Position numbers and translations under genes: made by a program | Notes under the pieces: model-generated | Databases searched by the model: none | Told to the model about the DNA's origin: nothing | Seen by the model: the letters and a program-made list of their open reading frames with translations, nothing else | IMG/VR virus record: IMGVR_UViG_3300042695_000876 | Span: 1 to 54,248 of that record | DNA from: a virus | Length of the DNA stretch: 54,248 nucleotides | Strand: one strand, 5' to 3' | In this document: positions 1-54,248 of the stretch, piece by piece | Layout of the letters: every line of letters starts with the position of its first letter | How positions within the stretch are numbered: the stretch's first letter is position 1

Positions 1-102
1 GGATTGACTGGAACTCCTCGAGCTATAACGCTTGAAGTATCGGCATCTACAACCACAGAACAAGTTTACGGTTCAATCGACTGGGAAGAGATAACACGTT
101 AA
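1..102 (+). CDS. C-terminal end of a protein cut by the window edge
   Basis: An open frame runs from base 1 to the TAA at 100-102 and encodes the last 33 residues of a protein, ending in SIDWEEITR. It is Thr/Ser-rich and beta-like, which would suit a phage structural protein, and it lies just before a terminator and a run of late genes. The fragment is too short to name. The start is outside the window. Confidence 0.6.
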   Translation, partial: GLTGTPRAITLEVSASTTTEQVYGSIDWEEITR

Positions 103-122
103 GCTAATCAGCTGTTGAATAC

Positions 123-151
123 CGGCTATTACTTTTAGGTAATAGCCGTTT
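123..151 (+). terminator. Intrinsic terminator after the first gene
   Basis: Perfect 10-bp stem: CGGCTATTAC (123-132) pairs with GTAATAGCCG (139-148) around a 6-nt loop, followed by TTTACCTATTTT. It would end transcripts of the upstream gene. A late promoter follows 13 nt later. Confidence 0.8.
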
Positions 152-163
152 ACCTATTTTCTG

Positions 164-171
164 TATAAATA
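164..171 (+). promoter_or_regulatory. T4-type late promoter TATAAATA
   Basis: Exact match to the T4 late promoter consensus, 60 nt before the DUF1127 gene and directly after a terminator. In T4, such boxes are read by host polymerase with gp55/gp33/gp45. The same octamer or AATAAATA recurs before other late genes in this window, usually 27-34 nt before the start codon. Confidence 0.7.
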
Positions 172-231
172 TTGCGAAACCAATAACATTGATTGATTAA
201 TCGATGATACATACACACATAGGAGAGATAA

Positions 232-471
232 ATGTTTCAATTAGTAATGGCAGTAACTGACTGGTTAGATTTTTCTAGCGTTACGAATTTGTTTAAGTCA
301 AAAGTAGACGAGATTGATTATAAAGTAGCTGCTCGCCGTACATATAAGGAACTCAACAAGCTTAGCGACTATGAGCTTAGAGATATTGGTATCACACGCG
401 ATGATATCTACGCTGTAGCTTATGAAGCTTATTACGACGACATAGTCAAAGAGAGAAAATCAAGGTATTAA
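232..471 (+). CDS. DUF1127 (YjiS-like) small protein
   Basis: 79-residue protein. Its central part carries the DUF1127 signature: an Arg pair and helix (AARRTYKELNKLSDYELRD) followed by IGITRDDI. DUF1127 proteins are short basic proteins abundant in alphaproteobacteria; some are linked to small-RNA turnover or phosphate/carbon metabolism, but the phage role is unknown. The N-terminus (MFQLVMAVTDWLDF) is hydrophobic or amphipathic. A good RBS (AGGAGAG) precedes ATG 232. The gene is a single unit flanked by a late promoter (164) and a terminator (498). It is probably host-derived and is a useful host marker. Confidence 0.75.
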   Translation: MFQLVMAVTDWLDFSSVTNLFKSKVDEIDYKVAARRTYKELNKLSDYELRDIGITRDDIYAVAYEAYYDDIVKERKSRY

Positions 472-489
472 TTTTTACTTTGAATAAGT

Positions 490-497
490 TATAAATA
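490..497 (+). promoter_or_regulatory. T4-type late promoter TATAAATA overlapping a terminator
   Basis: Exact TATAAATA, immediately followed by the left arm of the terminator at 498. Initiation about 6 nt downstream (near 503) would remove most of the left arm, so late transcripts would escape the terminator and read the methyltransferase/glycosyltransferase operon that starts at 545. Confidence 0.65.
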
Positions 498-523
498 AAA
501 GGACAGTGAAAGCTGTCCTTTTT
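498..523 (+). terminator. Intrinsic terminator of the DUF1127 unit
   Basis: Stem AAAGGACAG (498-506) / CTGTCCTTT (513-521) with a 6-nt loop and T-rich tail (TTTTTGTTTT). The GTG at 506 lies inside this hairpin and is therefore an unlikely start for the next gene. Confidence 0.75.
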
Positions 524-544
524 GTTTTATTCGGAGACGTAATT

Positions 545-1105
545 ATGGGAAAAATTATTGATCGTGGTCATGACGGTGGAGATATCTACAGATGGCAAAC
601 GCTCGAAAGATTCGTGAAAGAAAATAACTGGACCAACGGTGCTGAACTCGGTGTATGGTACGGTGAAACTTTCAAATATTTAATTAACAATTGTAAAGAT
701 CTTCGTTTGTTCGGTGTAGATCTATACGCACAACAACCAGATAATGTTGGTCCACAAAGATATATCCCAGGTGAAGATGGGCATCTATGGAAGCACGAAG
801 AATATTATGCAGATGTTAAATCTTTCTGTGATGCTTCAAATGGCAGAGCAACCATCTATCGCGGATATACAAATGATGCTTCTAAGTTAATAGAAGATGA
901 AAGCTTAGATTTTGTATTCATCGACGCTGACCACTCATTTAGAGGTGTAGATGGAGACATCACTCATTGGATGCCAAAAGTAAAAAAAGGCGGATATGTA
1001 ATTGGTCATGATATTCATTGGCCATCAGTAAAATCCGCTGTTGAAAAACATTTCGGTGAAAACTATCATAAAGAACAAGATTTTATTTGGTATGTGGTGA
1101 AATGA
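545..1105 (+). CDS. Class I SAM-dependent methyltransferase (Methyltransf_24-like)
   Basis: 186 residues. The Rossmann motif I appears as GAELGVWYGETF (acidic-Gly-rich SAM loop), followed by LFGVDLY (motif II Asp) and DFVFIDADHSF (motif IV), then GGYVIGHDIHW, the pattern of Methyltransf_24/CmcI-like enzymes that methylate sugars or small molecules. ATG 545 is chosen because it has an RBS (CGGAGA) and because the upstream in-frame GTG lies in a terminator. It overlaps the next methyltransferase by ATGA and opens a four-gene late operon with two glycosyltransferases, so a carbohydrate substrate is likely. The substrate itself cannot be read from the sequence. Confidence 0.8.
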   Translation: MGKIIDRGHDGGDIYRWQTLERFVKENNWTNGAELGVWYGETFKYLINNCKDLRLFGVDLYAQQPDNVGPQRYIPGEDGHLWKHEEYYADVKSFCDASNGRATIYRGYTNDASKLIEDESLDFVFIDADHSFRGVDGDITHWMPKVKKGGYVIGHDIHWPSVKSAVEKHFGENYHKEQDFIWYVVK

Positions 1106-1731
1106 TGTCTAATGAATTAGCTATGAGAAAAGTTAACGTCGAAGGTGTAGATCAATTACTGTGGCCAATACGTGATTTCAACGCGTTTCATTGGCCGCTT
1201 CAAGACTGGATTCGTGACCACGGAGCATTTCTTAAATATGTAAAAGCAAGAGACGTAGTTGTACAAGCTGGCGGATGTTGTGGAATGTATCCAAGATTTT
1301 ATAAAAATCATTTTAAACATGTATATACATTTGAACCAGACCCAACAAACTATTATTGTCTAGAAAGAAACTGTAATGTCGATGGCATCTATCATCAAAA
1401 TGTTGCGTTAGGTTCTGCTGAAAAACTCGTAAGTCTCGATTCACCAACTGCGCCTGGCGAAGAAAACAATGTCGGTATGTATACAGTAAACGAGATCCCT
1501 GGTCAAGTAAAAATGATTACTATAGATAGTCTAGGTCTTGATAAATGTGATTTAATTCATTTTGATCTTGAAGGTTATGAACCAGAAGCCTTAAAAGGCG
1601 CTATAAATCTAATTGAAAAGTGTAGTCCAGTTATCATTACCGAGAGAGGATGCGGGGGACCATTTCTTGAATCAATTGGTTATAAATTGGTTAGAACAAC
1701 TTCGATGGATGCTATTTTTGTGAGAGGTTAA
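1102..1731 (+). CDS. FkbM-family methyltransferase
   Basis: 209 residues, start ATG 1102 overlapping the preceding stop. The FkbM pattern is clear: VVVQAGGCCGMYP (SAM loop, with Gly-Cys-Cys in place of the usual Gly-xx-Gly), YTFEPDP (acidic after strand 2), NVALG, ITIDSL and DLIHFDLEGYEPEALKGA. FkbM enzymes O-methylate polyketides or sugars; in phages they usually accompany glycosyltransferases. The operon context suggests methylation of a glycan on virion or host surface, which is inference. Confidence 0.85.
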   Translation: MMSNELAMRKVNVEGVDQLLWPIRDFNAFHWPLQDWIRDHGAFLKYVKARDVVVQAGGCCGMYPRFYKNHFKHVYTFEPDPTNYYCLERNCNVDGIYHQNVALGSAEKLVSLDSPTAPGEENNVGMYTVNEIPGQVKMITIDSLGLDKCDLIHFDLEGYEPEALKGAINLIEKCSPVIITERGCGGPFLESIGYKLVRTTSMDAIFVRG

Positions 1732-1733
1732 TT

Positions 1734-2384
1734 ATGAATATTGAAAAGAATTTAACACAGATATGGATTGGTCCAAAAGCTCCACCATTACAATGGATGC
1801 ACTCATGGCGAGATAAACATCCAGATTGGAATTATTCTATTTTTACAGATGAGATGTTAAAATCACGTAAGTGGCATAATCAACATCTTATAGATCGCTA
1901 CTACGACACCCGTAAGTGGCCTGGGGTGTCGGATCTTATTAGATATGAGTTACTATATGAAAGAGGTGGGTTCTGGCCAGAAGCCGACATGGTGTGTCTA
2001 GAGAACACTGAAGAGCTGTTTACTTCTCCAGGAGACCATGCTTATACTTGTTACGAGAATGAAGCCGGCAGAAAAGATTTTGTACAACCGATTATGGCTT
2101 GTAATCCAGGAAATAAATTCGTAAAACATATTATAGATGTATTACATCAACTATCACCAGAAGAACTTCATCCAGAACCATTTAGATCTACTGGAAATAT
2201 GTTTTTGGCTAAGTACGTTAATTCTTGGGCAGATAAACTTACAATCTGGCCTTCTCATTATTTTATTCCGTTATTTTATCATGGTAGTGCTACAAGATAT
2301 AGCGGCCCAGATAAAGTTTATGCGGATCATAAGTGGGGTTCCACAGGACATGCAAACAGTGTATCATATGAAAAAGGTGTATAA
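1734..2384 (+). CDS. Glycosyltransferase with a DXD-type sugar-binding region
   Basis: 216 residues. It begins NLTQIWIGPKAPP and has WPGVSDLIRYELLYERGGFW, then PEADMVCLE, the arrangement of the glycosyltransferase sugar-binding region family (mannosyltransferase OCH1/TcdB-like, GT32), where the D-x-D equivalent binds the metal and nucleotide sugar. Here the motif is E-A-D. It starts 3 nt after the FkbM stop and overlaps the next glycosyltransferase by one base, so translation is probably coupled. Acceptor unknown. Confidence 0.8.
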   Translation: MNIEKNLTQIWIGPKAPPLQWMHSWRDKHPDWNYSIFTDEMLKSRKWHNQHLIDRYYDTRKWPGVSDLIRYELLYERGGFWPEADMVCLENTEELFTSPGDHAYTCYENEAGRKDFVQPIMACNPGNKFVKHIIDVLHQLSPEELHPEPFRSTGNMFLAKYVNSWADKLTIWPSHYFIPLFYHGSATRYSGPDKVYADHKWGSTGHANSVSYEKGV

Positions 2385-3076
2385 TGCAACAAATTAAAGC
2401 TCACATACTTAGAATTGATAATCCAATATCGCACGAATATGCTAAAACATGTTCTGATTCTTGTGATAAAGTTGGTTTAGCTTGGCAATATTTTGACGGT
2501 TATCATAAAATGGACGGTAGAATGGCTTTCGGTAAAACCGGAATTAAAAATTTACCAACCTCAGAATATCGTTATACGGAAAACGTATCAGCAGCAGACA
2601 AAGCAATGTGTTGTACTGCAGGACATTTTAGTATCTGGAAAAATATCGCAGACGGTCCGGAAGATGTCGGTATTGTTCTAGAACATGACGCTTTAATGCT
2701 TCAGCCGTTGACAATAGAAATTCCAGATAATAAAATGGTAGTACTAGGTTATAAAGTAACAGACCCAAAAAGATATGATTGGATTAAAGCTGGTGCACCA
2801 AAACAAATAATTGATATAGTCGGTCATGAGGGAGCTCATGCATATGCAATTACAAAAAAGACCGCTCGTTTTCTTGTTGATGAAATTGAAAGACAAGGAA
2901 TCTATAGTGCAGTAGATAATGATTACTTTCTTCGCGGTCAAAGAAGAACTGCAGTGCCTTTAGCCATAGCTTCTCCTACACCTGCAATTGGTTGGTTAAG
3001 AAAATCCACTATTTGGACTAGTTCTGCTGATAGGAATTATCAATTTATTCCTTCTTTTCAGGAAAATTATAAATAA
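2384..3076 (+). CDS. Glycosyltransferase family 25-like protein
   Basis: 230 residues. The N-terminus KAHILRIDNPISHEYAKTC, the central AGHFSIWKNIADGPEDVG and IVLEHDALML match the LPS-biosynthesis GT25 layout (first strand, S-H-x-x-W-type helix, then E-x-D-A/D metal site). GT25 enzymes add galactose to lipooligosaccharide cores. It is the last gene of the late glycan operon, and its stop codon lies in the next late promoter (3068-3075). Confidence 0.75.
   Translation: MQQIKAHILRIDNPISHEYAKTCSDSCDKVGLAWQYFDGYHKMDGRMAFGKTGIKNLPTSEYRYTENVSAADKAMCCTAGHFSIWKNIADGPEDVGIVLEHDALMLQPLTIEIPDNKMVVLGYKVTDPKRYDWIKAGAPKQIIDIVGHEGAHAYAITKKTARFLVDEIERQGIYSAVDNDYFLRGQRRTAVPLAIASPTPAIGWLRKSTIWTSSADRNYQFIPSFQENYK
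3068..3075 (+). promoter_or_regulatory. T4-type late promoter TATAAATA
   Basis: Exact late consensus overlapping the TAA stop of the GT25 gene, 33 nt before ATG 3109. It would drive the internal-head-protein-like cluster. Confidence 0.75.
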
Positions 3077-3108
3077 ACTCATATGACTGAATTCAATCAG
3101 GATCCAAA

Positions 3109-4971
3109 ATGGCCGAAGATAAAGATAAAAAGAAAAAGAAAATAACAGGGTTCAAAGAATTTGATCCCTCTAAATATATTGATACTGAGCCAAGAATTGA
3201 TGAGGCAGCTATGAAAGATGTAGCTGTTGTTAGTTTTGGGAGAATGAATCCTATCACTGTTGGCCATGAAAAGCTGGCTATGAAAGTAATGTCTGAAGCT
3301 TCTAAAAGAAAAGCCGATCCTCATATTTTTCTTTCTCATTCTTCAGATGCAAAAAAGAATCCTTTATCTTATGAAGATAAGGTTAAATTTGCAAAGAAAG
3401 CATTTGGTCCTGTAGTTAAATCTTCACCAGCACGTACCATTATTGAAGTAGCAAAATCTTTAGATGGCAAGTATAAAAATCTTGTTGTAGTAGTCGGTGC
3501 AGACCGAGTTGAAGAATTTAAGAGTCTTTTAACTAGATACAATAATAAAGAATATAACTTTGGGAATATTGATATTGTTTCTGCTGGTGAACGAGATCCA
3601 GACGCAGAAGGTGTCGAAGGTATGTCAGCATCTAAAATGAGATCGCTTGCTCAGTCTGGTGATTTAAAAACATTCACATCAGGTCTTCCAAAGAAACTCA
3701 AATCAAGCGCTAAAGAAGTTTACGACACTGTAAGAAAAGGTATGGGCATGAACGAAGAATTAGACGAAGCACTAACAAGAGCTCAGCGTATTAAGCGCGC
3801 TAGAATTATGAAGAGAGCTAGATTTAAAATTCTCCGTGGTAAAGAAAGAGCAGAGCGCAAAACTGCTCCTATGGCTGTTCTAAGAAAAAGAGCTCGTAAA
3901 GATGCTCTTAAATTCCTCAAGAAAAAGTTTACAAAATCTAGAGATTATGAAGAATTATCAGCCGGTGAAAAAGAAGTAATCGATAAAAGAATAGAAAAGC
4001 TTTCTCCAAGAGTAATTGCTTCTATTGCAAGAAAGCTTCTTCCAAGTGTAAGAAAAAGAGATCGTGAAAGATTAGCTGCACACAGATCTTCAACCACAGA
4101 AGATCTAAATCAAAAATTTGAATCTTTCTTAAATGAAGCATCTCAGCTTGATACTCAATTTCGTCAAAGACCTCATATGCTTATCGGTAAGGATATGAAA
4201 ACAAAGATTGATAAGAGATTTAAAATATTTAAGAATAAAGTAAATGAAAGTTCAGAAGATCTTGTAGAAGAATTAACCGGTTTTGCTCAAGATATGGATT
4301 CTTATATCAATTCATTAGATGAAGTAGCGATTTCTGCTACTAAAAAACCAGTGAATGTTAAGGGTGCTGATGGTAGAACAAGAACTGTTTGGAGAAGAAC
4401 AAGATCTGTTTCTAAAGATGAACACGGCCAAGATAAAATGTCGACAAATGAAGATTATTATAAGGGTGTTCCGAAAGATAAGAAAGATGATCGCGAAGCT
4501 CATTTTAAAAGATACGCCGAGAAGCCTGGTGATGGAGCAGATAAAGATTCAAACTACAAACCGGCGCCTGGTGATTTTAAAGATGGTGAACGTGTAAAAA
4601 CAAAGCTTTCTCAACATACTAAAAAGTATCGTCAGATGTACGGTGAGTCAGAAATTTCTGAAGACGCAACAGCTTCTTTAAAGAAAAAATCAGAAAAGAC
4701 TGGTATGCCTTTAAGTGTACTTCGTAAAGTCTACAATCGTGGCATTGCTGCATGGAAATCTGGTCACAGACCCGGTACAACTCCAGAACAGTGGGCTCAT
4801 GCTCGTGTAAATTCCTTTGTTACTAAATCTTCAGGTACTTGGGGTGGTGCAGATAAAGATCTAGCTTCACGAGTACGTAAGGAAGAAACCGTAGCAGAAG
4901 AAGGTGGAGCTGGAGATTGGGGTACACCAAAGCTTACAAAGAAATTTAAAAAAGACACGCCGAGTGAATAA
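3109..4971 (+). CDS. Cytidylyltransferase-like N-domain fused to basic internal-head-like regions and a DUF5824-like domain
   Basis: 620 residues with at least three parts. Residues about 37-215 are a nucleotidyltransferase (HIGH superfamily): FGRMNPITVGH (43-53), VVVVGADRVEEF, and MSASKMRS as the equivalent of the ISSTxxR loop; the nearest known types are NMN or pantetheine-phosphate adenylyltransferases. Residues about 230-330 are very Arg/Lys-rich (RAQRIKRARIMKRARF onward), followed by KFESFLNEA (336-344), which resembles a capsid-targeting sequence placed internally. Residues about 525-592 (GMPLSVLRKVYNRGIAAWK ... TPEQWAHARVNSF) look like DUF5824 of T4-like marine phages. The last region is acidic. 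The layout suggests a virion-packaged, possibly protease-processed protein; the enzymatic substrate is unknown. Preceded by a late promoter and RBS AGGA. Confidence 0.75.
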   Translation: MAEDKDKKKKKITGFKEFDPSKYIDTEPRIDEAAMKDVAVVSFGRMNPITVGHEKLAMKVMSEASKRKADPHIFLSHSSDAKKNPLSYEDKVKFAKKAFGPVVKSSPARTIIEVAKSLDGKYKNLVVVVGADRVEEFKSLLTRYNNKEYNFGNIDIVSAGERDPDAEGVEGMSASKMRSLAQSGDLKTFTSGLPKKLKSSAKEVYDTVRKGMGMNEELDEALTRAQRIKRARIMKRARFKILRGKERAERKTAPMAVLRKRARKDALKFLKKKFTKSRDYEELSAGEKEVIDKRIEKLSPRVIASIARKLLPSVRKRDRERLAAHRSSTTEDLNQKFESFLNEASQLDTQFRQRPHMLIGKDMKTKIDKRFKIFKNKVNESSEDLVEELTGFAQDMDSYINSLDEVAISATKKPVNVKGADGRTRTVWRRTRSVSKDEHGQDKMSTNEDYYKGVPKDKKDDREAHFKRYAEKPGDGADKDSNYKPAPGDFKDGERVKTKLSQHTKKYRQMYGESEISEDATASLKKKSEKTGMPLSVLRKVYNRGIAAWKSGHRPGTTPEQWAHARVNSFVTKSSGTWGGADKDLASRVRKEETVAEEGGAGDWGTPKLTKKFKKDTPSE

Positions 4972-6035
4972 TGATACGCTTTAAGAAGTTCATTAGCGAG
5001 GGAGTAAATGATCCTTCTATCTTCAAAGCAATCTTCCTTGCTGGTGGACCAGGTTCTGGCAAATCATTTATAGTAGGCAGAACTGCGCTTACTTCACTCG
5101 GTATGAAAGTTATTAATTCTGATGAAGCCTTTGAAGCTGCTTTAAGAAAAGTAGGATTAAAGCCGACACCAGAAGATATTTACTCTCCTCTTGGCCAAGA
5201 CGTCAGAGGTAAAGCAAAAGCTATCACTAAAAAGAAAATGCAACTTGCTATCAATGGTCGTCTTGGTCTAGTAATTGACGGAACCGGTAAGGACTACGAA
5301 AAGATACAAAAACAAGCTGATATGCTTCGTGAAATTGGTTATGAAGTTGCTATGATATTCGTGAATACAGATCTTGATACTGCTTTAGATCGCAATAGAA
5401 AAAGAGATAGATCTCTACCTGATGCCGAAGTAAAAATGATGTGGAAAGACGTTCAAAAGAACCTTGGGAAGTTTCAAAACTTCTTTCGTCAGAAGATGTT
5501 CATTGTAGATAATTCCACAGGATCAAACTACGAAGGTGCAGTTCTTTCTACATATAAAAGGATAGCAGCTTGGGCAAAGACAAAGCCTGCGTCTTCTTCT
5601 GCTTCTGAGTGGATAAAGTCTCAACGTAAGGTTAACGAAGATCTGATGTTAGAAGCAGATCAATGTCCTATCCTTACAGTTGCTCATATGAAAGCTTTTG
5701 AGCAGTTCGTTGATCGCATGTTTAAAAAGTTTAATGTAAACTTTGAATTCACAAAGCACTTTCGCGATCGCATGACTGATTCGCGTAACGACCCGTGTAT
5801 TGATATGAAAGAACTCGCTGGTATGATACAAAAGATCTATAAGAAGTATCAGAACGGTGACAAATCACTAAGCAAATTTATAGACGCAGAAGCTGTTATT
5901 AAAGATATGCAGACTGATCTTAACATGCCGATAGCTGTTGAATATGATCGTAAGAACGACGAACTTGTCGTTATATCAAAAACAATTATGAGAAAAAAGA
6001 ATTTTCGCACACCAAGCCCGGAGATAAAAATATGA
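4971..6035 (+). CDS. Zeta-toxin-like P-loop kinase with capsid-targeting N-terminus
   Basis: 354 residues. The N-terminus MIRFKKFISEG resembles the T4 capsid-targeting sequence, with a possible cut after ISE. A P-loop kinase follows: Walker A GGPGSGKS (25-32), NSDEAFE, VIDGTGKDYEK (acceptor-side Asp) and a lid-like DRNRKRDRSLPD, the order seen in zeta-toxin/AAA_33 kinases. The C-terminal third (about 225-354: FTKHFRDRM ... VVISKTIMRKKNF) is a separate domain conserved in T4-like marine phages, with a loose BrnT/RelE-like look that I cannot confirm. One-base overlap with the preceding gene. Probably packaged in the head; substrate unknown. Confidence 0.75.
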   Translation: MIRFKKFISEGVNDPSIFKAIFLAGGPGSGKSFIVGRTALTSLGMKVINSDEAFEAALRKVGLKPTPEDIYSPLGQDVRGKAKAITKKKMQLAINGRLGLVIDGTGKDYEKIQKQADMLREIGYEVAMIFVNTDLDTALDRNRKRDRSLPDAEVKMMWKDVQKNLGKFQNFFRQKMFIVDNSTGSNYEGAVLSTYKRIAAWAKTKPASSSASEWIKSQRKVNEDLMLEADQCPILTVAHMKAFEQFVDRMFKKFNVNFEFTKHFRDRMTDSRNDPCIDMKELAGMIQKIYKKYQNGDKSLSKFIDAEAVIKDMQTDLNMPIAVEYDRKNDELVVISKTIMRKKNFRTPSPEIKI

Positions 6036-6622
6036 AATCGTTTAAAAGATTCGTAGAAGCAAAACTCGCTCATGCTTTAGACCCAAATAAATCTTTAAAG
6101 CATGCTTTAAAAGATCGTAGTGTTGATTGGGATAATGATGGTGATGTGGATATGCTCGATAAAAAGAAAGTTTTGCCAGATGAAATCACTGCTACAGAAA
6201 AGCCTGATTTAACACCAACTGCTCGTAAGAAAAACGCAGCAGAGCTTAAGCATATTAAGAAAGGTGTTGCTTACGAGGAAACAGATCTTGAAGAAGGTGG
6301 TCTTTGGGCTAACATTCATGCAAAGAGAAAGCGCGGAGAACGTCCAGCAAAGCCCGGCGACAAAGATTATCCTTCAAAAGAAGCAATTAGAAGTGCTCAG
6401 AAAGAAGAGACTGATCTTGGAGAAGCTGAATCTTGGGAAGCAGGATATAAGCGTCGTGTAGTTAAGACCACTTCTGCAGAACATAAAGAAAAGGGTATGA
6501 ACTGGAGAATCAAGGGCAAGGAACGTCCTGAGATCTCGATCAAACTCTATAAAGAAAAGCCATCACAGGCTGAGTTCAATAAGCAGATGCGCCGTGTTGC
6601 TGGTCACGAATTCGGCGGATAA
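6032..6622 (+). CDS. Putative internal head protein with EF-hand-like calcium loop
   Basis: 196 residues, start overlapping the previous stop (ATGA). The first ten residues MKSFKRFVEA match the T4 capsid-targeting pattern (compare T4 IPI, MKTYQEFIAEA), with a predicted prohead-protease cut after FVE. Residues 32-43 (DWDNDGDVDMLD) form a canonical EF-hand/dockerin-type loop: D1, D3, D5, G6, V8, D9, D12. The rest is Lys/Glu-rich and probably mostly disordered or helical. No enzyme motif is visible. Function after packaging is unknown. Confidence 0.7.
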   Translation: MKSFKRFVEAKLAHALDPNKSLKHALKDRSVDWDNDGDVDMLDKKKVLPDEITATEKPDLTPTARKKNAAELKHIKKGVAYEETDLEEGGLWANIHAKRKRGERPAKPGDKDYPSKEAIRSAQKEETDLGEAESWEAGYKRRVVKTTSAEHKEKGMNWRIKGKERPEISIKLYKEKPSQAEFNKQMRRVAGHEFGG

Positions 6623-6623
6623 G

Positions 6624-6917
6624 ATGTTAAAGTTTAGTGAGTACATATCAGAATCATACTTTGTTCAATACATTCGTGATAAGAATGTCGATGTGTTGAA
6701 ACTAAAGGATTCAAAGCAGGCTAGTTGGGTTGAAGTTAGAGGAAAAAAGAACTACGAAGTTACTTATGATAAAAATGATCCACTACATAAAGCTATTGAT
6801 GGATTAGGTAAAGCTGCAAGCATATCAGATCTGATGAACGGTGACGTTGTTAGTATTAATCCACATCATCCTCATGGTAAAAAAGCAATAGAAACCGTAG
6901 AAAGGTTAATGAAATGA
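6624..6917 (+). CDS. Small putative internal head protein (capsid-targeting N-terminus)
   Basis: 97 residues starting at ATG 6624, one base after the previous stop. It begins MLKFSEYISES, the same pattern as its neighbours (cut after ISE expected). The remainder has VDVLKLKDSKQASWVEVRG, a compact alpha/beta-looking domain, and INPHHPHGKKAIETVERL near the end. No family recognised. It overlaps the next gene by ATGA. Confidence 0.65.
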   Translation: MLKFSEYISESYFVQYIRDKNVDVLKLKDSKQASWVEVRGKKNYEVTYDKNDPLHKAIDGLGKAASISDLMNGDVVSINPHHPHGKKAIETVERLMK

Positions 6918-7438
6918 AAAGTTTCAAGCAGTTCGTAGAAGCTAAGATAGATGAAAACATCGGTGGACTATTCAAAAATGCTTCTGAATGGGAAAGTTCA
7001 GCAAAGTCCCGTGGGCTAGTTGTTAAATCAATGACACACCCATCAGGCGAAGCAACAAAGTACCAGATTGCTAAAGACAAGCAAGGTAACAATCGTGGAC
7101 ACTTCGATCACGGGACAAAATCAGGTCATCTTAAAGAAGAAGCCGATCTCGATGAAGAAAAAGATCCACGTATCGAAAGAGCTGGTGTCCAAGGTTTCAA
7201 TAAACCTAAGGCAACTCCTAGCCATCCAGAAAAGAGTCATATCGTGGTCGCCAAGGATGGCAATCAGATAAAGACTATTCGTTTTGGAGAGCAAGGTGCT
7301 GAGACTGCTGGTGATCCTAAAGAAGGTGAGTCTGCTCGTATGAAAGCAAAGAGAAAATCATTTAAAGCTCGTCACGGAAAGAACATTGCAAAAGGCAAGA
7401 TGTCAGCTGCTTATTGGGCTGATAAAGTTAAGTGGTAA
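6914..7438 (+). CDS. Putative internal head protein (capsid-targeting N-terminus)
   Basis: 174 residues beginning MKSFKQFVEAK, nearly identical to the start of the 6032 protein. The middle is hydrophilic (VVKSMTHPSGEATKYQIAKD, a short beta-rich segment), and the C-terminus SFKARHGKNIAKGKMSAAYW is a basic tail seen in many T4-like marine phage proteins. No catalytic motif visible. Likely co-packaged with its neighbours; the unit ends here and a new late promoter follows. Confidence 0.7.
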   Translation: MKSFKQFVEAKIDENIGGLFKNASEWESSAKSRGLVVKSMTHPSGEATKYQIAKDKQGNNRGHFDHGTKSGHLKEEADLDEEKDPRIERAGVQGFNKPKATPSHPEKSHIVVAKDGNQIKTIRFGEQGAETAGDPKEGESARMKAKRKSFKARHGKNIAKGKMSAAYWADKVKW

Positions 7439-7441
7439 TTT

Positions 7442-7449
7442 TATAAATA
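7442..7449 (+). promoter_or_regulatory. T4-type late promoter TATAAATA
   Basis: Exact late consensus 29 nt before ATG 7479, in the short gap between two internal-head-like genes. Confidence 0.75.
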
Positions 7450-7478
7450 GAAAAAACAATTATAATCAAGAGGCAACT

Positions 7479-8318
7479 ATGTTAGGCTTTAAAAGACACC
7501 TTGAAGAAAAACTCAAAGCATCTGATGATATGGGTGATTGGGTAAAAGACTTTCAAGACTCAGACGCACCGCAGTTCAAAGGTAAATCTCAGAAGAAGCG
7601 CCAACAGATGGCTGTTGCTGCTAAACTTTCTGCAGAGCGTAACGAAGAAGTCAAGCTTGATGAAGTATCAGACAAAAAGCTAGATGCATATCGTCAGAAA
7701 GCATTCGCGGATCAACCAGCTGGTGACGATGGTTCTGATAAGTATCGTAAGCGCAAGTTTGGTCGTGACCTAGCATTCGCTAAGCAGACTGGTAGAGCTA
7801 AAGTTCTTGCTACAAAAGAATCTGTTGAAGAGCTTGACGAACTCAAGAAATCAACAATTGGTTCATATGTGAATAGAGCTGCGGATGATATTTCTCATAT
7901 CCAACGCGATATTACTAGCACAGGTACTCAGTCTCCAGACTATAAAAATCTTAGCAGAATGAGAAAAAACCGTAAAGCTGGTATCGCTACTGCAGTAAAG
8001 AAACTTACTAGAGAAGAAGTTGAGCTTGATCAAGAAACACAATATGAAATAGTAGAATCGTATCTATTAGAAAATAATATCGACGTCGATTCTTTAACAG
8101 AGCAAGAATTAAATGAATTAATTGGTAAAGCCATTGGCGGCGCTTTTAAACTTGGGGCTAAAGCAGTAGTAGGAGCAGCAAGAAGAATGTCTACAAGCGG
8201 GCAGGCTGATGCAGCAGAAAAAAGAGCCGCGGCTGCAGAAAAGAAAAATAAAGATCGTGAAAGAATTCGTAAAGCTCAAGAAAGACTAAAAGCCGCGCAA
8301 AGAGCTGCTAGCACCTAA
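7479..8318 (+). CDS. Putative internal head protein, Ala/Lys-rich
   Basis: 279 residues from ATG 7479 (RBS AGAGG; late promoter 29 nt upstream). It begins MLGFKRHLEEK, a variant of the capsid-targeting pattern. Contains KKRQQMAVAAKLSAERNE and KYRKRKFGRDLAFAKQTGR, basic segments common in T4-like phage head-associated proteins, and a charged coiled-coil tail (EKRAAAAEKKNKDRERIRKA). Several L-D-E/E-L-D-E stretches could be prohead-protease sites. No enzymatic signature. The gene ends on top of the next late promoter. Confidence 0.65.
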   Translation: MLGFKRHLEEKLKASDDMGDWVKDFQDSDAPQFKGKSQKKRQQMAVAAKLSAERNEEVKLDEVSDKKLDAYRQKAFADQPAGDDGSDKYRKRKFGRDLAFAKQTGRAKVLATKESVEELDELKKSTIGSYVNRAADDISHIQRDITSTGTQSPDYKNLSRMRKNRKAGIATAVKKLTREEVELDQETQYEIVESYLLENNIDVDSLTEQELNELIGKAIGGAFKLGAKAVVGAARRMSTSGQADAAEKRAAAAEKKNKDRERIRKAQERLKAAQRAAST

Positions 8319-8324
8319 TAAATA
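8317..8324 (+). promoter_or_regulatory. Late promoter variant AATAAATA
   Basis: One mismatch to TATAAATA, 34 nt before ATG 8359 and overlapping the upstream stop. The same variant recurs before the gp67-like, Dps and GIY-YIG genes at almost the same distance. Confidence 0.55.
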
Positions 8325-8358
8325 CTTTTAATAATCCCAGAACCTAAGGAGAACTAAA

Positions 8359-8676
8359 ATGGCACTATGGGGAAAAACCGACGCATTAGCTTCAGTACCG
8401 AAGTGGCTAGAAGATGATGCAAACAACACAAATAAGTCACACGACATCGACAACGCAGTATTCGTTGACTTAACAGAAGCCGGTGTAACAGCCAACCGTG
8501 CAAAGGGTCTTAAGACTCCAGGTTGGAACTTATATCACACTTACGTAGATGGCGCTGGTAATACTCGTCACAAGACAGAAATTCTTATTCCTATGAAAGT
8601 TTCTGCAGCAGACGCAGGCGACGATGGTGTAACTGGTAATACTGCTATCGAAGATACTATTGTCGCTGATAGTTAA
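8359..8676 (+). CDS. Conserved T4-like virion structural protein (candidate head decoration)
   Basis: 105 residues. The start MALWGKTDALASVPKWLEDD and the segment AKGLKTPGWNLYHTYVDGAG are strongly reminiscent of a small structural protein found across T4-like cyanophages and pelagiphages. The fold looks like a short beta-rich domain with an acidic, Thr/Asp-rich tail. Strong RBS (AAGGAGA) and its own late promoter suggest high expression, fitting an abundant virion protein. Exact position in the particle is inference. Confidence 0.65.
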   Translation: MALWGKTDALASVPKWLEDDANNTNKSHDIDNAVFVDLTEAGVTANRAKGLKTPGWNLYHTYVDGAGNTRHKTEILIPMKVSAADAGDDGVTGNTAIEDTIVADS

Positions 8677-8692
8677 TAACGGCCAGTAGAGA

Positions 8693-9067
8693 ATGAAGTT
8701 GACAGAATCAACCTTTCTGTTATTTGCGTCTAAACATTATGATAATCCTCAGTGTTCGGACATAACAGAATTTGAGGAAGACTTGAAGAGATTTCAATAT
8801 CTCAGAAAGTTGTTTGGAAGATATAGACAAGACAATGATTTAAAGGAAAGGTTGATTCTGAATCACCTCATTATTATATACAATGTTTTTGGGCCGACTG
8901 CTACAAACATGCTTTTTATGAGACTGCAAGAATATCACGAGTATCTCAGACCGTTTGTAGAATATTTAAATTTTATGCCGAATATTATCAAGTATGAAGA
9001 TATAGTATTACATAAAGATAATATTGCTTCTGATGAGGCGATAATAGAAAAACTTAAAGGAATATGA
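8693..9067 (+). CDS. Conserved T4-like marine phage protein (DUF7207-like)
   Basis: 124 residues, mostly helical. The pattern FASKHYDNPQCSDITEFEED, FQYLRKLFGRY and LIIIYNVFGPTATNML is shared with a conserved protein of T4-like cyanophages that usually sits beside the small structural protein upstream and the next gene downstream. Function unknown; the late position suggests a role in the virion or assembly. Confidence 0.6.
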   Translation: MKLTESTFLLFASKHYDNPQCSDITEFEEDLKRFQYLRKLFGRYRQDNDLKERLILNHLIIIYNVFGPTATNMLFMRLQEYHEYLRPFVEYLNFMPNIIKYEDIVLHKDNIASDEAIIEKLKGI

Positions 9068-9071
9068 TCTT

Positions 9072-9647
9072 ATGATCGTCGATCTATTTTTAGTCTACCA
9101 ATTTGTACGCAGACTTGCAACTCCATTTAACAAATGGAAAGCGTATGAACTTGGCATCATTGACGAAAAAGGTGCTGTTCTTATTAAGAGAAAAGATTTT
9201 ACTCGAGCTGAACAAAGAAATGCTTGGGGTGTCTTTGATATTATGATCGCAAATCTCAAGAAACTTTTAGCAAAGATTCCAGGCGGTAGCACTAGATTGG
9301 CTTCGTATGCTGCTGCGCTGTATTTAATTCGTGAATGGAATCATTTCTCAAAGGATTCTTTACTTACTGAAGATATTACTGAGGAACATATTAATGAGTC
9401 TTTATTATTATTTAATGACCGATATGTCAATTATATCCAGCTTGCAGAAAATGTCAACAAAAAAGTGAATACAAAACCAGAATTAGATGAAGAACCTGCA
9501 AATAATGTAGGTGGTGGTAATATTGCTGGGTTGGGTGTTGGCCCACAAGGAGAGCCCGGTATGTCAAGATCTGCTCAAAAGAAGTGGACTTCACAGAATA
9601 AATCAAAAAAGAAAAAATTAAGAGACATAATGGGAGATAAAATATGA
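9072..9647 (+). CDS. Conserved T4-like late protein with Gly-rich tail
   Basis: 191 residues. The N-terminal two thirds are helical (FVRRLATPFNKWKAYELGII ... LASYAAALYLIREW). The C-terminus has a Gly/Pro segment (GGGNIAGLGVGPQGEPGMSR) and a Lys-rich end. This three-gene order (8359, 8693, 9072) is conserved in T4-like marine phages. No function assigned; likely a virion or assembly protein. It overlaps the endolysin start by ATGA. Confidence 0.6.
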   Translation: MIVDLFLVYQFVRRLATPFNKWKAYELGIIDEKGAVLIKRKDFTRAEQRNAWGVFDIMIANLKKLLAKIPGGSTRLASYAAALYLIREWNHFSKDSLLTEDITEEHINESLLLFNDRYVNYIQLAENVNKKVNTKPELDEEPANNVGGGNIAGLGVGPQGEPGMSRSAQKKWTSQNKSKKKKLRDIMGDKI

Positions 9648-10504
9648 TTACCCTAGACCAATTTAGTGCTATGATTTCAAAGAACAAAGACCCAAAGTCA
9701 TGGTATGATGCCGCGGTTCCTATGTTTGAAAAATATGGAATCAATACACCACTCCGTATTGCCGGCTTTATGGCTCAGTGCGCGCACGAATCAGCAGACT
9801 TTACAATGCTTGAAGAGAATCTCAACTACCGTGAAGAGACTCTTCTTAAGGTTTTCCCTCGCTACTTCGGTGCTGGCAAGCGTAATGCTGCTGAGTATGC
9901 AAAGAACCCAGAGAAGATCGCAAACTATGTTTACATGGATGAATTCCGTAGTTCAAAGATGGGCAACACAAAGCCAGGAGATGGCTGGAGATTCCGTGGT
10001 CGTGGTATCAAACAACTTACAGGCCGTGATAACTATACCAACTTCGGTAAGAGCATTGGCATGTCAGCTGAGGAAGCAGCAGAATATGTAGCAACACCAA
10101 AAGGCGCACTAGAATCTGCATGCTGGTTCTGGGCAACTAACAAGCTTGAAAAGTGGGCTGACGCAGACGACAATGTAGGATTGACAAAAAAGATTAACGG
10201 TGGTACAATCGGTCTTGACGATCGTAATAAGCGTTATGAAGCTGCAAAGGCTATACTTGGTGGTAAATCAATTCCAAAAGCAGCTGCTCCAGCACCATCA
10301 GCTAAAACAGAATCAGCTGTAAGAACACTTAAGCAAGGTTCAAAGGGCGACGATGTTGCTAAGTTGCAAAAAGCTCTTGGTATCGCAGCAGATGGAGATT
10401 TTGGTTTTGGTACTCAAACCGCTCTTAAGAAATGGCAGAAGCTTAATGGATTAGTAGCCGATGGCGTAGCTGGTCCTGCAACACAAGCTAAATTGTTCGG
10501 GTAA
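9644..10504 (+). CDS. Endolysin: GH19 chitinase-like lysozyme plus peptidoglycan-binding domain
   Basis: 286 residues. The catalytic domain (1-210) is glycoside hydrolase family 19 type: FMAQCAHESADF with the probable acid Glu49, a second Glu near 57-58, then WRFRGRGIKQLTGRDNY, which lines the substrate groove. A PG_binding_1 repeat follows (about 222-286: LKQGSKGDDVAKLQKALG ... GVAGPATQAKLFG). It cleaves peptidoglycan glycan strands at lysis. There is no signal peptide, so release needs the holin candidate immediately downstream. RBS GGGAGA precedes ATG 9644. Confidence 0.9.
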   Translation: MITLDQFSAMISKNKDPKSWYDAAVPMFEKYGINTPLRIAGFMAQCAHESADFTMLEENLNYREETLLKVFPRYFGAGKRNAAEYAKNPEKIANYVYMDEFRSSKMGNTKPGDGWRFRGRGIKQLTGRDNYTNFGKSIGMSAEEAAEYVATPKGALESACWFWATNKLEKWADADDNVGLTKKINGGTIGLDDRNKRYEAAKAILGGKSIPKAAAPAPSAKTESAVRTLKQGSKGDDVAKLQKALGIAADGDFGFGTQTALKKWQKLNGLVADGVAGPATQAKLFG

Positions 10505-10509
10505 TAGCC

Positions 10510-10776
10510 ATGTCAGAAGATAACATGAACACAACAGACAACAGTCTAAGAGATGTGCACGAAGAGTTAGTTAGACGCGGTGATAAATTAGCAATCCATT
10601 TTACATATTGGTTTGCTTGGTTCTGGGCAGTAGTAAGTGTAGTATACTTCTTTTTCGTTACATTTTTCCCATTGCCGCCAGATGGTGTAAATTTTGCTAA
10701 TATTATATTAGGATTTTTACTAGGAACCGCTGTATCAACTATTATTAACTTTTTCTTTGGCGCTAGCGAGAAGTAA
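10510..10776 (+). CDS. Two-TM membrane protein, holin candidate
   Basis: 88 residues: a charged N-terminus, TM1 (about 32-54, FTYWFAWFWAVVSVVYFFFV), a short Pro/Asn loop, TM2 (about 63-83, ANIILGFLLGTAVSTIINFF) and a short charged tail. Size, two TM segments and position between endolysin and spanins fit a class II-type holin, but there is no diagnostic motif. It could instead be a membrane accessory protein. Confidence 0.6.
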   Translation: MSEDNMNTTDNSLRDVHEELVRRGDKLAIHFTYWFAWFWAVVSVVYFFFVTFFPLPPDGVNFANIILGFLLGTAVSTIINFFFGASEK

Positions 10777-10802
10777 GATCATCAGAGATAAGTTGTTTGA
10801 TT

Positions 10803-10810
10803 AATAAATA
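10803..10810 (+). promoter_or_regulatory. Late promoter variant AATAAATA
   Basis: One mismatch to the late consensus, 30 nt before ATG 10841. The TATAAACA nearby is a weaker alternative. Confidence 0.5.
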
Positions 10811-10840
10811 AAGAATTATAAACATATAAAGGAGATAGAA

Positions 10841-11059
10841 ATGTCTTTAGAAAAAATCGTTCAGGAAGCTCTAGAAGGGCGTCCACTAGAAATGAAGGAA
10901 GCTTTTGAAGAAGCAATCCAAGCTCGTGTTCTTGCCGCTCTTGAAGAAAAATACAAGAAAATGGCCATGAAAGAAGAAGACGATGAAGAAGATGACGAAG
11001 ATGAGGATGAAGAAGATGATGAAGACGAAGACGAAGATGAGGATGAAGACGAAAAGTAA
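10841..11059 (+). CDS. 67: gp67-like acidic prohead core protein
   Basis: 72 residues. The N-terminal helix KIVQEALEGRPLEMKEAFEE and QARVLAALEEKYKKMAMKEE is followed by an unbroken Asp/Glu tail of about 25 residues. T4 gp67 (PIP) has the same two-part build: a short amphipathic helix with an A-x-A-R segment, then a poly-acidic tail, and it is cut by the prohead protease into internal peptides. The strong RBS AAAGGAGA and the late promoter fit. Assignment rests on composition and layout. Confidence 0.7.
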   Translation: MSLEKIVQEALEGRPLEMKEAFEEAIQARVLAALEEKYKKMAMKEEDDEEDDEDEDEEDDEDEDEDEDEDEK

Positions 11060-11088
11060 TCTTCTCTTTGAAATTATAGGTATTTAAT

Positions 11089-11613
11089 ATGCCAACTTTT
11101 GTATATTTTGGAATGATTCTCATGGTGGTGGCCGGGAGCGGAGCTCTTTACGTTAAGAACACCCGAGCCACCATCATGGAACTTACATCCTACAATGCTA
11201 CATTGACTGCACAGGTTGATCAAATGGATCAAATTAATAAGCGTAATGTAGAAACAATCAATAATCTTCAAGCAGACTATAAAAGATCTCAAGAGAATAT
11301 GGCTGCTCTTCAAGAAAATTTTGCTAATATCCGCAGACAAAACAATGATCTAAGAGACAGACTTGGAAAGCATGAACTTGATGTTCTTGCTGCAGCGAAG
11401 CCTGTTTTAGTTGAAAGAATAGTGAACAACGCATCAGCTAAAGTTATGAGATGTTTCGAGCTTGAGTCTGGTGCACTTTTGACAGATGCAGAAAAGGAAG
11501 CAACAAATGCAAAAGCATTTAACAGTGAGTGTCCTTGGGTTTATGATGATCTTGTCGCTCGCGGCGTGCTCGTCCAAGCCGACAGTGCAACCACCACCGA
11601 GAATCGTAACTGA
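11089..11613 (+). CDS. i-spanin candidate (Rz-like inner-membrane coiled coil)
   Basis: 174 residues. A single N-terminal TM (about 3-22: TFVYFGMILMVVAGSGALYV) is followed by a long heptad-like coiled coil (about 30-105) and a smaller C-terminal periplasmic region with two Cys. This is the layout of an Rz-type i-spanin. It overlaps a lipoprotein gene in another frame (11507-11866), as Rz/Rz1 pairs do, and lies in the lysis cluster. Function: fusing inner and outer membranes at the last step of lysis. Confidence 0.75.
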   Translation: MPTFVYFGMILMVVAGSGALYVKNTRATIMELTSYNATLTAQVDQMDQINKRNVETINNLQADYKRSQENMAALQENFANIRRQNNDLRDRLGKHELDVLAAAKPVLVERIVNNASAKVMRCFELESGALLTDAEKEATNAKAFNSECPWVYDDLVARGVLVQADSATTTENRN

Positions 11614-11866
11614 AACTCAAATCGTTAAACCACCAAAACCTTCGGTTCCGAATCCTGACGAACTAAATCTTAGAGATTTCGAATTCGTTATTATCACACC
11701 AGATAATATCGAAGAAGTATTCTCTAAGATGAGAGGCGACAAGGCTTTATTTGCTCTCAACGCTAAAGATTACGAGAACATCGCTCTTAACTTAAGTGAT
11801 ATTAGATCCTTAATACAACAACAAAAAGCTATCATTGCTATCTATGAAAAGCAATGGGAAGACTGA
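11507..11866 (+). CDS. o-spanin candidate (Rz1-like outer-membrane lipoprotein)
   Basis: 119 residues from ATG 11507, preferred over ATG 11486 because AAGGAAG lies 6 nt upstream and because it gives a clean lipoprotein signal: MQKHLTVSVLGFMMILSLAAC with lipobox LAAC (Cys21). The mature part starts with a Pro-rich stretch (QPPPRIVTETQIVKPPKPSV), typical of o-spanins. About 100 bases overlap the i-spanin in a different frame and the gene runs on beyond its stop. Larger than lambda Rz1 (60 residues), like stand-alone T4-type o-spanins. Confidence 0.75.
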   Translation: MQKHLTVSVLGFMMILSLAACSSKPTVQPPPRIVTETQIVKPPKPSVPNPDELNLRDFEFVIITPDNIEEVFSKMRGDKALFALNAKDYENIALNLSDIRSLIQQQKAIIAIYEKQWED

Positions 11867-11870
11867 TTGA

Positions 11871-11878
11871 TATAAATA
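11871..11878 (+). promoter_or_regulatory. T4-type late promoter TATAAATA
   Basis: Exact late consensus 5 nt after the o-spanin stop. Only about 32 nt separate it from a strong terminator, so without antitermination it would make a short RNA rather than express the gene at 11959. Confidence 0.6.
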
Positions 11879-11897
11879 CAAAATGAAAAATGATTAG

Positions 11898-11925
11898 TTG
11901 ACAAATCATAGACCCCGTATATAAT
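11898..11925 (+). promoter_or_regulatory. Sigma70-like promoter, both hexamers in hairpin loops
   Basis: TTGACA (11898-11903), 16-bp spacer, TATAAT (11920-11925): consensus at both hexamers. The -35 lies in the loop of a small hairpin and the -10 in the loop of the terminator hairpin. It would drive the 11959 gene. Confidence 0.75.
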
Positions 11926-11942
11926 GACGACGGGGTCTTTTT
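11910..11942 (+). terminator. Intrinsic terminator of the lysis operon
   Basis: AGACCCCGT (11910-11918) pairs with ACGGGGTCT (11930-11938) around an 11-nt loop, followed by TTTTTATTT. Strong GC-rich stem. It marks the end of the late lysis block. Confidence 0.85.
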
Positions 11943-11958
11943 ATTTAAAGAGGGTACT

Positions 11959-12453
11959 ATGTCAGACGACTTATCAGAATTAAAGACTGATATAGCTTTA
12001 ATCAAAAAAGATGTTAAGCAAATCGAAAGATTTTTTGCTAAATTCGATGCTGCACTCGAAACTATGTCCGAAGTATCTCAGAAGGTCGCTGTTCATGGCG
12101 AGATTCTCAAGAATACTGCATCAAAGATTGAAGACATCGAAGAAAGAATCGATGAGCATAGAATCGAAGATATTAAAAGAACAGAAAATATCAGTACGAG
12201 ATTAGAAGAGTACCGTAAGTCTTCAAAAGAAGATCACCAAAGACTTTCTGATCAAAATGCTCTTAATCGTAAAGAACGTAACGAAGAGATCATGAAAGAG
12301 CTTCATAAGATGAATGGCTCTTTAGATAAAAGACTTAACGATCTTGAACAAAGAGCAAGCTCGCTTGAAAACTGGAAATGGTACGTCATGGGTCTTGGAG
12401 TGGCTGCGATATTCATAGCTTCTGAAATTCAATGGGGCGCACTTTTTGGTTGA
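11959..12453 (+). CDS. Coiled-coil protein with C-terminal membrane anchor
   Basis: 164 residues. About 130 residues of charged heptad-type coiled coil (ELKTDIALIKKDVKQIERFF ... LDKRLNDLEQRASSLENWKW) end in one TM (about 141-160, VMGLGVAAIFIASEI). The layout resembles XhlA-like or tail-anchored phage membrane proteins that sit near lysis genes, but no motif decides the role. Early promoter at 11898; good RBS (AGAGGG). Its TGA stop forms part of the -35 box of the next promoter. Confidence 0.6.
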   Translation: MSDDLSELKTDIALIKKDVKQIERFFAKFDAALETMSEVSQKVAVHGEILKNTASKIEDIEERIDEHRIEDIKRTENISTRLEEYRKSSKEDHQRLSDQNALNRKERNEEIMKELHKMNGSLDKRLNDLEQRASSLENWKWYVMGLGVAAIFIASEIQWGALFG

Positions 12454-12477
12454 CATTTTTTACAATCTGGTTATAAT
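12450..12477 (+). promoter_or_regulatory. Sigma70-like promoter for the primase operon
   Basis: TTGACA (12450-12455), 16-bp spacer starting TTTTT, TATAAT (12472-12477). The stop codon of the previous gene (12451-12453) is inside the -35 hexamer. ATG 12509 follows. Confidence 0.8.
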
Positions 12478-12508
12478 CTAACTAATCAGTAACTGGAATT
12501 TTTATATT

Positions 12509-13522
12509 ATGGTAGAGTTCGTTGATATTCAGTTTGCCCAGATGCTTTCTGGTCGCCTTGAACATTTCAAAATAAAACATACAAATCCCTACAAGATCAA
12601 TTTTAGATGTCCACTTTGCGGTGACTCTCAAAAGTCTCGTAACAAAGCCCGCGGTTGGCTTCTAGAACGTGACAACAAGTTTTCATACTACTGCCATAAC
12701 TGTGGAGCGAGTCACAGTTTCAATAGCTTTTTGAAAACTGTAGATCCTCTCCTTTATAATGATTACATAACAGAAAAGTTTGTTGCTAACACTACTGTAG
12801 CGACTGCTGAAAAACCAGAACAATTCAAGACACAAACTCCTCAGTTTACTTCTAATCCTTTGAAAAAACTGAAGAAGGTAAGTCAGCTGCAACCAGATCA
12901 TCCGATCAAAAAATATGTTGCAAAGAGAAAAATCCCGACTCAACATCATTATCGTTTGTATTTTGCTCCAAAGTTTAAAGCTTGGATCAACGAGATCATA
13001 CCCAATAAATTTGATCCAGCTAAGATTGGTAAAGATGAACCTAGACTCGTAATTCCTTTCCTTGATGAGAAGGGAAATGTGTTTGGCGTATCAGCACGTG
13101 GTTTTGATCCAGACGGTATTAGATATATAAGTATTATGTTCGAGGAAAGACCTAAGATCTTTGGCCTCGACAAAGTTAATTTTAATGAACCGTATTATAT
13201 TGTAGAAGGAGCTATCGATAGTATGTTCCTCGACAACGCAGTTGCTATGGCTGGTGCTGAAGGCAATACTCATGGTGTTCAAAAACCTGAGAACTCGATA
13301 TTTGTATTTGATGCAGAACCACGCAATAAAGAAATTCATAAGAGAATGGAACGAGTGATTAAATCAGGTCATAAAATTTGTATATGGCCTTCTGATGTTC
13401 CTGGTAAAGACATCAATGAAATGTATCTAAACGGTCTCCACGATGTAGAAAAAATTATCGAAAATAATACCTATTATGGTTTACAAGCAGAATTGAAATT
13501 TGCCGCCTGGCGAAAAGTTTAA
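12509..13522 (+). CDS. 61: DNA primase, T4 gp61-like
   Basis: 337 residues. The N-terminal zinc-binding domain has Cys34-x2-Cys37 and Cys62-x2-Cys65 (FRCPLCGDS, YYCHNCGAS). The Toprim core follows: YYIVEGAIDSMFLDNAVAMAG (metal-binding Glu), NSIFVFDAEPRN (Asp-x-Glu), then PSDVPGKDINEM. T4 gp61 makes RNA primers for lagging-strand synthesis with helicase gp41. The RBS is weak (TGGAA). The start of thyX lies 11 nt beyond its stop. Confidence 0.88.
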   Translation: MVEFVDIQFAQMLSGRLEHFKIKHTNPYKINFRCPLCGDSQKSRNKARGWLLERDNKFSYYCHNCGASHSFNSFLKTVDPLLYNDYITEKFVANTTVATAEKPEQFKTQTPQFTSNPLKKLKKVSQLQPDHPIKKYVAKRKIPTQHHYRLYFAPKFKAWINEIIPNKFDPAKIGKDEPRLVIPFLDEKGNVFGVSARGFDPDGIRYISIMFEERPKIFGLDKVNFNEPYYIVEGAIDSMFLDNAVAMAGAEGNTHGVQKPENSIFVFDAEPRNKEIHKRMERVIKSGHKICIWPSDVPGKDINEMYLNGLHDVEKIIENNTYYGLQAELKFAAWRKV

Positions 13523-13532
13523 GGAGAAAAGT

Positions 13533-14222
13533 ATGAAAGTAAAGTTGTTTGGTTATACACAACCGGCTGAAGATATTCAGGAAGAACTTGGGATTAAAGA
13601 TGTTCAAGATCTGATTGCTTATTGTGCTAAGGTTTCAAATCCACAACTTCAACACGATCTATCAAAAGCAGATCGTTTGATTAATTATTTAGTTACACAC
13701 AAGCATTGGTCTCCTTTTGAAATGGCATCTGCAACTCTTGAGATTGAAACAACTCGAGATATTGCTCGTCAGATGCTTCGTCACCGTTCGTTTGCTTTCC
13801 AAGAATTTTCTCAGCGTTATGCTAATCCACAAGATATGGAAACATCTTTCGTTATTCGTGAAGCTCGATTGCAAGATAAAAAGAACCGTCAAAACTCTGT
13901 TGAACTGAATCTTGATAGACCTTTTGATAGAGATCTAGATCGTGAGTGGCGTTTACAACAAGAGAATGTTATCAAAGCAGCTAAAGAAGCATACGATTGG
14001 GCTATTGCACATGATATCGCAAAAGAGCAAGCTCGTTCTGTTCTACCTGAAGGTAACACTGTAAGTCGTCTTTACATGCAAGGTACTATTCGTTCTTGGA
14101 TCCACTTTATTGAATTGCGTTCTGGTAACGGTACACAAAAAGAACATATGGAAGTCGCTCGTGCAATCGCAGCGGCTATTTCTAAGATTTTTCCAATGAT
14201 AAAAGATTTTGTTCAGGAATAA
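13533..14222 (+). CDS. thyX: Flavin-dependent thymidylate synthase ThyX
   Basis: 229 residues from ATG 13533 (RBS AAGGAG). The ThyX signature RHR-x7-S appears as RHRSFAFQEFSQRY. Other family landmarks are the region VTHKHWSPFEMASATLEIET (substrate/FAD histidine), ARSVLPEGN and RSWIHFIELR. It makes dTMP from dUMP with methylenetetrahydrofolate and NADPH. It precedes the ribonucleotide reductase genes, forming a dNTP supply block. A hairpin follows its stop by about 100 nt. Confidence 0.95.
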   Translation: MKVKLFGYTQPAEDIQEELGIKDVQDLIAYCAKVSNPQLQHDLSKADRLINYLVTHKHWSPFEMASATLEIETTRDIARQMLRHRSFAFQEFSQRYANPQDMETSFVIREARLQDKKNRQNSVELNLDRPFDRDLDREWRLQQENVIKAAKEAYDWAIAHDIAKEQARSVLPEGNTVSRLYMQGTIRSWIHFIELRSGNGTQKEHMEVARAIAAAISKIFPMIKDFVQE

Positions 14223-14322
14223 ATTTTTTGTAACAATCATAAAAACAAATGCAGCAACAGATAAATATTACTACAATACATAATACATGTAGCTAATTAA
14301 TTCAAAAAACATACTATATATG

Positions 14323-14357
14323 CCTTCTAGTCTTAGAAGGTCTTGTATTCTTTATTT
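14323..14357 (+). terminator. Candidate intrinsic terminator after thyX
   Basis: Perfect 7-bp stem CCTTCTA (14323-14329) / TAGAAGG (14334-14340), 4-nt loop, followed by a T-rich stretch. The tail is interrupted, so efficiency may be low. The rest of the gap 14223-14382 holds GATAAATA (14260), a one-mismatch late box, and no gene. Confidence 0.5.
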
Positions 14358-14382
14358 TAACAGTTTAACCAAAGAGGGGCCC

Positions 14383-15663
14383 ATGATGCTTCAGTCTACT
14401 CCACCTGAGCTTATAAGGAAAGTACAATACGTACTTAAGAGAGATAATAGTACAGAAACTTACAATGAAAATAAGATTAGCACTGCTGTTTCAAAAGCTA
14501 TGAAATCTATTGGAATGAAAAGCAAACTACTCCCAGGTGAAGTTGCACTAGAAGTTACAGACATTCTCAACAGAGGACAGACCGATGTTCAAGTAAGTGT
14601 TGATGCTATTCATAGAATAGTTGAAAACGTAATGATGGACATGGGTCTTCACGATCTTGCACGTGAATACATCCTTTATCGTTACAATAATATGCCAAAT
14701 ATCTTCCGTAAAAGAACTAATCTTAAACCCTACGAATATCCTCAGCTTGTAGAATTTACCGATGCTATTCGCCACTCCTATTGGGTACATACTGAGTTTA
14801 ATTACTCTTCTGATATTCAGGATATGAAAGTCAAAATGACTCCCGAAGAAGTAGAAATTGTCAAAAAAGCAATGCTTGCTATTTCTCAAATTGAAGTTGC
14901 TGTTAAAACATTTTGGGCTAAAATTGGTGATAGATTTCCAAAGCCGGAAATTGCAGCTGTCGGTATTACTTTCGGTGAATCAGAAGTTCGTCACGCTGAC
15001 GCTTATTCAAACCTTATTGAGATCATGGGCCTTAATGACGAGTTTGAAAAAGTAGTTGAAGTACCAGCCATGAAAAAGCGTATTGCTTATCTTGAGCAAT
15101 CTATTGGTTCTCCTTCTGATGATAAAGATTATTTCCACAAAATTATTCTCTTCTCTATGTTCGTAGAAAACGTTTCGTTGTTCTCTCAATTCTTGATTAT
15201 GATGGCATTCAATAAGCATAAGAACCTGCTTAAAGGTATTTCAAACGCCGTTGAAGCTACTTCTAAAGAAGAAGATATTCATGCTCGTTTTGGTTTTGAA
15301 CTCGTGAATATTATCAGAGCAGAGAATCCAGAATGGTTTGATAAAGATAGTATTAATGAAGTAAACAGACTATGCCGTGAAGCGTTTAAGGCTGAGTCTG
15401 CTATTGTAGATTGGATTTATGGGGATGCTGACCTAGACTTTCTACCAAAAGATACAGTAAAAGAATTTCTTAAGCACCGTTTCAATCAGTCGCTTCAGGC
15501 AATTGATATGAAACCTCTTTACGATGTTGATAAAGAAGTTATTAAAACAACCGACTGGTTTGTTGAAGAAATTCTGAGTACTAAAAATGTTGACTTCTTT
15601 GTTAAGCGCAGCACTGCGTATTCTAAGAAGACAAAAGCATTCACCGAAGACGATCTATTTTAA
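14383..15663 (+). CDS. nrdB: Class I ribonucleotide reductase small subunit NrdB with N-terminal ATP-cone
   Basis: 426 residues from ATG 14383 (RBS GAGGGG; the earlier in-frame ATG lies in a hairpin). Residues about 12-100 are an ATP-cone (VQYVLKRDNSTETYNENKIS ... GLHDLAREYILYRY), the allosteric domain normally found on NrdA. The ferritin-like body keeps metal ligands: Glu201-x2-His204 (EVRH), Glu263 and Glu297-x2-His300 (EDIH); Tyr208 is at the radical-tyrosine position (His+4). The C-terminal tail TEDDLF would dock into NrdA. ATP-cones on NrdB occur in some bacterial subclasses such as Leeuwenhoekiella. Cofactor type cannot be read from sequence. Confidence 0.92.
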   Translation: MMLQSTPPELIRKVQYVLKRDNSTETYNENKISTAVSKAMKSIGMKSKLLPGEVALEVTDILNRGQTDVQVSVDAIHRIVENVMMDMGLHDLAREYILYRYNNMPNIFRKRTNLKPYEYPQLVEFTDAIRHSYWVHTEFNYSSDIQDMKVKMTPEEVEIVKKAMLAISQIEVAVKTFWAKIGDRFPKPEIAAVGITFGESEVRHADAYSNLIEIMGLNDEFEKVVEVPAMKKRIAYLEQSIGSPSDDKDYFHKIILFSMFVENVSLFSQFLIMMAFNKHKNLLKGISNAVEATSKEEDIHARFGFELVNIIRAENPEWFDKDSINEVNRLCREAFKAESAIVDWIYGDADLDFLPKDTVKEFLKHRFNQSLQAIDMKPLYDVDKEVIKTTDWFVEEILSTKNVDFFVKRSTAYSKKTKAFTEDDLF

Positions 15664-15674
15664 AAGAGGGACAT

Positions 15675-17363
15675 ATGGAAAAATTTTATTGGCTAAACTC
15701 TGACTCGAGAACTTTTTTGTCTCGTGGATATTTAAGTGGAGGTGAGACACCGGAAAGTCGTATTCGTGATATAGCAGATCAGGCTGAAAAATATCTTAAA
15801 GAAATGGCAACAACAGAAGAAGCAAAGAAGAGCTTCGACGGTTATGCTGATAAGTTTTTTGATTATATGTCTCGTGGTTTCTATTCATTAGCATCTCCTG
15901 TTTGGGCTAACTATGGCAAGAAGCGTGGGCTTCCTGTTTCTTGCTTTGGTTCTTATATTGATGATAGTATGCAAGCTATTCTTTTTAGTCATGCTGAAAA
16001 CGGTATGCTTATGAAGAATGGTGGTGGAACTTCTGGTTACTTCGGCGCAGTTCGCCACCGCGGCGCACCTATTACAGATCAAGGTGAGTCTTCTGGTTCT
16101 GTACATTTTATGCAGATGTATGATACACTTGCGTCTGTTGTTTCACAAGGTTCAGTTCGTCGTGGTTTCTTTGCTGCATATCAAGACATTGAACACCCCG
16201 ATGCAGATGAATTCTTAGATATTGGCACAGAAGGTAATCCTATTCAAGGTCTTACAACTGGTATTTCCGTTTCAAATAAGTTCATTGACGAGATGAGAAA
16301 TGGTGATGCAGAAAAGCGTCGTCTATGGGCAAAAGTTCTTCAGCGTAGATCTGAAGTTGGTTTCCCTTATATTCTTTACTCAGATAACGTAAACGATGGT
16401 CGTCCTCAGGTTTACAAAGATAAGAATCGTCGTGTGCATGCTTCTAATATGTGTGCAGAAATTGCTCTTCCTTCTTCACACGAAGAAACATTTACTTGTG
16501 TTCTTTCTTCTATTAATGTGTTACTATGGGATGAGCTTAAAGAAACAGATGCTATCGAGGTTATGACTTACTTCCTTGATACTGTTTGTGAAGAATTCAT
16601 TCGTAAAACTGAAGGTCAAATCTATCTTAAGCGTGCTCGTGATTTTGCTATGAACCATCGCGCTCTTGGTGCTGGTATTCTTGGTTGGCATTCTTATCTT
16701 CAGTCTAATATGATCGCCTTCGAGTCTAAAGAAGCAGCTCAAAAGAATCTTGATATCGCCAAGACTCTTCGTGAAAGATCACATGCTGCTTCTCGTGATA
16801 TGGCTGTAAAGTTTGGTGAACCAGAAATCCTTAAGGGTTATGGTATGCGTAACACCACTACTATGGCTATTGCTCCAACTAAATCCTCGAGCTTTATTCT
16901 TGGACAAGTAAGTCAATCTATTGAGCCAGAGTTCTCAAACTGCTATGTTAAAGATCTCGCGAAGATGAAGGTTACTATTAAGAACCCGTATCTTGAAAAA
17001 CTTCTTCAGGAAAAAGGTGAAGACAAAGACGAAGTCTGGGAATCAATCCGTAATGCTGATGGTTCTGTTCAACATCTTAATATCCTAACAGAAGAAGAAA
17101 AAGCAGTGTTTAAAACTTTCTCTGAAATTAATCCATACACAATCATTGATCATGCAGCAGTTCGTCAGCAATACATTGACCAATCGCAAAGTCTTAATCT
17201 CATGCTTGATCCAGACATGTCAGTGAAAGAAATCAATCAACTATATCTGTATGCGTGGGAAATGGGTGTTAAGAGTCTTTATTATAGCTACTCAATGTCT
17301 GCAGCTCAATCACTCACTCGTAAGAGAGTAATGTCGTCAGAGTGCGCGGCTTGTGAAGCTTAA
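15675..17363 (+). CDS. nrdA: Class I ribonucleotide reductase large subunit NrdA, compact, without ATP-cone
   Basis: 562 residues, about 200 shorter than E. coli NrdA. Active-site residues are present: Cys90 (VSCFG) and Cys275 (TCVLSSIN) as the redox pair, Asn258-x-Cys260-x-Glu262 (SNMCAEI) as catalytic trio, and a Tyr-Tyr near the end (KSLYYSYS) for radical transfer. The C-terminus SSECAACEA provides the CxxC that is re-reduced by glutaredoxin or thioredoxin. No N-terminal ATP-cone; that domain is on NrdB. It is one base from hemA, so the two are probably co-translated. Confidence 0.93.
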
Positions 17364-17364
17364 A

Positions 17365-18558
17365 ATGAATTATTTGAATTACTTCGAGAAGATCGTTGAT
17401 AACTATAAAGAAGACGGCAGATATAGAGTATTCAATGATATACTAAGAGAGCGAGGATCATTTCCTCGCTCTATATGGTACGGTAAATATGCTCCAAAAA
17501 ATATTGTAAATTGGTGCTCAAATGATTATCTAGGTATGGGTCAGAATCGATATGTTATTGATGCTATGCACACAGCTTTAGATCAAACCGGTTCTGGTTC
17601 TGGAGGTACTCGTAACATAGGTGGTACTTCTCACTACCATGTTACACTCGAAAAAGAATTAGCTTTACTTCATAAGAAAGAGTCTGCTCTTTTGTTCACG
17701 AGCGCATACGTGGCAAATGAGTGGGCTCTTATTGCTTTGAGTAGAATTATTCCAGATATTTGTTTCATATCAGATAGTAAGAACCATGCATCTATGATTA
17801 TTGGAATAAATCATAGTCGTGCAAGTAAGATTGTATTCGAGCATAACAATATGAAAGATCTTGAAGATGCATTGATCGCAGCAACAGCAGCTGGAAAGAT
17901 TCCTTGCATTGTTTTCGAGTCTGTATATAGTATGGATGGAGATGTTTCTCCTGTTAAAGACATCTGTGATTTAGCAGATAAATATAACGCGATTACCTAT
18001 ATTGACGAAGTTCATGCGGTTGGTCTTTATGGTGACACTGGTGCAGGTTACTGCGAAAAGCTCGGTGTTTCTGATAGAATTGATATTATTAATGGAACGT
18101 TAGGAAAAGCATATGGTGTACAAGGTGGTTATGTTGTTGGGCTTTCTGTGGTTCTCGATGCCATTCGTTCTGTTGCCAGTGGCTTTATTTTTACGACATC
18201 AACAGCCCCAGCAATATGTGCAGGAGCCCTTGCCTCAATCAAATATCTCAGAGACCACTCTTCTTTACGTGAACAACACCAAGAAAGAGCCAGAAAACTG
18301 AAGAGAATGTTGACTGAAGCAGACATACCAGTACATCCAAATTCCTGCACTCACATCATTCCAGTCATGGTAAACGATGCTTTTAAATGTAAAGCAGCAA
18401 GCGATAGACTACTTAATGAGTTTGGAATTTATATTCAACCAATTAATTCTCCAACAGTTGATGTTGGCACTGAAAGATTAAGAATTGCGCCTACACCATA
18501 TCATGACGATATTATGATGACTGAACTGGTTGAGGCCTTAAGAAAGGTATTGAAATGA
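17365..18558 (+). CDS. hemA: 5-aminolevulinate synthase (ALAS)
   Basis: 397 residues, close to full-length bacterial ALAS. Motifs in order: [29 protein letters not shown] (glycine-rich, PLP phosphate), [35 protein letters not shown] (Asp214 and His217) and [13 protein letters not shown] with PLP-lysine Lys248, then GIYVQP-like [11 protein letters not shown] and [10 protein letters not shown]. These distinguish ALAS from related KBL/BioF enzymes. It condenses glycine and succinyl-CoA to 5-aminolevulinate, the committed step of heme and bacteriochlorophyll synthesis in alphaproteobacteria. ATG 17365 is chosen; the upstream GTG overlaps nrdA. No heme-regulatory CP motif at the N-terminus. Very unusual for a phage. 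Confidence 0.95.
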
Positions 18559-18596
18559 ATCAATTAGAAAATGCTTTCTTTAGAAAGGAAACTAAA

Positions 18597-19016
18597 ATGA
18601 GTAAGATTAAAAAAGCTTTTTGGTTTACTCTTGGAATTATATTATTAGGAGTAGCATATCTAGGTGTTCTTATTCCTGGTCTTCCGTGGAGTACACCAGT
18701 TCTAGGAGCTGCGTTTTGTTTTGCTAAGTCAAGTGAAAAGTTTCATAATTGGATTATGAATCATAAAACTTTTGGGCCGTTCATTAAAGAATGGTCTACA
18801 TATAGAGTGTATCCTAATAAAGCAAAATATCTTATGGTAATAGTGATGACTATTTCTCTTACTATTATGCTATTGACAACTGGCAATTTTATGGCTACAA
18901 TGTATCTTCTTATATTGTTCTCCGTAATTGTAGCTTGGGCAAGCAGATATCCAGGATCAAAAGAAGAAGCCGAGCGCAGAATTGCTGCTGGAGAGAAGAT
19001 CGGCTGGCTTAAATAA
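18597..19016 (+). CDS. DUF454 (YbaN-like) inner-membrane protein
   Basis: 139 residues from ATG 18597, preferred because AAGGAAA lies 6 nt upstream; ATG 18555, overlapping the hemA stop, is an alternative. TM segments lie about 5-45 (FWFTLGIILLGVAYLGVLIP, then a LPWSTP turn) and two near 80-120. The LGVLIPGLPWSTPVLGAAFC and WIMNHKTFGPFIKEW patterns are characteristic of DUF454/YbaN. Function of the family is unknown. Position after hemA hints at a link with tetrapyrrole handling, but that is only context. Confidence 0.8.
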   Translation: MSKIKKAFWFTLGIILLGVAYLGVLIPGLPWSTPVLGAAFCFAKSSEKFHNWIMNHKTFGPFIKEWSTYRVYPNKAKYLMVIVMTISLTIMLLTTGNFMATMYLLILFSVIVAWASRYPGSKEEAERRIAAGEKIGWLK

Positions 19017-19030
19017 ATAAAACTATATAA
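19012..19030 (+). promoter_or_regulatory. Candidate promoter: AATAAATA (19012-19019) and TATAAT (19025-19030)
   Basis: A late-box variant lies 33 nt before ATG 19053, the usual late spacing, and a consensus -10 TATAAT lies just after it without a clear -35. One of them may start the sugar operon. The first partly reflects the stop codon AAATAA, so it may be chance. Confidence 0.35.
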
Positions 19031-19052
19031 TGCTTTTGATGAAGGAGTTGTA

Positions 19053-20078
19053 ATGTCAAAGAAAATTCTTATTACCGGTGGTGCAGGTTTTATTGCTCAC
19101 CATCTTATTGGTCAGATCCTTAAGAGAACTGACTGGGAAATTGTCACCGTAGATCGTTTAGATTATAGCGGTAATCTCAATCGTTTGGCAGATATTCTTC
19201 AAGATTACTCTCCTTCTGAAAAGAAAAGAGTTCGTACAATCTATCATGATTTAAAGGCTGAATTTAATCCAATGCTTCTTGCAGATATTGGAAAAGTAGA
19301 TATCATTGCACACCTAGCCGCTGGTTCACACGTGGATCGCTCTATTGAACGTCCTATGGAATTTGTTATGGACAATGTGGTCGGCACCTGTAACGTCCTT
19401 GAGATGGCTCGTAAGCAGGATAACTTAGAACGTTTCCTTTACTTTTCTACAGACGAAGTTTTTGGCCCTGCTCCAGATGGTGTTAAGTACGATGAGTATG
19501 ATCGTTACAACTCAACGAATCCGTACTCAGCATCTAAAGCTGGTGGCGAAGAACTTGCAGTAGCATTCCAGAACACATATCATATGCCGATCTATATTAC
19601 ACATACTATGAATGTGTTTGGACAGAGACAACACCCCGAGAAGTTTATTCCTATGACTATTCGTAATGTTCGTGATGGAAAAACTGTAACAATCCATTCT
19701 GATGCTACTAAAACTATTCCAGGTTCAAGACATTACATCCACGCAGAAGATGTTGCTGATGCATCGTTGTTCTTGCTTGAAAATAATAGAACGCTTGATA
19801 TGTCTAACAACACTGGAATTAAATGCCCTAAGTTTAATATCTGCGGAGCAACAGAACTGAATAACTTAGAACTAGCACAAATGATTGCCAACGCTCAAGG
19901 AAAGGAACTCAAATATGAATTCATGGATTTCCATAGTAGCCGTCCTGGCCACGATCTCCGTTATGCTCTATCTGGTGAACGAATGGCAAATATGGGATGG
20001 ACTCCAAAGCCTGTCGAAGATAGAATTAACGAAGTAGTTCATTGGACTTTAGAAAATAGAAGGTGGTTAGACGTATGA
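19053..20078 (+). CDS. NAD-dependent sugar-nucleotide dehydratase/epimerase (extended SDR, dTDP-glucose 4,6-dehydratase-like)
   Basis: 341 residues. Rossmann GGAGFIAHH near residue 8, VDRLDYSGNL, HLAAGSHVDRSIERP, FLYFSTDEVFG and catalytic Y-x3-K in NPYSASKAGGEE. The S-T-D-E-V-F-G and S-H-V-D-R-S motifs match RmlB-type 4,6-dehydratases, with Thr-Asp-Glu as catalytic residues. The substrate may be dTDP-, CDP- or UDP-sugar. RBS AAGGAG. It heads a sugar operon with a methyltransferase and a GT17-sulfotransferase. Confidence 0.88.
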   Translation: MSKKILITGGAGFIAHHLIGQILKRTDWEIVTVDRLDYSGNLNRLADILQDYSPSEKKRVRTIYHDLKAEFNPMLLADIGKVDIIAHLAAGSHVDRSIERPMEFVMDNVVGTCNVLEMARKQDNLERFLYFSTDEVFGPAPDGVKYDEYDRYNSTNPYSASKAGGEELAVAFQNTYHMPIYITHTMNVFGQRQHPEKFIPMTIRNVRDGKTVTIHSDATKTIPGSRHYIHAEDVADASLFLLENNRTLDMSNNTGIKCPKFNICGATELNNLELAQMIANAQGKELKYEFMDFHSSRPGHDLRYALSGERMANMGWTPKPVEDRINEVVHWTLENRRWLDV

Positions 20079-20638
20079 ATTTCCAAGACATAATTGATTT
20101 AGAATATGAAAAGTGCAAGAGTGCGAAGTCTGATATTAGTGAGCACATACAACTTCTATATGAACTAGCTTCTGAGTGCGATCACGTTACAGAAATGGGT
20201 GTTCGTTTTGGTGACAGCACTCGTGCTTTTCTTAAGTCTGGTGTAATTTTAAGGTCATATGATATTCAGCTTGACGATAAAGTTACAGCATTATTCAAAA
20301 GAGCAGATAATGCTGGTCTTGATGTAAAGTATATTAAAGCAGATGTGCGTCAAATTGAGATTGAAGAAACAGATTTTCTCTTTATTGATACTTGGCACTC
20401 GTATCCACAATTAAAACAAGAACTACATCTTCATGGAAACAAAGCTCGAAAGTATCTTGCTTTTCATGATACATGGACATACGGTGTAAAAGACGAGAGT
20501 TGGGATAAAAATAAAACTCCAGTAGGAACAGAAGGATTACTCCCAGCAATCATTCGTTTCATGATCGATAATCCTCACTGGAAATTTAAAGAATTTAGAA
20601 CAAATAATAACGGGCTTACGGTACTAGAGAGAGGTTGA
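20075..20638 (+). CDS. SAM-dependent methyltransferase (Methyltransf_24/CmcI-like)
   Basis: 187 residues; ATG 20075 overlaps the preceding stop by ATGA. Motif I VTEMGVRFGDSTRAF, then RSYDIQLDD, DFLFIDTWHSYPQLKQEL and YLAFHDTWTYG. The last two mirror motif IV and the H-D motif of the 545 methyltransferase and of cephalosporin-type small-molecule methyltransferases. The sugar operon context suggests methylation of a modified sugar. Confidence 0.75.
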   Translation: MNFQDIIDLEYEKCKSAKSDISEHIQLLYELASECDHVTEMGVRFGDSTRAFLKSGVILRSYDIQLDDKVTALFKRADNAGLDVKYIKADVRQIEIEETDFLFIDTWHSYPQLKQELHLHGNKARKYLAFHDTWTYGVKDESWDKNKTPVGTEGLLPAIIRFMIDNPHWKFKEFRTNNNGLTVLERG

Positions 20639-20639
20639 T

Positions 20640-22208
20640 ATGGCTATTGTAGATTGCTTTCCATTTTTTGCTCCATATGGAGAGGAACTTCTTTACCTTC
20701 GAGTAAATCTTTTGAAGGACTATGTAGATAAGTTTATTATTGTAGAGTCAGATAAGACTCATAGTGGTAAACCTGTCGAAAGAAAGTTTATGGAGATTGC
20801 TCGTAATCAAGGTCTTCCTATTGAGAAGATCATTTACATCGAGCATGATATTCCAGAAACAGAACATCTTCAAATCAGAGACGTTGATCGCTATAACGCT
20901 GGTGTGAATGTTCATAATGAAGCATCTCTTTATGCAAGAGTTCGTGAACGTCTTCAAAAAGATGCTGTAATGCAAGCTATGCATCAATTTAAAAACGACG
21001 ATGTTTTCATCTATGGTGACGCTGACGAGATTATCAATCCAAAGAATATTCAGTGGGTTGCGAATATTGCTCGAAATAACCAGAATGCAATCATTAAGAT
21101 TCCTCTTGTTTATTTACAAGGAAGAGCTGATCTTCGTATTCACCACCAAACTGGTGAGCCGGTTGTCTGGTGGAAAGCTATGTTCTTTGCTACGAAGTCT
21201 CAGATTATGCAGCACACCGTGAATAACATTCGATGTGGTAATATTCCACATAAGGTGACGTGGCCTACACACGGTGGTAAGATAATTCAAGACATGGGCT
21301 GGCACTTTGCTTGGATGGGTAACAAAGAACAAAGACAAGCTAAGGCAGACTCGTTTGCTCATGCTCATGACAGCTTCAAGTTCCTTGGAGAAGTCGGAAG
21401 CTATAGTAAGTACAAATCATTTGTAGACGCAAGTCAATTGGCTGAAGGTGGTATTGCTCCCGATGGTAATACTGATCATATCCTAAAGCGTTATCCTTTT
21501 GAAGAATTGCCTCAGCTTATCTTCGAAACTCCTTTCGTAAAAGAATTCTTGCTTCCAGAAGTTGATATGGCACAGGACTACGCTTTTAATGATTGTAATT
21601 GTTATTGGTGCCAAAAGCTCAGCTTCCCTCTTCTATATGATCTTGATGGAGAGAAGAACTGGTTTGAAGTTCCAAGAAGTTGCTCTGTAACTATTAAGGA
21701 ATCATTTCCAAACAAAGCTCAAGTTATGAGAAACACCAGAAAATACAGAACAATTTCTGAGACTGACAAACCTATTGTTATCTTTAGTGATCCACTTGAA
21801 AGATTTATTTCTCTTATCAATGTGTACCTTGTTGATAAGCAAAGATACCACGGATATGGTAAAGATATTTTCACGACCTTCGCAAAAGATTTAGATTCGT
21901 GCACTAAAGAAGAAAAGATCGACTTGTTCTTTAGAAATCTAAACAAGATTAACTCTAATCACCAAGTTCACCATTTCCACCCGCAATGCAGATTTGTTGA
22001 TACCGAAAACTTTGAAGAGTTTACTATTGTAAAGAGAGAAGATGTAAACGAATTCTTTGGTATCAATAGAAAACTTAATGAGACAAAGAAAGAGATTACT
22101 CTAGATGATTTCAGTGAAGAACAGATTGAGTTTATTAAGAGAGCTTATAAGAGCGATTACGAATTCATTGAACAATACAGTGATATGATATGGCAAAATT
22201 CAAAGTAA
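20640..22208 (+). CDS. GT17 glycosyltransferase fused to a sulfotransferase-like domain
   Basis: 522 residues. The N-terminal part (1-305) matches GT17 (beta-1,4-GlcNAc transferase III family): IVDCFPFFAPYGEELLYLRV, KFIIVESDKTHSGKP, DVFIYGDADEIINP (D-x-D) and GWHFAWMG. The C-terminal part (about 340-500) looks like a sulfotransferase: PRSCSVTIKESF at the 5'-phosphosulfate-loop position, KPIVIFSDPLERFISLINVY as the 3'-phosphate site (canonical R-D-P-x2-R-x2-S), then VHHFHPQCRF. Together these would add and sulfate a sugar. The Arg of R-D-P is Ser here and the P-loop is degenerate, so catalysis by the second half is uncertain. Confidence 0.72.
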   Translation: MAIVDCFPFFAPYGEELLYLRVNLLKDYVDKFIIVESDKTHSGKPVERKFMEIARNQGLPIEKIIYIEHDIPETEHLQIRDVDRYNAGVNVHNEASLYARVRERLQKDAVMQAMHQFKNDDVFIYGDADEIINPKNIQWVANIARNNQNAIIKIPLVYLQGRADLRIHHQTGEPVVWWKAMFFATKSQIMQHTVNNIRCGNIPHKVTWPTHGGKIIQDMGWHFAWMGNKEQRQAKADSFAHAHDSFKFLGEVGSYSKYKSFVDASQLAEGGIAPDGNTDHILKRYPFEELPQLIFETPFVKEFLLPEVDMAQDYAFNDCNCYWCQKLSFPLLYDLDGEKNWFEVPRSCSVTIKESFPNKAQVMRNTRKYRTISETDKPIVIFSDPLERFISLINVYLVDKQRYHGYGKDIFTTFAKDLDSCTKEEKIDLFFRNLNKINSNHQVHHFHPQCRFVDTENFEEFTIVKREDVNEFFGINRKLNETKKEITLDDFSEEQIEFIKRAYKSDYEFIEQYSDMIWQNSK

Positions 22209-22432
22209 ACGAAAGAACTGTCGATGGTCTTTATCTTGAGATTGACCATCATAAGAAAGAAAAAATAGATATCCTCAGAGAAAATGATTCTCTGAGGAGA
22301 CAAAACACGATGTTGATCGATTCTCTAGAGGCTCTTGTAAGTGAGAAAAGCTTTTGGTCTCAAGAAGCTCTTACTACAGGGATCGTCTGGAGGCTCGAAA
22401 ACGTTTTAAATCAAATCAAAAATGATAGTTGA
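22190..22432 (+). CDS. Small coiled-coil protein
   Basis: 80 residues starting inside the end of the preceding gene (18-base overlap). Charged helix with heptad spacing (YLEIDHHKKEKIDILREND ... LIDSLEALVSEKSF). No family recognised. Its TGA stop (22430-22432) lies in the TTGACA of the next promoter. Confidence 0.55.
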   Translation: MAKFKVNERTVDGLYLEIDHHKKEKIDILRENDSLRRQNTMLIDSLEALVSEKSFWSQEALTTGIVWRLENVLNQIKNDS

Positions 22433-22456
22433 CATTTTCAACTTATGATATATACT
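22429..22456 (+). promoter_or_regulatory. Early sigma70-like promoter with palindromic -10 region
   Basis: TTGACA (22429-22434), 16-bp spacer beginning TTTTC, TATACT (22451-22456). The -10 is half of a perfect 12-bp palindrome TATACTAGTATA (22451-22462). Drives the SleB-like hydrolase gene. Confidence 0.75.
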
Positions 22457-22482
22457 AGTATAGTATAAAAAAAGAGGCAGGA

Positions 22483-22992
22483 ATGAAAAAACTATTATTG
22501 TTGGCTACGGCTGTAGCCTACGTAGCAGGTGCGTCTGCAGCATTTGCTCAAGAATCTGATCAAACAGATGTTATCGAAAATTACAAGCAAGCGCATTGCC
22601 TTGCTCAAAACATTTATTTCGAAGCACGGGGAAGCAATTTCGCAGACAAAGTCTCAGTAGCAGATGTTGTTCTCAATCGTGCTCGAGATAGCAGATATCC
22701 AAACACCCCATGTGAAGTTATTAGCCAAGGCTTCGTAGATTCGTCTGGTAACATGGTTCGGAATCAATGTCAATTTTCTTGGTACTGTGATGGTAAGTCT
22801 GATGTTCCTGAAGACGAAACAGCTTGGGAAGAAGCCATGCTTATCGCGTGGAATATGGTTCATCATGGCCGCTATCGTGGTCTCACTGAAGGAGCCACTC
22901 ACTACCACGCCACATATGTAAAACCAGGATGGGCTAGTGATTTTCAACTTGTTGGTAGGATCGGAGATCACGTTTACTATCGTCAAGAATAA
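22483..22992 (+). CDS. Secreted SleB/Hydrolase_2-type cell wall hydrolase
   Basis: 169 residues. A classical Sec signal peptide MKKLLLLATAVAYVAGASAAFAQ (cut after AFA) is followed by the Hydrolase_2 domain: CLAQNIYFEARGSNFADKVS with the likely catalytic Glu in YFEARG, VADVVLNRARDSRYPNTPCE, FSWYCDG and ATHYHATYVKPGW. SleB-type enzymes are lytic transglycosylase/cortex hydrolases. Export to the periplasm during the early phase, apart from the lysis cluster, suggests wall remodelling or superinfection control rather than final lysis, which is inference. RBS AGGCAGGA. Confidence 0.88.
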   Translation: MKKLLLLATAVAYVAGASAAFAQESDQTDVIENYKQAHCLAQNIYFEARGSNFADKVSVADVVLNRARDSRYPNTPCEVISQGFVDSSGNMVRNQCQFSWYCDGKSDVPEDETAWEEAMLIAWNMVHHGRYRGLTEGATHYHATYVKPGWASDFQLVGRIGDHVYYRQE

Positions 22993-22993
22993 G

Positions 22994-23022
22994 TTGACAT
23001 TTCGAAAAAGATGTGATACTAT
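22994..23022 (+). promoter_or_regulatory. Early sigma70-like promoter
   Basis: TTGACA (22994-22999), then TTTCG and a 17-bp spacer to TACTAT (23017-23022); GATACT at 23015 is an alternative -10. Located 1 nt after the hydrolase stop. Confidence 0.65.
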
Positions 23023-23051
23023 ACATTATATACAACGTGAAAAGGTGAAAA

Positions 23052-23495
23052 ATGAACATCCACCATCGTCCTATTTTTGATACCGAAGCGATTATCAAAC
23101 ACTATTCTGAAAAAGATGGTGTTCCTGTAAAGTACATCTGCACTTCTGCTGTTCAGCCAGGTGCAGCGTTTGCTGCTGACATCTTCTATCGTGATACTCC
23201 TCACCCAGAATTTGGCAATCGTTACTTCGGCTTGTATGTTAATCCACATGCAGACTACGCTCAGGTTATGATTACAAACGCCGATAAGGTAGAGTCTGCA
23301 AACTTTGATATGGTTGATGTAGATGGAACTCTTCATTATAGCCAGCATCGTCATGATTTTTATTCTGTCGGCGATGTGTCTATTGACGGTGGTCGAGCAT
23401 ATCTTCGTCGTGTAGGTAACATTAATTATCCTGTTGTATCTCTACGTCTTAAGGACGGTGAATTTGTAATGAAAGAAGGAGACTCAGATGTCTGA
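23052..23495 (+). CDS. Hypothetical early protein
   Basis: 147 residues, soluble, beta-rich in appearance (RYFGLYVNPHADYAQVMITN, DFYSVGDVSIDGGRAYLRRV). No motif or family recognised. Good RBS (AAAGGTG), own promoter, and an 8-base overlap with the next gene support it as real. Confidence 0.6.
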   Translation: MNIHHRPIFDTEAIIKHYSEKDGVPVKYICTSAVQPGAAFAADIFYRDTPHPEFGNRYFGLYVNPHADYAQVMITNADKVESANFDMVDVDGTLHYSQHRHDFYSVGDVSIDGGRAYLRRVGNINYPVVSLRLKDGEFVMKEGDSDV

Positions 23496-23805
23496 TGAAC
23501 GTTATGTAGTTGTAACTTGTATCTCTAGTTTTCGCGAGCGCTATTGCATTCCCGTGAGTGAGTTGCAAAAGTTGAATGAAGACAAAGTCTTGTCTGCAGA
23601 AGAAGCGATTTCTTGGGCTCAAGATTCCGTTACTACGGAAGAAGTTAGAGAGTTTTCTCAACATTGGCTGGGTGAAACTATTCTTGATACGTTTGTTCTC
23701 GATAAAGAGCGTATGCTTGCTCTCTTTGATCGTGATAACGATTATCTTAAGAACTGGACTGAAGAGCAAAAGCTCAACTATGTTCATAAGTGGAAAGACA
23801 AATAA
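23488..23805 (+). CDS. Hypothetical early protein
   Basis: 105 residues, helical and charged (LSAEEAISWAQDSVTTEEVR), with a short N-terminal strand pair. Start ATG 23488 with RBS AAGGAGA inside the previous gene. No recognisable family. Translation likely coupled to both neighbours. Confidence 0.55.
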   Translation: MSDERYVVVTCISSFRERYCIPVSELQKLNEDKVLSAEEAISWAQDSVTTEEVREFSQHWLGETILDTFVLDKERMLALFDRDNDYLKNWTEEQKLNYVHKWKDK

Positions 23806-24147
23806 ATGACTGCTTGGCCACGCGAATATACACCAGACAACTGGGTCATCATCAAAATTAAAGGTGATGACCCTCATTATCGTGTTCTTGCTGGTTGGTC
23901 TGGTGGTTATACCACTGGAGATAGCTGGCGCATGAATAGTGGAATTGTTCGAGTCGAAGAAGATAAAGAGTTTTTCCATTTTCACGGGTCGTCAGGATCA
24001 TGTTACCACTGCCATAAAGAATCTTATGGCCTTCGCATGAATAATGAACATGTGTGGCGTGCTACTCAAGCTCAGCATGGAGAAAAAGTTGAGCTTATGA
24101 AAGAGACACGCGATTGGTCAAGTATAGACTGGGTCATTAAAAAATGA
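23806..24147 (+). CDS. Conserved phage protein with CxxC, paralogue of 33968
   Basis: 113 residues. YTPDNWVIIKIKGDDPHYRV, LAGWSGGYTTGDSWRMNSGI and GSSGSCYHCHKESYGLR are conserved in many phages and repeated almost word for word in the protein at 33968-34291. The C-x2-C-x-K segment could bind a metal, though only two Cys and flanking His residues are present. Function unknown. It begins directly after the previous stop and overlaps the next gene by ATGA. Confidence 0.65.
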   Translation: MTAWPREYTPDNWVIIKIKGDDPHYRVLAGWSGGYTTGDSWRMNSGIVRVEEDKEFFHFHGSSGSCYHCHKESYGLRMNNEHVWRATQAQHGEKVELMKETRDWSSIDWVIKK

Positions 24148-24905
24148 AAATCTTAATCTGTGGATACGGCTTTGTGGGTAAAGTTCATGCTCTAGCCCTG
24201 TCTAACAAAGATCATGATATTCACATTTATGATCCAGCATACGACATCTATAAAGAGCGTTTGGCAAACCCGGACGCTGTTGTTATTTGTGTAAGTACAC
24301 CACAGGAAAAAGACGGTTCGTGCAATATTGCTAATGTGTATGAATGCATTGCAAGTATTGAAAACGATGAAGCTCCTATTCTAATCAAATCTACTATTAG
24401 TCTTGAGGGATGGAGACTTCTTTTAGAGGATTTTCCGAACAAAAAGATTAGTTTCTCTCCAGAGTTTTTACGAGCCGATTACGCTTGGGAAGATTTCAAA
24501 AAGCAAGAAGTAGTTTATATTGGTGGCGGAGACAATATTTTCTGGGCATCGCTTATTTCTATATTCCTTGGTGTAAAAGTTCAATGTGCAGATCCCGAGT
24601 CTTTGATTTTGGCTAAATACTTTCGTAACAGTTTTCTTGCTACAAAGGTTGCCTTCTTTAATCAAATCGAAGATCTTTGTAACAAGGCAGGAGTTGACGG
24701 AGACAAAGTTTGTGATATTGTAACTGCTGATCCACGTATAGGCGCAAGCCACAGCTATGTTTATCAAGATCATGAACGTGGTTTCGGCGGTCATTGTTTT
24801 CCAAAGGATACTTTAGCTTTGCTAAAAACCGGTGAAGAATATGATTACGATCTCACAATTCTAAGAGAAGCTGTTGCGTATAACAAAAAGCTTAGAGGAG
24901 AATAA
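24144..24905 (+). CDS. UDP-glucose/GDP-mannose dehydrogenase-like protein lacking the C-terminal domain
   Basis: 253 residues against about 400-450 for the family. The NAD-binding start ICGYGFVGKVHALALS, VICVSTPQEKDG, KSTISLEG and FSPEFLR are present. The central domain keeps Lys158/Asn162 (AKYFRNSFLATKVAFFNQI) and the catalytic Cys218 in GFGGHCFPKD. The usual C-terminal UDP-binding domain is absent. Similar short forms occur in T4-like marine phages. It would oxidise a sugar nucleotide to a uronic acid if the shortened form is active. Confidence 0.8.
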   Translation: MKILICGYGFVGKVHALALSNKDHDIHIYDPAYDIYKERLANPDAVVICVSTPQEKDGSCNIANVYECIASIENDEAPILIKSTISLEGWRLLLEDFPNKKISFSPEFLRADYAWEDFKKQEVVYIGGGDNIFWASLISIFLGVKVQCADPESLILAKYFRNSFLATKVAFFNQIEDLCNKAGVDGDKVCDIVTADPRIGASHSYVYQDHERGFGGHCFPKDTLALLKTGEEYDYDLTILREAVAYNKKLRGE

Positions 24906-24907
24906 TA

Positions 24908-25327
24908 ATGAAAGTAGGTATTACATTTAGTACGTTTGATCTGTTACACGCTGGCCACATCCAGATGCTCAGAGAGGCCAAGGAACATTGTGATTATTTG
25001 ATATGTGGCCTTCAATTAGATCCTTCTCTGGATCGTCCTGAGAAGAACTCTCCGGTACAAACTATTGTAGAACGATATACTCAACTCGCGGGTGTGAAGT
25101 ACGTTGATGAAATTATTCCTTACGCATCCGAAAAAGATGTAGAAGATATATTGACAATGTACCACATTGATGTTAGAATACTTGGAGATGAGTATAAAGA
25201 GAAGGATTTTACTGGCAAGGATATCTGTAAGAAGCGAGGTATCCAGCTGTATTTCAATAAACGTGACCATCGCTTCTCTTCTTCAGATTTACGCAAGCGA
25301 GTAGCAGAAAGACAGAACAATGGTTAG
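24908..25327 (+). CDS. Glycerol-3-phosphate cytidylyltransferase-like nucleotidyltransferase (TagD-type)
   Basis: 139 residues, typical TagD length. TFDLLHAGHIQMLREAKEHC gives the H-x-G-H nucleotide-binding motif, and FSSSDLRKR near the C-terminus is the R-x-S-S-T-x2-R-like loop. GLQLDPSLD corresponds to the V-x-V-S-T/D-E segment. The family activates a small phosphorylated alcohol or sugar with CTP. Context: between a sugar-nucleotide dehydrogenase and a phosphomannomutase-like HAD protein. RBS GGAG. Confidence 0.82.
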   Translation: MKVGITFSTFDLLHAGHIQMLREAKEHCDYLICGLQLDPSLDRPEKNSPVQTIVERYTQLAGVKYVDEIIPYASEKDVEDILTMYHIDVRILGDEYKEKDFTGKDICKKRGIQLYFNKRDHRFSSSDLRKRVAERQNNG

Positions 25328-25571
25328 TGTAAGAACTGTAACTGTAGATGTTGACGTCTACGTCGATGACATTCTTGATGATATTGACGATGATGATCTA
25401 ATTGGCGAACTTGAAAGTCGTGGTTATTATGTAGCTGAAGGAGATCATGATCCTCAAGTTTTTGATAAAGATGATTGGGAGAAGCTTGAAGAAATCTTAA
25501 ACAAGCTTCCTTATCATTGGGAAAATGAACAACTCCGTAAAAAAGTTATCGAAGCAAGGATGAAACGATAA
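25320..25571 (+). CDS. Small acidic hypothetical protein
   Basis: 83 residues, very acidic in the first half (VDVDVYVDDILDDIDDDDLI), then a basic helix at the end. Overlaps the preceding gene by 8 bases and the next start by one base. Similar short Asp-rich proteins occur in T4-like phages; function unknown. Confidence 0.55.
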   Translation: MVSVRTVTVDVDVYVDDILDDIDDDDLIGELESRGYYVAEGDHDPQVFDKDDWEKLEEILNKLPYHWENEQLRKKVIEARMKR

Positions 25572-25744
25572 TGTGGGCTCTTTTCGTAATTACAACGTTC
25601 GCAGAAATTGATGACGCTAAATACACACGTATTGCTACTTTTGAGAATCGGCATCACTGCACTATTGTACTAGAACATTTTTATGATGATAACGAACCGT
25701 TTCAAGATAACGAAACTGTAGAATGCTTAAAGGTAGATGAATGA
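25571..25744 (+). CDS. Small exported or membrane-associated protein, two Cys
   Basis: 57 residues: MWALFVITTFAEIDDAKYTR, with a short hydrophobic start, then FENRHHCTIVLEHFYDDNE and a final VECLKVDE. The F-x3-x-C ... C spacing resembles the 58-residue protein at 37806, which has a stronger hydrophobic N-terminus. It fills the gap between its neighbours exactly, with a one-base overlap before and ATGA after, which supports translation. Confidence 0.55.
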   Translation: MWALFVITTFAEIDDAKYTRIATFENRHHCTIVLEHFYDDNEPFQDNETVECLKVDE

Positions 25745-26445
25745 ACAAATTTATATTTGATGTAGATGGAACTCTAACACCAAGCCGTGGTAGAATTAAC
25801 GAAGACTTTAGTCTTTGGTTTACTCAGTTCTGCGTTACAAACGATGTTTATCTTGTGACTGGATCTGATTACGCTAAGACACAAGAACAGCTCGGCGATT
25901 ATCTTCTTCGTTGGCCTATCTTTGTTTACGGATGTTCTGGATCTGACGTGTGGGCTAAGGGCGAAAGAATTAGTACGAGCGAATGGAAAGCACCACATGC
26001 ATTATATGAATTAATGAATGGTTGGCTTCAAGCAAGTCGCTTTCCTTTGAGAACTGGAAATCACATTGAGCAAAGACCTGGCATGGTTAACTTTTCAATC
26101 GTTGGTAGAAATTGTACTCTTGGAGAGCGCAAGCTTTATGTTGCTTGGGACGAAGAGCATAGAGAAAGAGAATCAATAGCTCATATCATCAATATGAATT
26201 TTGATGGAATTACTGCTACGGTTGGTGGAGAAACTGGAATAGACATCCACCCAACTGGCTCAGACAAGAGCCAAATTCTTAAGCACTTTGATCTATCTAA
26301 AGACAAGATCATTTTCTTTGGTGATCGTATGGATCAAGGTGGTAATGATTATCCTCTTGCTAATGCTAATAAGACTGGTAAAAACTACCATGTGAAAGAT
26401 TGGAAACACACATGGGAAATTTTGAAGACGTATGACAATGTCTAA
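25741..26445 (+). CDS. HAD-superfamily, eukaryotic-type phosphomannomutase-like protein
   Basis: 234 residues. HAD motif I FIFDVDGTLTPSRGRI, motif II VTGSD, and FFGDRMDQGGNDYPLA as motif IV, with a class IIB cap that contains EQRPGMVNFSIVGRNC. That cap sequence is typical of PMM1/PMM2-like phosphomannomutases, which convert mannose-6-P to mannose-1-P, the precursor of GDP-mannose. Fits the adjacent sugar-nucleotide genes. A plain sugar phosphatase is the main alternative. Confidence 0.8.
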   Translation: MNKFIFDVDGTLTPSRGRINEDFSLWFTQFCVTNDVYLVTGSDYAKTQEQLGDYLLRWPIFVYGCSGSDVWAKGERISTSEWKAPHALYELMNGWLQASRFPLRTGNHIEQRPGMVNFSIVGRNCTLGERKLYVAWDEEHRERESIAHIINMNFDGITATVGGETGIDIHPTGSDKSQILKHFDLSKDKIIFFGDRMDQGGNDYPLANANKTGKNYHVKDWKHTWEILKTYDNV

Positions 26446-26611
26446 ACCTTCATACATTAGACCATACCCAGACGTTACTCGCGTAGAGGTAATAGATAGC
26501 ACTGGCCGTGCTTATACACAATGGGATGTAAAAGACGTTCAGTTGTCTTTTCAAGATGAAGGCCGAACACTTAAAATTTTCTTGAAAAATGAGGAGAAAA
26601 CAAATGACTGA
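26432..26611 (+). CDS. Small conserved phage protein
   Basis: 59 residues (57 if the second ATG at 26438 is used). RPYPDVTRVEVIDSTGRAY and VQLSFQDEGRTLKIFLK form a short antiparallel beta pattern also seen in small proteins of T4-like phages. Starts inside the end of the phosphomannomutase-like gene. Function unknown. Confidence 0.6.
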   Translation: MTMSKPSYIRPYPDVTRVEVIDSTGRAYTQWDVKDVQLSFQDEGRTLKIFLKNEEKTND

Positions 26612-26729
26612 TCAACAACTAGTAAATCGTATTCTAGATACTGCGCGTCAGTATGAACAGAATTATCCTAAAGTTGCTGCTGAACTTCGTGACGCTGCAG
26701 CCCGTCTCAAGGAATTGGCAGGTATCTAA
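26604..26729 (+). CDS. 41-residue helical protein
   Basis: ATG 26604 has a strong RBS (GAGGAGA) and the stop abuts the next ATG at 26730. The sequence QQLVNRILDTARQYEQNYPK is followed by AAELRDAAARLKELAGI, a single amphipathic helix or helical hairpin. No family recognised. Confidence 0.55.
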   Translation: MTDQQLVNRILDTARQYEQNYPKVAAELRDAAARLKELAGI

Positions 26730-27116
26730 ATGCCAGATGAGAGAGAAAAGGCTATGATTGATCTGGCTGAAACCCAGAAGATTTTTGATGAAATCGAAAA
26801 AGAATATGATGCTGAGGCAAATTCTTTCTGGGATGGTCTCTCTCAAGACGACAAGCAAAGAGCTTTCTACTCTGTATTAAAGCGTCTTGTGCAAGGCGAG
26901 CTTCGCGATCGTGGATCATATCGTTATGTTCTATATGATGTGTTTGGATTTGATTCCGATTCTTATTTCATGGGTATGAATTGTGGTTATATGGAACTAC
27001 ATAACAGCATCTATACTCAACAGGAGATGAGAGAACTTCGTGATCGTGAACTCGCTGCTGCAGGCATCGAAGTGAAGACGAAAAAAATAGTGAAAAAAAG
27101 TGAAAATGATGGTTGA
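26730..27116 (+). CDS. Conserved phage hypothetical protein
   Basis: 128 residues, largely helical. WDGLSQDDKQRAFYSVLKRL and the segment YVLYDVFGFDSDSYFMGMNC resemble a conserved protein of T4-like cyanophages. No catalytic motif identified. The TGA stop (27114-27116) is part of the next -35 box. Confidence 0.6.
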   Translation: MPDEREKAMIDLAETQKIFDEIEKEYDAEANSFWDGLSQDDKQRAFYSVLKRLVQGELRDRGSYRYVLYDVFGFDSDSYFMGMNCGYMELHNSIYTQQEMRELRDRELAAAGIEVKTKKIVKKSENDG

Positions 27117-27150
27117 CATTTCTTCTGGAATGATTATATTAATAATATAA
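27113..27150 (+). promoter_or_regulatory. Early promoter with dyad over the -10
   Basis: TTGACA (27113-27118), TTTCTTCTG-type spacer (16 bp), TATATT (27135-27140). Inverted repeat TTATATT (27134-27140), AAT, AATATAA (27144-27150). One of the purest members of the early-promoter family. Confidence 0.8.
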
Positions 27151-27171
27151 GGAATGAAAAGGAAGACAACC

Positions 27172-27429
27172 GTGACCAAGTTCATCAAATCAAACTTCGT
27201 TACTTCCGGTGAATATGTTAAGTACAACGGTGAATTCGTAGCTCGTTTCAAGCACAAAGGTCCTCATACTAAAGCAAAGTTCCTCAAAGAACTTATCGCT
27301 AATCATACGGTAGAAGGTTACTTTGCTGAGATGAAAAAAGGTAAAGCTCCTCTCGCAATCCTTCGCGACGCTAACGAAGACTGGTACTACGGTATCCTCG
27401 AAGCTTTCAGTGGCCGTTCTTTCCGCTAG
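27172..27429 (+). CDS. Small basic hypothetical protein
   Basis: 85 residues from GTG 27172, chosen because AAAAGGAAG lies 7 nt upstream, where the RBS lies in sister leaders; ATG 27154 would sit upstream of that RBS. Contains VKYNGEFVARFKHKGPHTK and LRDANEDWYYGILEAFSGRS. Function unknown. Confidence 0.6.
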   Translation: MTKFIKSNFVTSGEYVKYNGEFVARFKHKGPHTKAKFLKELIANHTVEGYFAEMKKGKAPLAILRDANEDWYYGILEAFSGRSFR

Positions 27430-27438
27430 GAGAAAAGC

Positions 27439-27627
27439 ATGAACAAATACGCTCAAGAGATCCTTAACCGTTTTGGTCAGAAAATGCTCTCGGTAATCGA
27501 AAGTGATTTTCCGACTGGCTTTCACATCGTAGGCGGTGACGCTGACATTGTGATTGTAGGTAATAAGTCTATGAACCGCTCATATTCTAGGAAAAATCTC
27601 CGTGTAAAGGAAACGGTGCGTTTTTAA
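27439..27627 (+). CDS. Small hypothetical protein
   Basis: 62 residues, RBS TAGGAGA, 9 nt after the previous gene. KYAQEILNRFGQKMLSVIES is a helix, followed by a beta pair (FHIVGGDADIVIVGNKS). No family recognised. Confidence 0.55.
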   Translation: MNKYAQEILNRFGQKMLSVIESDFPTGFHIVGGDADIVIVGNKSMNRSYSRKNLRVKETVRF

Positions 27628-27628
27628 G

Positions 27629-27657
27629 TTGACAATCGTACTGAGTTGGTTTATTTT
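27629..27657 (+). promoter_or_regulatory. Early promoter, divergent member
   Basis: TTGACA (27629-27634), 17-bp spacer, TATTTT (27652-27657). The spacer does not follow the TTTC pattern and no clear dyad is present. ATG 27681 follows with RBS AAAGGAAA. Confidence 0.55.
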
Positions 27658-27680
27658 GATAATGAACGAAAGGAAACAGT

Positions 27681-27872
27681 ATGACACACAAGTTTGAAGT
27701 CTGTACTATCGAGTCTGAAGCTGGCTGGGGTCAACGTAGAGAATACGAACTATTCGATACGTTTGAAGAAGCTGCCTCTTATCGAGATCGTATCAATTCG
27801 TTCAATAAACCTGGCCCCGCACCAGAATGGTACATGATCGCCGAACAAGAAATTAGAGTTGTGGAGAAGTAA
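27681..27872 (+). CDS. Conserved small phage protein
   Basis: 63 residues. VCTIESEAGWGQRREYELFD, TFEEAASYRDRINSFNKPG and EWYMIAEQEI are conserved in small proteins of T4-like marine phages. Likely one alpha/beta domain. Function unknown. Abuts the phosphatase gene. Confidence 0.65.
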   Translation: MTHKFEVCTIESEAGWGQRREYELFDTFEEAASYRDRINSFNKPGPAPEWYMIAEQEIRVVEK

Positions 27873-28322
27873 ATGCTCGTAGTATTCGATATTGATGGAA
27901 CACTAGCTAATATCGAGCATCGTCTAGACTATGTTCGTAGTAAACCAAAGAACTGGAAAGCGTTCGACGCTGGTATTCCAAATGATGCCGTGAATCCGTA
28001 TGTAGCAGAAGCATTTCACTCGCTGAAGGCTGCCGGTAACGATATCATCTTTGCAAGCGGGCGCAACGAGCGTAGCCGTGATGCTACTATGAAGTGGTTG
28101 CAGGACAATCGCTTTTGGAACTACACTGCCAAACTCTACATGCGCAAAGCAGACGACTTCCGTGGAGACGACATCGTGAAGCAGGAAATCCTGGATCAGA
28201 TCATCGCTGACTACGGTCGTAAGCCTGACATGGTGTTTGATGACCGTCCACGAGTGGTTCGCATGTGGCGTGATAACGGCATCTTTGTTTTCAACGTATA
28301 TCAAGGTGATGAGGACTTCTAA
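27873..28322 (+). CDS. HAD phosphatase similar to the T4 polynucleotide kinase 3'-phosphatase domain
   Basis: 149 residues. Motif I VFDIDGTLANIEHR, then DAVNPYVAEAFHSLKAAGND, motif II FASGRNERSRD, DDFRGDDIVKQEIL and motif IV MVFDDRPRVVRMWRDNG. This order matches the C-terminal phosphatase half of T4 PseT, which removes 3'-phosphates from cleaved tRNA. Here it is a stand-alone gene; the kinase half is at 28528. Confidence 0.85.
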   Translation: MLVVFDIDGTLANIEHRLDYVRSKPKNWKAFDAGIPNDAVNPYVAEAFHSLKAAGNDIIFASGRNERSRDATMKWLQDNRFWNYTAKLYMRKADDFRGDDIVKQEILDQIIADYGRKPDMVFDDRPRVVRMWRDNGIFVFNVYQGDEDF

Positions 28323-28531
28323 TGGAATTCAAAATTAAAGTAAGTCGCGATAATCTTTACATTGCAGCAATCATGTTTATGTTTGGAGCATTTACATATT
28401 CAGTGCTGGATTATCTTGGTACACCAAGTGTAGAAGAAACTGCAGCATGGAAAGCAAAAGAAGAACTCGAAATGGAAACTGAAGCTAAAATGGCAGAGAT
28501 TTTGCTTCAAGCAAGGTGTTCAAACCAATGA
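28322..28531 (+). CDS. Single-TM small protein
   Basis: 69 residues: basic N-terminus, TM about 12-31 (YIAAIMFMFGAFTYSVLDYL), then an acidic helix. It lies between the separated phosphatase and kinase genes and overlaps both. No family recognised. Confidence 0.55.
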   Translation: MEFKIKVSRDNLYIAAIMFMFGAFTYSVLDYLGTPSVEETAAWKAKEELEMETEAKMAEILLQARCSNQ

Positions 28532-29064
28532 CTAAGCCTATTTGTTATGTAATGGTCGGCCTGCCTGCTACTGGCAAGTCGACTGTTGTGTCTAGCATGC
28601 ACAAGGATGCTCAGACCTTTATCTATAGCACTGATAACTACATCGAAAAGCATATGCTTGATGAGGGTTATTCGACCTATGATGAAGCATTCGAACACAT
28701 GATCGATGAAGCTACTCGTGAAATGAATGTTGAGCTCAGCAAGATGATCGAGTGGAAGAACGATGTTATCTGGGATCAGACTAACCTCGGTGTTGGTAAG
28801 CGTCGTAAGATCATCAACCGTATGCGTCAAGCTGGTTATCAGCTGCGTTGTGTATGCATCATTCCTCCAGAAGTTGGTCATATCAGTGATATGACGGATT
28901 GGAAGGTTCGTTTGGAAAGCCGTCCTGGCAAAACTATCCCTGCGGATATCATGTCAAAGATGTATTCTGGATATGTGACTCCTACTATCGATGAAGGCTT
29001 TGACATGATCACCTTCTATAACATGCACGGTGCCCTCTTGTGCATCGATTATGGTGCTGAATAA
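28528..29064 (+). CDS. P-loop kinase similar to the T4 polynucleotide 5'-kinase domain
   Basis: 178 residues from ATG 28528 (ATGA overlap). Walker A VGLPATGKSTVV, then YSTDNYIEKHM (acceptor-binding Asp) and VIWDQTNLGVGKRRKIINRM, the lid region of PNK/AAA_33 kinases. The Ser-Thr-Asp and D-Q-T-N motifs match polynucleotide kinases. Together with the phosphatase at 27873 and RNA ligase at 32529 it would reseal host tRNAs. T4 has both halves in one protein; here they are split, in reversed order. Confidence 0.8.
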   Translation: MTKPICYVMVGLPATGKSTVVSSMHKDAQTFIYSTDNYIEKHMLDEGYSTYDEAFEHMIDEATREMNVELSKMIEWKNDVIWDQTNLGVGKRRKIINRMRQAGYQLRCVCIIPPEVGHISDMTDWKVRLESRPGKTIPADIMSKMYSGYVTPTIDEGFDMITFYNMHGALLCIDYGAE

Positions 29065-29072
29065 AAAAACAG

Positions 29073-29101
29073 TTGACATTCTACCTAACAGTGATTATAT
29101 T
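29073..29101 (+). promoter_or_regulatory. Early promoter
   Basis: TTGACA (29073-29078), 17-bp spacer, TATATT (29096-29101). The -10 follows the family pattern GATTATATT, but the downstream dyad arm is missing. ATG 29135 follows with RBS TGGAGGA. Confidence 0.72.
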
Positions 29102-29134
29102 GATTCTGTAAAGTAGATCCATTGGAGGAATAAA

Positions 29135-29344
29135 ATGGACTGGATTATGTACACCGTCGGCGTTGTGGTCCACATCTGGGCTCCGCTTACTATTGTAGGT
29201 CTCATCTTGCTTTTTGATAGACCAGAAGTAAAAATGGGATTGCAGAAATGGCAACTCAGTGGTAAATTTTTTATTCCGTGGATTGGCGTTCTTGCCTTCT
29301 GGATGTGGTACTTTTTTTGGATAAGAGAACAAAAAAACAGTTGA
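29135..29344 (+). CDS. Two-TM small membrane protein
   Basis: 69 residues: TM1 about 4-27 (IMYTVGVVVHIWAPLTIVGL), a short amphipathic stretch, TM2 about 45-63 (FFIPWIGVLAFWMWYFFW). Opens a run of five membrane or periplasmic proteins (29135-31418). Its TGA stop lies in the next TTGACA. Function unknown. Confidence 0.6.
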   Translation: MDWIMYTVGVVVHIWAPLTIVGLILLFDRPEVKMGLQKWQLSGKFFIPWIGVLAFWMWYFFWIREQKNS

Positions 29345-29373
29345 CATTTTGTGATTATTGATTATATTAATCA
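29341..29373 (+). promoter_or_regulatory. Early promoter with dyad
   Basis: TTGACA (29341-29346), 16-bp spacer, TATATT (29363-29368). Dyad TGATTA (29359-29364), TAT, TAATCA (29368-29373), different in sequence from the 27113 dyad but at the same place. Confidence 0.75.
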
Positions 29374-29406
29374 TATGAAAACAATCAAGAAAGGATTGAT
29401 TATACT

Positions 29407-29727
29407 ATGAGTTCGAATGTAAAAATTGGTTTGTATACCGCAGGTGGTATTGTTGGCCTCGGGCTTCTTACTTGGGGCGGTATCTATGTTAATGGATACT
29501 TTAATGCTGAACGTGAAGCACAACGAACTAAAGTGTTTCAAGAATCGCAAGCATACACTGATGGTATGAAACTGCAGCTGAACAACCTGTTCCTCGAGTA
29601 TCAAAAAGCAGACACTGCCGGTAAGATTGGTATCTCGAATGTTGTTCGCGATGTCTTTGCTGGTGTTGATACTACTAGCTTCCCTCCTCATCTTCAGCAA
29701 TTTCTTGTCACCGTAGGGGCTCGATAA
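29407..29727 (+). CDS. Membrane-anchored hypothetical protein
   Basis: 106 residues: TM about 6-26 (KIGLYTAGGIVGLGLLTWGG), then a helical soluble domain (EREAQRTKVFQESQAYTDGM ...). The RBS AAGGA lies rather far from ATG 29407. Shares an operon with a periplasmic protein and an SPFH protein. No family recognised. Confidence 0.6.
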   Translation: MSSNVKIGLYTAGGIVGLGLLTWGGIYVNGYFNAEREAQRTKVFQESQAYTDGMKLQLNNLFLEYQKADTAGKIGISNVVRDVFAGVDTTSFPPHLQQFLVTVGAR

Positions 29728-29728
29728 T

Positions 29729-30259
29729 ATGAAAAAGTTTCTTATTGCATCTTCAATTGTTGCAATGACCGCAAATGCTGCAAATGCTTTCTTTTTTGAT
29801 TCAGCTCCTGCCTCTACAGATGAAGCTGTGGCCGATCAGATGGAAAAACTCTTGAAGGAAGGCGAACGCCAAACTGGCCTGCCGGCTATCACAAACTTCA
29901 CTGAGAAGCGTATGGTTAAGTGGCTGTATGAGTTGCGTGATCAACCAAACTATCGCACTTACACTTATATCGTAACGATGAACGGTGCGCTGGTTAAGAT
30001 TTGCGACTCAGTTGGATACGGCATTAACGCTTCTATTCAATATAGCAACCCTGAAAAAATGGTGCATGATCAAGGACCAAGCGGTCGGTCTGCAGCGTTT
30101 ATGCCTCAAGCAGAACCCAATGGTCTCTTTATGCCTGAAGGTCTTGCCGCTACATACGTTATGTGCGTAGACGGCGAAAAAGACGACGTAAAAGCTGTTT
30201 ATATTGAACCAGAGATCATCGTTAGCCCGATTGAACTCGATAATATCAACAAACAATAA
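29729..30259 (+). CDS. Periplasmic protein with Sec signal peptide
   Basis: 176 residues. Signal peptide MKKFLIASSIVAMTANAANA, cut before FFFDSAPAS. The mature part contains RMVKWLYELRDQPNYRTYTY, VKICDSVGYGINASIQYSNP and a C-terminal VYIEPEIIVSPIEL; it has two Cys that could form a disulfide. The V-x-x-M-N-G-A-L-V and G-Y-G-I-N segments recall a periplasmic phage protein seen in cyanophages, but I cannot name a family. Confidence 0.65.
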   Translation: MKKFLIASSIVAMTANAANAFFFDSAPASTDEAVADQMEKLLKEGERQTGLPAITNFTEKRMVKWLYELRDQPNYRTYTYIVTMNGALVKICDSVGYGINASIQYSNPEKMVHDQGPSGRSAAFMPQAEPNGLFMPEGLAATYVMCVDGEKDDVKAVYIEPEIIVSPIELDNINKQ

Positions 30260-30283
30260 AACTTATTCAAGGATTATGAAATA

Positions 30284-30475
30284 ATGGCTATCTATGCAAT
30301 GTTAGGTATGGCTGTGGTTGCAGCTATCTTTGCTGCTGGCGCTACATGGATTGTACGTAGCGTCAGCTTTAAACCTATGAAACCTCGATACGAATATAAG
30401 ACTGACGAAGCTGGTAATGAATATGTACAAGACAACTCAATGAAATCTAAGGATGAACACGATGAGAAAGCCTGA
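30284..30475 (+). CDS. Small single-TM protein
   Basis: 63 residues: TM about 2-24 (IYAMLGMAVVAAIFAAGATW), then a basic and acidic tail (KPMKPRYEYKTDEAGNEYVQ). Overlaps the SPFH gene start. Possibly an assembly partner of the SPFH protein; no direct evidence. Confidence 0.5.
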   Translation: MAIYAMLGMAVVAAIFAAGATWIVRSVSFKPMKPRYEYKTDEAGNEYVQDNSMKSKDEHDEKA

Positions 30476-31418
30476 ACGCTACGACTTTAATAAACCCGAA
30501 GAATATCGGGATGCTTTGGTAAAATATGATAATTACATGAGGAAATTTAAAATGAATGCTATCGTTGGTGGTACTTTTGCTACTCTTATCGGTCTTACGG
30601 CTCTCACTGTTATCGGTGGATCGTGGTACACTGTTGGTGAAGGTTACCGTGGTGTAGCTCTGCGAAACGGTGCTGTGATTGGAACTGCTGAACCCGGACT
30701 TGGTTTCAAGATGCCGATTATCGACTCTGTGGTCGATATTAGCGTTCAATCGCAAGCTCAGTTGTATGAGAACATCCTTGCTTATTCGCGAGATCAACAA
30801 ACTGCAGGTTTGAACCTGTCTGTTAACTATCGCTTCCCTGCAGATCAAGTCGAGACGATCTATCGTGAATACGGTGGCGAAGCCGGTGTTATCTCGCGTC
30901 TGCTTGATCGTCAGGTGCTCGAAGAAGTGAAGAACATCTTTGGTAAGTTTAACGCATCGACTGCTATCCAGGAACGTGAACGTCTCGCTGCAGAAGTGCA
31001 GATGGCTATTCAGAAAGCTGTGATTGGTCCGATCATTGTTGAGTCTGTTCAGATTGAAAACATTGACTTCTCTGACGCGTATGAAAACTCGATTGAAGCT
31101 CGTATGCTCGCCGAAGTCGAAGTTCAGAAGGTTCGTCAGAACGCAGAACGTGAAAAGGTTACCGCTGAGATTACTGTGATCCAGGCACAAGCAGAAGCTG
31201 ATGCTCAACTTGCTCGAGCAACGGCAGAAGCAGAAGCTACTCGTATCCGCGGGGAAGCAGAAGCATCGGCCATTAAGGCAAAGGCAGAAGCTTTGAAAGA
31301 CAATGCTGGTCTGATTGCGCTGACACAAGCTGAAAAGTGGAATGGCCAACTACCCACCACTATGATCCCTGGATCGACTGTTCCTTTCATGGATGTAGCA
31401 ACTAAGCCTGCTCAGTAA
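30462..31418 (+). CDS. SPFH/prohibitin-family membrane protein
   Basis: 318 residues from ATG 30462 (AAGGA 8 nt upstream; ATG 30453 possible). TM near 25-45 (NAIVGGTFATLIGLTALTVI), then the SPFH/Band-7 domain: VGEGYRGVALRNGAVIGTAE, PGLGFKMPIIDSVVDISVQS, LSVNYRFPADQVETIYREYG and FGKFNASTAIQERERLAAEV. A long Ala/Glu coiled coil (about 215-290) is typical of prohibitin/HflC. Such proteins form large membrane rings and modulate FtsH proteolysis. In a phage it may shield phage proteins or alter the membrane. End of the envelope operon; a terminator follows. Confidence 0.88.
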   Translation: MRKPERYDFNKPEEYRDALVKYDNYMRKFKMNAIVGGTFATLIGLTALTVIGGSWYTVGEGYRGVALRNGAVIGTAEPGLGFKMPIIDSVVDISVQSQAQLYENILAYSRDQQTAGLNLSVNYRFPADQVETIYREYGGEAGVISRLLDRQVLEEVKNIFGKFNASTAIQERERLAAEVQMAIQKAVIGPIIVESVQIENIDFSDAYENSIEARMLAEVEVQKVRQNAEREKVTAEITVIQAQAEADAQLARATAEAEATRIRGEAEASAIKAKAEALKDNAGLIALTQAEKWNGQLPTTMIPGSTVPFMDVATKPAQ

Positions 31419-31437
31419 TCGAGAAAAAAAGTGAAAG

Positions 31438-31463
31438 AAAAGAGCGCTTCGGCGCTCTTTTTT
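31438..31463 (+). terminator. Intrinsic terminator after the SPFH operon
   Basis: AGAGCGC (31441-31447), TTCG tetraloop, GCGCTCT (31452-31458), flanked by paired A/T runs and followed by six T. A very stable hairpin. The T-run touches the -35 of the next promoter. Confidence 0.9.
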
Positions 31464-31464
31464 G

Positions 31465-31493
31465 TTGACATTCGTTTTGAAATAGTTTATGCT
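31465..31493 (+). promoter_or_regulatory. Early promoter directly behind a terminator
   Basis: TTGACA (31465-31470), spacer TTCGTTTTGAAATAGTT (17 bp), TATGCT (31488-31493). The spacer follows the family pattern; no strong dyad. Confidence 0.7.
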
Positions 31494-31513
31494 GATTCTA
31501 TAAGGAGAATCTT

Positions 31514-31690
31514 ATGTATAAAGTTCATCACGTGTTTCCAACAACCGGCGAATGGGGTTGCACACAAGTTGATACACTGTGCGAGGCTCATGCTTGGTAT
31601 CAGTGCAAACTTGCTGGAAAGACAGTCCTGAATCGTGTAGTGACTCTCTTTGGTCCAAACGACGAAGTGATCATGAAAGTAGAAAAATGA
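31514..31690 (+). CDS. Small conserved-looking early protein
   Basis: 58 residues from ATG 31514 (RBS AAGGAGA 5 nt upstream). VHHVFPTTGEWGCTQVDTLC, AHAWYQCKLAGKTVLN and RVVTLFGPNDEVI suggest a beta-hairpin, helix, strand fold. Three Cys. Ends ATGA with the Toprim gene. Function unknown. Confidence 0.6.
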   Translation: MYKVHHVFPTTGEWGCTQVDTLCEAHAWYQCKLAGKTVLNRVVTLFGPNDEVIMKVEK

Positions 31691-32208
31691 CTGTCTTGCA
31701 ACACCTTCACTCTCGCTACTTTGATACGAAACTTCATACTCATTGGGTAGATGAAGAAGAAGGTGTTGCAACTTTTCCTCTGTGGAATTTAACTGGCCAG
31801 ATGGTTGGCTATCAACAATATCGTCCTTCTGCAACTAAAAAGAAGGACAATCATCCTCGCGAGTCTCGTTACTTTACTTGGAGAAAAGATAAAGTAGTTG
31901 GCATCTGGGGGCTTGAGTCGTGGAAACTATCTAACACACTCTTTATAACTGAAGGAACATTCGATGCATGCAGACTTACTTCTCGCGGCTTTAGTGCTGT
32001 CGCTCTTCTTTCTAACGATATCGATGCTTCTACAAGAAAGTGGATATTCATTGTTAAAAAGCATAGGCCTGTCGTTTCTGTATGTGACAACGATGCTGCT
32101 GGCCTCAGGCTTGCTAAGCATGGTCATACTTCCCATGTAGTGGAAAGTGGAGATCTTGGAGACGCATCTGATGAATATATTTCAAATTTTTTGAAAAAAT
32201 ACAGTTGA
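31687..32208 (+). CDS. Stand-alone Toprim-domain protein (primase-like)
   Basis: 173 residues from ATG 31687. N-terminal FPLWNLTGQMVGYQQYRPSA resembles the RNA-polymerase-like entry region of DnaG-type primases. The Toprim fold has TLFITEGTFDACRLTSRGF (catalytic Glu) and VVSVCDNDAAGLRLAKHG (D-x-D), then DLGDASDEY. There is no zinc finger and no helicase domain. It is distinct from the gp61-like primase at 12509 and is expressed early. It could process or nick nucleic acid, or be a remnant of a primase-helicase. Confidence 0.75.
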   Translation: MTVLQHLHSRYFDTKLHTHWVDEEEGVATFPLWNLTGQMVGYQQYRPSATKKKDNHPRESRYFTWRKDKVVGIWGLESWKLSNTLFITEGTFDACRLTSRGFSAVALLSNDIDASTRKWIFIVKKHRPVVSVCDNDAAGLRLAKHGHTSHVVESGDLGDASDEYISNFLKKYS

Positions 32209-32242
32209 CATTTCTTCCAGAATGATTATATTAATAATATAA
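32205..32242 (+). promoter_or_regulatory. Early promoter with dyad over the -10
   Basis: TTGACA (32205-32210), TTTCTTCCAG-type 16-bp spacer, TATATT (32227-32232); TTATATT, AAT, AATATAA dyad (32226-32242). The stop of the Toprim gene is inside TTGACA. Confidence 0.8.
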
Positions 32243-32257
32243 GCAACGGAGAATAAC

Positions 32258-32527
32258 ATGTCTATCGCGATCATCACACCTGAAGAAGTTGACGTTGACG
32301 TTTGCTACGGTGACTTCGACGGTTCGTATACGAAAACGATTTATGTAGTTGACTTCTTTAAAGGCCATGTAGGTATGCCTAACGGTGAATACGACACTAC
32401 CATGTATATCAAGACCGAACACGATGCTAAGATGATGGCTCGTCTGTGGGAACTCGGTATGACTGGTCGTGGCGAGTACAACGAGATCACCTTCAACGAA
32501 ATCTTCGAAGATGTAGAGTTTGAATAA
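32258..32527 (+). CDS. Hypothetical early protein
   Basis: 89 residues, acidic, beta-rich start (IAIITPEEVDVDVCYGDFDG) and a helix (EHDAKMMARLWELGMTGRGE). RBS CGGAG. Codon use is GC-richer than earlier genes, as in the following ligase gene. No family recognised. Confidence 0.6.
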   Translation: MSIAIITPEEVDVDVCYGDFDGSYTKTIYVVDFFKGHVGMPNGEYDTTMYIKTEHDAKMMARLWELGMTGRGEYNEITFNEIFEDVEFE

Positions 32528-32528
32528 G

Positions 32529-33659
32529 ATGCGCTATCAGTTTCCTGAAATCCGCCACATATCTGACGTCCTTCCTCACATCGAAGGTCGTGCCGAGTTT
32601 GTTGTAGCAGAGCGCGAAGGCTATACTGTTATCAACTACGTCGTTGCGATGGCGGATACCTTCAACATGACTGGCCCGGACGACATCGCCGGTGCAATCC
32701 GTCGCGAATGCCGTGGTCTTATCTTTGACCGTGATGGCAACCTCATGAGCCGCCCGTTCCACAAGTTCTTCAACGTGAACGAGCGTGAAGAGACTCAGAC
32801 TCATGTAGTCGACATGTCTCAGCACCACGTAATCATGGAAAAGATGGATGGTTCTATGATCCGTCCGATCCTGGTTGATGGATATCTGCGTCTCGCTACC
32901 AAGATGGGCGTGACTGACGTTGCTATGCAGGCTGAAACTTGGCTTGCTTCTCGTGACCCTTCTATGAAGGAGTGGCTACGCCAGTGTGTTGAGACCAGCG
33001 TTACTCCTATCTTTGAGTGGGTAAGCCCTTTCAACCAGATCGTTCTTGCTTACGACGAAGCAGACCTCGTGTATCTTGGTACTCGTTGTAACACGTCAGG
33101 TTGGTATATGATGGACTCTTCTTGTCCGTTTAATCGCGTTCGTACCTATGGTTCTGTCGAAGGTACCATGGGAGACTACGTTGCTCGCCAGCGTGAGTCT
33201 GAAGGGCGTGAGGGTGACATCATCCGCTTTGCCGATGGTCATATGCTGAAGGTGAAGAACGACTGGTATGTGCGTATCCACAAGACTATGGAACGTATCA
33301 CGTTTGATCGTAACATTGTGGATCTGATCGTTAACGAAGAAGTTGACGACGTGATGCCGATGTTACCTGTTATTCAAGCTAACCGTGTTCGTAACTTTGA
33401 AATTCGTTTCTGGAATGCGTTCAAAGTAAAAGAAGACCAACTTCTTGCGGATCGTGATATTGTAAACCAATTATATGATAACGACCGTAAGCGTGTTGCC
33501 CTTGAGTACATTCCGAAGCTGGAAGACAAAGCAGACGCTCCTTTCATCTTCCGTATGGTTGGCGGTAGTGATATTCGTGAGCTGATGTTGGATCATGTTC
33601 GTAAGAGCATCAACACCAACGTCAAGTGGGATGAATGTGCAAAGTGGATGGGTATGTAA
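32529..33659 (+). CDS. rnlA: RNA ligase, T4 Rnl1-like
   Basis: 376 residues from ATG 32529. ECRGLIFDRDGNLMSRPFHK, FFNVNERE, then the nucleotidyl-lysine motif EKMDGS with Lys105 (K-x-D-G), FEWVSPFNQIVLAYDEADLV (motif IIIa/IV) and GHMLKVKNDWYV (motif V, two Lys). This is the Rnl1 order. T4 Rnl1 reseals tRNA cut by host anticodon nucleases, after end healing by polynucleotide kinase/phosphatase, both also present here. Length matches T4 Rnl1 (374). Confidence 0.92.
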   Translation: MRYQFPEIRHISDVLPHIEGRAEFVVAEREGYTVINYVVAMADTFNMTGPDDIAGAIRRECRGLIFDRDGNLMSRPFHKFFNVNEREETQTHVVDMSQHHVIMEKMDGSMIRPILVDGYLRLATKMGVTDVAMQAETWLASRDPSMKEWLRQCVETSVTPIFEWVSPFNQIVLAYDEADLVYLGTRCNTSGWYMMDSSCPFNRVRTYGSVEGTMGDYVARQRESEGREGDIIRFADGHMLKVKNDWYVRIHKTMERITFDRNIVDLIVNEEVDDVMPMLPVIQANRVRNFEIRFWNAFKVKEDQLLADRDIVNQLYDNDRKRVALEYIPKLEDKADAPFIFRMVGGSDIRELMLDHVRKSINTNVKWDECAKWMGM

Positions 33660-33662
33660 GCT

Positions 33663-33971
33663 ATGAACCTCGAAGCGTTCCTCGCTGACGATGATCCCGT
33701 TGTCTGGGGTTCAAACGTAGAAAAAGAAGTGCGGCGGCGGATTAAACTATCTATCGCCGCCTACGCGTATGAATTCCGAGATGAACAAATCATCTCAGAC
33801 GCAGAATTTGATAAAATGTGTTTAGAAGTTGATTTAAAGGTTGACACCGGCAACAAATTGATGGATAATTACTTTAAGACTAGTTTTGATCCATCAACTG
33901 GCCAGTGGATTCATCAACACCCTGAACTTCATAAGATTATCCAACTATATGAAAGGTTTTATAATAAATGA
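33663..33971 (+). CDS. Small protein resembling the Ia domain of NAD-dependent DNA ligase
   Basis: 102 residues. RRRIKLSIAAYAYEFRDEQIIS followed by DAEFDKMCLEVD has the Y-x-x-D-x-x-I-S-D-x-E-Y/F-D layout of the NMN-binding Ia domain of LigA. The rest (SFDPSTGQWIHQHPELHKII) is conserved in T4-like marine phages. No ligase core follows. Direct neighbour of the RNA ligase. Role unknown. Confidence 0.55.
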   Translation: MNLEAFLADDDPVVWGSNVEKEVRRRIKLSIAAYAYEFRDEQIISDAEFDKMCLEVDLKVDTGNKLMDNYFKTSFDPSTGQWIHQHPELHKIIQLYERFYNK

Positions 33972-34291
33972 CATACACTCCTGATAACTGGGTTGTCATT
34001 AAATTGAAAGGTGACGACCCTCACTATCGTGTTCTTGCAGGGTGGTCCGGTGGCTACACTACTGGCGACTCTTGGCGTATGAACTCTGGTATTACTCGAG
34101 TCGAAGAGACTGAGTTTTTGTATCGCTTCTACGGTTCAAGTGGGTCTTGCTATGAATGCAACAAGAAGTCATATTGTCTTCGTAAGAACAACGCCCATGT
34201 GTGGTCGGGTTTAAAAGCTCAGCACGGTGACGATGTGGAGATGATGCCAGAAGATACTGACTGGCTTAACATGGATTGGATCATAAAATGA
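33968..34291 (+). CDS. Conserved phage protein with CxxC, paralogue of 23806
   Basis: 107 residues, roughly two thirds identical to the 23806 protein over YTPDNWVVIKLKGDDPHYRV, WSGGYTTGDSWRMNSGI, SSGSCYECNKKSYCLR and the DWIIK end. An extra Cys gives C-x2-C-x4-C. Gene duplication within the early region. Function unknown. ATGA overlaps at both ends. Confidence 0.65.
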   Translation: MTYTPDNWVVIKLKGDDPHYRVLAGWSGGYTTGDSWRMNSGITRVEETEFLYRFYGSSGSCYECNKKSYCLRKNNAHVWSGLKAQHGDDVEMMPEDTDWLNMDWIIK

Positions 34292-34659
34292 GACTAATTG
34301 ACAACCTCAAGGCTGTAGAAACCCACAATCGTCGGTATATTGCAGAACCTCTGCATACAATCAAGTTAACTCTTGAACGAGAACCTGTCTCAAGTCCAAT
34401 TAGATTCGCAAAAGAATATGCAATCACTGTTACTATTGGTACTAATCAGTGGATCGCAGAAGATCTTGTTAGATCGTCTCAAGGTCAAGTAGTTGTAAAT
34501 GCAGTGCAACATATGAAGCATGCTATCGTTGAACACGTGTATGGCGAACTGCGTAGAGATCTATTTGATTTGCAGATGGAAATGCGTAACGAGATGAACT
34601 ACTATGTTAGTCCCTCACAGCAGAAACTTGTCAAAATTATAGAGAAGATTACACTTTAA
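34288..34659 (+). CDS. Hypothetical early protein
   Basis: 123 residues from ATG 34288 (overlap ATGA; a TTG 12 nt upstream is less likely). Beta segment IKLTLEREPVSSPIRFAKEY and a helical C-terminus (VYGELRRDLFDLQMEMRNEM). No recognised family. Last gene before a promoter. Confidence 0.6.
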   Translation: MRLIDNLKAVETHNRRYIAEPLHTIKLTLEREPVSSPIRFAKEYAITVTIGTNQWIAEDLVRSSQGQVVVNAVQHMKHAIVEHVYGELRRDLFDLQMEMRNEMNYYVSPSQQKLVKIIEKITL

Positions 34660-34662
34660 GGG

Positions 34663-34691
34663 TTTACATTTTAAACGATATAGTTTATATT
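34663..34691 (+). promoter_or_regulatory. Early promoter (TTTACA variant)
   Basis: TTTACA (34663-34668), 17-bp spacer, TATATT (34686-34691). Loose dyad GTTTA (34683-34687) and TAAAC (34699-34703). ATG 34716 follows with CGGAGA. Confidence 0.65.
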
Positions 34692-34715
34692 GTTATTGTA
34701 AACACGGAGACCGAC

Positions 34716-34988
34716 ATGACTAAGAATCGTTTGACTTATAAAAACAACTGGGAATCTGACGAATACTATGTTAATGGTGAACAAGTTTTTGACATTAAGT
34801 CTGTAGAGATTAATGGTAGGGTGCTTCCTGTTCGTAAGAGTAAAGTCTCAGTGACATATTCAGACCACGGCCATTTGTATGATGCGATTTCCGATCACTT
34901 CTTTATCTACACAGAAGCTGACGGTATTGAGTTCGAACGTGACTTGAACGAACTTTGTGATACGCACAAAGTATACTTTTTGGAGTGA
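34716..34988 (+). CDS. Hypothetical early protein
   Basis: 90 residues, beta-rich (YYVNGEQVFDIKSVEINGRV ... VSVTYSDHGHLYDAISDHFF), acidic end. No family recognised. The next ATG lies 2 nt after its stop. Confidence 0.55.
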   Translation: MTKNRLTYKNNWESDEYYVNGEQVFDIKSVEINGRVLPVRKSKVSVTYSDHGHLYDAISDHFFIYTEADGIEFERDLNELCDTHKVYFLE

Positions 34989-34990
34989 TT

Positions 34991-35335
34991 ATGGAAGATA
35001 CTGATTGGAGACCTAGCCCTTGTCCACTTTGTGGAGAAATGCGTGAAGCAGCACGAAATCCTGTGTGTCGCAATGTTGATTGCGTTAACGATGTAGCAAA
35101 GAGGCATTTGAGAACTATAAAAACTGAAAAACATTATATCTGGAGCAAACTAGGGCATGCTCTAGTTATGGTGGATGATCTAGAATGGCTTTACAGAAAT
35201 CCTGAATTTGATTCTAAGGCTGATAAAATCTACGAGTTGGGTCCAGAAATCAAAATTGAAATGGTTGTAAAAGTAATTCCTGCTAAACCGATTACTCGTG
35301 GGCATGAAGGGGCAAATAACTATGGGTCTTACTAA
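34991..35335 (+). CDS. Small zinc-ribbon-like protein
   Basis: 114 residues from ATG 34991 (GTG 34985 less likely). The N-terminus SPCPLCGEMREAARNPVCRN plus VDCVND gives C-x2-C ... C-x4-C, a plausible zinc knuckle. Then KHYIWSKLGHALVMVDDLEW and a tail RGHEGANNYGSY. Function unknown. The tail resembles the 16-codon frame that overlaps its end. Confidence 0.6.
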   Translation: MEDTDWRPSPCPLCGEMREAARNPVCRNVDCVNDVAKRHLRTIKTEKHYIWSKLGHALVMVDDLEWLYRNPEFDSKADKIYELGPEIKIEMVVKVIPAKPITRGHEGANNYGSY

Positions 35336-35372
35336 AGATGTGTATTGCGGACATGAAGGAGCGGATCACTAA
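35322..35372 (+). other. 16-codon open frame, probable recombination remnant
   Basis: ATG 35322 to TAA 35370-35372 encodes MGLTKDVYCGHEGADH and bridges two genes with overlaps at both ends. Its first half copies the DNA inside the 36030 gene (KMGLTKDVYGENQ) and its second half copies the end of the 34991 gene (RGHEGANN). It may be translated for coupling or be a leftover of recombination. Confidence 0.4.
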
Positions 35373-35749
35373 TGGGTATCAACATGCATGTCTACACCGT
35401 CTATGGTGTGAAACTTCCTTGGGATGATTCTTTCTACGAAGCATACGAAGAGATTGAAGAAGCACTCATGGACGAGTTTGGTTATGGTAAGCCGCAACCT
35501 GCTGACCGTCAAATTGATGCAATCATGGATGGTATGATGAGTGAGTATATGGTTTTCGGCACCAGGTTATACGACTCTGGTGACTTTCGTTATTGTGACC
35601 ATATGAATAACTTTCAAGAGATTAACATAGACGGTCTTTATATTAGTTGGCTCGACTACAAAGAGCAGTTTGCAAGACTGTATCCGGACCACGTTCACAT
35701 ACTTGAAGGTGTAGAGCCTAAACTGATAAATTTCATTCACTACAGCTAA
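35372..35749 (+). CDS. Hypothetical phage protein
   Basis: 125 residues; ATG 35372 overlaps the 16-codon frame, with GGAG 11 nt upstream; ATG 35384 is an alternative. MHVYTVYGVKLPWDDSFYEA, YEEIEEALMDEFGYG and FGTRLYDSGDFRYCDHMNNF. Mixed alpha/beta, acidic. Resembles small phage proteins of unknown function. A terminator follows. Confidence 0.6.
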   Translation: MGINMHVYTVYGVKLPWDDSFYEAYEEIEEALMDEFGYGKPQPADRQIDAIMDGMMSEYMVFGTRLYDSGDFRYCDHMNNFQEINIDGLYISWLDYKEQFARLYPDHVHILEGVEPKLINFIHYS

Positions 35750-35771
35750 GTGATTGATTTCTAACGAAAAG

Positions 35772-35797
35772 AAAAATGCGCTTAGGTGCATTTTTTT
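35772..35797 (+). terminator. Intrinsic terminator
   Basis: AAAAATGCGC (35772-35781), TTAG loop, GTGCAT and T7 (35786-35797), with one G-T pair. The T-run runs straight into the next promoter, as at 31438. Confidence 0.8.
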
Positions 35798-35798
35798 G

Positions 35799-35825
35799 TT
35801 TACATTCGTTCTGATATAGTATAGA
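35799..35825 (+). promoter_or_regulatory. Early promoter (TTTACA) directly behind a terminator
   Basis: TTTACA (35799-35804), spacer TTCGTTCTGATATAG (15 bp), TATAGA (35820-35825), followed by AATATAAGG. The spacer is nearly identical to the one at 31465. Confidence 0.65.
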
Positions 35826-35856
35826 TTGATAATATAAGGAACGAGAGGATACCGAG

Positions 35857-36033
35857 ATGAAAACGTATCGTGTTTGGGGAGAATATGGTCCTGTTGCATG
35901 TATGGCCATTGAATACTCCGTTCACTCAGAGTCACGTGAAGATGCTCGCAGACAGGCTGTGGAACTGTTGAAAGCAACAGACTATTGGGATCGCATTGGC
36001 GAACGCAACGTTTATGTGGAGGAAATGAAATGA
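35857..36033 (+). CDS. Small early protein
   Basis: 58 residues from ATG 35857. RVWGEYGPVACMAIEYSVHS, ESREDARRQAVELLKATDYW and IGERNVYVEEMK: strand pair, helix, strand. RBS GAGAGGA lies rather far. Ends with ATGA into the next gene. Resembles small phage helical-beta proteins in general form only. Confidence 0.55.
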   Translation: MKTYRVWGEYGPVACMAIEYSVHSESREDARRQAVELLKATDYWDRIGERNVYVEEMK

Positions 36034-36194
36034 CCTTCGATCGTAACTGGCTCGAAGATAAAGTAGAACCTCTGGCTCGTATGTTAGCAGCTGAAAAGAT
36101 GGGTCTTACCAAAGATGTTTATGGTGAGAATCAGAAGTATGAACTGTGGAGCCAGTGTATTCCAGAGGCTCGTAAACAATTGGGATTAGAATGA
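36030..36194 (+). CDS. Small early protein
   Basis: 54 residues from ATG 36030 (RBS GGAGGAAA). DRNWLEDKVEPLARMLAAEK, then MGLTKDVYGENQKYELWSQ and CIPEARKQLG; a single helical domain. Part of a chain of ATGA-coupled genes from 35857 to 38437. Function unknown. Confidence 0.55.
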   Translation: MTFDRNWLEDKVEPLARMLAAEKMGLTKDVYGENQKYELWSQCIPEARKQLGLE

Positions 36195-36472
36195 TGTTTG
36201 AAGATACGCTAACTGTTCGCTACTACGCTCGTCCAAAAGGTCATATGAGAGAACTTGATATTACTAATATCTATCCAGAAGATGTTCGATTCTTTGTTGA
36301 GATGGATATCCAAGTCTCTATGGAAGAGTTGTCAACTGGTCAGTTTGTAGTATATGCTTGTCCTCGTAATGATGAATCTGAGGAGAGTGAAGTGATGGTA
36401 TTTGATAATGGAAGGTCTTGTCAGGAAACTATGAAAGCCCTTCGCGAAGAATATGAGAAGGCTTTTCTATGA
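36191..36472 (+). CDS. Hypothetical early protein
   Basis: 93 residues. TVRYYARPKGHMRELDITNI, YPEDVRFFVEMDIQVSMEEL, FVVYACPRNDESEES. Alpha/beta, acidic; similar short proteins occur in T4-like phages. No function. ATGA overlaps at both ends. Confidence 0.55.
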   Translation: MMFEDTLTVRYYARPKGHMRELDITNIYPEDVRFFVEMDIQVSMEELSTGQFVVYACPRNDESEESEVMVFDNGRSCQETMKALREEYEKAFL

Positions 36473-36708
36473 TGAAAGACATCATTCAAAATACTCCTGG
36501 TACGATTGCAGAGACTAAGAAGTGGCGTGACAAGAATCCAGAAATGCTTCTGGCTAATGCTGCGTATAATGGAAAGGCATCTATTCTTATGGATGAACTA
36601 AATGATATTCGATACACTCGAGTAACTGACATTGATGATGTAAACCAAAAGATTGATAAGCTGATTGAAATTATGCTTCGTGGCATTGAATTTAAAGGAA
36701 CATACTAA
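36469..36708 (+). CDS. Hypothetical early protein
   Basis: 79 residues, helical (TIAETKKWRDKNPEMLLANA, NQKIDKLIEIMLRGIEFKG). No family recognised. Coupled to both neighbours by overlapping start and stop codons. Confidence 0.5.
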   Translation: MMKDIIQNTPGTIAETKKWRDKNPEMLLANAAYNGKASILMDELNDIRYTRVTDIDDVNQKIDKLIEIMLRGIEFKGTY

Positions 36709-37196
36709 TGGCTAGGATGGAATGGGCTGCGCAAGAGCTAAAACTTGCAGGATACGATATTAATGATCCAGAAGACGGGCCAAATCGCTGGCTTGCAGAA
36801 GGGACACTCGAACTACTGAAAGTGTTCTCGGAACAAGGACATAGTGGTATGTCTGCACCGTATGCAGTAGCTCTCTTTGAAAAACTTGCATTATGGAAAC
36901 CTATCGCACCGTTGACTGGTGAAGACGACGAGTGGAACGAAGTTGGACCTGACGTATGGCAGAACCGCCGCAACAGTGTGGTGTTTAAAGGAGAGGATGG
37001 TCAGGCATACTGGATCGAGGGCCGAGTGTTCTGGGAGTGGGCTACGCATCCTGAGATCGACGATGGTAAACCGTTCAAGAGTCACTATACAAGTCGTGAA
37101 AGCCGAGTAAACATTACATTTCCTTGGACGCAACCAGACCAGAGCGAGTATGTGTTTGTTCCTACAGAAGAGTTTCCAAATGAAGAATTAGAATGA
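36708..37196 (+). CDS. Widespread conserved phage protein
   Basis: 162 residues. MEWAAQELKLAGYDINDPED, LELLKVFSEQGHSGMSAPYA and PLTGEDDEWNEVGPDVWQNR match a hypothetical protein found in phages of many hosts: it keeps the E-Q-G-H-S-G-x-S-A and P-L-T-G-E-D-D-E-W motifs. The conserved His/Ser/Glu pattern suggests an enzyme or ligand-binding site, but the role is unknown. Confidence 0.7.
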   Translation: MARMEWAAQELKLAGYDINDPEDGPNRWLAEGTLELLKVFSEQGHSGMSAPYAVALFEKLALWKPIAPLTGEDDEWNEVGPDVWQNRRNSVVFKGEDGQAYWIEGRVFWEWATHPEIDDGKPFKSHYTSRESRVNITFPWTQPDQSEYVFVPTEEFPNEELE

Positions 37197-37564
37197 ATGA
37201 ATTCCGAGTACTCGTATGTGGAGGGAGAGACTATGACAACCGAGAACGACTCTTTAAAGTCCTCGACAAAGCACTGGAAGCTGCAACCTTGGCAGGAAAA
37301 TCTTTTGCTTTGGCACATGGAGGAGCAAGAGGGGCGGATAGTCATTCACATGAGTGGGCGAAGACAAGGCAAGTCAGCAATATTAGAGTGTATAAAGCGG
37401 ACTGGGAAACTCATGGAAGACGAGCAGGACCGATACGAAACATAAAGATGTTGACAGAATCACGACCACATGTTATTATAGCATTTAAGGGCGGTAAAGG
37501 TACTGCTCACATGGTCCGTATTGGAAAGGAAGCCGGTGTTCCGGTATACGAGGTGAAAGAATGA
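37193..37564 (+). CDS. SLOG-family protein (YspA/DUF2493-like)
   Basis: 123 residues. FRVLVCGGRDYDNRERLFKV (G-G-R-D-Y/F), ALAHGGARGADSHSHEWA (G-G-A-R-G-A-D) and HVIIAFKGGKGTAHMVR (F-x-G-G-x-G-T) are the nucleotide-binding loops of the SLOG/YspA family, related to DprA and LOG proteins. Members are predicted sensors or processors of nucleotide-derived ligands, often in phage or anti-phage settings. Single domain, no effector fusion. Confidence 0.85.
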   Translation: MNEFRVLVCGGRDYDNRERLFKVLDKALEAATLAGKSFALAHGGARGADSHSHEWAKTRQVSNIRVYKADWETHGRRAGPIRNIKMLTESRPHVIIAFKGGKGTAHMVRIGKEAGVPVYEVKE

Positions 37565-37809
37565 AATTTCCTGATGTAAATGATCTCTCAAAAGATGACG
37601 AGAATCAAATTCTATCACTTGCCGAAAAGATCAAAAATCGTAGACTAACCGAAAAGCAATTTGAAAGCTTTCAGTCTAGCAAGAATATTAGTATTCGTTG
37701 GGATGCTAGTTTTAAAGATTTTGGCTTTAGCTATTGCAATGTTACAGTTACTCCAGAAGAAGTTGAACACATTGTAAGAGAAAAATTAAACTTTAAGGTA
37801 AAAGAATGA
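37561..37809 (+). CDS. Hypothetical early protein
   Basis: 82 residues, helical start (DENQILSLAEKIKNRRLTEK) and a beta end (ISIRWDASFKDFGFSYCNVT). No family recognised. Coupled by ATGA to SLOG and to the next small gene. Confidence 0.5.
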   Translation: MKFPDVNDLSKDDENQILSLAEKIKNRRLTEKQFESFQSSKNISIRWDASFKDFGFSYCNVTVTPEEVEHIVREKLNFKVKE

Positions 37810-37982
37810 TTAACACAGCTGGTGTATATATTTTGATTTTGATTTTCCAACAACCGGCAAATGGTGTTGCAATGACAACGCATGAGTTTTCAAATTTTGA
37901 TTCATGCCAAGCCGCTATCACTCAACTTGAACCTGTCCATGGACTTGCTGCATATTGTATTGCAAAGGAAGTAAAAGAATGA
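37806..37982 (+). CDS. Small exported protein with two Cys
   Basis: 58 residues. A hydrophobic N-terminus (INTAGVYILILIFQQPANG) could be a signal peptide or anchor. Mature part: HEFSNFDSCQAAITQLEPV and AAYCIAKEVKE. The F-x-S/N-x-x-x-C ... C spacing recalls the 25571 protein, suggesting a small periplasmic family with one disulfide. Coupled by ATGA to the next gene. Confidence 0.55.
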   Translation: MINTAGVYILILIFQQPANGVAMTTHEFSNFDSCQAAITQLEPVHGLAAYCIAKEVKE

Positions 37983-38437
37983 ATATTTGGATTGATTGCG
38001 AATTCAATGAGTTTGGCGGTGACCTCATCTCTATGGCTCTCGTTGCTGATGACGGGCAAGAGTTCTATGAGGTGTTGAACCTTGAAAAGGAAGAGAAATA
38101 CGGTTCTTGGGTGTTTGCTAATGTTGTACCTTGGTTGAATAAAGATCCGATCGACAAACAAGTATTCCAAGCAAAACTCTGGGCATTCATTAATCAATGG
38201 GATGATGTTCATATCATTGCAGACTGGCCAGATGATATTAAGTATTTCTGTATGTATCTCATCACTGCGCCTGGAATGTGCATTGGAACACCTATGAACA
38301 CGACTATGCAGATTGATAGAACTTTGAATACCGAGTCGAGTGCTATTCTGCATAACGCTTTAGAAGATGCTCGTGCTATTCGTCGTAGTTGGTACAAGTG
38401 GAGAAACGAAATGTTTGGATACGGAGTAACAGAATGA
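37979..38437 (+). CDS. DEDD-type 3'-5' exoribonuclease-like protein (Rv2179c family)
   Basis: 152 residues from ATG 37979. IWIDCEFNEFGGDLISMALV gives the first D-x-E; HIIADWPDDIKYFC provides the second Asp; HNALEDARAIRRSW provides the final H-x4-D of DEDDh nucleases. Matches the phage/bacterial exoribonuclease family typified by Mycobacterium Rv2179c. Likely degrades RNA or processes ends early in infection. Confidence 0.8.
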   Translation: MNIWIDCEFNEFGGDLISMALVADDGQEFYEVLNLEKEEKYGSWVFANVVPWLNKDPIDKQVFQAKLWAFINQWDDVHIIADWPDDIKYFCMYLITAPGMCIGTPMNTTMQIDRTLNTESSAILHNALEDARAIRRSWYKWRNEMFGYGVTE

Positions 38438-38730
38438 GCGAACCCGTAATTCTTGAGTATAAAACTCTAGAAGAAGCTGTTGCTGCAGCCGACTATTGGC
38501 GCGATAAGGCACAAAAGCTTGAAAAAGCTCTTGAGCTCTACGAACGCGAGAGGGCAAGATTTCGTCATACTCATCCTGAAATCACTGGTGCATATTTTCT
38601 AGCTGGTGGTCATGGACTCAAAGATCATAACATGCTCCCTCAATTTGTTGAGATCTGCCCTGCATACGGCTGCGCGTGGGTCAGCATTTATGAAGATACT
38701 GGAAGAACAATTAGCTATGAGGGCTCATAA
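38434..38730 (+). CDS. Hypothetical early protein with coiled-coil start
   Basis: 98 residues from ATG 38434. Helix EEAVAAADYWRDKAQKLEKA, then HPEITGAYFLAGGHGLKDHN, MLPQFVEICPAYGCAWVSIY. The C-terminal alpha/beta part may be a small domain; no family recognised. Confidence 0.55.
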   Translation: MSEPVILEYKTLEEAVAAADYWRDKAQKLEKALELYERERARFRHTHPEITGAYFLAGGHGLKDHNMLPQFVEICPAYGCAWVSIYEDTGRTISYEGS

Positions 38731-39071
38731 TGGTACCTGAAAAACCAGCAACTGGAATTCTAAAGCAAGGCGATTATGGCGATGCTATGTTCTATTATGT
38801 TCAATGCGATTGTAGTGATCCAGACTGTGCTCATACCCTTGAAGTAGAAGCTGACGATATGCACGTTCAAGTTCACATATATAATACAGTACATACAAAA
38901 TGGTGGGAGAAAAATCGCTGGAAACAAATCTGGCAACTGCTCACTAAAGGTTATGCTGAGATGCAAACCACGCTTGTACTGAATGAACAAACTGCTTTAA
39001 ATTATGCTGATACTCTTGTATCTGCTATGGATGATGTAAAGGAATTCCGCGCCAATGCAAAAGACAAATAA
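38730..39071 (+). CDS. Conserved phage protein with CxCxxxxC
   Basis: 113 residues. YYVQCDCSDPDCAHTLEVEA has C-x-C-x4-C-x-H, a likely small metal site; VQVHIYNTVHTKWWEKNRWK follows, with a helical C-terminus containing LNEQTALNYADTL. Resembles small proteins in other phages. Overlaps clpP by 17 bases. Confidence 0.6.
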   Translation: MVPEKPATGILKQGDYGDAMFYYVQCDCSDPDCAHTLEVEADDMHVQVHIYNTVHTKWWEKNRWKQIWQLLTKGYAEMQTTLVLNEQTALNYADTLVSAMDDVKEFRANAKDK

Positions 39072-39678
39072 AAACGTTGATCTTCTAGATCTTTTTAAAA
39101 CTCCGCATAAACAAAGCGAGCGTTACACCAGCAAGACAGCTGTAAATATTCATGAGTTCTATCTGTGCGGAACTATCGAGTCTGCAGAAGAATACATTGA
39201 ATGGTTCGATCTTATTCGAAATTCTAGTCAAAACGACATTATTAAAATTCATATCAACTCGTATGGCGGCGATCTTTTTACCGCAATTCAATTCCTTCGA
39301 GTATTGACAGAAACACAAGGTAGTGTTATTATATCTGTAGAAGGTGCTTGTATGAGCGCCGCGACTATTATTCTCATGTGTGGTCACCAGTTCGAGGTAT
39401 CTGAACACTCGATGTTCATGTTCCATAACTATTCAAGTGGTGTAATTGGTAAAGGTGGCGAGATGTTTGACCAACTTAAGCATGAGCGCGTTTGGTCTGA
39501 AAAGCTGCATCGCGACATCTATGCTGACTTCCTCACAGAAAAAGAAATCACTTCTATTCTTGAGAACAAAGATATCTGGATGGATGGTGACGAAGTTGTT
39601 AAGCGCCTGAAGAAGAAAGTCAAGAAGCAGGAAAAAGAAGAGAAAGCAGAGAAAGCTGATGACAAGCAAGCAGAATGA
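39055..39678 (+). CDS. clpP: ClpP-family serine protease
   Basis: 207 residues. FYLCGTIESAEEYIEWFDLI, IHINSYGGDLFTAIQFLRVL (the G-G oxyanion region), GACMSAATIILMCG with nucleophile Ser101, MFMFHNYSSG with His124, and Asp173 (LENKDIWMDGDEV) complete the triad. The C-terminal Lys/Glu tail is unusual. It may form the proteolytic chamber with the host Clp ATPase or replace host ClpP. In T4-like marine phages ClpP is thought to act early or in head maturation. Expressed here among early genes. Confidence 0.87.
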   Translation: MQKTNKNVDLLDLFKTPHKQSERYTSKTAVNIHEFYLCGTIESAEEYIEWFDLIRNSSQNDIIKIHINSYGGDLFTAIQFLRVLTETQGSVIISVEGACMSAATIILMCGHQFEVSEHSMFMFHNYSSGVIGKGGEMFDQLKHERVWSEKLHRDIYADFLTEKEITSILENKDIWMDGDEVVKRLKKKVKKQEKEEKAEKADDKQAE

Positions 39679-40021
39679 TTATAAAGAACTTCCATGCCGT
39701 CGTTGTGGACGAGTATGGAAGTGGGCATTCGATAAAAAGACAGAGCCATGCTGCCCAGAAGGATATGGTTGTGCGGTTGAAGGACCGTCTACCCGTGAAC
39801 TATTTGATGAAGTAATTCGACGTTTGGATGTTATTGAAATGAAAATTCGTAGTATACCCCCTGTTTATCCTACACCTTCTTTAGAGATGAACGAAAATAT
39901 GCGAGAGTGCTCTAAGTGTGGCATGGTATGGAAAGGTGTTATGGGATACGTCTGCTCAAATACACAGTGCCCTGTTCAACCTAAGGTTAGTTGGCAATCA
40001 CACAATACTAGTTCTAAATAA
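39659..40021 (+). CDS. Double zinc-ribbon-like protein
   Basis: 120 residues. Two Cys clusters: LPCRRCGRVWKW ... EPCCPEGYGC near the start and RECSKCGMVWKGVMGYVCSN ... QCPV near the end; each can give a four-Cys zinc site. A helix links them (STRELFDEVIRRLDVIEMKI). Possibly nucleic-acid binding. Overlaps clpP by 20 bases. Confidence 0.65.
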   Translation: MTSKQNDYKELPCRRCGRVWKWAFDKKTEPCCPEGYGCAVEGPSTRELFDEVIRRLDVIEMKIRSIPPVYPTPSLEMNENMRECSKCGMVWKGVMGYVCSNTQCPVQPKVSWQSHNTSSK

Positions 40022-40030
40022 GGAATAAAA

Positions 40031-40762
40031 ATGAAAGTACGTATAGGACCTTACAAAGACTGGTTCGGCCCGTATCAACTGGCTCAAAAAATCCTGTTTT
40101 GGGTTCCCAAAGAAAAAGATGAATACGGGTTTCCGCATACTGCTGACTGTGTTCATCGTTTTGGCGAATGGCTTGCTCACGGTAGCATTCTTCCAGAACC
40201 TGAAGTAGGGGAAGAAAATTCGTGGGGTGACGATCGTCCTAATACTTGGATCTATAAGCTTTTGCTTTGGATCGAGCAGAAGAAAAAGCGTAAAATTCAT
40301 GTTCATATCGACCGTTGGGATACTTGGAACATGGAAACTACTCTTGGTTACATTGTTCGACCTATGCTCAAGCAACTTAAAGAAAAGAAGCATGGTGCTC
40401 CAGATGTAGATGCTGAAGACGTTCCTGAGCATATGCGTCCGAGTGAAACCGATCTTAAAGCTTACAGTAGAGAGGGTACAACTGACGATCTGTTCTTTGA
40501 ACGTTGGGATTGGATCATGGATGAAATGATCTTTGCGTTTGAAAGTCTAGATGGTGGTGCTAACCAAGATTGGGAAGATCGGTTCACTACTGGTGAGTAT
40601 GACTTTCGCTTTAAAAAAATCGACGAAAAAGGCACCAGCGAAATGGTTCGTGGTCCTAAACACACCGCTGAAACAGATTGGGAAGGTCGCAAAGCATACG
40701 CTGCACGTATCCAAAACGGCTTCCGTCTTTTCGGTAAATATTACCAGAATTTGTGGGATTAA
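40031..40762 (+). CDS. Conserved T4-like marine phage protein
   Basis: 243 residues. RIGPYKDWFGPYQLAQKILF, KIHVHIDRWDTWNMETTLGY, FFERWDWIMDEMIFAFESLD and a C-terminal IQNGFRLFGKYYQNLW are conserved across T4-like marine phages. Rich in Trp and acidic residues; no known fold or function. RBS AAGGAA. Confidence 0.7.
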   Translation: MKVRIGPYKDWFGPYQLAQKILFWVPKEKDEYGFPHTADCVHRFGEWLAHGSILPEPEVGEENSWGDDRPNTWIYKLLLWIEQKKKRKIHVHIDRWDTWNMETTLGYIVRPMLKQLKEKKHGAPDVDAEDVPEHMRPSETDLKAYSREGTTDDLFFERWDWIMDEMIFAFESLDGGANQDWEDRFTTGEYDFRFKKIDEKGTSEMVRGPKHTAETDWEGRKAYAARIQNGFRLFGKYYQNLWD

Positions 40763-40764
40763 AC

Positions 40765-41001
40765 ATGTTTACAATTGAAACAGAATGGGATGAGCTTGGC
40801 ATTAGAATTCTAGATCAAACAGGCCAATATGAAGATGTAGAGTTTCTAATCTATGATGATGTAGTATACATCAGGCAATGGGATGAGGATCTAGAGCAGC
40901 ATTATATTATCACATTGTCCCCACAACAATTTGAAGAATTAACTTACGCTATGAATTTACCAGAAGGAGCGTATGTTGTTGACAGGAGACAGGAGAATTG
41001 A
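40765..41001 (+). CDS. Hypothetical early protein
   Basis: 78 residues from ATG 40765. Acidic beta-rich (FLIYDDVVYIRQWDEDLEQH, YIITLSPQQFEELTYAMNL). Its TGA overlaps the TTG start of glutaredoxin. No family recognised. Confidence 0.55.
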   Translation: MFTIETEWDELGIRILDQTGQYEDVEFLIYDDVVYIRQWDEDLEQHYIITLSPQQFEELTYAMNLPEGAYVVDRRQEN

Positions 41002-41252
41002 TTACTATTTACGGAACTAGTGTTTGTTCTTATTGTTTAAGAGCAAAGAACCTTGCAAAAAGATATGGTCTTGAACACGAATTCAAGAACATTGAGTTTG
41101 ATTATTTCAAAAAAGAACTTGATGGAAGAGTAGACTTTGAGTATAAGACTGTTCCACAAATTTGGTGGGACAATCGATACATTGGTGGTTATGACGATCT
41201 TTCAAAAGAAATAGAAAACACCATCGGCGGGTATGGTGAGGGAAAATTTTAG
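40998..41252 (+). CDS. Glutaredoxin with TTG start
   Basis: 84 residues. ITIYGTSVCSYCLRAKNLAK contains the C-x2-C redox motif (Cys10, Cys13), then the cis-Pro region KTVPQIWW and GGYDDLSKEI. Thiol-disulfide oxidoreductase that could re-reduce the C-terminal CxxC of the phage NrdA. The only start with room is TTG 40998, which overlaps the previous stop as TTGA, with AGGAG about 10 nt upstream; no ATG or GTG exists before the active site. Confidence 0.88.
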   Translation: MITIYGTSVCSYCLRAKNLAKRYGLEHEFKNIEFDYFKKELDGRVDFEYKTVPQIWWDNRYIGGYDDLSKEIENTIGGYGEGKF

Positions 41253-41279
41253 TTGACATTCGTTTAAACTTAGTATATT
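41253..41279 (+). promoter_or_regulatory. Early promoter
   Basis: TTGACA (41253-41258), short 15-bp spacer, TATATT (41274-41279). It overlaps the end of the glutaredoxin gene by one base or less. ATG 41305 follows with CGGAGGA. Confidence 0.65.
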
Positions 41280-41304
41280 GTGTAAATAATGACGGAGGAT
41301 ACGA

Positions 41305-41643
41305 ATGTCTATGCATATGATTCGCGGTGTGCAAGTCCATGGTAAATCTAAGATCAATCGTAAACCGGGTTGGAAACAACGCCAAGAGGAGCACGAAGCT
41401 TATCTTAGAAGTTTGGGTGTAACTGGTAAAAAGTCAGACTATCGCTATGAGATTCCTGATTACAAAACAGGCCCTCGAGTGACGAGTGACAAAGTTGCTG
41501 GTAATGGCACCAAAAAAGAAAGTATGCGATACACTGGTGATGAAATCATGGGTATTGTCGATACTCATAAATCAAATGCCATGCCTATCAGAAAAGATAA
41601 CAAGCAAGCAGCTGTTGATGCTGCGCAGATGAGAAGATCTTAA
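41305..41643 (+). CDS. Conserved basic phage protein
   Basis: 112 residues. VQVHGKSKINRKPGWKQRQE, HEAYLRSLGV, then a basic, probably disordered C-terminus (IVDTHKSNAMPIRKDNKQAA). The V-H-G-K-x-x-x-x-R-K-P-G-W motif is widespread in T4-like phages. Function unknown. Followed by a terminator. Confidence 0.65.
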   Translation: MSMHMIRGVQVHGKSKINRKPGWKQRQEEHEAYLRSLGVTGKKSDYRYEIPDYKTGPRVTSDKVAGNGTKKESMRYTGDEIMGIVDTHKSNAMPIRKDNKQAAVDAAQMRRS

Positions 41644-41664
41644 TCCGGAAAATCCGGACTATCA

Positions 41665-41672
41665 AATAAATA
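41665..41672 (+). promoter_or_regulatory. Late promoter variant AATAAATA overlapping a terminator stem
   Basis: One mismatch to the late consensus. A start about 6 nt downstream (near 41678) falls at the last base of the left arm of the following hairpin, so late mRNA would lack the stem that hides the RBS of the GIY-YIG gene. Distance to ATG: 27 nt. Confidence 0.55.
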
Positions 41673-41699
41673 CCTCTATTAACTTAGAGGTATTTTTTT
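41668..41699 (+). terminator. Intrinsic terminator that also sequesters the next RBS
   Basis: Perfect 11-bp stem AAATACCTCTA (41668-41678) / TAGAGGTATTT (41685-41695), 6-nt loop, T7 tail ending directly at ATG 41700. The only RBS for that ATG, GAGG (41687-41690), is in the right arm. Confidence 0.85.
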
Positions 41700-42116
41700 A
41701 TGTGGTTATACAATGGTGAAGAATTTACGAGCGAAATGATTGACAAATATGTTGGTTTTGTGTATATTATAACTGATCTATCAAATAGTAAAAAGTATGT
41801 AGGTAAAAAACTGTTTCAATCGAAGCGCAAGCTTGCTCCTCTCAAGGGTAAGACTCGCAAGAGAACGAAAATACTAGAGTCTGATTGGATGAACTATTAT
41901 GGCTCATCTGAAGAGGTTAAGCAGTTGGTCGAAGAAAGAGGAGCTGAGAACTTTAAGAGAGAGATATTACATCTTTGTGATACGAGAGGCATAATGTCTT
42001 ACCTTGAAGCTAAAGAACAGTTTGATAGAAATGTGTTACTTGACGATAGTTACTACAATGGAATCATTCAGTGTAAAATACACAGAAGTCATGTAAAAGG
42101 TTTAAAAAACAGTTGA
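41700..42116 (+). CDS. GIY-YIG endonuclease
   Basis: 138 residues. GFVYIITDLSNSKKYVGKKL is the GIY-YIG core (G-F-V-Y and Y-V-G with a 10-residue linker); the conserved Arg/Glu region follows (RTKILESDWMNYYGSS, DRNVLLDDSYYNG). No DNA-binding tail, unlike I-TevI; similar short forms occur throughout T4-like marine phages. ATG 41700 sits flush against a terminator whose right arm holds the RBS, so early expression should be blocked. Stop codon is inside the next TTGACA. Confidence 0.78.
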   Translation: MWLYNGEEFTSEMIDKYVGFVYIITDLSNSKKYVGKKLFQSKRKLAPLKGKTRKRTKILESDWMNYYGSSEEVKQLVEERGAENFKREILHLCDTRGIMSYLEAKEQFDRNVLLDDSYYNGIIQCKIHRSHVKGLKNS

Positions 42117-42140
42117 CATTTTTTCTGGTTGTATTATATT
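42113..42140 (+). promoter_or_regulatory. Early promoter
   Basis: TTGACA (42113-42118), TTTTTTCTGG-type 16-bp spacer, TATATT (42135-42140). Only a weak ATAT dyad follows. ATG 42181 with AAAGGAGA. Confidence 0.75.
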
Positions 42141-42180
42141 GGCTATATGCAACGATTCTGTGGCAAAGGAGATAAAGACT

Positions 42181-42408
42181 ATGATTATTCAGCGTAAAAG
42201 TATTCTTACTGGTGTTGTTCGTACTCGAGATATTCCCGTGAACCCTGAAGACATGGCTCTTTGGTCGGGTGGCTTTGTCTCGCTTCAAGAAGCTATGCCG
42301 TACCTTAATAACAACGACCGTGAATTCATTCTCACTGGTATCACCTCAGAAGAATGGTCAAAAGCTTTTGCGGAGCAGCTAGAAGAGATCGTAGCAGATA
42401 CACTATGA
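42181..42408 (+). CDS. Conserved small phage protein
   Basis: 75 residues from ATG 42181 (strong RBS). ILTGVVRTRDIPVNPEDMAL, WSGGFVSLQEAMPYLNNNDR, EFILTGITSEEW. The V-T-R-x-D-I-x-V-x-P-E and I-Q-xA-x-P-x-L-x-x-x-x-R-E-F-I-x-S-G patterns are common in small phage proteins. Unknown function. Confidence 0.65.
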   Translation: MIIQRKSILTGVVRTRDIPVNPEDMALWSGGFVSLQEAMPYLNNNDREFILTGITSEEWSKAFAEQLEEIVADTL

Positions 42409-43049
42409 TTATACTCTTTAACGGCCCTCCAGGCACAGGGAAAGATGCTGCAGCTGATTTCTTTAAAGAAAAAGGCTTCAAGCATCTTTCCTTTAAATAC
42501 CAACTTTTCAGAGAAACGATCTCGTTCTTTGCTGTTGATGAAAAATGGTTCATGGATGGATACAAGGATCGCCTCATTAAAGAACAACCAGAAGAACTTC
42601 TCGAGGGAATGTCTCGCAGAGAAGCTATGATTTATGTTTCAGAAGAAATTACAAAGCCGGCCTTTGGCGAAGATATTTTCGGAAAACAAGTCGCAGATGA
42701 AATAGATATCACGAGAGACTATTGTATCTCAGACGGCGGCTTTATTGATGAACTTATACCAGTTATAAATAAAGTTGGTTCCGAAAACTTCGTACTAGTT
42801 CAGTTGACGCGCGAAGGCCACGATTATTCTTCAGATTCAAGACGCTATCTAGATGGTAATCTATATGTAGAATTTGTGAATTCACACAATACTCCCATCG
42901 AAAAGAAGTACGTCTTACCACACAAGTTTGAAGTAAAGATGTACAGAATTCATAACAATGGAACTCTCGGAGCCTTTTACGAAGTACTTAAAGATATTTA
43001 CGAAAAGGAAGTACATGAAACAAGAAAACAAAGAGAAGCGTGTACATAG
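42405..43049 (+). CDS. Deoxynucleoside monophosphate kinase-like protein (T4 gp1 type)
   Basis: 214 residues from ATG 42405. Walker A NGPPGTGKDAAADFFKEKG, with Lys-Asp in place of Lys-Ser/Thr as in T4 gp1 and related dNMP kinases. SRREAMIYVSEEITKPAFGE and YCISDGGFIDELIPVINKVG (acceptor side) follow. It would phosphorylate dNMPs for DNA synthesis and fits ThyX/NrdAB. An adenylate-kinase-like enzyme of other specificity is the alternative. Confidence 0.78.
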   Translation: MIILFNGPPGTGKDAAADFFKEKGFKHLSFKYQLFRETISFFAVDEKWFMDGYKDRLIKEQPEELLEGMSRREAMIYVSEEITKPAFGEDIFGKQVADEIDITRDYCISDGGFIDELIPVINKVGSENFVLVQLTREGHDYSSDSRRYLDGNLYVEFVNSHNTPIEKKYVLPHKFEVKMYRIHNNGTLGAFYEVLKDIYEKEVHETRKQREACT

Positions 43050-43236
43050 GATATTTTACGAAAATCCGTATGATATAGAAACTTTTTTCGAAGGTCTTAC
43101 CATAGCAAGCAAAAATAATAAAGAATTACAGTTTGTAGATAGATTTATAACTCAATTACGATTAGACCCGACACAAGAAGTTGCAAGTATAACATTCAAC
43201 ATTCTTCGAGATTTTGAAATAATTAAATATAATTAA
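43015..43236 (+). CDS. Small hypothetical protein
   Basis: 73 residues from ATG 43015 (AAAAGGAAG upstream), overlapping the kinase by 35 bases. NPYDIETFFEGLTIASKNNK and FVDRFITQLRLDPTQEVASI: helical. No family recognised. Confidence 0.5.
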   Translation: MKQENKEKRVHRIFYENPYDIETFFEGLTIASKNNKELQFVDRFITQLRLDPTQEVASITFNILRDFEIIKYN

Positions 43237-43257
43237 ATTTGAAAAGGAGCTTACATT

Positions 43258-43533
43258 ATGGCTAAAAAAGGTGGAAAATCTAAAGGCTTCATCAGCAAGG
43301 GCATTCATAGCAATGTTTCGAGCGGTACTCTTAACGCAGTTCGAGCTGAGAGAAGTGAAGCAGATAACGCGCTTAACAAGCAAAAAGCATGGCTTGATGG
43401 TTCGAACCCTTGGGTTACCATCGACAATCCCAACAAAGAACAAACCAATAAGCGCAAGATTCGTGTTCGCATGAACGATCTTCGCGGTGGTTCTGCTAAA
43501 GATCTTGAAAAACGCGCATACGTAATGAAATAA
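43258..43533 (+). CDS. Conserved basic phage protein
   Basis: 91 residues. KKGGKSKGFISKGIHSNVSS, NPWVTIDNPNKEQTNKRKIR, VRMNDLRGGSAKDLEKR. Basic and probably partly disordered; similar proteins occur in many T4-like phages. RBS AAAGGAG. Function unknown; nucleic-acid binding is possible from charge alone. Confidence 0.6.
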   Translation: MAKKGGKSKGFISKGIHSNVSSGTLNAVRAERSEADNALNKQKAWLDGSNPWVTIDNPNKEQTNKRKIRVRMNDLRGGSAKDLEKRAYVMK

Positions 43534-43547
43534 GAGGATTTTAGATT

Positions 43548-43817
43548 ATGGAAGCCCAGTGGAATAAAGAAGCGCTCTTAGAGGCTTTGCACGACGGTAT
43601 TTGTGAAGTTACATTTACTAAAAAGAACGGCGAAGAGCGAGTAATGGCTTGCACGCTCAACGAAGGATTTCTTCCTACACAAATAGACATTGAAGAGGCT
43701 ATTCAAAAGAAGAAGCCTAACCCTGAAGTGCTCGCTGTTTGGGATACTGATGTTGGTGGATGGAGATCTTTCCGTTGGGATTCGCTTAAAGATTTTAAGA
43801 AGGAGATTAATCTGTGA
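43548..43817 (+). CDS. Conserved phage SH3-like small protein
   Basis: 89 residues. ALHDGICEVTFTKKNGEERV, MACTLNEGFLPTQ and VLAVWDTDVGGWRSFRWDSL: a small beta-barrel pattern with the W-D-x-x-x-x-G-W-R-S-F-R motif found in many phages. Function unknown. GTG start of the next gene overlaps its stop. Confidence 0.65.
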   Translation: MEAQWNKEALLEALHDGICEVTFTKKNGEERVMACTLNEGFLPTQIDIEEAIQKKKPNPEVLAVWDTDVGGWRSFRWDSLKDFKKEINL

Positions 43818-44764
43818 GTTGTATCTACAAAGGTGAAGTCGTAGAGACTGAGTTGTCTAAGAACTCAAAAGGTGGCACAGAAATGATGCGCCAACGTCTT
43901 ATCGACAATGTTGATAAAGAGCTATTGAAAGGCTATGCCATTCACCTTTCTCGTCCTCGTCAGATCTATGACGATGTAAAGAATATCCTGTGGTGCCATG
44001 ACCTTGCAGGCGATCCCGAAAACAAAATTCTTATGAACGACGGTTGGAAGAAGTTCGATCATTTTGTTTTCGTTACCGCATGGCAGCGTGATCAGTATAT
44101 CACTTACTTTGGTCTTCCTTACTCTAAGTGTTCTGTAATTCGTAACGCGATCGAGAAGCGTTATGAGCCAAAGAAGAAAAATACTGACACTATTCGTTTC
44201 ATCTATCATACGACACCTCATCGTGGATTAGAGCTTCTGTATCCTATCTTTGATGCTCTGTCTCAGGAATATAGCAACATTCATCTTGATGTGTATTCTT
44301 CATTTGCGATCTATGGCTGGCCTCAAAGGGATAATCCTTATACAGACTTGTTTGAGAAGATTCATAATCATCCCCAGATGACTTATCATGGATCTGTTTC
44401 AAACGAAGAAGTTCTGAAAGCTCTTGATAATGCTCACGTATTTCTTTATCCAAACATTTGGCTAGAGACTTCTTGTATTGCTTTGATTGAAGCTATTAGA
44501 AGTCAGGTTCTTTGCATCCATCCGAATCACGGTGCTCTTACGGAAACTGCAGGACAGGCTACAGTAGTATATGACTTTAATGAAGATCCTACGACTCATG
44601 CAAACATCGCGTATGCAATTGCAAAGGGTGTGATCGAGCATCAAAATGCTGATCCTAACTTCTTCGATAGGTTCACTGTGTCAGACCGCTTTGGTCTTGT
44701 AGCAAATGATATAAATACTTTTAGTAGCATGTGGACAAAGTTGCTTAGAGAAAAGTATGAATAA
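43814..44764 (+). CDS. Family 4-like glycosyltransferase (GT-B)
   Basis: 316 residues from GTG 43814. KGGTEMMRQRLIDNVDKEL at the N-terminus (donor-loop Gly-Gly), WCHDLAGDPENKILM, SVIRNAIEKRYEP, then IYHTTPHRGLELLYPIFDAL and the C-terminal NAHVFLYPNIWLETSCIALI with the E-x7-E nucleotide-sugar motif (ETSCIALIEA). Retaining GT-B fold. The only glycosyltransferase in the early region. Acceptor unknown. Confidence 0.85.
   Translation: MSCIYKGEVVETELSKNSKGGTEMMRQRLIDNVDKELLKGYAIHLSRPRQIYDDVKNILWCHDLAGDPENKILMNDGWKKFDHFVFVTAWQRDQYITYFGLPYSKCSVIRNAIEKRYEPKKKNTDTIRFIYHTTPHRGLELLYPIFDALSQEYSNIHLDVYSSFAIYGWPQRDNPYTDLFEKIHNHPQMTYHGSVSNEEVLKALDNAHVFLYPNIWLETSCIALIEAIRSQVLCIHPNHGALTETAGQATVVYDFNEDPTTHANIAYAIAKGVIEHQNADPNFFDRFTVSDRFGLVANDINTFSSMWTKLLREKYE
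44710..44717 (+). promoter_or_regulatory. Possible late promoter TATAAATA inside a gene
   Basis: Exact octamer followed by CTTTT, 39 nt before ATG 44757, but inside the glycosyltransferase coding sequence. The distance suits the other late promoters; chance in AT-rich coding DNA is a fair alternative. Confidence 0.35.
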
Positions 44765-45098
44765 CATCATTGACTTCGCAAAATTTAAAAACGACCTTGA
44801 TTCTCTAGAAGAAATTGAAGAAGATACTGAAGAAGTAATTCCTTCTGATATGTTAGTAGAAAGAATCTGGGCTAACGCTTTGCGGGAGCTTGAAAGGTCT
44901 GGTTGTAAACTTTCAAAAGATACACGTTTGTACTTTCCAGCTATGGTTCTCGTATTAGAATCTATTAGATCTTTACATATGCTATCTAATGGAGAAGAAC
45001 ATGCTCTACAAGATTTTGCGCGAGAAGCTCTAGATCAATATGATCTAGAACATCTTTTTGATGAAATACCAGTTGACATTGATGAGGATATGGATTAA
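44757..45098 (+). CDS. Acidic conserved-looking phage protein
   Basis: 113 residues. IIDFAKFKNDLDSLEEIEED, then a helical domain (SDMLVERIWANALRELERSG; AMVLVLESIRSLHMLSNGEE) and an acidic end. Similar to small proteins next to RNase H genes in T4-like marine phages. No function known. Confidence 0.6.
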   Translation: MNNIIDFAKFKNDLDSLEEIEEDTEEVIPSDMLVERIWANALRELERSGCKLSKDTRLYFPAMVLVLESIRSLHMLSNGEEHALQDFAREALDQYDLEHLFDEIPVDIDEDMD

Positions 45099-45134
45099 TA
45101 TTAATTCATAAATTAACTGTAACATGAGAAAATT

Positions 45135-45995
45135 ATGGCAATTCTAGTAGACTATAACCAAGTTATACTTGCATCTCTCTTCGCAAGTATTGGTAACCAC
45201 CACAACGTAACTATTGACGAAAACCTTATTCGTCATATGTTCCTCAACTCTATTCGATCTAATCGAAAAAAGTTTAAAGAAGAGTATGGTGAAATGGTGA
45301 TCTGCGCTGACGGTAAAAATACCTGGCGCCGTGACGTATTTCCGTATTACAAAGCAAATCGCCGTAAATCGCGCGAAGAATCTGAACTCGATTGGAATGC
45401 TCTGTTCACTGTTATGAACAACATTCGTGACGAGCTCAAAGAATTTTTTCCTTATAAAGTCATTCATCTCGATCATTGTGAAGCCGACGATATTATCGGT
45501 ACTCTTATCCATGAGTATGGATCAGAGCTTAACATTGGCGCTGAGAAGTTTCTAATCCTGTCTGGTGATAAAGACTACATTCAACTTCAAACCTATGCGA
45601 ATGTAGACCAGTACGATCCTGTTCGTAAACGTTGGATCAAAGATCAAAACCCAGAAAAATACCTTATGGAGCATGTTCTCCGTGGTGATACTGGCGACGG
45701 TGTTCCAAATATTCTGTCGGCTGACAACTGTCTTGCAGTTGGTGAGCGTCAAAAGCAAATGACTGCAAAGCGTCTTGAGCTTTATTTTGGTGGCATTGCT
45801 AACATGGATGAAGAAACAAAGCGTCGTTTCTATCGCAACAAGATGATGATTGATTTGTCTGAAATCCCTGAAATGCATAAAGAAAAAATTCTTGAAGAGC
45901 ACGCAAAAGGTAAAGATGTTGGCCGCGAACAGCTGTTCAACTTCTTCATCAAAAAGAAACTTAAACACCTTGTAACAGATATACAGGATTTTTAA
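45135..45995 (+). CDS. rnh: RNase H / 5'-3' exonuclease, T4 Rnh-like (FEN family)
   Basis: 286 residues. ILVDYNQVILAS (first metal Asp), VICADGKNTWRRDVFPYYKA, HCEADDIIGTLIHEYG (Glu-x-Asp-Asp), FLILSGDKDYIQLQTYANV and LRGDTGDGVPNILSADN (H2TH-adjacent Asp residues) reproduce the FEN/T4 RNase H order. It removes RNA primers from lagging-strand fragments. Length is close to T4 RNase H (305). Confidence 0.92.
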   Translation: MAILVDYNQVILASLFASIGNHHNVTIDENLIRHMFLNSIRSNRKKFKEEYGEMVICADGKNTWRRDVFPYYKANRRKSREESELDWNALFTVMNNIRDELKEFFPYKVIHLDHCEADDIIGTLIHEYGSELNIGAEKFLILSGDKDYIQLQTYANVDQYDPVRKRWIKDQNPEKYLMEHVLRGDTGDGVPNILSADNCLAVGERQKQMTAKRLELYFGGIANMDEETKRRFYRNKMMIDLSEIPEMHKEKILEEHAKGKDVGREQLFNFFIKKKLKHLVTDIQDF

Positions 45996-45998
45996 TAT

Positions 45999-46427
45999 AT
46001 GGCAATAAGAATTTCTATCTCTGAAATTATCAATAAAATTCCAGAGCTTAAAACATCAGAAGAAAAGATTGATTGGTTGCGTAAAAACGACAATCCTGCT
46101 TTGAGAAGTATCATAAAATATACATATGACAAGAATGTAGAGTTTTTAGTACCGAATACTCCGCCACCTTGGAAAAAGAATGCATTTGAAGACGAAGCTA
46201 AATCTTTGCTTTACAAAGAAGCCCGTCGTCTGAAGATCTTCATCAAAGGTGGAGGATATGACGAGTTGAACAAAGTAAAACGAGAGCAGCTGTTCATCAG
46301 TTTGCTTGAAGACGTCGACAATGATGACGCAGAACTATTGTGCGTTATGATTTCAAAGAAGCCTTTTAAAGGACTAACCGTTAAAACTGTGAACGAAGCG
46401 TTTCCAGGTCTTATTGAAGCCAACTAA
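45999..46427 (+). CDS. Conserved T4-like protein (DUF6433-like)
   Basis: 142 residues. ISEIINKIPELKTSEEKIDW, LRKNDNPALRSIIKYTYDKN, VEFLVPNTPPPWKKN, then a helical end with AFPGLIEAN. Matches a conserved T4-like marine phage family that follows rnh. Function unknown. Confidence 0.7.
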   Translation: MAIRISISEIINKIPELKTSEEKIDWLRKNDNPALRSIIKYTYDKNVEFLVPNTPPPWKKNAFEDEAKSLLYKEARRLKIFIKGGGYDELNKVKREQLFISLLEDVDNDDAELLCVMISKKPFKGLTVKTVNEAFPGLIEAN

Positions 46428-46440
46428 AGAGTAAGGACAA

Positions 46441-46623
46441 ATGACTAAGAGTTTCAAGAAATTTCGCGAAGAGTGGGAAGATGACGAGTGGGGCGATAAT
46501 GAAAGCTACGATCGTCGAAAGCAAAAACAAATGGAAAAGCGAAAGGCTCGTCGAAAAGAAAAATACGACGAACGATGGGACGAGATGGAATCAATCGAAC
46601 GCAGCGAAAAAAAGTTCAAATAA
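46441..46623 (+). CDS. Small highly charged protein
   Basis: 60 residues: MTKSFKKFREEWEDDEWGDN, then an Arg/Lys/Glu helix. Conserved companion of the preceding gene in T4-like marine phages. The first residues loosely resemble the capsid-targeting pattern but lack an x-E-A cut site at the usual place. RBS AAGGACA. Confidence 0.6.
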   Translation: MTKSFKKFREEWEDDEWGDNESYDRRKQKQMEKRKARRKEKYDERWDEMESIERSEKKFK

Positions 46624-46629
46624 AATGAA

Positions 46630-46657
46630 AAAGGGGGTTGACATTTCAGCCCCCTTT
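46630..46657 (+). terminator. Terminator-like hairpin with a -35 box in its loop
   Basis: AAAGGGGG (46630-46637) / CCCCCTTT (46650-46657), 12-nt loop that contains TTGACA. The tail is short (TTTGCTT), so termination may be partial. Confidence 0.6.
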
Positions 46658-46666
46658 GCTTATATT
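46638..46666 (+). promoter_or_regulatory. Early promoter whose spacer is a terminator arm
   Basis: TTGACA (46638-46643) in the hairpin loop, 17-bp spacer containing the C-run, TATATT (46661-46666), then AATAATGTAGG. ATG 46697 follows with AAAGGAAA. Confidence 0.75.
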
Positions 46667-46696
46667 AATAATGTAGGCAACGAAAGGAAACTTCCT

Positions 46697-47101
46697 ATGT
46701 ACACCTTCGACGAACAGATCGTTTCCGACCTCCACAAGGATGCTCGCGGCTATCGTCCTAGCAATTCTTGGTGGCAGATGTGGAATGCCCTTGGCGATGC
46801 TGAAAAGCAGAACGTCTGGGATGGTCTTGGTGAAGAGTTGAGCGCTGAACTTGCTCGTTCTCGTCATGCTGAAGCGATGGCTATGATCGCTATGCATCAG
46901 CGTATTCAAGGCACTATGCTTCTCGGTGCTAAGAACGAAGTACAGGCCCTTCAGTGGATTATGGAAGCTGAAGACTTTAGTGACTTTGATCTTCAATACG
47001 GTCCGAGCTACTTCTGCTTCCACTTCAATCTGCCCTACTCGGCAGACAAAGAGTTTCCTATTCGGGAAGCTATCAACGAAATGCTCTCGGAGGTTGTGTG
47101 A
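46697..47101 (+). CDS. Conserved phage protein
   Basis: 134 residues from ATG 46697. VSDLHKDARGYRPSNSWWQM, WNALGDAEKQNVWDGLGEEL, and NEVQALQWIMEAEDFSDFDL with a C-terminal INEML. The D-L-H-K-D-A-x-G motif is widespread in small phage proteins. Helical; function unknown. Its stop shares one base with the next ATG. Confidence 0.65.
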   Translation: MYTFDEQIVSDLHKDARGYRPSNSWWQMWNALGDAEKQNVWDGLGEELSAELARSRHAEAMAMIAMHQRIQGTMLLGAKNEVQALQWIMEAEDFSDFDLQYGPSYFCFHFNLPYSADKEFPIREAINEMLSEVV

Positions 47102-47277
47102 TGGATAAGTTTGACAAGATTACTGCGGTTATTTACTATCTGTACTTTCATAAGAAGATGTTCCCACATTCGGTTGCAGGATCACATAAGATCGATGACG
47201 TGTTCGATTACGCATGTGAACTTCTGATGAATATCGATTCAGCTAAATTTGAACAAATCGCTAAGGAACGTGAGTGA
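47101..47277 (+). CDS. Small helical protein
   Basis: 58 residues from ATG 47101. DKFDKITAVIYYLYFHKKMF, KIDDVFDYACELLMNIDSAK. Helical; overlaps neighbours by one base each. No family recognised. Confidence 0.55.
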   Translation: MDKFDKITAVIYYLYFHKKMFPHSVAGSHKIDDVFDYACELLMNIDSAKFEQIAKERE

Positions 47278-47534
47278 TGGCATCTTGGCACATAGCCTTC
47301 TTCGATGAGTCTTACACTTACAAAGGATACGCTCTCGTAAACGAGATCTACGAAGATGAAGATCATCGAGCAAACACTTGGATGTGGGGTCGACTTAACG
47401 GTGACTCTATCGTTGATGCCAGTCTCCTTACAGGTCTGAGTAGCAACAGCTACGCTTCTTTTGAAGAAGTGTATCGTGTTTTCAAAACAATGGTTGACGA
47501 AAAAAACTTGCAAAAAAGTGAAAATAGTGGTTGA
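47277..47534 (+). CDS. Hypothetical early protein
   Basis: 85 residues from ATG 47277 (GTG 47274 possible). WHIAFFDESYTYKGYALVNE, NTWMWGRLNGDSIVDASLLT, EEVYRVFKTMV. Alpha/beta. The TGA stop is in the next TTGACA. No family recognised. Confidence 0.55.
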   Translation: MASWHIAFFDESYTYKGYALVNEIYEDEDHRANTWMWGRLNGDSIVDASLLTGLSSNSYASFEEVYRVFKTMVDEKNLQKSENSG

Positions 47535-47569
47535 CATTTCTTTTGAAATGAACTATATTATTAATATAA
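47531..47569 (+). promoter_or_regulatory. Early promoter with dyad over the -10
   Basis: TTGACA (47531-47536), TTTCTTTTG-type 17-bp spacer, TATATT (47554-47559). Dyad TATATT, ATT, AATATA (47554-47568). Confidence 0.8.
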
Positions 47570-47588
47570 GGAACGAAAGGAAATCCTC

Positions 47589-47948
47589 ATGAAATTCGCT
47601 AAGTTTGACCGTGCCAATCTTAAAGCTCTCCGCTCGGAAATGGAAGCTCTCCTCGCAAAATACGGTGTTGACTCTAACCTCGACATCGAGGTCGGTAACA
47701 TGAAATTCAGCGAGTCTGAAGTCGAGATCAAAGTGAAAGCGAAAGTCAAAGGCGCTAAGACTATGACTAACGTGATCCTCGAGTCTCGTGTAGCTGCTCT
47801 TGGCTTGAAGTTGAAAAACAAGTTTGGCGACGAGCTTGTCGACTACAACACTCGCGCTCACAAAATGCCTTTCGTCTACATCAACGCTGCTGACGGTAAG
47901 CGTTACAAGTGTGACGAACGTCTTGCAAAAATGCGGTTCGCCGCTTAA
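47589..47948 (+). CDS. Conserved phage protein
   Basis: 119 residues. FDRANLKALRSEMEALLAKY, GVDSNLDIEVGNMKFSESEV, EIKVKAKVKG; VYINAADGKRYKCDERLAKM. An N-terminal helix and a beta-rich core; the L-K-A-L-R-x-E-x-x-x-A-L and V-G-N-M/I-x-F/Y-S motifs recur in many phages. Function unknown; strong RBS and its own promoter. Confidence 0.65.
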   Translation: MKFAKFDRANLKALRSEMEALLAKYGVDSNLDIEVGNMKFSESEVEIKVKAKVKGAKTMTNVILESRVAALGLKLKNKFGDELVDYNTRAHKMPFVYINAADGKRYKCDERLAKMRFAA

Positions 47949-47964
47949 TCTAGAAAGATATACG

Positions 47965-48558
47965 ATGAATATGAGTAATAAAGTAATCCTAACTGACGTT
48001 GACGGTGTTCTCCTTGATTGGGAGTATGCCTTCACTCAGTGGATGGCTAAACACGGCTACAAAGTTCAGCCAGGAGCTGAAAGCGATTATAATATGAATA
48101 TTCGCTACGGCATGGAAAAAGCCGAAAAGGATCGCATCGTTCGAATGTTTAACGAGTCTGCTTGGATTCGTAAACTTCCTCCTCTTCGCGATGCTATCAA
48201 ATATGTGAAGAAGCTTCACGAAGAACATGGATATGTTTTTCGTGTAATCAGCTCTTTGAGTAACGACTACTACGCACAACATCTGCGTACTAAGAACCTT
48301 ATTGAGATGTTTGGTCCTAGTGTTTTCGAGAGCTTTGTCTATCTCGACACTGGTGCTGACAAAGATGAAGCACTTGCTCCGTACGCTGGAACTGGTTGTT
48401 GGTGGATTGAAGACAAACCAGAGAATGCTAACCTTGGTGATAACTTTGGTCTCGAGAGTGTTTTGGTTAACCACCATCACAACACAAATTCTCAAGTAAA
48501 TTCTACGGTTACTCGCGTGAATAACTGGAAAGAAATTTATGCGCTCATCGTCGGTTGA
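47965..48558 (+). CDS. HAD-like phosphatase (5'-nucleotidase type)
   Basis: 197 residues from ATG 47965. VILTDVDGVLLDWEYAFTQW (motif I, D-x-D-G), VFRVISSLSNDYYAQHLRTK (motif II Ser), and WWIEDKPENANLGDNFG (motif IV, E-D-K-x2-N). Resembles phage-encoded 5'(3')-deoxyribonucleotidase-like HAD proteins of T4-like phages. Probable nucleotide phosphatase; specificity unknown. Confidence 0.75.
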   Translation: MNMSNKVILTDVDGVLLDWEYAFTQWMAKHGYKVQPGAESDYNMNIRYGMEKAEKDRIVRMFNESAWIRKLPPLRDAIKYVKKLHEEHGYVFRVISSLSNDYYAQHLRTKNLIEMFGPSVFESFVYLDTGADKDEALAPYAGTGCWWIEDKPENANLGDNFGLESVLVNHHHNTNSQVNSTVTRVNNWKEIYALIVG

Positions 48559-48571
48559 AGGTGTGTAGCAG

Positions 48572-48579
48572 TATAAATA
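48572..48579 (+). promoter_or_regulatory. T4-type late promoter TATAAATA
   Basis: Exact late consensus in the 111-nt gap before 48670. It lies upstream of a terminator, so it may make a small RNA, or read through into 48670-50713. Confidence 0.65.
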
Positions 48580-48584
48580 TACTT

Positions 48585-48650
48585 GAATACAGATAGATTT
48601 AGATAATGCATTATGAGGCAAGTCTGTATTCGTACGGGCTTGCCTTTTTT
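48585..48650 (+). ncRNA. Candidate late structured RNA (about 66 nt, pseudoknot-capable)
   Basis: The expected late start near 48585 coincides with GAATACAG (48585-48592), which is perfectly complementary to CTGTATTC (48624-48631), most of the terminator loop. Together with the 9-bp terminator stem (48616-48624 / 48637-48645) this could form a pseudoknot or a terminator/antiterminator pair. No coding potential. Confidence 0.35.
48616..48650 (+). terminator. Intrinsic terminator
   Basis: AGGCAAGTC (48616-48624) / GGCTTGCCT (48637-48645), with one G-T pair, 12-nt loop, T6 tail (48645-48650). It ends the early unit that begins at 47531. Confidence 0.85.
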
Positions 48651-48669
48651 ATGATCAATAGGAGCTTGA

Positions 48670-48906
48670 ATGCCGTATTATACTTTTAAAGACAAAGACA
48701 CTGGCGAGGTGCTCGAAGTGAGCATGAAGATCGCCGAGCGCGACAAATTCCTCGAAGAAAATCCTCACATGCAACAACAAGTTGTCGGATTTCCATCACT
48801 TGGAGATCCAGCCCGTCTTGGGCTTCGTAAGCCTGACGACGGTTTTCGCGATGTACTAAGAAACGTAAAACATCATCACAAAAAGGATAACATTAACACT
48901 TGGTAA
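48670..48906 (+). CDS. Conserved small phage protein (FmdB-like remnant)
   Basis: 78 residues. MPYYTFKDKDTGEVLEVSMK and IAERDKFLEENPHMQQQVVG match short T4-like phage proteins whose N-terminus resembles the FmdB zinc-ribbon domain without the Cys. Basic tail. RBS AGGAG. Function unknown. Confidence 0.65.
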   Translation: MPYYTFKDKDTGEVLEVSMKIAERDKFLEENPHMQQQVVGFPSLGDPARLGLRKPDDGFRDVLRNVKHHHKKDNINTW

Positions 48907-48932
48907 AAAGGCGTTATCCTAAAGGAGGTTTC

Positions 48933-49685
48933 ATGGCGACACAACAGCGTAGACTAACCCGTAAAGACAGACGTAGAAAAGAGAGAGACGACGATCATCT
49001 GCTTAATATACTTAACACTAAGTTTGGTATGAGACAGATTAAGCCACTTACACCGACTCAATCAGATCTATTCGATTCTTATAAACAGGGAAAGAATATC
49101 GCGGCCATCGGAACAGCAGGTACAGGAAAAACAATGTGCGCTACATACCTAGCGTTACAGGACGTACTAGAGAAAGGAGAGTATGAGAGAATCGTCATTA
49201 TTAGATCTGCAGTTCAGACGCGCGAACAGGGATTCGTCCCAGGCACTCTACAACAGAAGGAAGCAATTTTCGAACAACCATACATCGATATTGTAACTGA
49301 TCTATTTGGAAGAGGAGACGCTTATCAAATTCTCAAGCAAAAAGGTATGATTAAATTCACGACGTCGTCAAACATTAGAGGTTTAACTTTTGACAACGCA
49401 GTTATTATTGTTGACGAATGTCAGTCTATGAATTACCATGAACTTGATACGATTATTACTCGTGTCGGTGAATCTTCAAGAATCGTTTTCTGCGGAGACA
49501 CAGCACAAGACGATCTTAAACAAAGTAAAAACAGAGCAGACTTTTCAGGACTACACGACTTTCTTAAAGTGCTTAACGCTATCAAATCATTTGAAGTTGT
49601 AAGGTTTGGAGTAGAAGACATTGTTCGTTCTGGACTTGTAAAAGAGTATATCATCGCAAAAGAAAGAATACTCGAAGCGGCTTAA
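48933..49685 (+). CDS. phoH: PhoH-like ATPase
   Basis: 250 residues from ATG 48933 (RBS AAAGGAGG). KPLTPTQSDLFDSYKQGKNI, Walker A AAIGTAGTGKTMCATYLALQ, IRSAVQTREQGFVPGTLQQK, NAVIIVDECQSMNYHELDTI (Walker B D-E), RIVFCGDTAQDDL. Typical phage PhoH (RNA helicase/ATPase domain). PhoH genes are common in T4-like marine phages; a role in RNA metabolism or phosphate stress is proposed. Confidence 0.92.
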   Translation: MATQQRRLTRKDRRRKERDDDHLLNILNTKFGMRQIKPLTPTQSDLFDSYKQGKNIAAIGTAGTGKTMCATYLALQDVLEKGEYERIVIIRSAVQTREQGFVPGTLQQKEAIFEQPYIDIVTDLFGRGDAYQILKQKGMIKFTTSSNIRGLTFDNAVIIVDECQSMNYHELDTIITRVGESSRIVFCGDTAQDDLKQSKNRADFSGLHDFLKVLNAIKSFEVVRFGVEDIVRSGLVKEYIIAKERILEAA

Positions 49686-49696
49686 GGAGACAAAGG

Positions 49697-50023
49697 ATGC
49701 CAGCAGTTTGTGTTCAAGGAGATAGCTTAAGTACTGGTCACATATGTGCAACCACTACTACACTCGCAGCCCCGCCACAAACTAAAGTAAAGATTGGTGG
49801 TATACTAGTTGCCATTGTGGGAACACCAACTGTTGCGCATCCTTTTCCGCCTTCTCCACCATGTGCTCCTCATGTAGCATACTTGAATAAAGGTAGCTCA
49901 AAAGTAACAATAGGTGGAATACCGATTGGAAGAGTTACAGACTCGGCAGATGCCGGAGCCATGACATCTGGATCTGGCACTGTATCTGCAGGTGGTTTAA
50001 GTGTAGTAAGTATTGAAGAATAA
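49697..50023 (+). CDS. PAAR-domain spike tip protein (T4 gp5.4-like)
   Basis: 108 residues. Starts MPAVCVQGDSLSTGHICATT, followed by PPQTKVKIGGILVAIVGTPT, PCAPHVAYLNKGSSKVTIGG and IPIGRVTDSADAGAMTSGSG. This is the PAAR beta-repeat with the Cys/His residues that bind metal at the tip. In T4 gp5.4 caps the gp5 spike. A late protein in an otherwise early/replicative neighbourhood; the nearest late box is at 48572. Confidence 0.87.
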   Translation: MPAVCVQGDSLSTGHICATTTTLAAPPQTKVKIGGILVAIVGTPTVAHPFPPSPPCAPHVAYLNKGSSKVTIGGIPIGRVTDSADAGAMTSGSGTVSAGGLSVVSIEE

Positions 50024-50047
50024 CACTTGATTATATAAGGCTATATT

Positions 50048-50713
50048 ATGTTTACACACGTTGACCACGGGATCACACTCCCGCAGATCACTCGTCAGAC
50101 TACTGAGAGTGGAAGAAAGTACTTTACACCAGAGGGTAATGCGTATCCATCTATCACTACTGTGCTTTCTATTATTGGTAAAGAAGCTATTATCGAATGG
50201 CGTAAGCGAGTAGGCGAAGAGGAAGCAAATAAGATTTCTCAACAAGCAGCTACTCGAGGAACAGCAGTTCACACTCTTGCAGAAAATTATCTTAACAACG
50301 AAGAAGATTGGAAAGGCAAAGCTATGCCAGCCAATTTGTTTTCGTTTAATTCTATTAGACCTATTCTCGATAAGCACGTAAACAACATCTGGTTTCAAGA
50401 GGTATTCCTCTATAGTGATAAACTACGTTGTGGTGGCCAGTGTGACTGTATTGCAGAGTTTGATGGTGTACTATCCATCATTGACTTCAAAACATCACGC
50501 AGAGTAAAAAAAGAAGAAGACATTACCAACTACTTTATTCAGCTATGCTTCTATGCTGCAGCCTTTCTAGAGCGAACTGGAGTGGCAATCAAACAAGGTG
50601 TTATTATCATGTGTGTAGATGGTTCTGAGCCTCTTGTGTTTAAAGTGAATACGTACGATTACCTGCAACATTTCATCTCAGTACGTAAAAAATACAAAGA
50701 AATGCACGAATAA
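50048..50713 (+). CDS. PD-(D/E)XK nuclease (cyanophage-type exonuclease)
   Basis: 221 residues. YPSITTVLSIIGKEAIIEWR, QAATRGTAVHTLAENYL (upstream Glu/His), then RCGGQCDCIAEFDGVLSIID-FKTS, which gives D and the D-F-K catalytic pair, and ITNYFIQLCFYAAAFLERTG (Q-x3-Y). The RecB/Cas4-like order is typical of T4-like marine phage exonucleases. It probably helps degrade host DNA or process phage DNA ends. Confidence 0.88.
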   Translation: MFTHVDHGITLPQITRQTTESGRKYFTPEGNAYPSITTVLSIIGKEAIIEWRKRVGEEEANKISQQAATRGTAVHTLAENYLNNEEDWKGKAMPANLFSFNSIRPILDKHVNNIWFQEVFLYSDKLRCGGQCDCIAEFDGVLSIIDFKTSRRVKKEEDITNYFIQLCFYAAAFLERTGVAIKQGVIIMCVDGSEPLVFKVNTYDYLQHFISVRKKYKEMHE

Positions 50714-50716
50714 ATA
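50709..50716 (+). promoter_or_regulatory. Late promoter variant AATAAATA before dps
   Basis: Overlaps the nuclease stop and lies 30 nt before ATG 50747, the same spacing as the gp67-like gene. It predicts late expression of the Dps-like protein. Confidence 0.5.
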
Positions 50717-50746
50717 ATGAATATATTCTAACACGAGGACATCAGA

Positions 50747-51181
50747 ATGGATAAAGAACAACTTATTACTGAGATGAAGAGACTTTTAGCTAACACGTTT
50801 GCTCTATATCTCAAGTCACACAATTATCACTGGAACGTAACAGGTCCAAACTTCGCTCAATACCACGAATTCTTTGGTGACTTATACAAGGAAATTCATA
50901 GTTCAGTAGATACAACTGCAGAAGAAATTCGCAAGTTAGGTGCATATGCGCCAGGATCGCTTGGTCGTTATAGTGAACTTTCTGATATCGAAGATGAAAC
51001 AATGATTCCAGAGCCTGCTATTATGTTTGCAAGACTAGCAAAAGACAACGACGCTGTTATCAAAAATCTCTATATCGCAAGAGAAGCTGCTGAAGGCATG
51101 GGTGCTTTTGGAGCCGTGAACTATCTGGAAGGTCGTATCGATGTGCATGAAAAGCACGCATGGATGCTGAAATCCTTTTAA
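50747..51181 (+). CDS. dps: Dps-like ferritin (DNA-protecting, iron-oxidising)
   Basis: 144 residues. YLKSHNYHWNVTGPNFAQYH, EFFGDLYKEIHSSVDTTAEE: His28, His40, Asp55 and Glu59 fall at exactly the spacing of the Dps ferroxidase ligands (E. coli His51, His63, Asp78, Glu82). No Lys-rich N-terminal DNA-binding tail. Dps dodecamers store iron and protect DNA from oxidative damage. RBS GAGGA. Followed directly by an Fe-S carrier gene. Confidence 0.9.
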   Translation: MDKEQLITEMKRLLANTFALYLKSHNYHWNVTGPNFAQYHEFFGDLYKEIHSSVDTTAEEIRKLGAYAPGSLGRYSELSDIEDETMIPEPAIMFARLAKDNDAVIKNLYIAREAAEGMGAFGAVNYLEGRIDVHEKHAWMLKSF

Positions 51182-51191
51182 GGTATAATAT

Positions 51192-51518
51192 ATGATTAAT
51201 GTAACATCTGCAGCAAATCATCAAATCGGAAAACTGTGCCAAGAGAATAAGTGTTATGGCATCACGCTTAATCTGAAGGGCGGTGGGTGTGCTGGTTTCG
51301 AATACGTGTGGGGAACCACAGAAAAAGAAGACATAGGCCACCGTGACTTCGTGGTGGCCTGCGATGAAGGTAATCTTGTCATTGGAGACTATAGTCTTCT
51401 ATATCTAGTTGGAACTGAAATCGATTTCGTTAAGAGCTTGGTTGGATCCACATTTGAAATCAAGAACCCAAACGCTAAGTCAAGCTGTGGTTGTGGAGTA
51501 AGCGTAAATTTTTCCTAA
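51192..51518 (+). CDS. A-type iron-sulfur carrier (IscA/ErpA/HesB-like)
   Basis: 108 residues, typical family length. VTSAANHQIGKLCQENKCYG, LNLKGGGCAGFEYVWGTTEK with Cys33, and KSSCGCGVSVNF with Cys99 and Cys101: the three conserved cluster ligands in the order C-x60-65-C-G-C. It could carry Fe-S clusters to phage or host targets. It starts 10 nt after dps and the pair is likely co-transcribed. Confidence 0.92.
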   Translation: MINVTSAANHQIGKLCQENKCYGITLNLKGGGCAGFEYVWGTTEKEDIGHRDFVVACDEGNLVIGDYSLLYLVGTEIDFVKSLVGSTFEIKNPNAKSSCGCGVSVNFS

Positions 51519-51526
51519 AAACTAGT

Positions 51527-51564
51527 TGACATTTGTTCTGAAAAGAATTATAGTAGTACTATAG
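51527..51564 (+). promoter_or_regulatory. Early promoter with perfect dyad
   Basis: TTGACA (51527-51532), TTTGTTCTG-type 17-bp spacer, TATAGT (51550-51555). Perfect inverted repeat TATAGTA, G, TACTATA (51550-51564): arm sequence differs from the TTATATT type but symmetry is kept. Confidence 0.8.
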
Positions 51565-51583
51565 TCACCGAAAAGGAAACATC

Positions 51584-51820
51584 ATGACTTACACTATCGA
51601 CCTTGACATCTCCTACGAAACTCCTTCTGAAATGGTCCATCAATTCGCATCTGATCATGGCTGTGCGGCCATCCTCCTCGAGGAATTTGGTCCCGCGGGT
51701 GGAAACCCCCTTTATCGTTTTTCTTCTGACAACCAACAACACCTCTGGGAATTGGCCAACGGAGTTTTTGGTGGAATGTTTGACGAACAAGAAATCCTCG
51801 AAATGATGGTGGAGGTGTAA
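51584..51820 (+). CDS. Hypothetical early protein
   Basis: 78 residues, acidic alpha/beta (YTIDLDISYETPSEMVHQFA, HLWELANGVFGGMFDEQEIL). RBS AAAGGAAA. No family recognised. Confidence 0.55.
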   Translation: MTYTIDLDISYETPSEMVHQFASDHGCAAILLEEFGPAGGNPLYRFSSDNQQHLWELANGVFGGMFDEQEILEMMVEV

Positions 51821-51821
51821 T

Positions 51822-52013
51822 ATGTACGTTGTAAGAAACTTGAGTAATGAGATCGTAGCCATCTGTACTCGTCCCGAAGATGCACAATCATTTCAAAATA
51901 GTGCAAGTGTAGATAAAGAGTCATATACGGTAGAAGACGATCTTGAAGCTGCAGCTATCGAAGAACGTTTCCTACAACTTCAAGATGGGTACGGAGAAGG
52001 TCAACTTGTTTGA
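51822..52013 (+). CDS. Hypothetical early protein
   Basis: 63 residues: strand pair (YVVRNLSNEIVAICTRPEDA), then an acidic helix. Coupled to the previous gene (1-nt gap, RBS GGAGG inside it). No family recognised. Confidence 0.5.
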   Translation: MYVVRNLSNEIVAICTRPEDAQSFQNSASVDKESYTVEDDLEAAAIEERFLQLQDGYGEGQLV

Positions 52014-52022
52014 AAAAACTTG

Positions 52023-52060
52023 TTGACATTTCTTTTGAAAAGTATTATACTAAGATAGTA
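52023..52060 (+). promoter_or_regulatory. Early promoter with dyad
   Basis: TTGACA (52023-52028), TTTCTTTTG-type 17-bp spacer, TATACT (52046-52051). Dyad TACTA (52048-52052), AGA, TAGTA (52056-52060). ATG 52078 has TGGAGA. Confidence 0.78.
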
Positions 52061-52077
52061 AGTAATGGAGAAAAACC

Positions 52078-52305
52078 ATGAATAACATTACGCAACGGAG
52101 AGAACTCATGAACAATATCGCTATCGCTGCTCTTGCTTCGATCATCTGTGCTAGTGCTCTTTATGTCATCAACAACACTCTTGCTATGCCTGACGTTTGG
52201 TTCAGCTATGCCACTAACGAGTGCGTAAAAGTTATCAACTATACAGATGAGATTTTCAGCTGTGAAACTCTGCCTACTAAGTTCAATCATGTTTGGGTCG
52301 ACTAA
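52078..52305 (+). CDS. Small exported or membrane protein with two possible starts
   Basis: 75 residues from ATG 52078; a second in-frame ATG at 52108 has its own RBS (CGGAGAG) and would give 65 residues. Hydrophobic segment about 13-31 (IAIAALASIICASALYVINN) acts as signal or anchor; two Cys in the exported part (NECVKVINY, FSCETL). No family recognised. Confidence 0.6.
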   Translation: MNNITQRRELMNNIAIAALASIICASALYVINNTLAMPDVWFSYATNECVKVINYTDEIFSCETLPTKFNHVWVD

Positions 52306-52871
52306 TGAATATTTTCGTTCTTGATGAAGATCCGCGTATTGCTGCGCGGATGGTTTGTGACAAGCATTGTTCTAAGATGATTATCGAGTCGGCACAGATG
52401 ATGTCGACTGCTCATCGTATGCTTGATGGCTTTCAATACAAGGGTCCGTCTAAGTCTGGTAAAACTACGCAAACTCGTTATCGTTTCAACGACGATCGGG
52501 AGCATGTGTTGTATGCCGCTGTACACAAGTATCATCCGTGTACTACATGGACTATGGAATCAAAAGCAAATTACGAATGGCACTATGAGCATTTCGTAGG
52601 ATTGTCGAACGAGTTTGAATACCGCTATGGTAAACAACATATGACCTCTCAGAAGCTCACAGAGGCCCTCAGAGAGGCGCCAGTGAACATCCCTAAAGTG
52701 CCTATGACTCCATTTGCCCAAGCCATGAGCCACTATCCAGAGTGCAAGGTGGATGGCGACGCAGTTGCTGCATACCGCAACTACTATCATATATCCAAAT
52801 CTTTTGCTAAGTGGGCTAAAGGTCGCGAAGCACCGTTCTGGTGGGAAGGCTATAAAGGAATCGCAGCATGA
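52305..52871 (+). CDS. Widespread conserved phage protein
   Basis: 188 residues from ATG 52305. NIFVLDEDPRIAARMVCDKH, CSKMIIESAQMMSTAHRMLD, and HPCTTWTMESKANYEWHYEH form a pattern found in phages of many bacteria: conserved Asp, His-Cys, Lys-Met-x2-E and His residues suggest an enzyme. C-terminal YRNYYHISKSFAKWAKGREA. No function can be given. Confidence 0.7.
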   Translation: MNIFVLDEDPRIAARMVCDKHCSKMIIESAQMMSTAHRMLDGFQYKGPSKSGKTTQTRYRFNDDREHVLYAAVHKYHPCTTWTMESKANYEWHYEHFVGLSNEFEYRYGKQHMTSQKLTEALREAPVNIPKVPMTPFAQAMSHYPECKVDGDAVAAYRNYYHISKSFAKWAKGREAPFWWEGYKGIAA

Positions 52872-53062
52872 TTATGGAAGCTTGGTTACTTGGTACCGCG
52901 GTTATTTTCACCTTCGTTGGTATGTCGTTTAGAAAAAGTTCTAGAGAGATTATATCGTTTGCTGTAGAACAGACCGTTGATAAACTAATCGCAGACGGGT
53001 ACATCAGAACCCGCAAGGATGAAAATGGTGAAATTCATTTGTTGAAGCATTATGAAGAGTAA
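52868..53062 (+). CDS. Small single-TM protein
   Basis: 64 residues: TM about 4-21 (EAWLLGTAVIFTFVGMSF), then a soluble helix-strand tail (EQTVDKLIADGYIRTRKDEN). Similar tails occur in small phage membrane proteins. Overlaps the preceding gene by ATGA. Confidence 0.55.
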   Translation: MIMEAWLLGTAVIFTFVGMSFRKSSREIISFAVEQTVDKLIADGYIRTRKDENGEIHLLKHYEE

Positions 53063-53065
53063 CTG

Positions 53066-53102
53066 TTGACATTTCGTCTAGAATGATTATATTGCTCATA
53101 TA
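53066..53102 (+). promoter_or_regulatory. Early promoter
   Basis: TTGACA (53066-53071), TTTCGTCTA-type 16-bp spacer, TATATT (53088-53093). Partial dyad TATAT (53088-53092) / ATATA (53098-53102). Confidence 0.78.
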
Positions 53103-53122
53103 GGAAATCGAAAGGACCTGAT

Positions 53123-53299
53123 ATGATCCCTCAGTTTGTAATCTTCGTTGAAACTGCTACCGGACAAATCATTCGAGCTTTTACTTGGTGTCGGGACGAA
53201 GCTTCTGGCATCGCTCGTGCTCGTCGTGATTGTGTAGAATTTGGACACGGTGATCCTACTCGTGTATGGGCAGAGCGTGTTGTGGTTGCTAATCAATGA
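53123..53299 (+). CDS. Small early protein
   Basis: 58 residues from ATG 53123 (RBS AAAGGACC). FVIFVETATGQIIRAFTWCR, DEASGIARARRDCVEFGHGD and TRVWAERVVVANQ: strand pair, helix, strand, two Cys. Coupled by ATGA to the next gene. Function unknown. Confidence 0.6.
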   Translation: MIPQFVIFVETATGQIIRAFTWCRDEASGIARARRDCVEFGHGDPTRVWAERVVVANQ

Positions 53300-53634
53300 T
53301 GAGATATATCATTATTGATCCTGAAGAAGGTATTTTTCTTGGTACTCATGGAACTCCTATCCCTTCTCAAGGTGTTAAGATAGTTCCTCTCTTTTCAAAC
53401 ATGAACATCTTTGAAATCACAAAGGCAGCTTCTTTTCCAGTTAAAAATGAAGCAAACACTTACTTGAACAAGTATCTTAAATCGAGTTATCCAAAGGCGT
53501 TCATAGCGCCAGTTGAGTCAAAAGATTCTAAAACTGAGTTTGTAGACGTTATCGATATCATCAAAGCTGGGTATGGAAAATACGCAGAAGGTATGGTAGA
53601 AGCTATACCTATGGGTAACAGATCAATTCACTAA
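53296..53634 (+). CDS. Hypothetical early protein
   Basis: 112 residues. YIIIDPEEGIFLGTHGTPIP, FEITKAASFPVKNEANTYLN, SKTEFVDVIDIIKAGYGKYA. Alpha/beta. Similar proteins seen in T4-like phages; function unknown. Followed by a T-run/A-run stretch and the next promoter. Confidence 0.6.
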   Translation: MMRYIIIDPEEGIFLGTHGTPIPSQGVKIVPLFSNMNIFEITKAASFPVKNEANTYLNKYLKSSYPKAFIAPVESKDSKTEFVDVIDIIKAGYGKYAEGMVEAIPMGNRSIH

Positions 53635-53664
53635 TTTTTTTTTGAAAAAAATGCAAATTAGTGG

Positions 53665-53702
53665 TTGACATTTCTTCTGAAATGATTATATTACTAATAT
53701 AA
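53665..53702 (+). promoter_or_regulatory. Early promoter with dyad over the -10
   Basis: TTGACA (53665-53670), TTTCTTCTGAAATGAT spacer (16 bp), TATATT (53687-53692). Dyad TTATATT, ACT, AATATAA (53686-53702). Best example of the consensus. Confidence 0.82.
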
Positions 53703-53736
53703 GCTGACAAAACAACCCCACAAAGGAAACTACATC

Positions 53737-54248
53737 ATGGCACACGAACTTGAATTTGTTAACGGCGTCGCTCAAATGGCTTACCGCGAATCGAAAGGTA
53801 AGCCGTGGCACGGTCTTGGTACTGCTATCGGCGACAACCTGACTCCTCAGGAAATCATGGTTGCTGCTGGTCTCAACTGGGAAGTTGAGAAAGTCAACAC
53901 CTTCATCAACTACAACGGTAAGCAAGTCGAAACTGGTCAGCAAGCGCTGGTTCGTTCGACTGACGGTAAAATTCTGACTCAAGTTGGTCAGGGTTGGAAC
54001 CCAGTCCAAAATGCCGAAGCCTTCAACTTCTTTACTGATTTCGTTAAAGCTGGTGACATGATCATGGACACCGCTGGTTCTCTTAAAGAAGGTCAGATCG
54101 TCTGGGCTCTTGCAGACGTTCGTGACGGCTTCTCGCTCTTCAACGGTGACGAGGTTCGCGGTTACTTGCTCTTCTCCAACCCGCACCAGTACGGTAAAGC
54201 TATCGACGTCAAGTTCGTTATGGAACGAGTCGTTTGCAACAACACTCT
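53737..54248 (+). CDS. DUF932 / phage-plasmid-like protein, cut by the window end
   Basis: 170 complete codons, open at the right edge. MAHELEFVNGVAQMAYRESK, GKPWHGLGTAIGDNLTPQEI, MVAAGLNWEVEKV and LRSTDG-like LVRSTDGKILTQVG, QGWNPVQNAEAFNFFTDFVK match the DUF932 (TIGR03299) family of phages and plasmids, usually about 300-350 residues. Members are often next to recombination or anti-restriction genes; function unknown. RBS AAAGGAAA. Strong early promoter. Confidence 0.85.
   Translation, partial: MAHELEFVNGVAQMAYRESKGKPWHGLGTAIGDNLTPQEIMVAAGLNWEVEKVNTFINYNGKQVETGQQALVRSTDGKILTQVGQGWNPVQNAEAFNFFTDFVKAGDMIMDTAGSLKEGQIVWALADVRDGFSLFNGDEVRGYLLFSNPHQYGKAIDVKFVMERVVCNNT

Follow-up and report, generated by a model that had tools for sequence, protein, structure and literature searches.

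5-Aminolevulinate synthase (ALAS; EC 2.3.1.37) condenses glycine and succinyl-CoA to 5-aminolevulinate (ALA) in the Shemin pathway; this committed, host-regulated step of tetrapyrrole synthesis starts heme synthesis. Phage ALAS is already known as a kind and was first described in 2024 (PMC11480375). The main text of that paper by Wegner et al. describes viral ALAS (vAlaS) in aquatic phages, its viral clade, and a structure model, and reports that the homologue CB_2 vAlaS complements the ALA auxotroph Escherichia coli ST18 and forms ALA; the genes described there stand alone or occur with hemO and pcyA/X (PMC11480375). A 2026 estuary study regards viral alaS as an established auxiliary gene and followed its abundance and transcription (PMC13390420). 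The hemO-pcyX cassettes of marine phages, which were found in some relatives of the DNA studied here, are likewise phage tetrapyrrole genes, but they act downstream of heme, whereas alaS encodes the first step.

The window analyzed here (the whole stretch of 54,248 nucleotides, a 54-kb virus fragment) carries an alaS that resembles the vAlaS genes in the main text of Wegner et al. in being phage-borne, in its alphaproteobacterial affinity, in its separate viral clade, in the catalytic residues kept, and in the absence of His342 and Cys400 of R. capsulatus ALAS (PMC11480375). In contrast to the arrangements described there, the gene directly follows nrdB (with an ATP cone) and nrdA and precedes a DUF454 gene, and the fragment is without the hemO/FDBR of the published cassettes, CB_2 being compared by its description only. 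The terms "ribonucleotide," "nrd," and "DUF454" are absent from the main text of that paper, whose figures or supplements may show the arrangement (PMC11480375). New here are the regular place of alaS after DNA-precursor genes in one phage branch and the steady DUF454 companion of viral alaS. Taken as a whole, the locus very probably encodes a functional vAlaS that serves a T4-like phage as an auxiliary metabolic gene, was captured once and raises the ALA supply, with DUF454 probably being part of the same heme module.

Identity of the putative vAlaS

The alaS frame (17365 to 18558, plus strand) is open from an ATG start to a TGA stop and encodes 397 amino acids; the assignment is based on TIGR01821, the catalytic residues, and the viral clade. 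The sequence-only reading had described a complete ALAS frame with its motifs, and indeed, GTLGKAYG was found, with its lysine being residue 248 and aligned to Lys248 of R. capsulatus ALAS. The NCBI ALAS model TIGR01821 matched the protein with 561.2 bits at a cut-off of 338.55, which excludes a chance match. Since the models for glycine C-acetyltransferase (KBL) and BioF, members of the same fold family, also matched (311 and 302 bits), the protein could instead be an alpha-oxoamine synthase of the KBL/BioF type with another substrate, but both scores were below the models' own cut-offs of 460 and 426. Moreover, the window protein has the Thr and Asn of R. capsulatus positions 83 and 85, which we take to be the residues that separate ALAS from KBL and BioF; in the alignment, the latter two carry V/S and F/H there. 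We consider a KBL/BioF-type enzyme very improbable, and ALAS is the best match, as had been proposed. A sequence search of the PDB listed bacterial ALAS first, with HemA of R. palustris (7x98) on top, and a fold search with the AlphaFold model (mean pLDDT of 81; N-terminal residues 23 to 53 poorly modeled) gave 7x98 and 2bwn as the top matches with a TM score of 0.82, that is, an ALAS fold.

In an alignment to R. capsulatus ALAS, Arg21, Thr83, Asn85, His142, Asp214, His217, Lys248, Thr365, and Arg374 were all kept (Arg21, Thr82, Asn84, His141, Asp214, His217, Lys248, Thr364, and Arg373 in window numbering). Apart from Thr83 and Asn85, these are presumably the pyridoxal phosphate (PLP) and substrate residues, and all nine were invariant in the window protein, 45 other viral ALAS representatives, and 38 bacterial ones. 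The window protein is like the ALAS of R. capsulatus and R. palustris (2bwn and 7x98) in sequence, fold, and active site, but it has a shorter C terminus and a Lys at the position of R. capsulatus His342, a residue that we take to be heme-binding. A His was present at this position in only 3 of the 38 bacterial ALAS, a sample picked by similarity to viral ALAS, and its absence is therefore no mark of phage enzymes. In the main text of Wegner et al. (2024), the missing heme-binding His of vAlaS is read as an escape from heme feedback (PMC11480375). The notion that lost heme feedback is a trait specific to phages was rejected here, since most of the sampled bacterial ALAS also lacked His342.

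The window alaS is a real and probably active member of this known kind of phage gene; its activity is predicted by analogy with CB_2, for which activity was demonstrated. During infection, vAlaS would form ALA from glycine and succinyl-CoA independently of host transcriptional control, and heme and other tetrapyrroles would keep flowing during host gene shutdown. A boosted tetrapyrrole supply, as suggested in the sequence-only reading, is the natural reading by analogy and matches the work on the homologue in the main text of Wegner et al. (PMC11480375). If the phage benefits in this way, carriage of the committed tetrapyrrole step implies that infection is held back by a shortage of heme or related cofactors.

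Ancestry, prevalence, and selection

A quick maximum-likelihood tree of 89 sequences was calculated, for which KBL and BioF served as the outgroup and SH-aLRT was the sole measure of support. The viral ALAS clade branched among alphaproteobacterial ALAS in the rooted tree, which agrees with the alphaproteobacterial origin assumed earlier. The window enzyme was found inside an all-viral clade of 46 representatives (SH-aLRT of 99) and not, as had been envisaged, nested in a single present-day bacterial clade; its identity to bacterial ALAS was up to 58 to 59%, and to viral ALAS it was 70 to 82%. An alphaproteobacterial alaS was very probably captured once and then diversified within phages. The GC content at third codon positions (GC3) of alaS was 0.27, matching the neighboring phage genes thyX, nrdB, nrdA, and DUF454 (0.24 to 0.29), which argues against a recent arrival. 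The relatives of the window alaS are under strong purifying selection: for alaS of L004 and L008, dN was 0.084 and dS was 0.70, giving a ratio of about 0.12. Comparisons with the window alaS itself are near or at synonymous saturation, as for L002 (dN of 0.13; dS of about 1.9, close to saturation).

With the window protein alone as the query, 148 IMG/VR stretches encoding relatives were found, and with a broader query, there were at least 589, a few of which are bacterial. Phage ALAS is thus not rare, in contrast to the sequence-only reading, and the number of relatives together with the single viral clade speaks for a long-standing, widespread strategy of aquatic phages rather than a curiosity. 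No ALAS was found in 50,697 GenBank phage records, and a near-DNA search with the window region gave no match. Nineteen matches in the GenBank phage records were rejected as ALAS because they were at most 36% identical and KBL/BioF-like; the records that hold them are mostly bacterial-looking DNA filed as phage.

Phage setting and host

The window alaS is surrounded by genes for a primase, an endolysin, a spanin, PhoH, and an RNA-ligase/tail-fiber attachment protein, which identifies the DNA as a phage genome. The T4-like DNA primase (12509 to 13522, plus strand; phrog_47) is the anchor of a conserved order, primase-thyX-RNR-alaS-DUF454, where RNR is ribonucleotide reductase. Downstream of DUF454 is a gene for a nucleotide-sugar epimerase/dehydratase (19053 to 20078, plus strand; PF16363/PF01370, phrog_540, synteny), which comes after the module in close relatives and is context outside the heme function. 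In three IMG/VR stretches (L174, L188, and L226), the ALAS grouped with bacteria, namely, Caulobacteraceae or Caenispirillum; these are probably bacterial DNA in a viral collection and not phage genes. Since such contamination exists, the window alaS could also belong to a bacterial fragment or a chimeric assembly, but the primase, endolysin, spanin, and PhoH genes flank it on one contig, the gene order is repeated in many diverged contigs, and the viral ALAS clade is clean. Furthermore, the IMG/VR stretch L001 has 100% identical genes in identical order, which, together with the diverged contigs of equal order, makes an assembly error unlikely. The chance that alaS is not a phage gene is practically negligible, and its phage-borne nature, claimed earlier, is borne out by the genes that share its contig.

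The carrier of alaS is most likely a T4-like phage of an alphaproteobacterium. By the primase, the nearest isolates were the Sinorhizobium phages phiN3 and phiM12, with 45% identity; the host assignment is a prediction from this match and the ALAS ancestry.

The RNR neighborhood of alaS

Upstream of alaS on the plus strand lie thyX (13500 to 14222; PF02511, phrog_85), encoding a flavin-dependent thymidylate synthase; nrdB (14320 to 15663; PF00268, PF03477), encoding a class I RNR small subunit of 447 amino acids with an N-terminal ATP cone; and nrdA (15675 to 17363; PF02867 with 308.7 bits, phrog_84), encoding the large subunit of 562 amino acids without an ATP cone. The end of nrdA at 17363 and the alaS ATG at 17365 are 1 base apart on the same strand, just as the sequence-only reading stated. 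Its description of alaS as fused into the RNR operon is correct as gene order but not as a fusion, because alaS is a separate gene with its own reading frame. In this phage branch, alaS would form the end of a thyX-nrdB-nrdA operon.

Co-transcription of alaS with the RNR genes might reflect a functional coupling of tetrapyrrole supply and dNTP synthesis in the virocell, as had been suggested. In fact, 75 of 80 close relatives have an RNR gene on the same strand at most 1.5 kb upstream of alaS, and the order primase-thyX-RNR-alaS-DUF454 is widely conserved among relatives. However, in a wider set, no RNR was found upstream of alaS in 54 of 78 loci, and on the vAlaS tree, RNR adjacency required only 2 changes (one subclade plus one exception), with other viral branches being without a nearby RNR. 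The type of RNR changed at least 6 times on the same tree across all states: upstream of alaS, we found nrdB(ATP cone)-nrdA as in the window, a long nrdA(ATP cone)-nrdB, in some cases together with glutaredoxin, and a short nrdA-nrdB from a third lineage. Every RNR seen belonged to class I, which does not need heme or B12. For relatives without an NrdA match, a link to ALA through a class II (B12-dependent) RNR was rejected, since the upstream genes there encode class I NrdA and NrdB. A functional coupling of RNR and alaS is possible but not indicated, and we regard it as an unlikely reason for the arrangement; the most parsimonious view is that one phage branch has a conserved site and that RNR modules were exchanged into it.

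In the RNR of the window (14320 to 17363), nrdB is ahead of nrdA and the ATP cone is on NrdB, with none on NrdA; other class I RNR architectures were seen at the equivalent site in L005, L024, and L028. The relative L294/L373 has the order thyX-nrdA-nrdB-DUF454-epimerase, with no alaS between nrdB and DUF454, and presents a natural empty site. RNR and DUF454 without alaS were also seen in L281/L282, L395, and L412.

The DUF454/YbaN companion, hemO, and bilin reductase

The next gene (18597 to 19016, plus strand; PF04304, gene association) encodes a small membrane protein of the DUF454/YbaN family with 139 amino acids. Its ATG at 18597 is preceded by AGGAAA; another ATG farther upstream, at 18555, shares bases with the alaS stop, and the frame from 18555 to 19016 matched PF04304 with 96 bits. 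An alignment of 29 phage members was conserved. Among 84 distinct viral alaS loci, each with at least 3 kb downstream, DUF454 was present within the flank in 72, in 30 of these on the alaS strand and no more than 200 bases downstream, whereas it was found near none of 80 bacterial ALAS loci. DUF454 is a steadier partner of viral alaS than RNR is. Of the annotated phage records, 7 of 50,697 matched DUF454, and these are apparently bacterial DNA. All 15 primase-anchored relatives have DUF454, partly through shared ancestry, as they are close kin; 3 of them kept DUF454 but lack alaS, and alaS is therefore dispensable.

No hemO or bilin reductase gene was found in the 54-kb window record, a fragment; in longer relatives, these genes are 26 to 35 kb from alaS, mostly upstream and thus typically beyond the window start, so that their absence here says little. 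L203, L209, and L211 have a three-gene cassette, hemO-FDBR-alaS, of the kind described by Wegner et al. (PMC11480375). In L319 and L320, DUF454 is directly beside hemO and a bilin reductase gene, and no alaS was seen. Across L301, L304, L319, L320, and the window, DUF454 recurrently adjoins phage alaS or hemO-bilin reductase.

Outside phages, DUF454 follows a biliverdin-producing heme oxygenase gene behind tonB-exbBD on a Pseudoalteromonas plasmid, and one bacterial DUF454 gene adjoins a TonB receptor gene. No heme genes were found near DUF454 in three alphaproteobacterial plasmids or on one marine Paracoccaceae plasmid, and a fold search with DUF454 gave no usable match. The domains that co-occur with type 11 secretion genes of cluster 1 include heme oxygenase and DUF454 (PMC12282271), and in Avibacterium, DUF454 was up under iron starvation (PMC7970244). 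The membrane protein probably serves the same heme module as alaS. Only tentatively, we propose that DUF454/YbaN handles heme or porphyrins as a protein of the inner membrane and that alaS-DUF454, with hemO and bilin reductase elsewhere or absent, is a phage heme module whose parts travel together. If true, this would be the first functional handle on DUF454, a family that is widespread but of unknown function; the link makes it accessible to tests in heme biology.

Other features of the window

The core of the T4 late promoter, TATAAATA, had 8 exact sites in the window (at 164, 490, 3068, 7442, 11871, 42764, 44710, and 48572), all on the plus strand, at an expectation of 3.2 on both strands. 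No exact TATAAATA site was present from 11.9 to 42.8 kb. Between 28000 and 34000, the GC content rose to about 0.45, compared with 0.37 to 0.40 around it; this GC-rich stretch covers a lipoprotein-like gene and the RNA-ligase/tail-fiber attachment gene.
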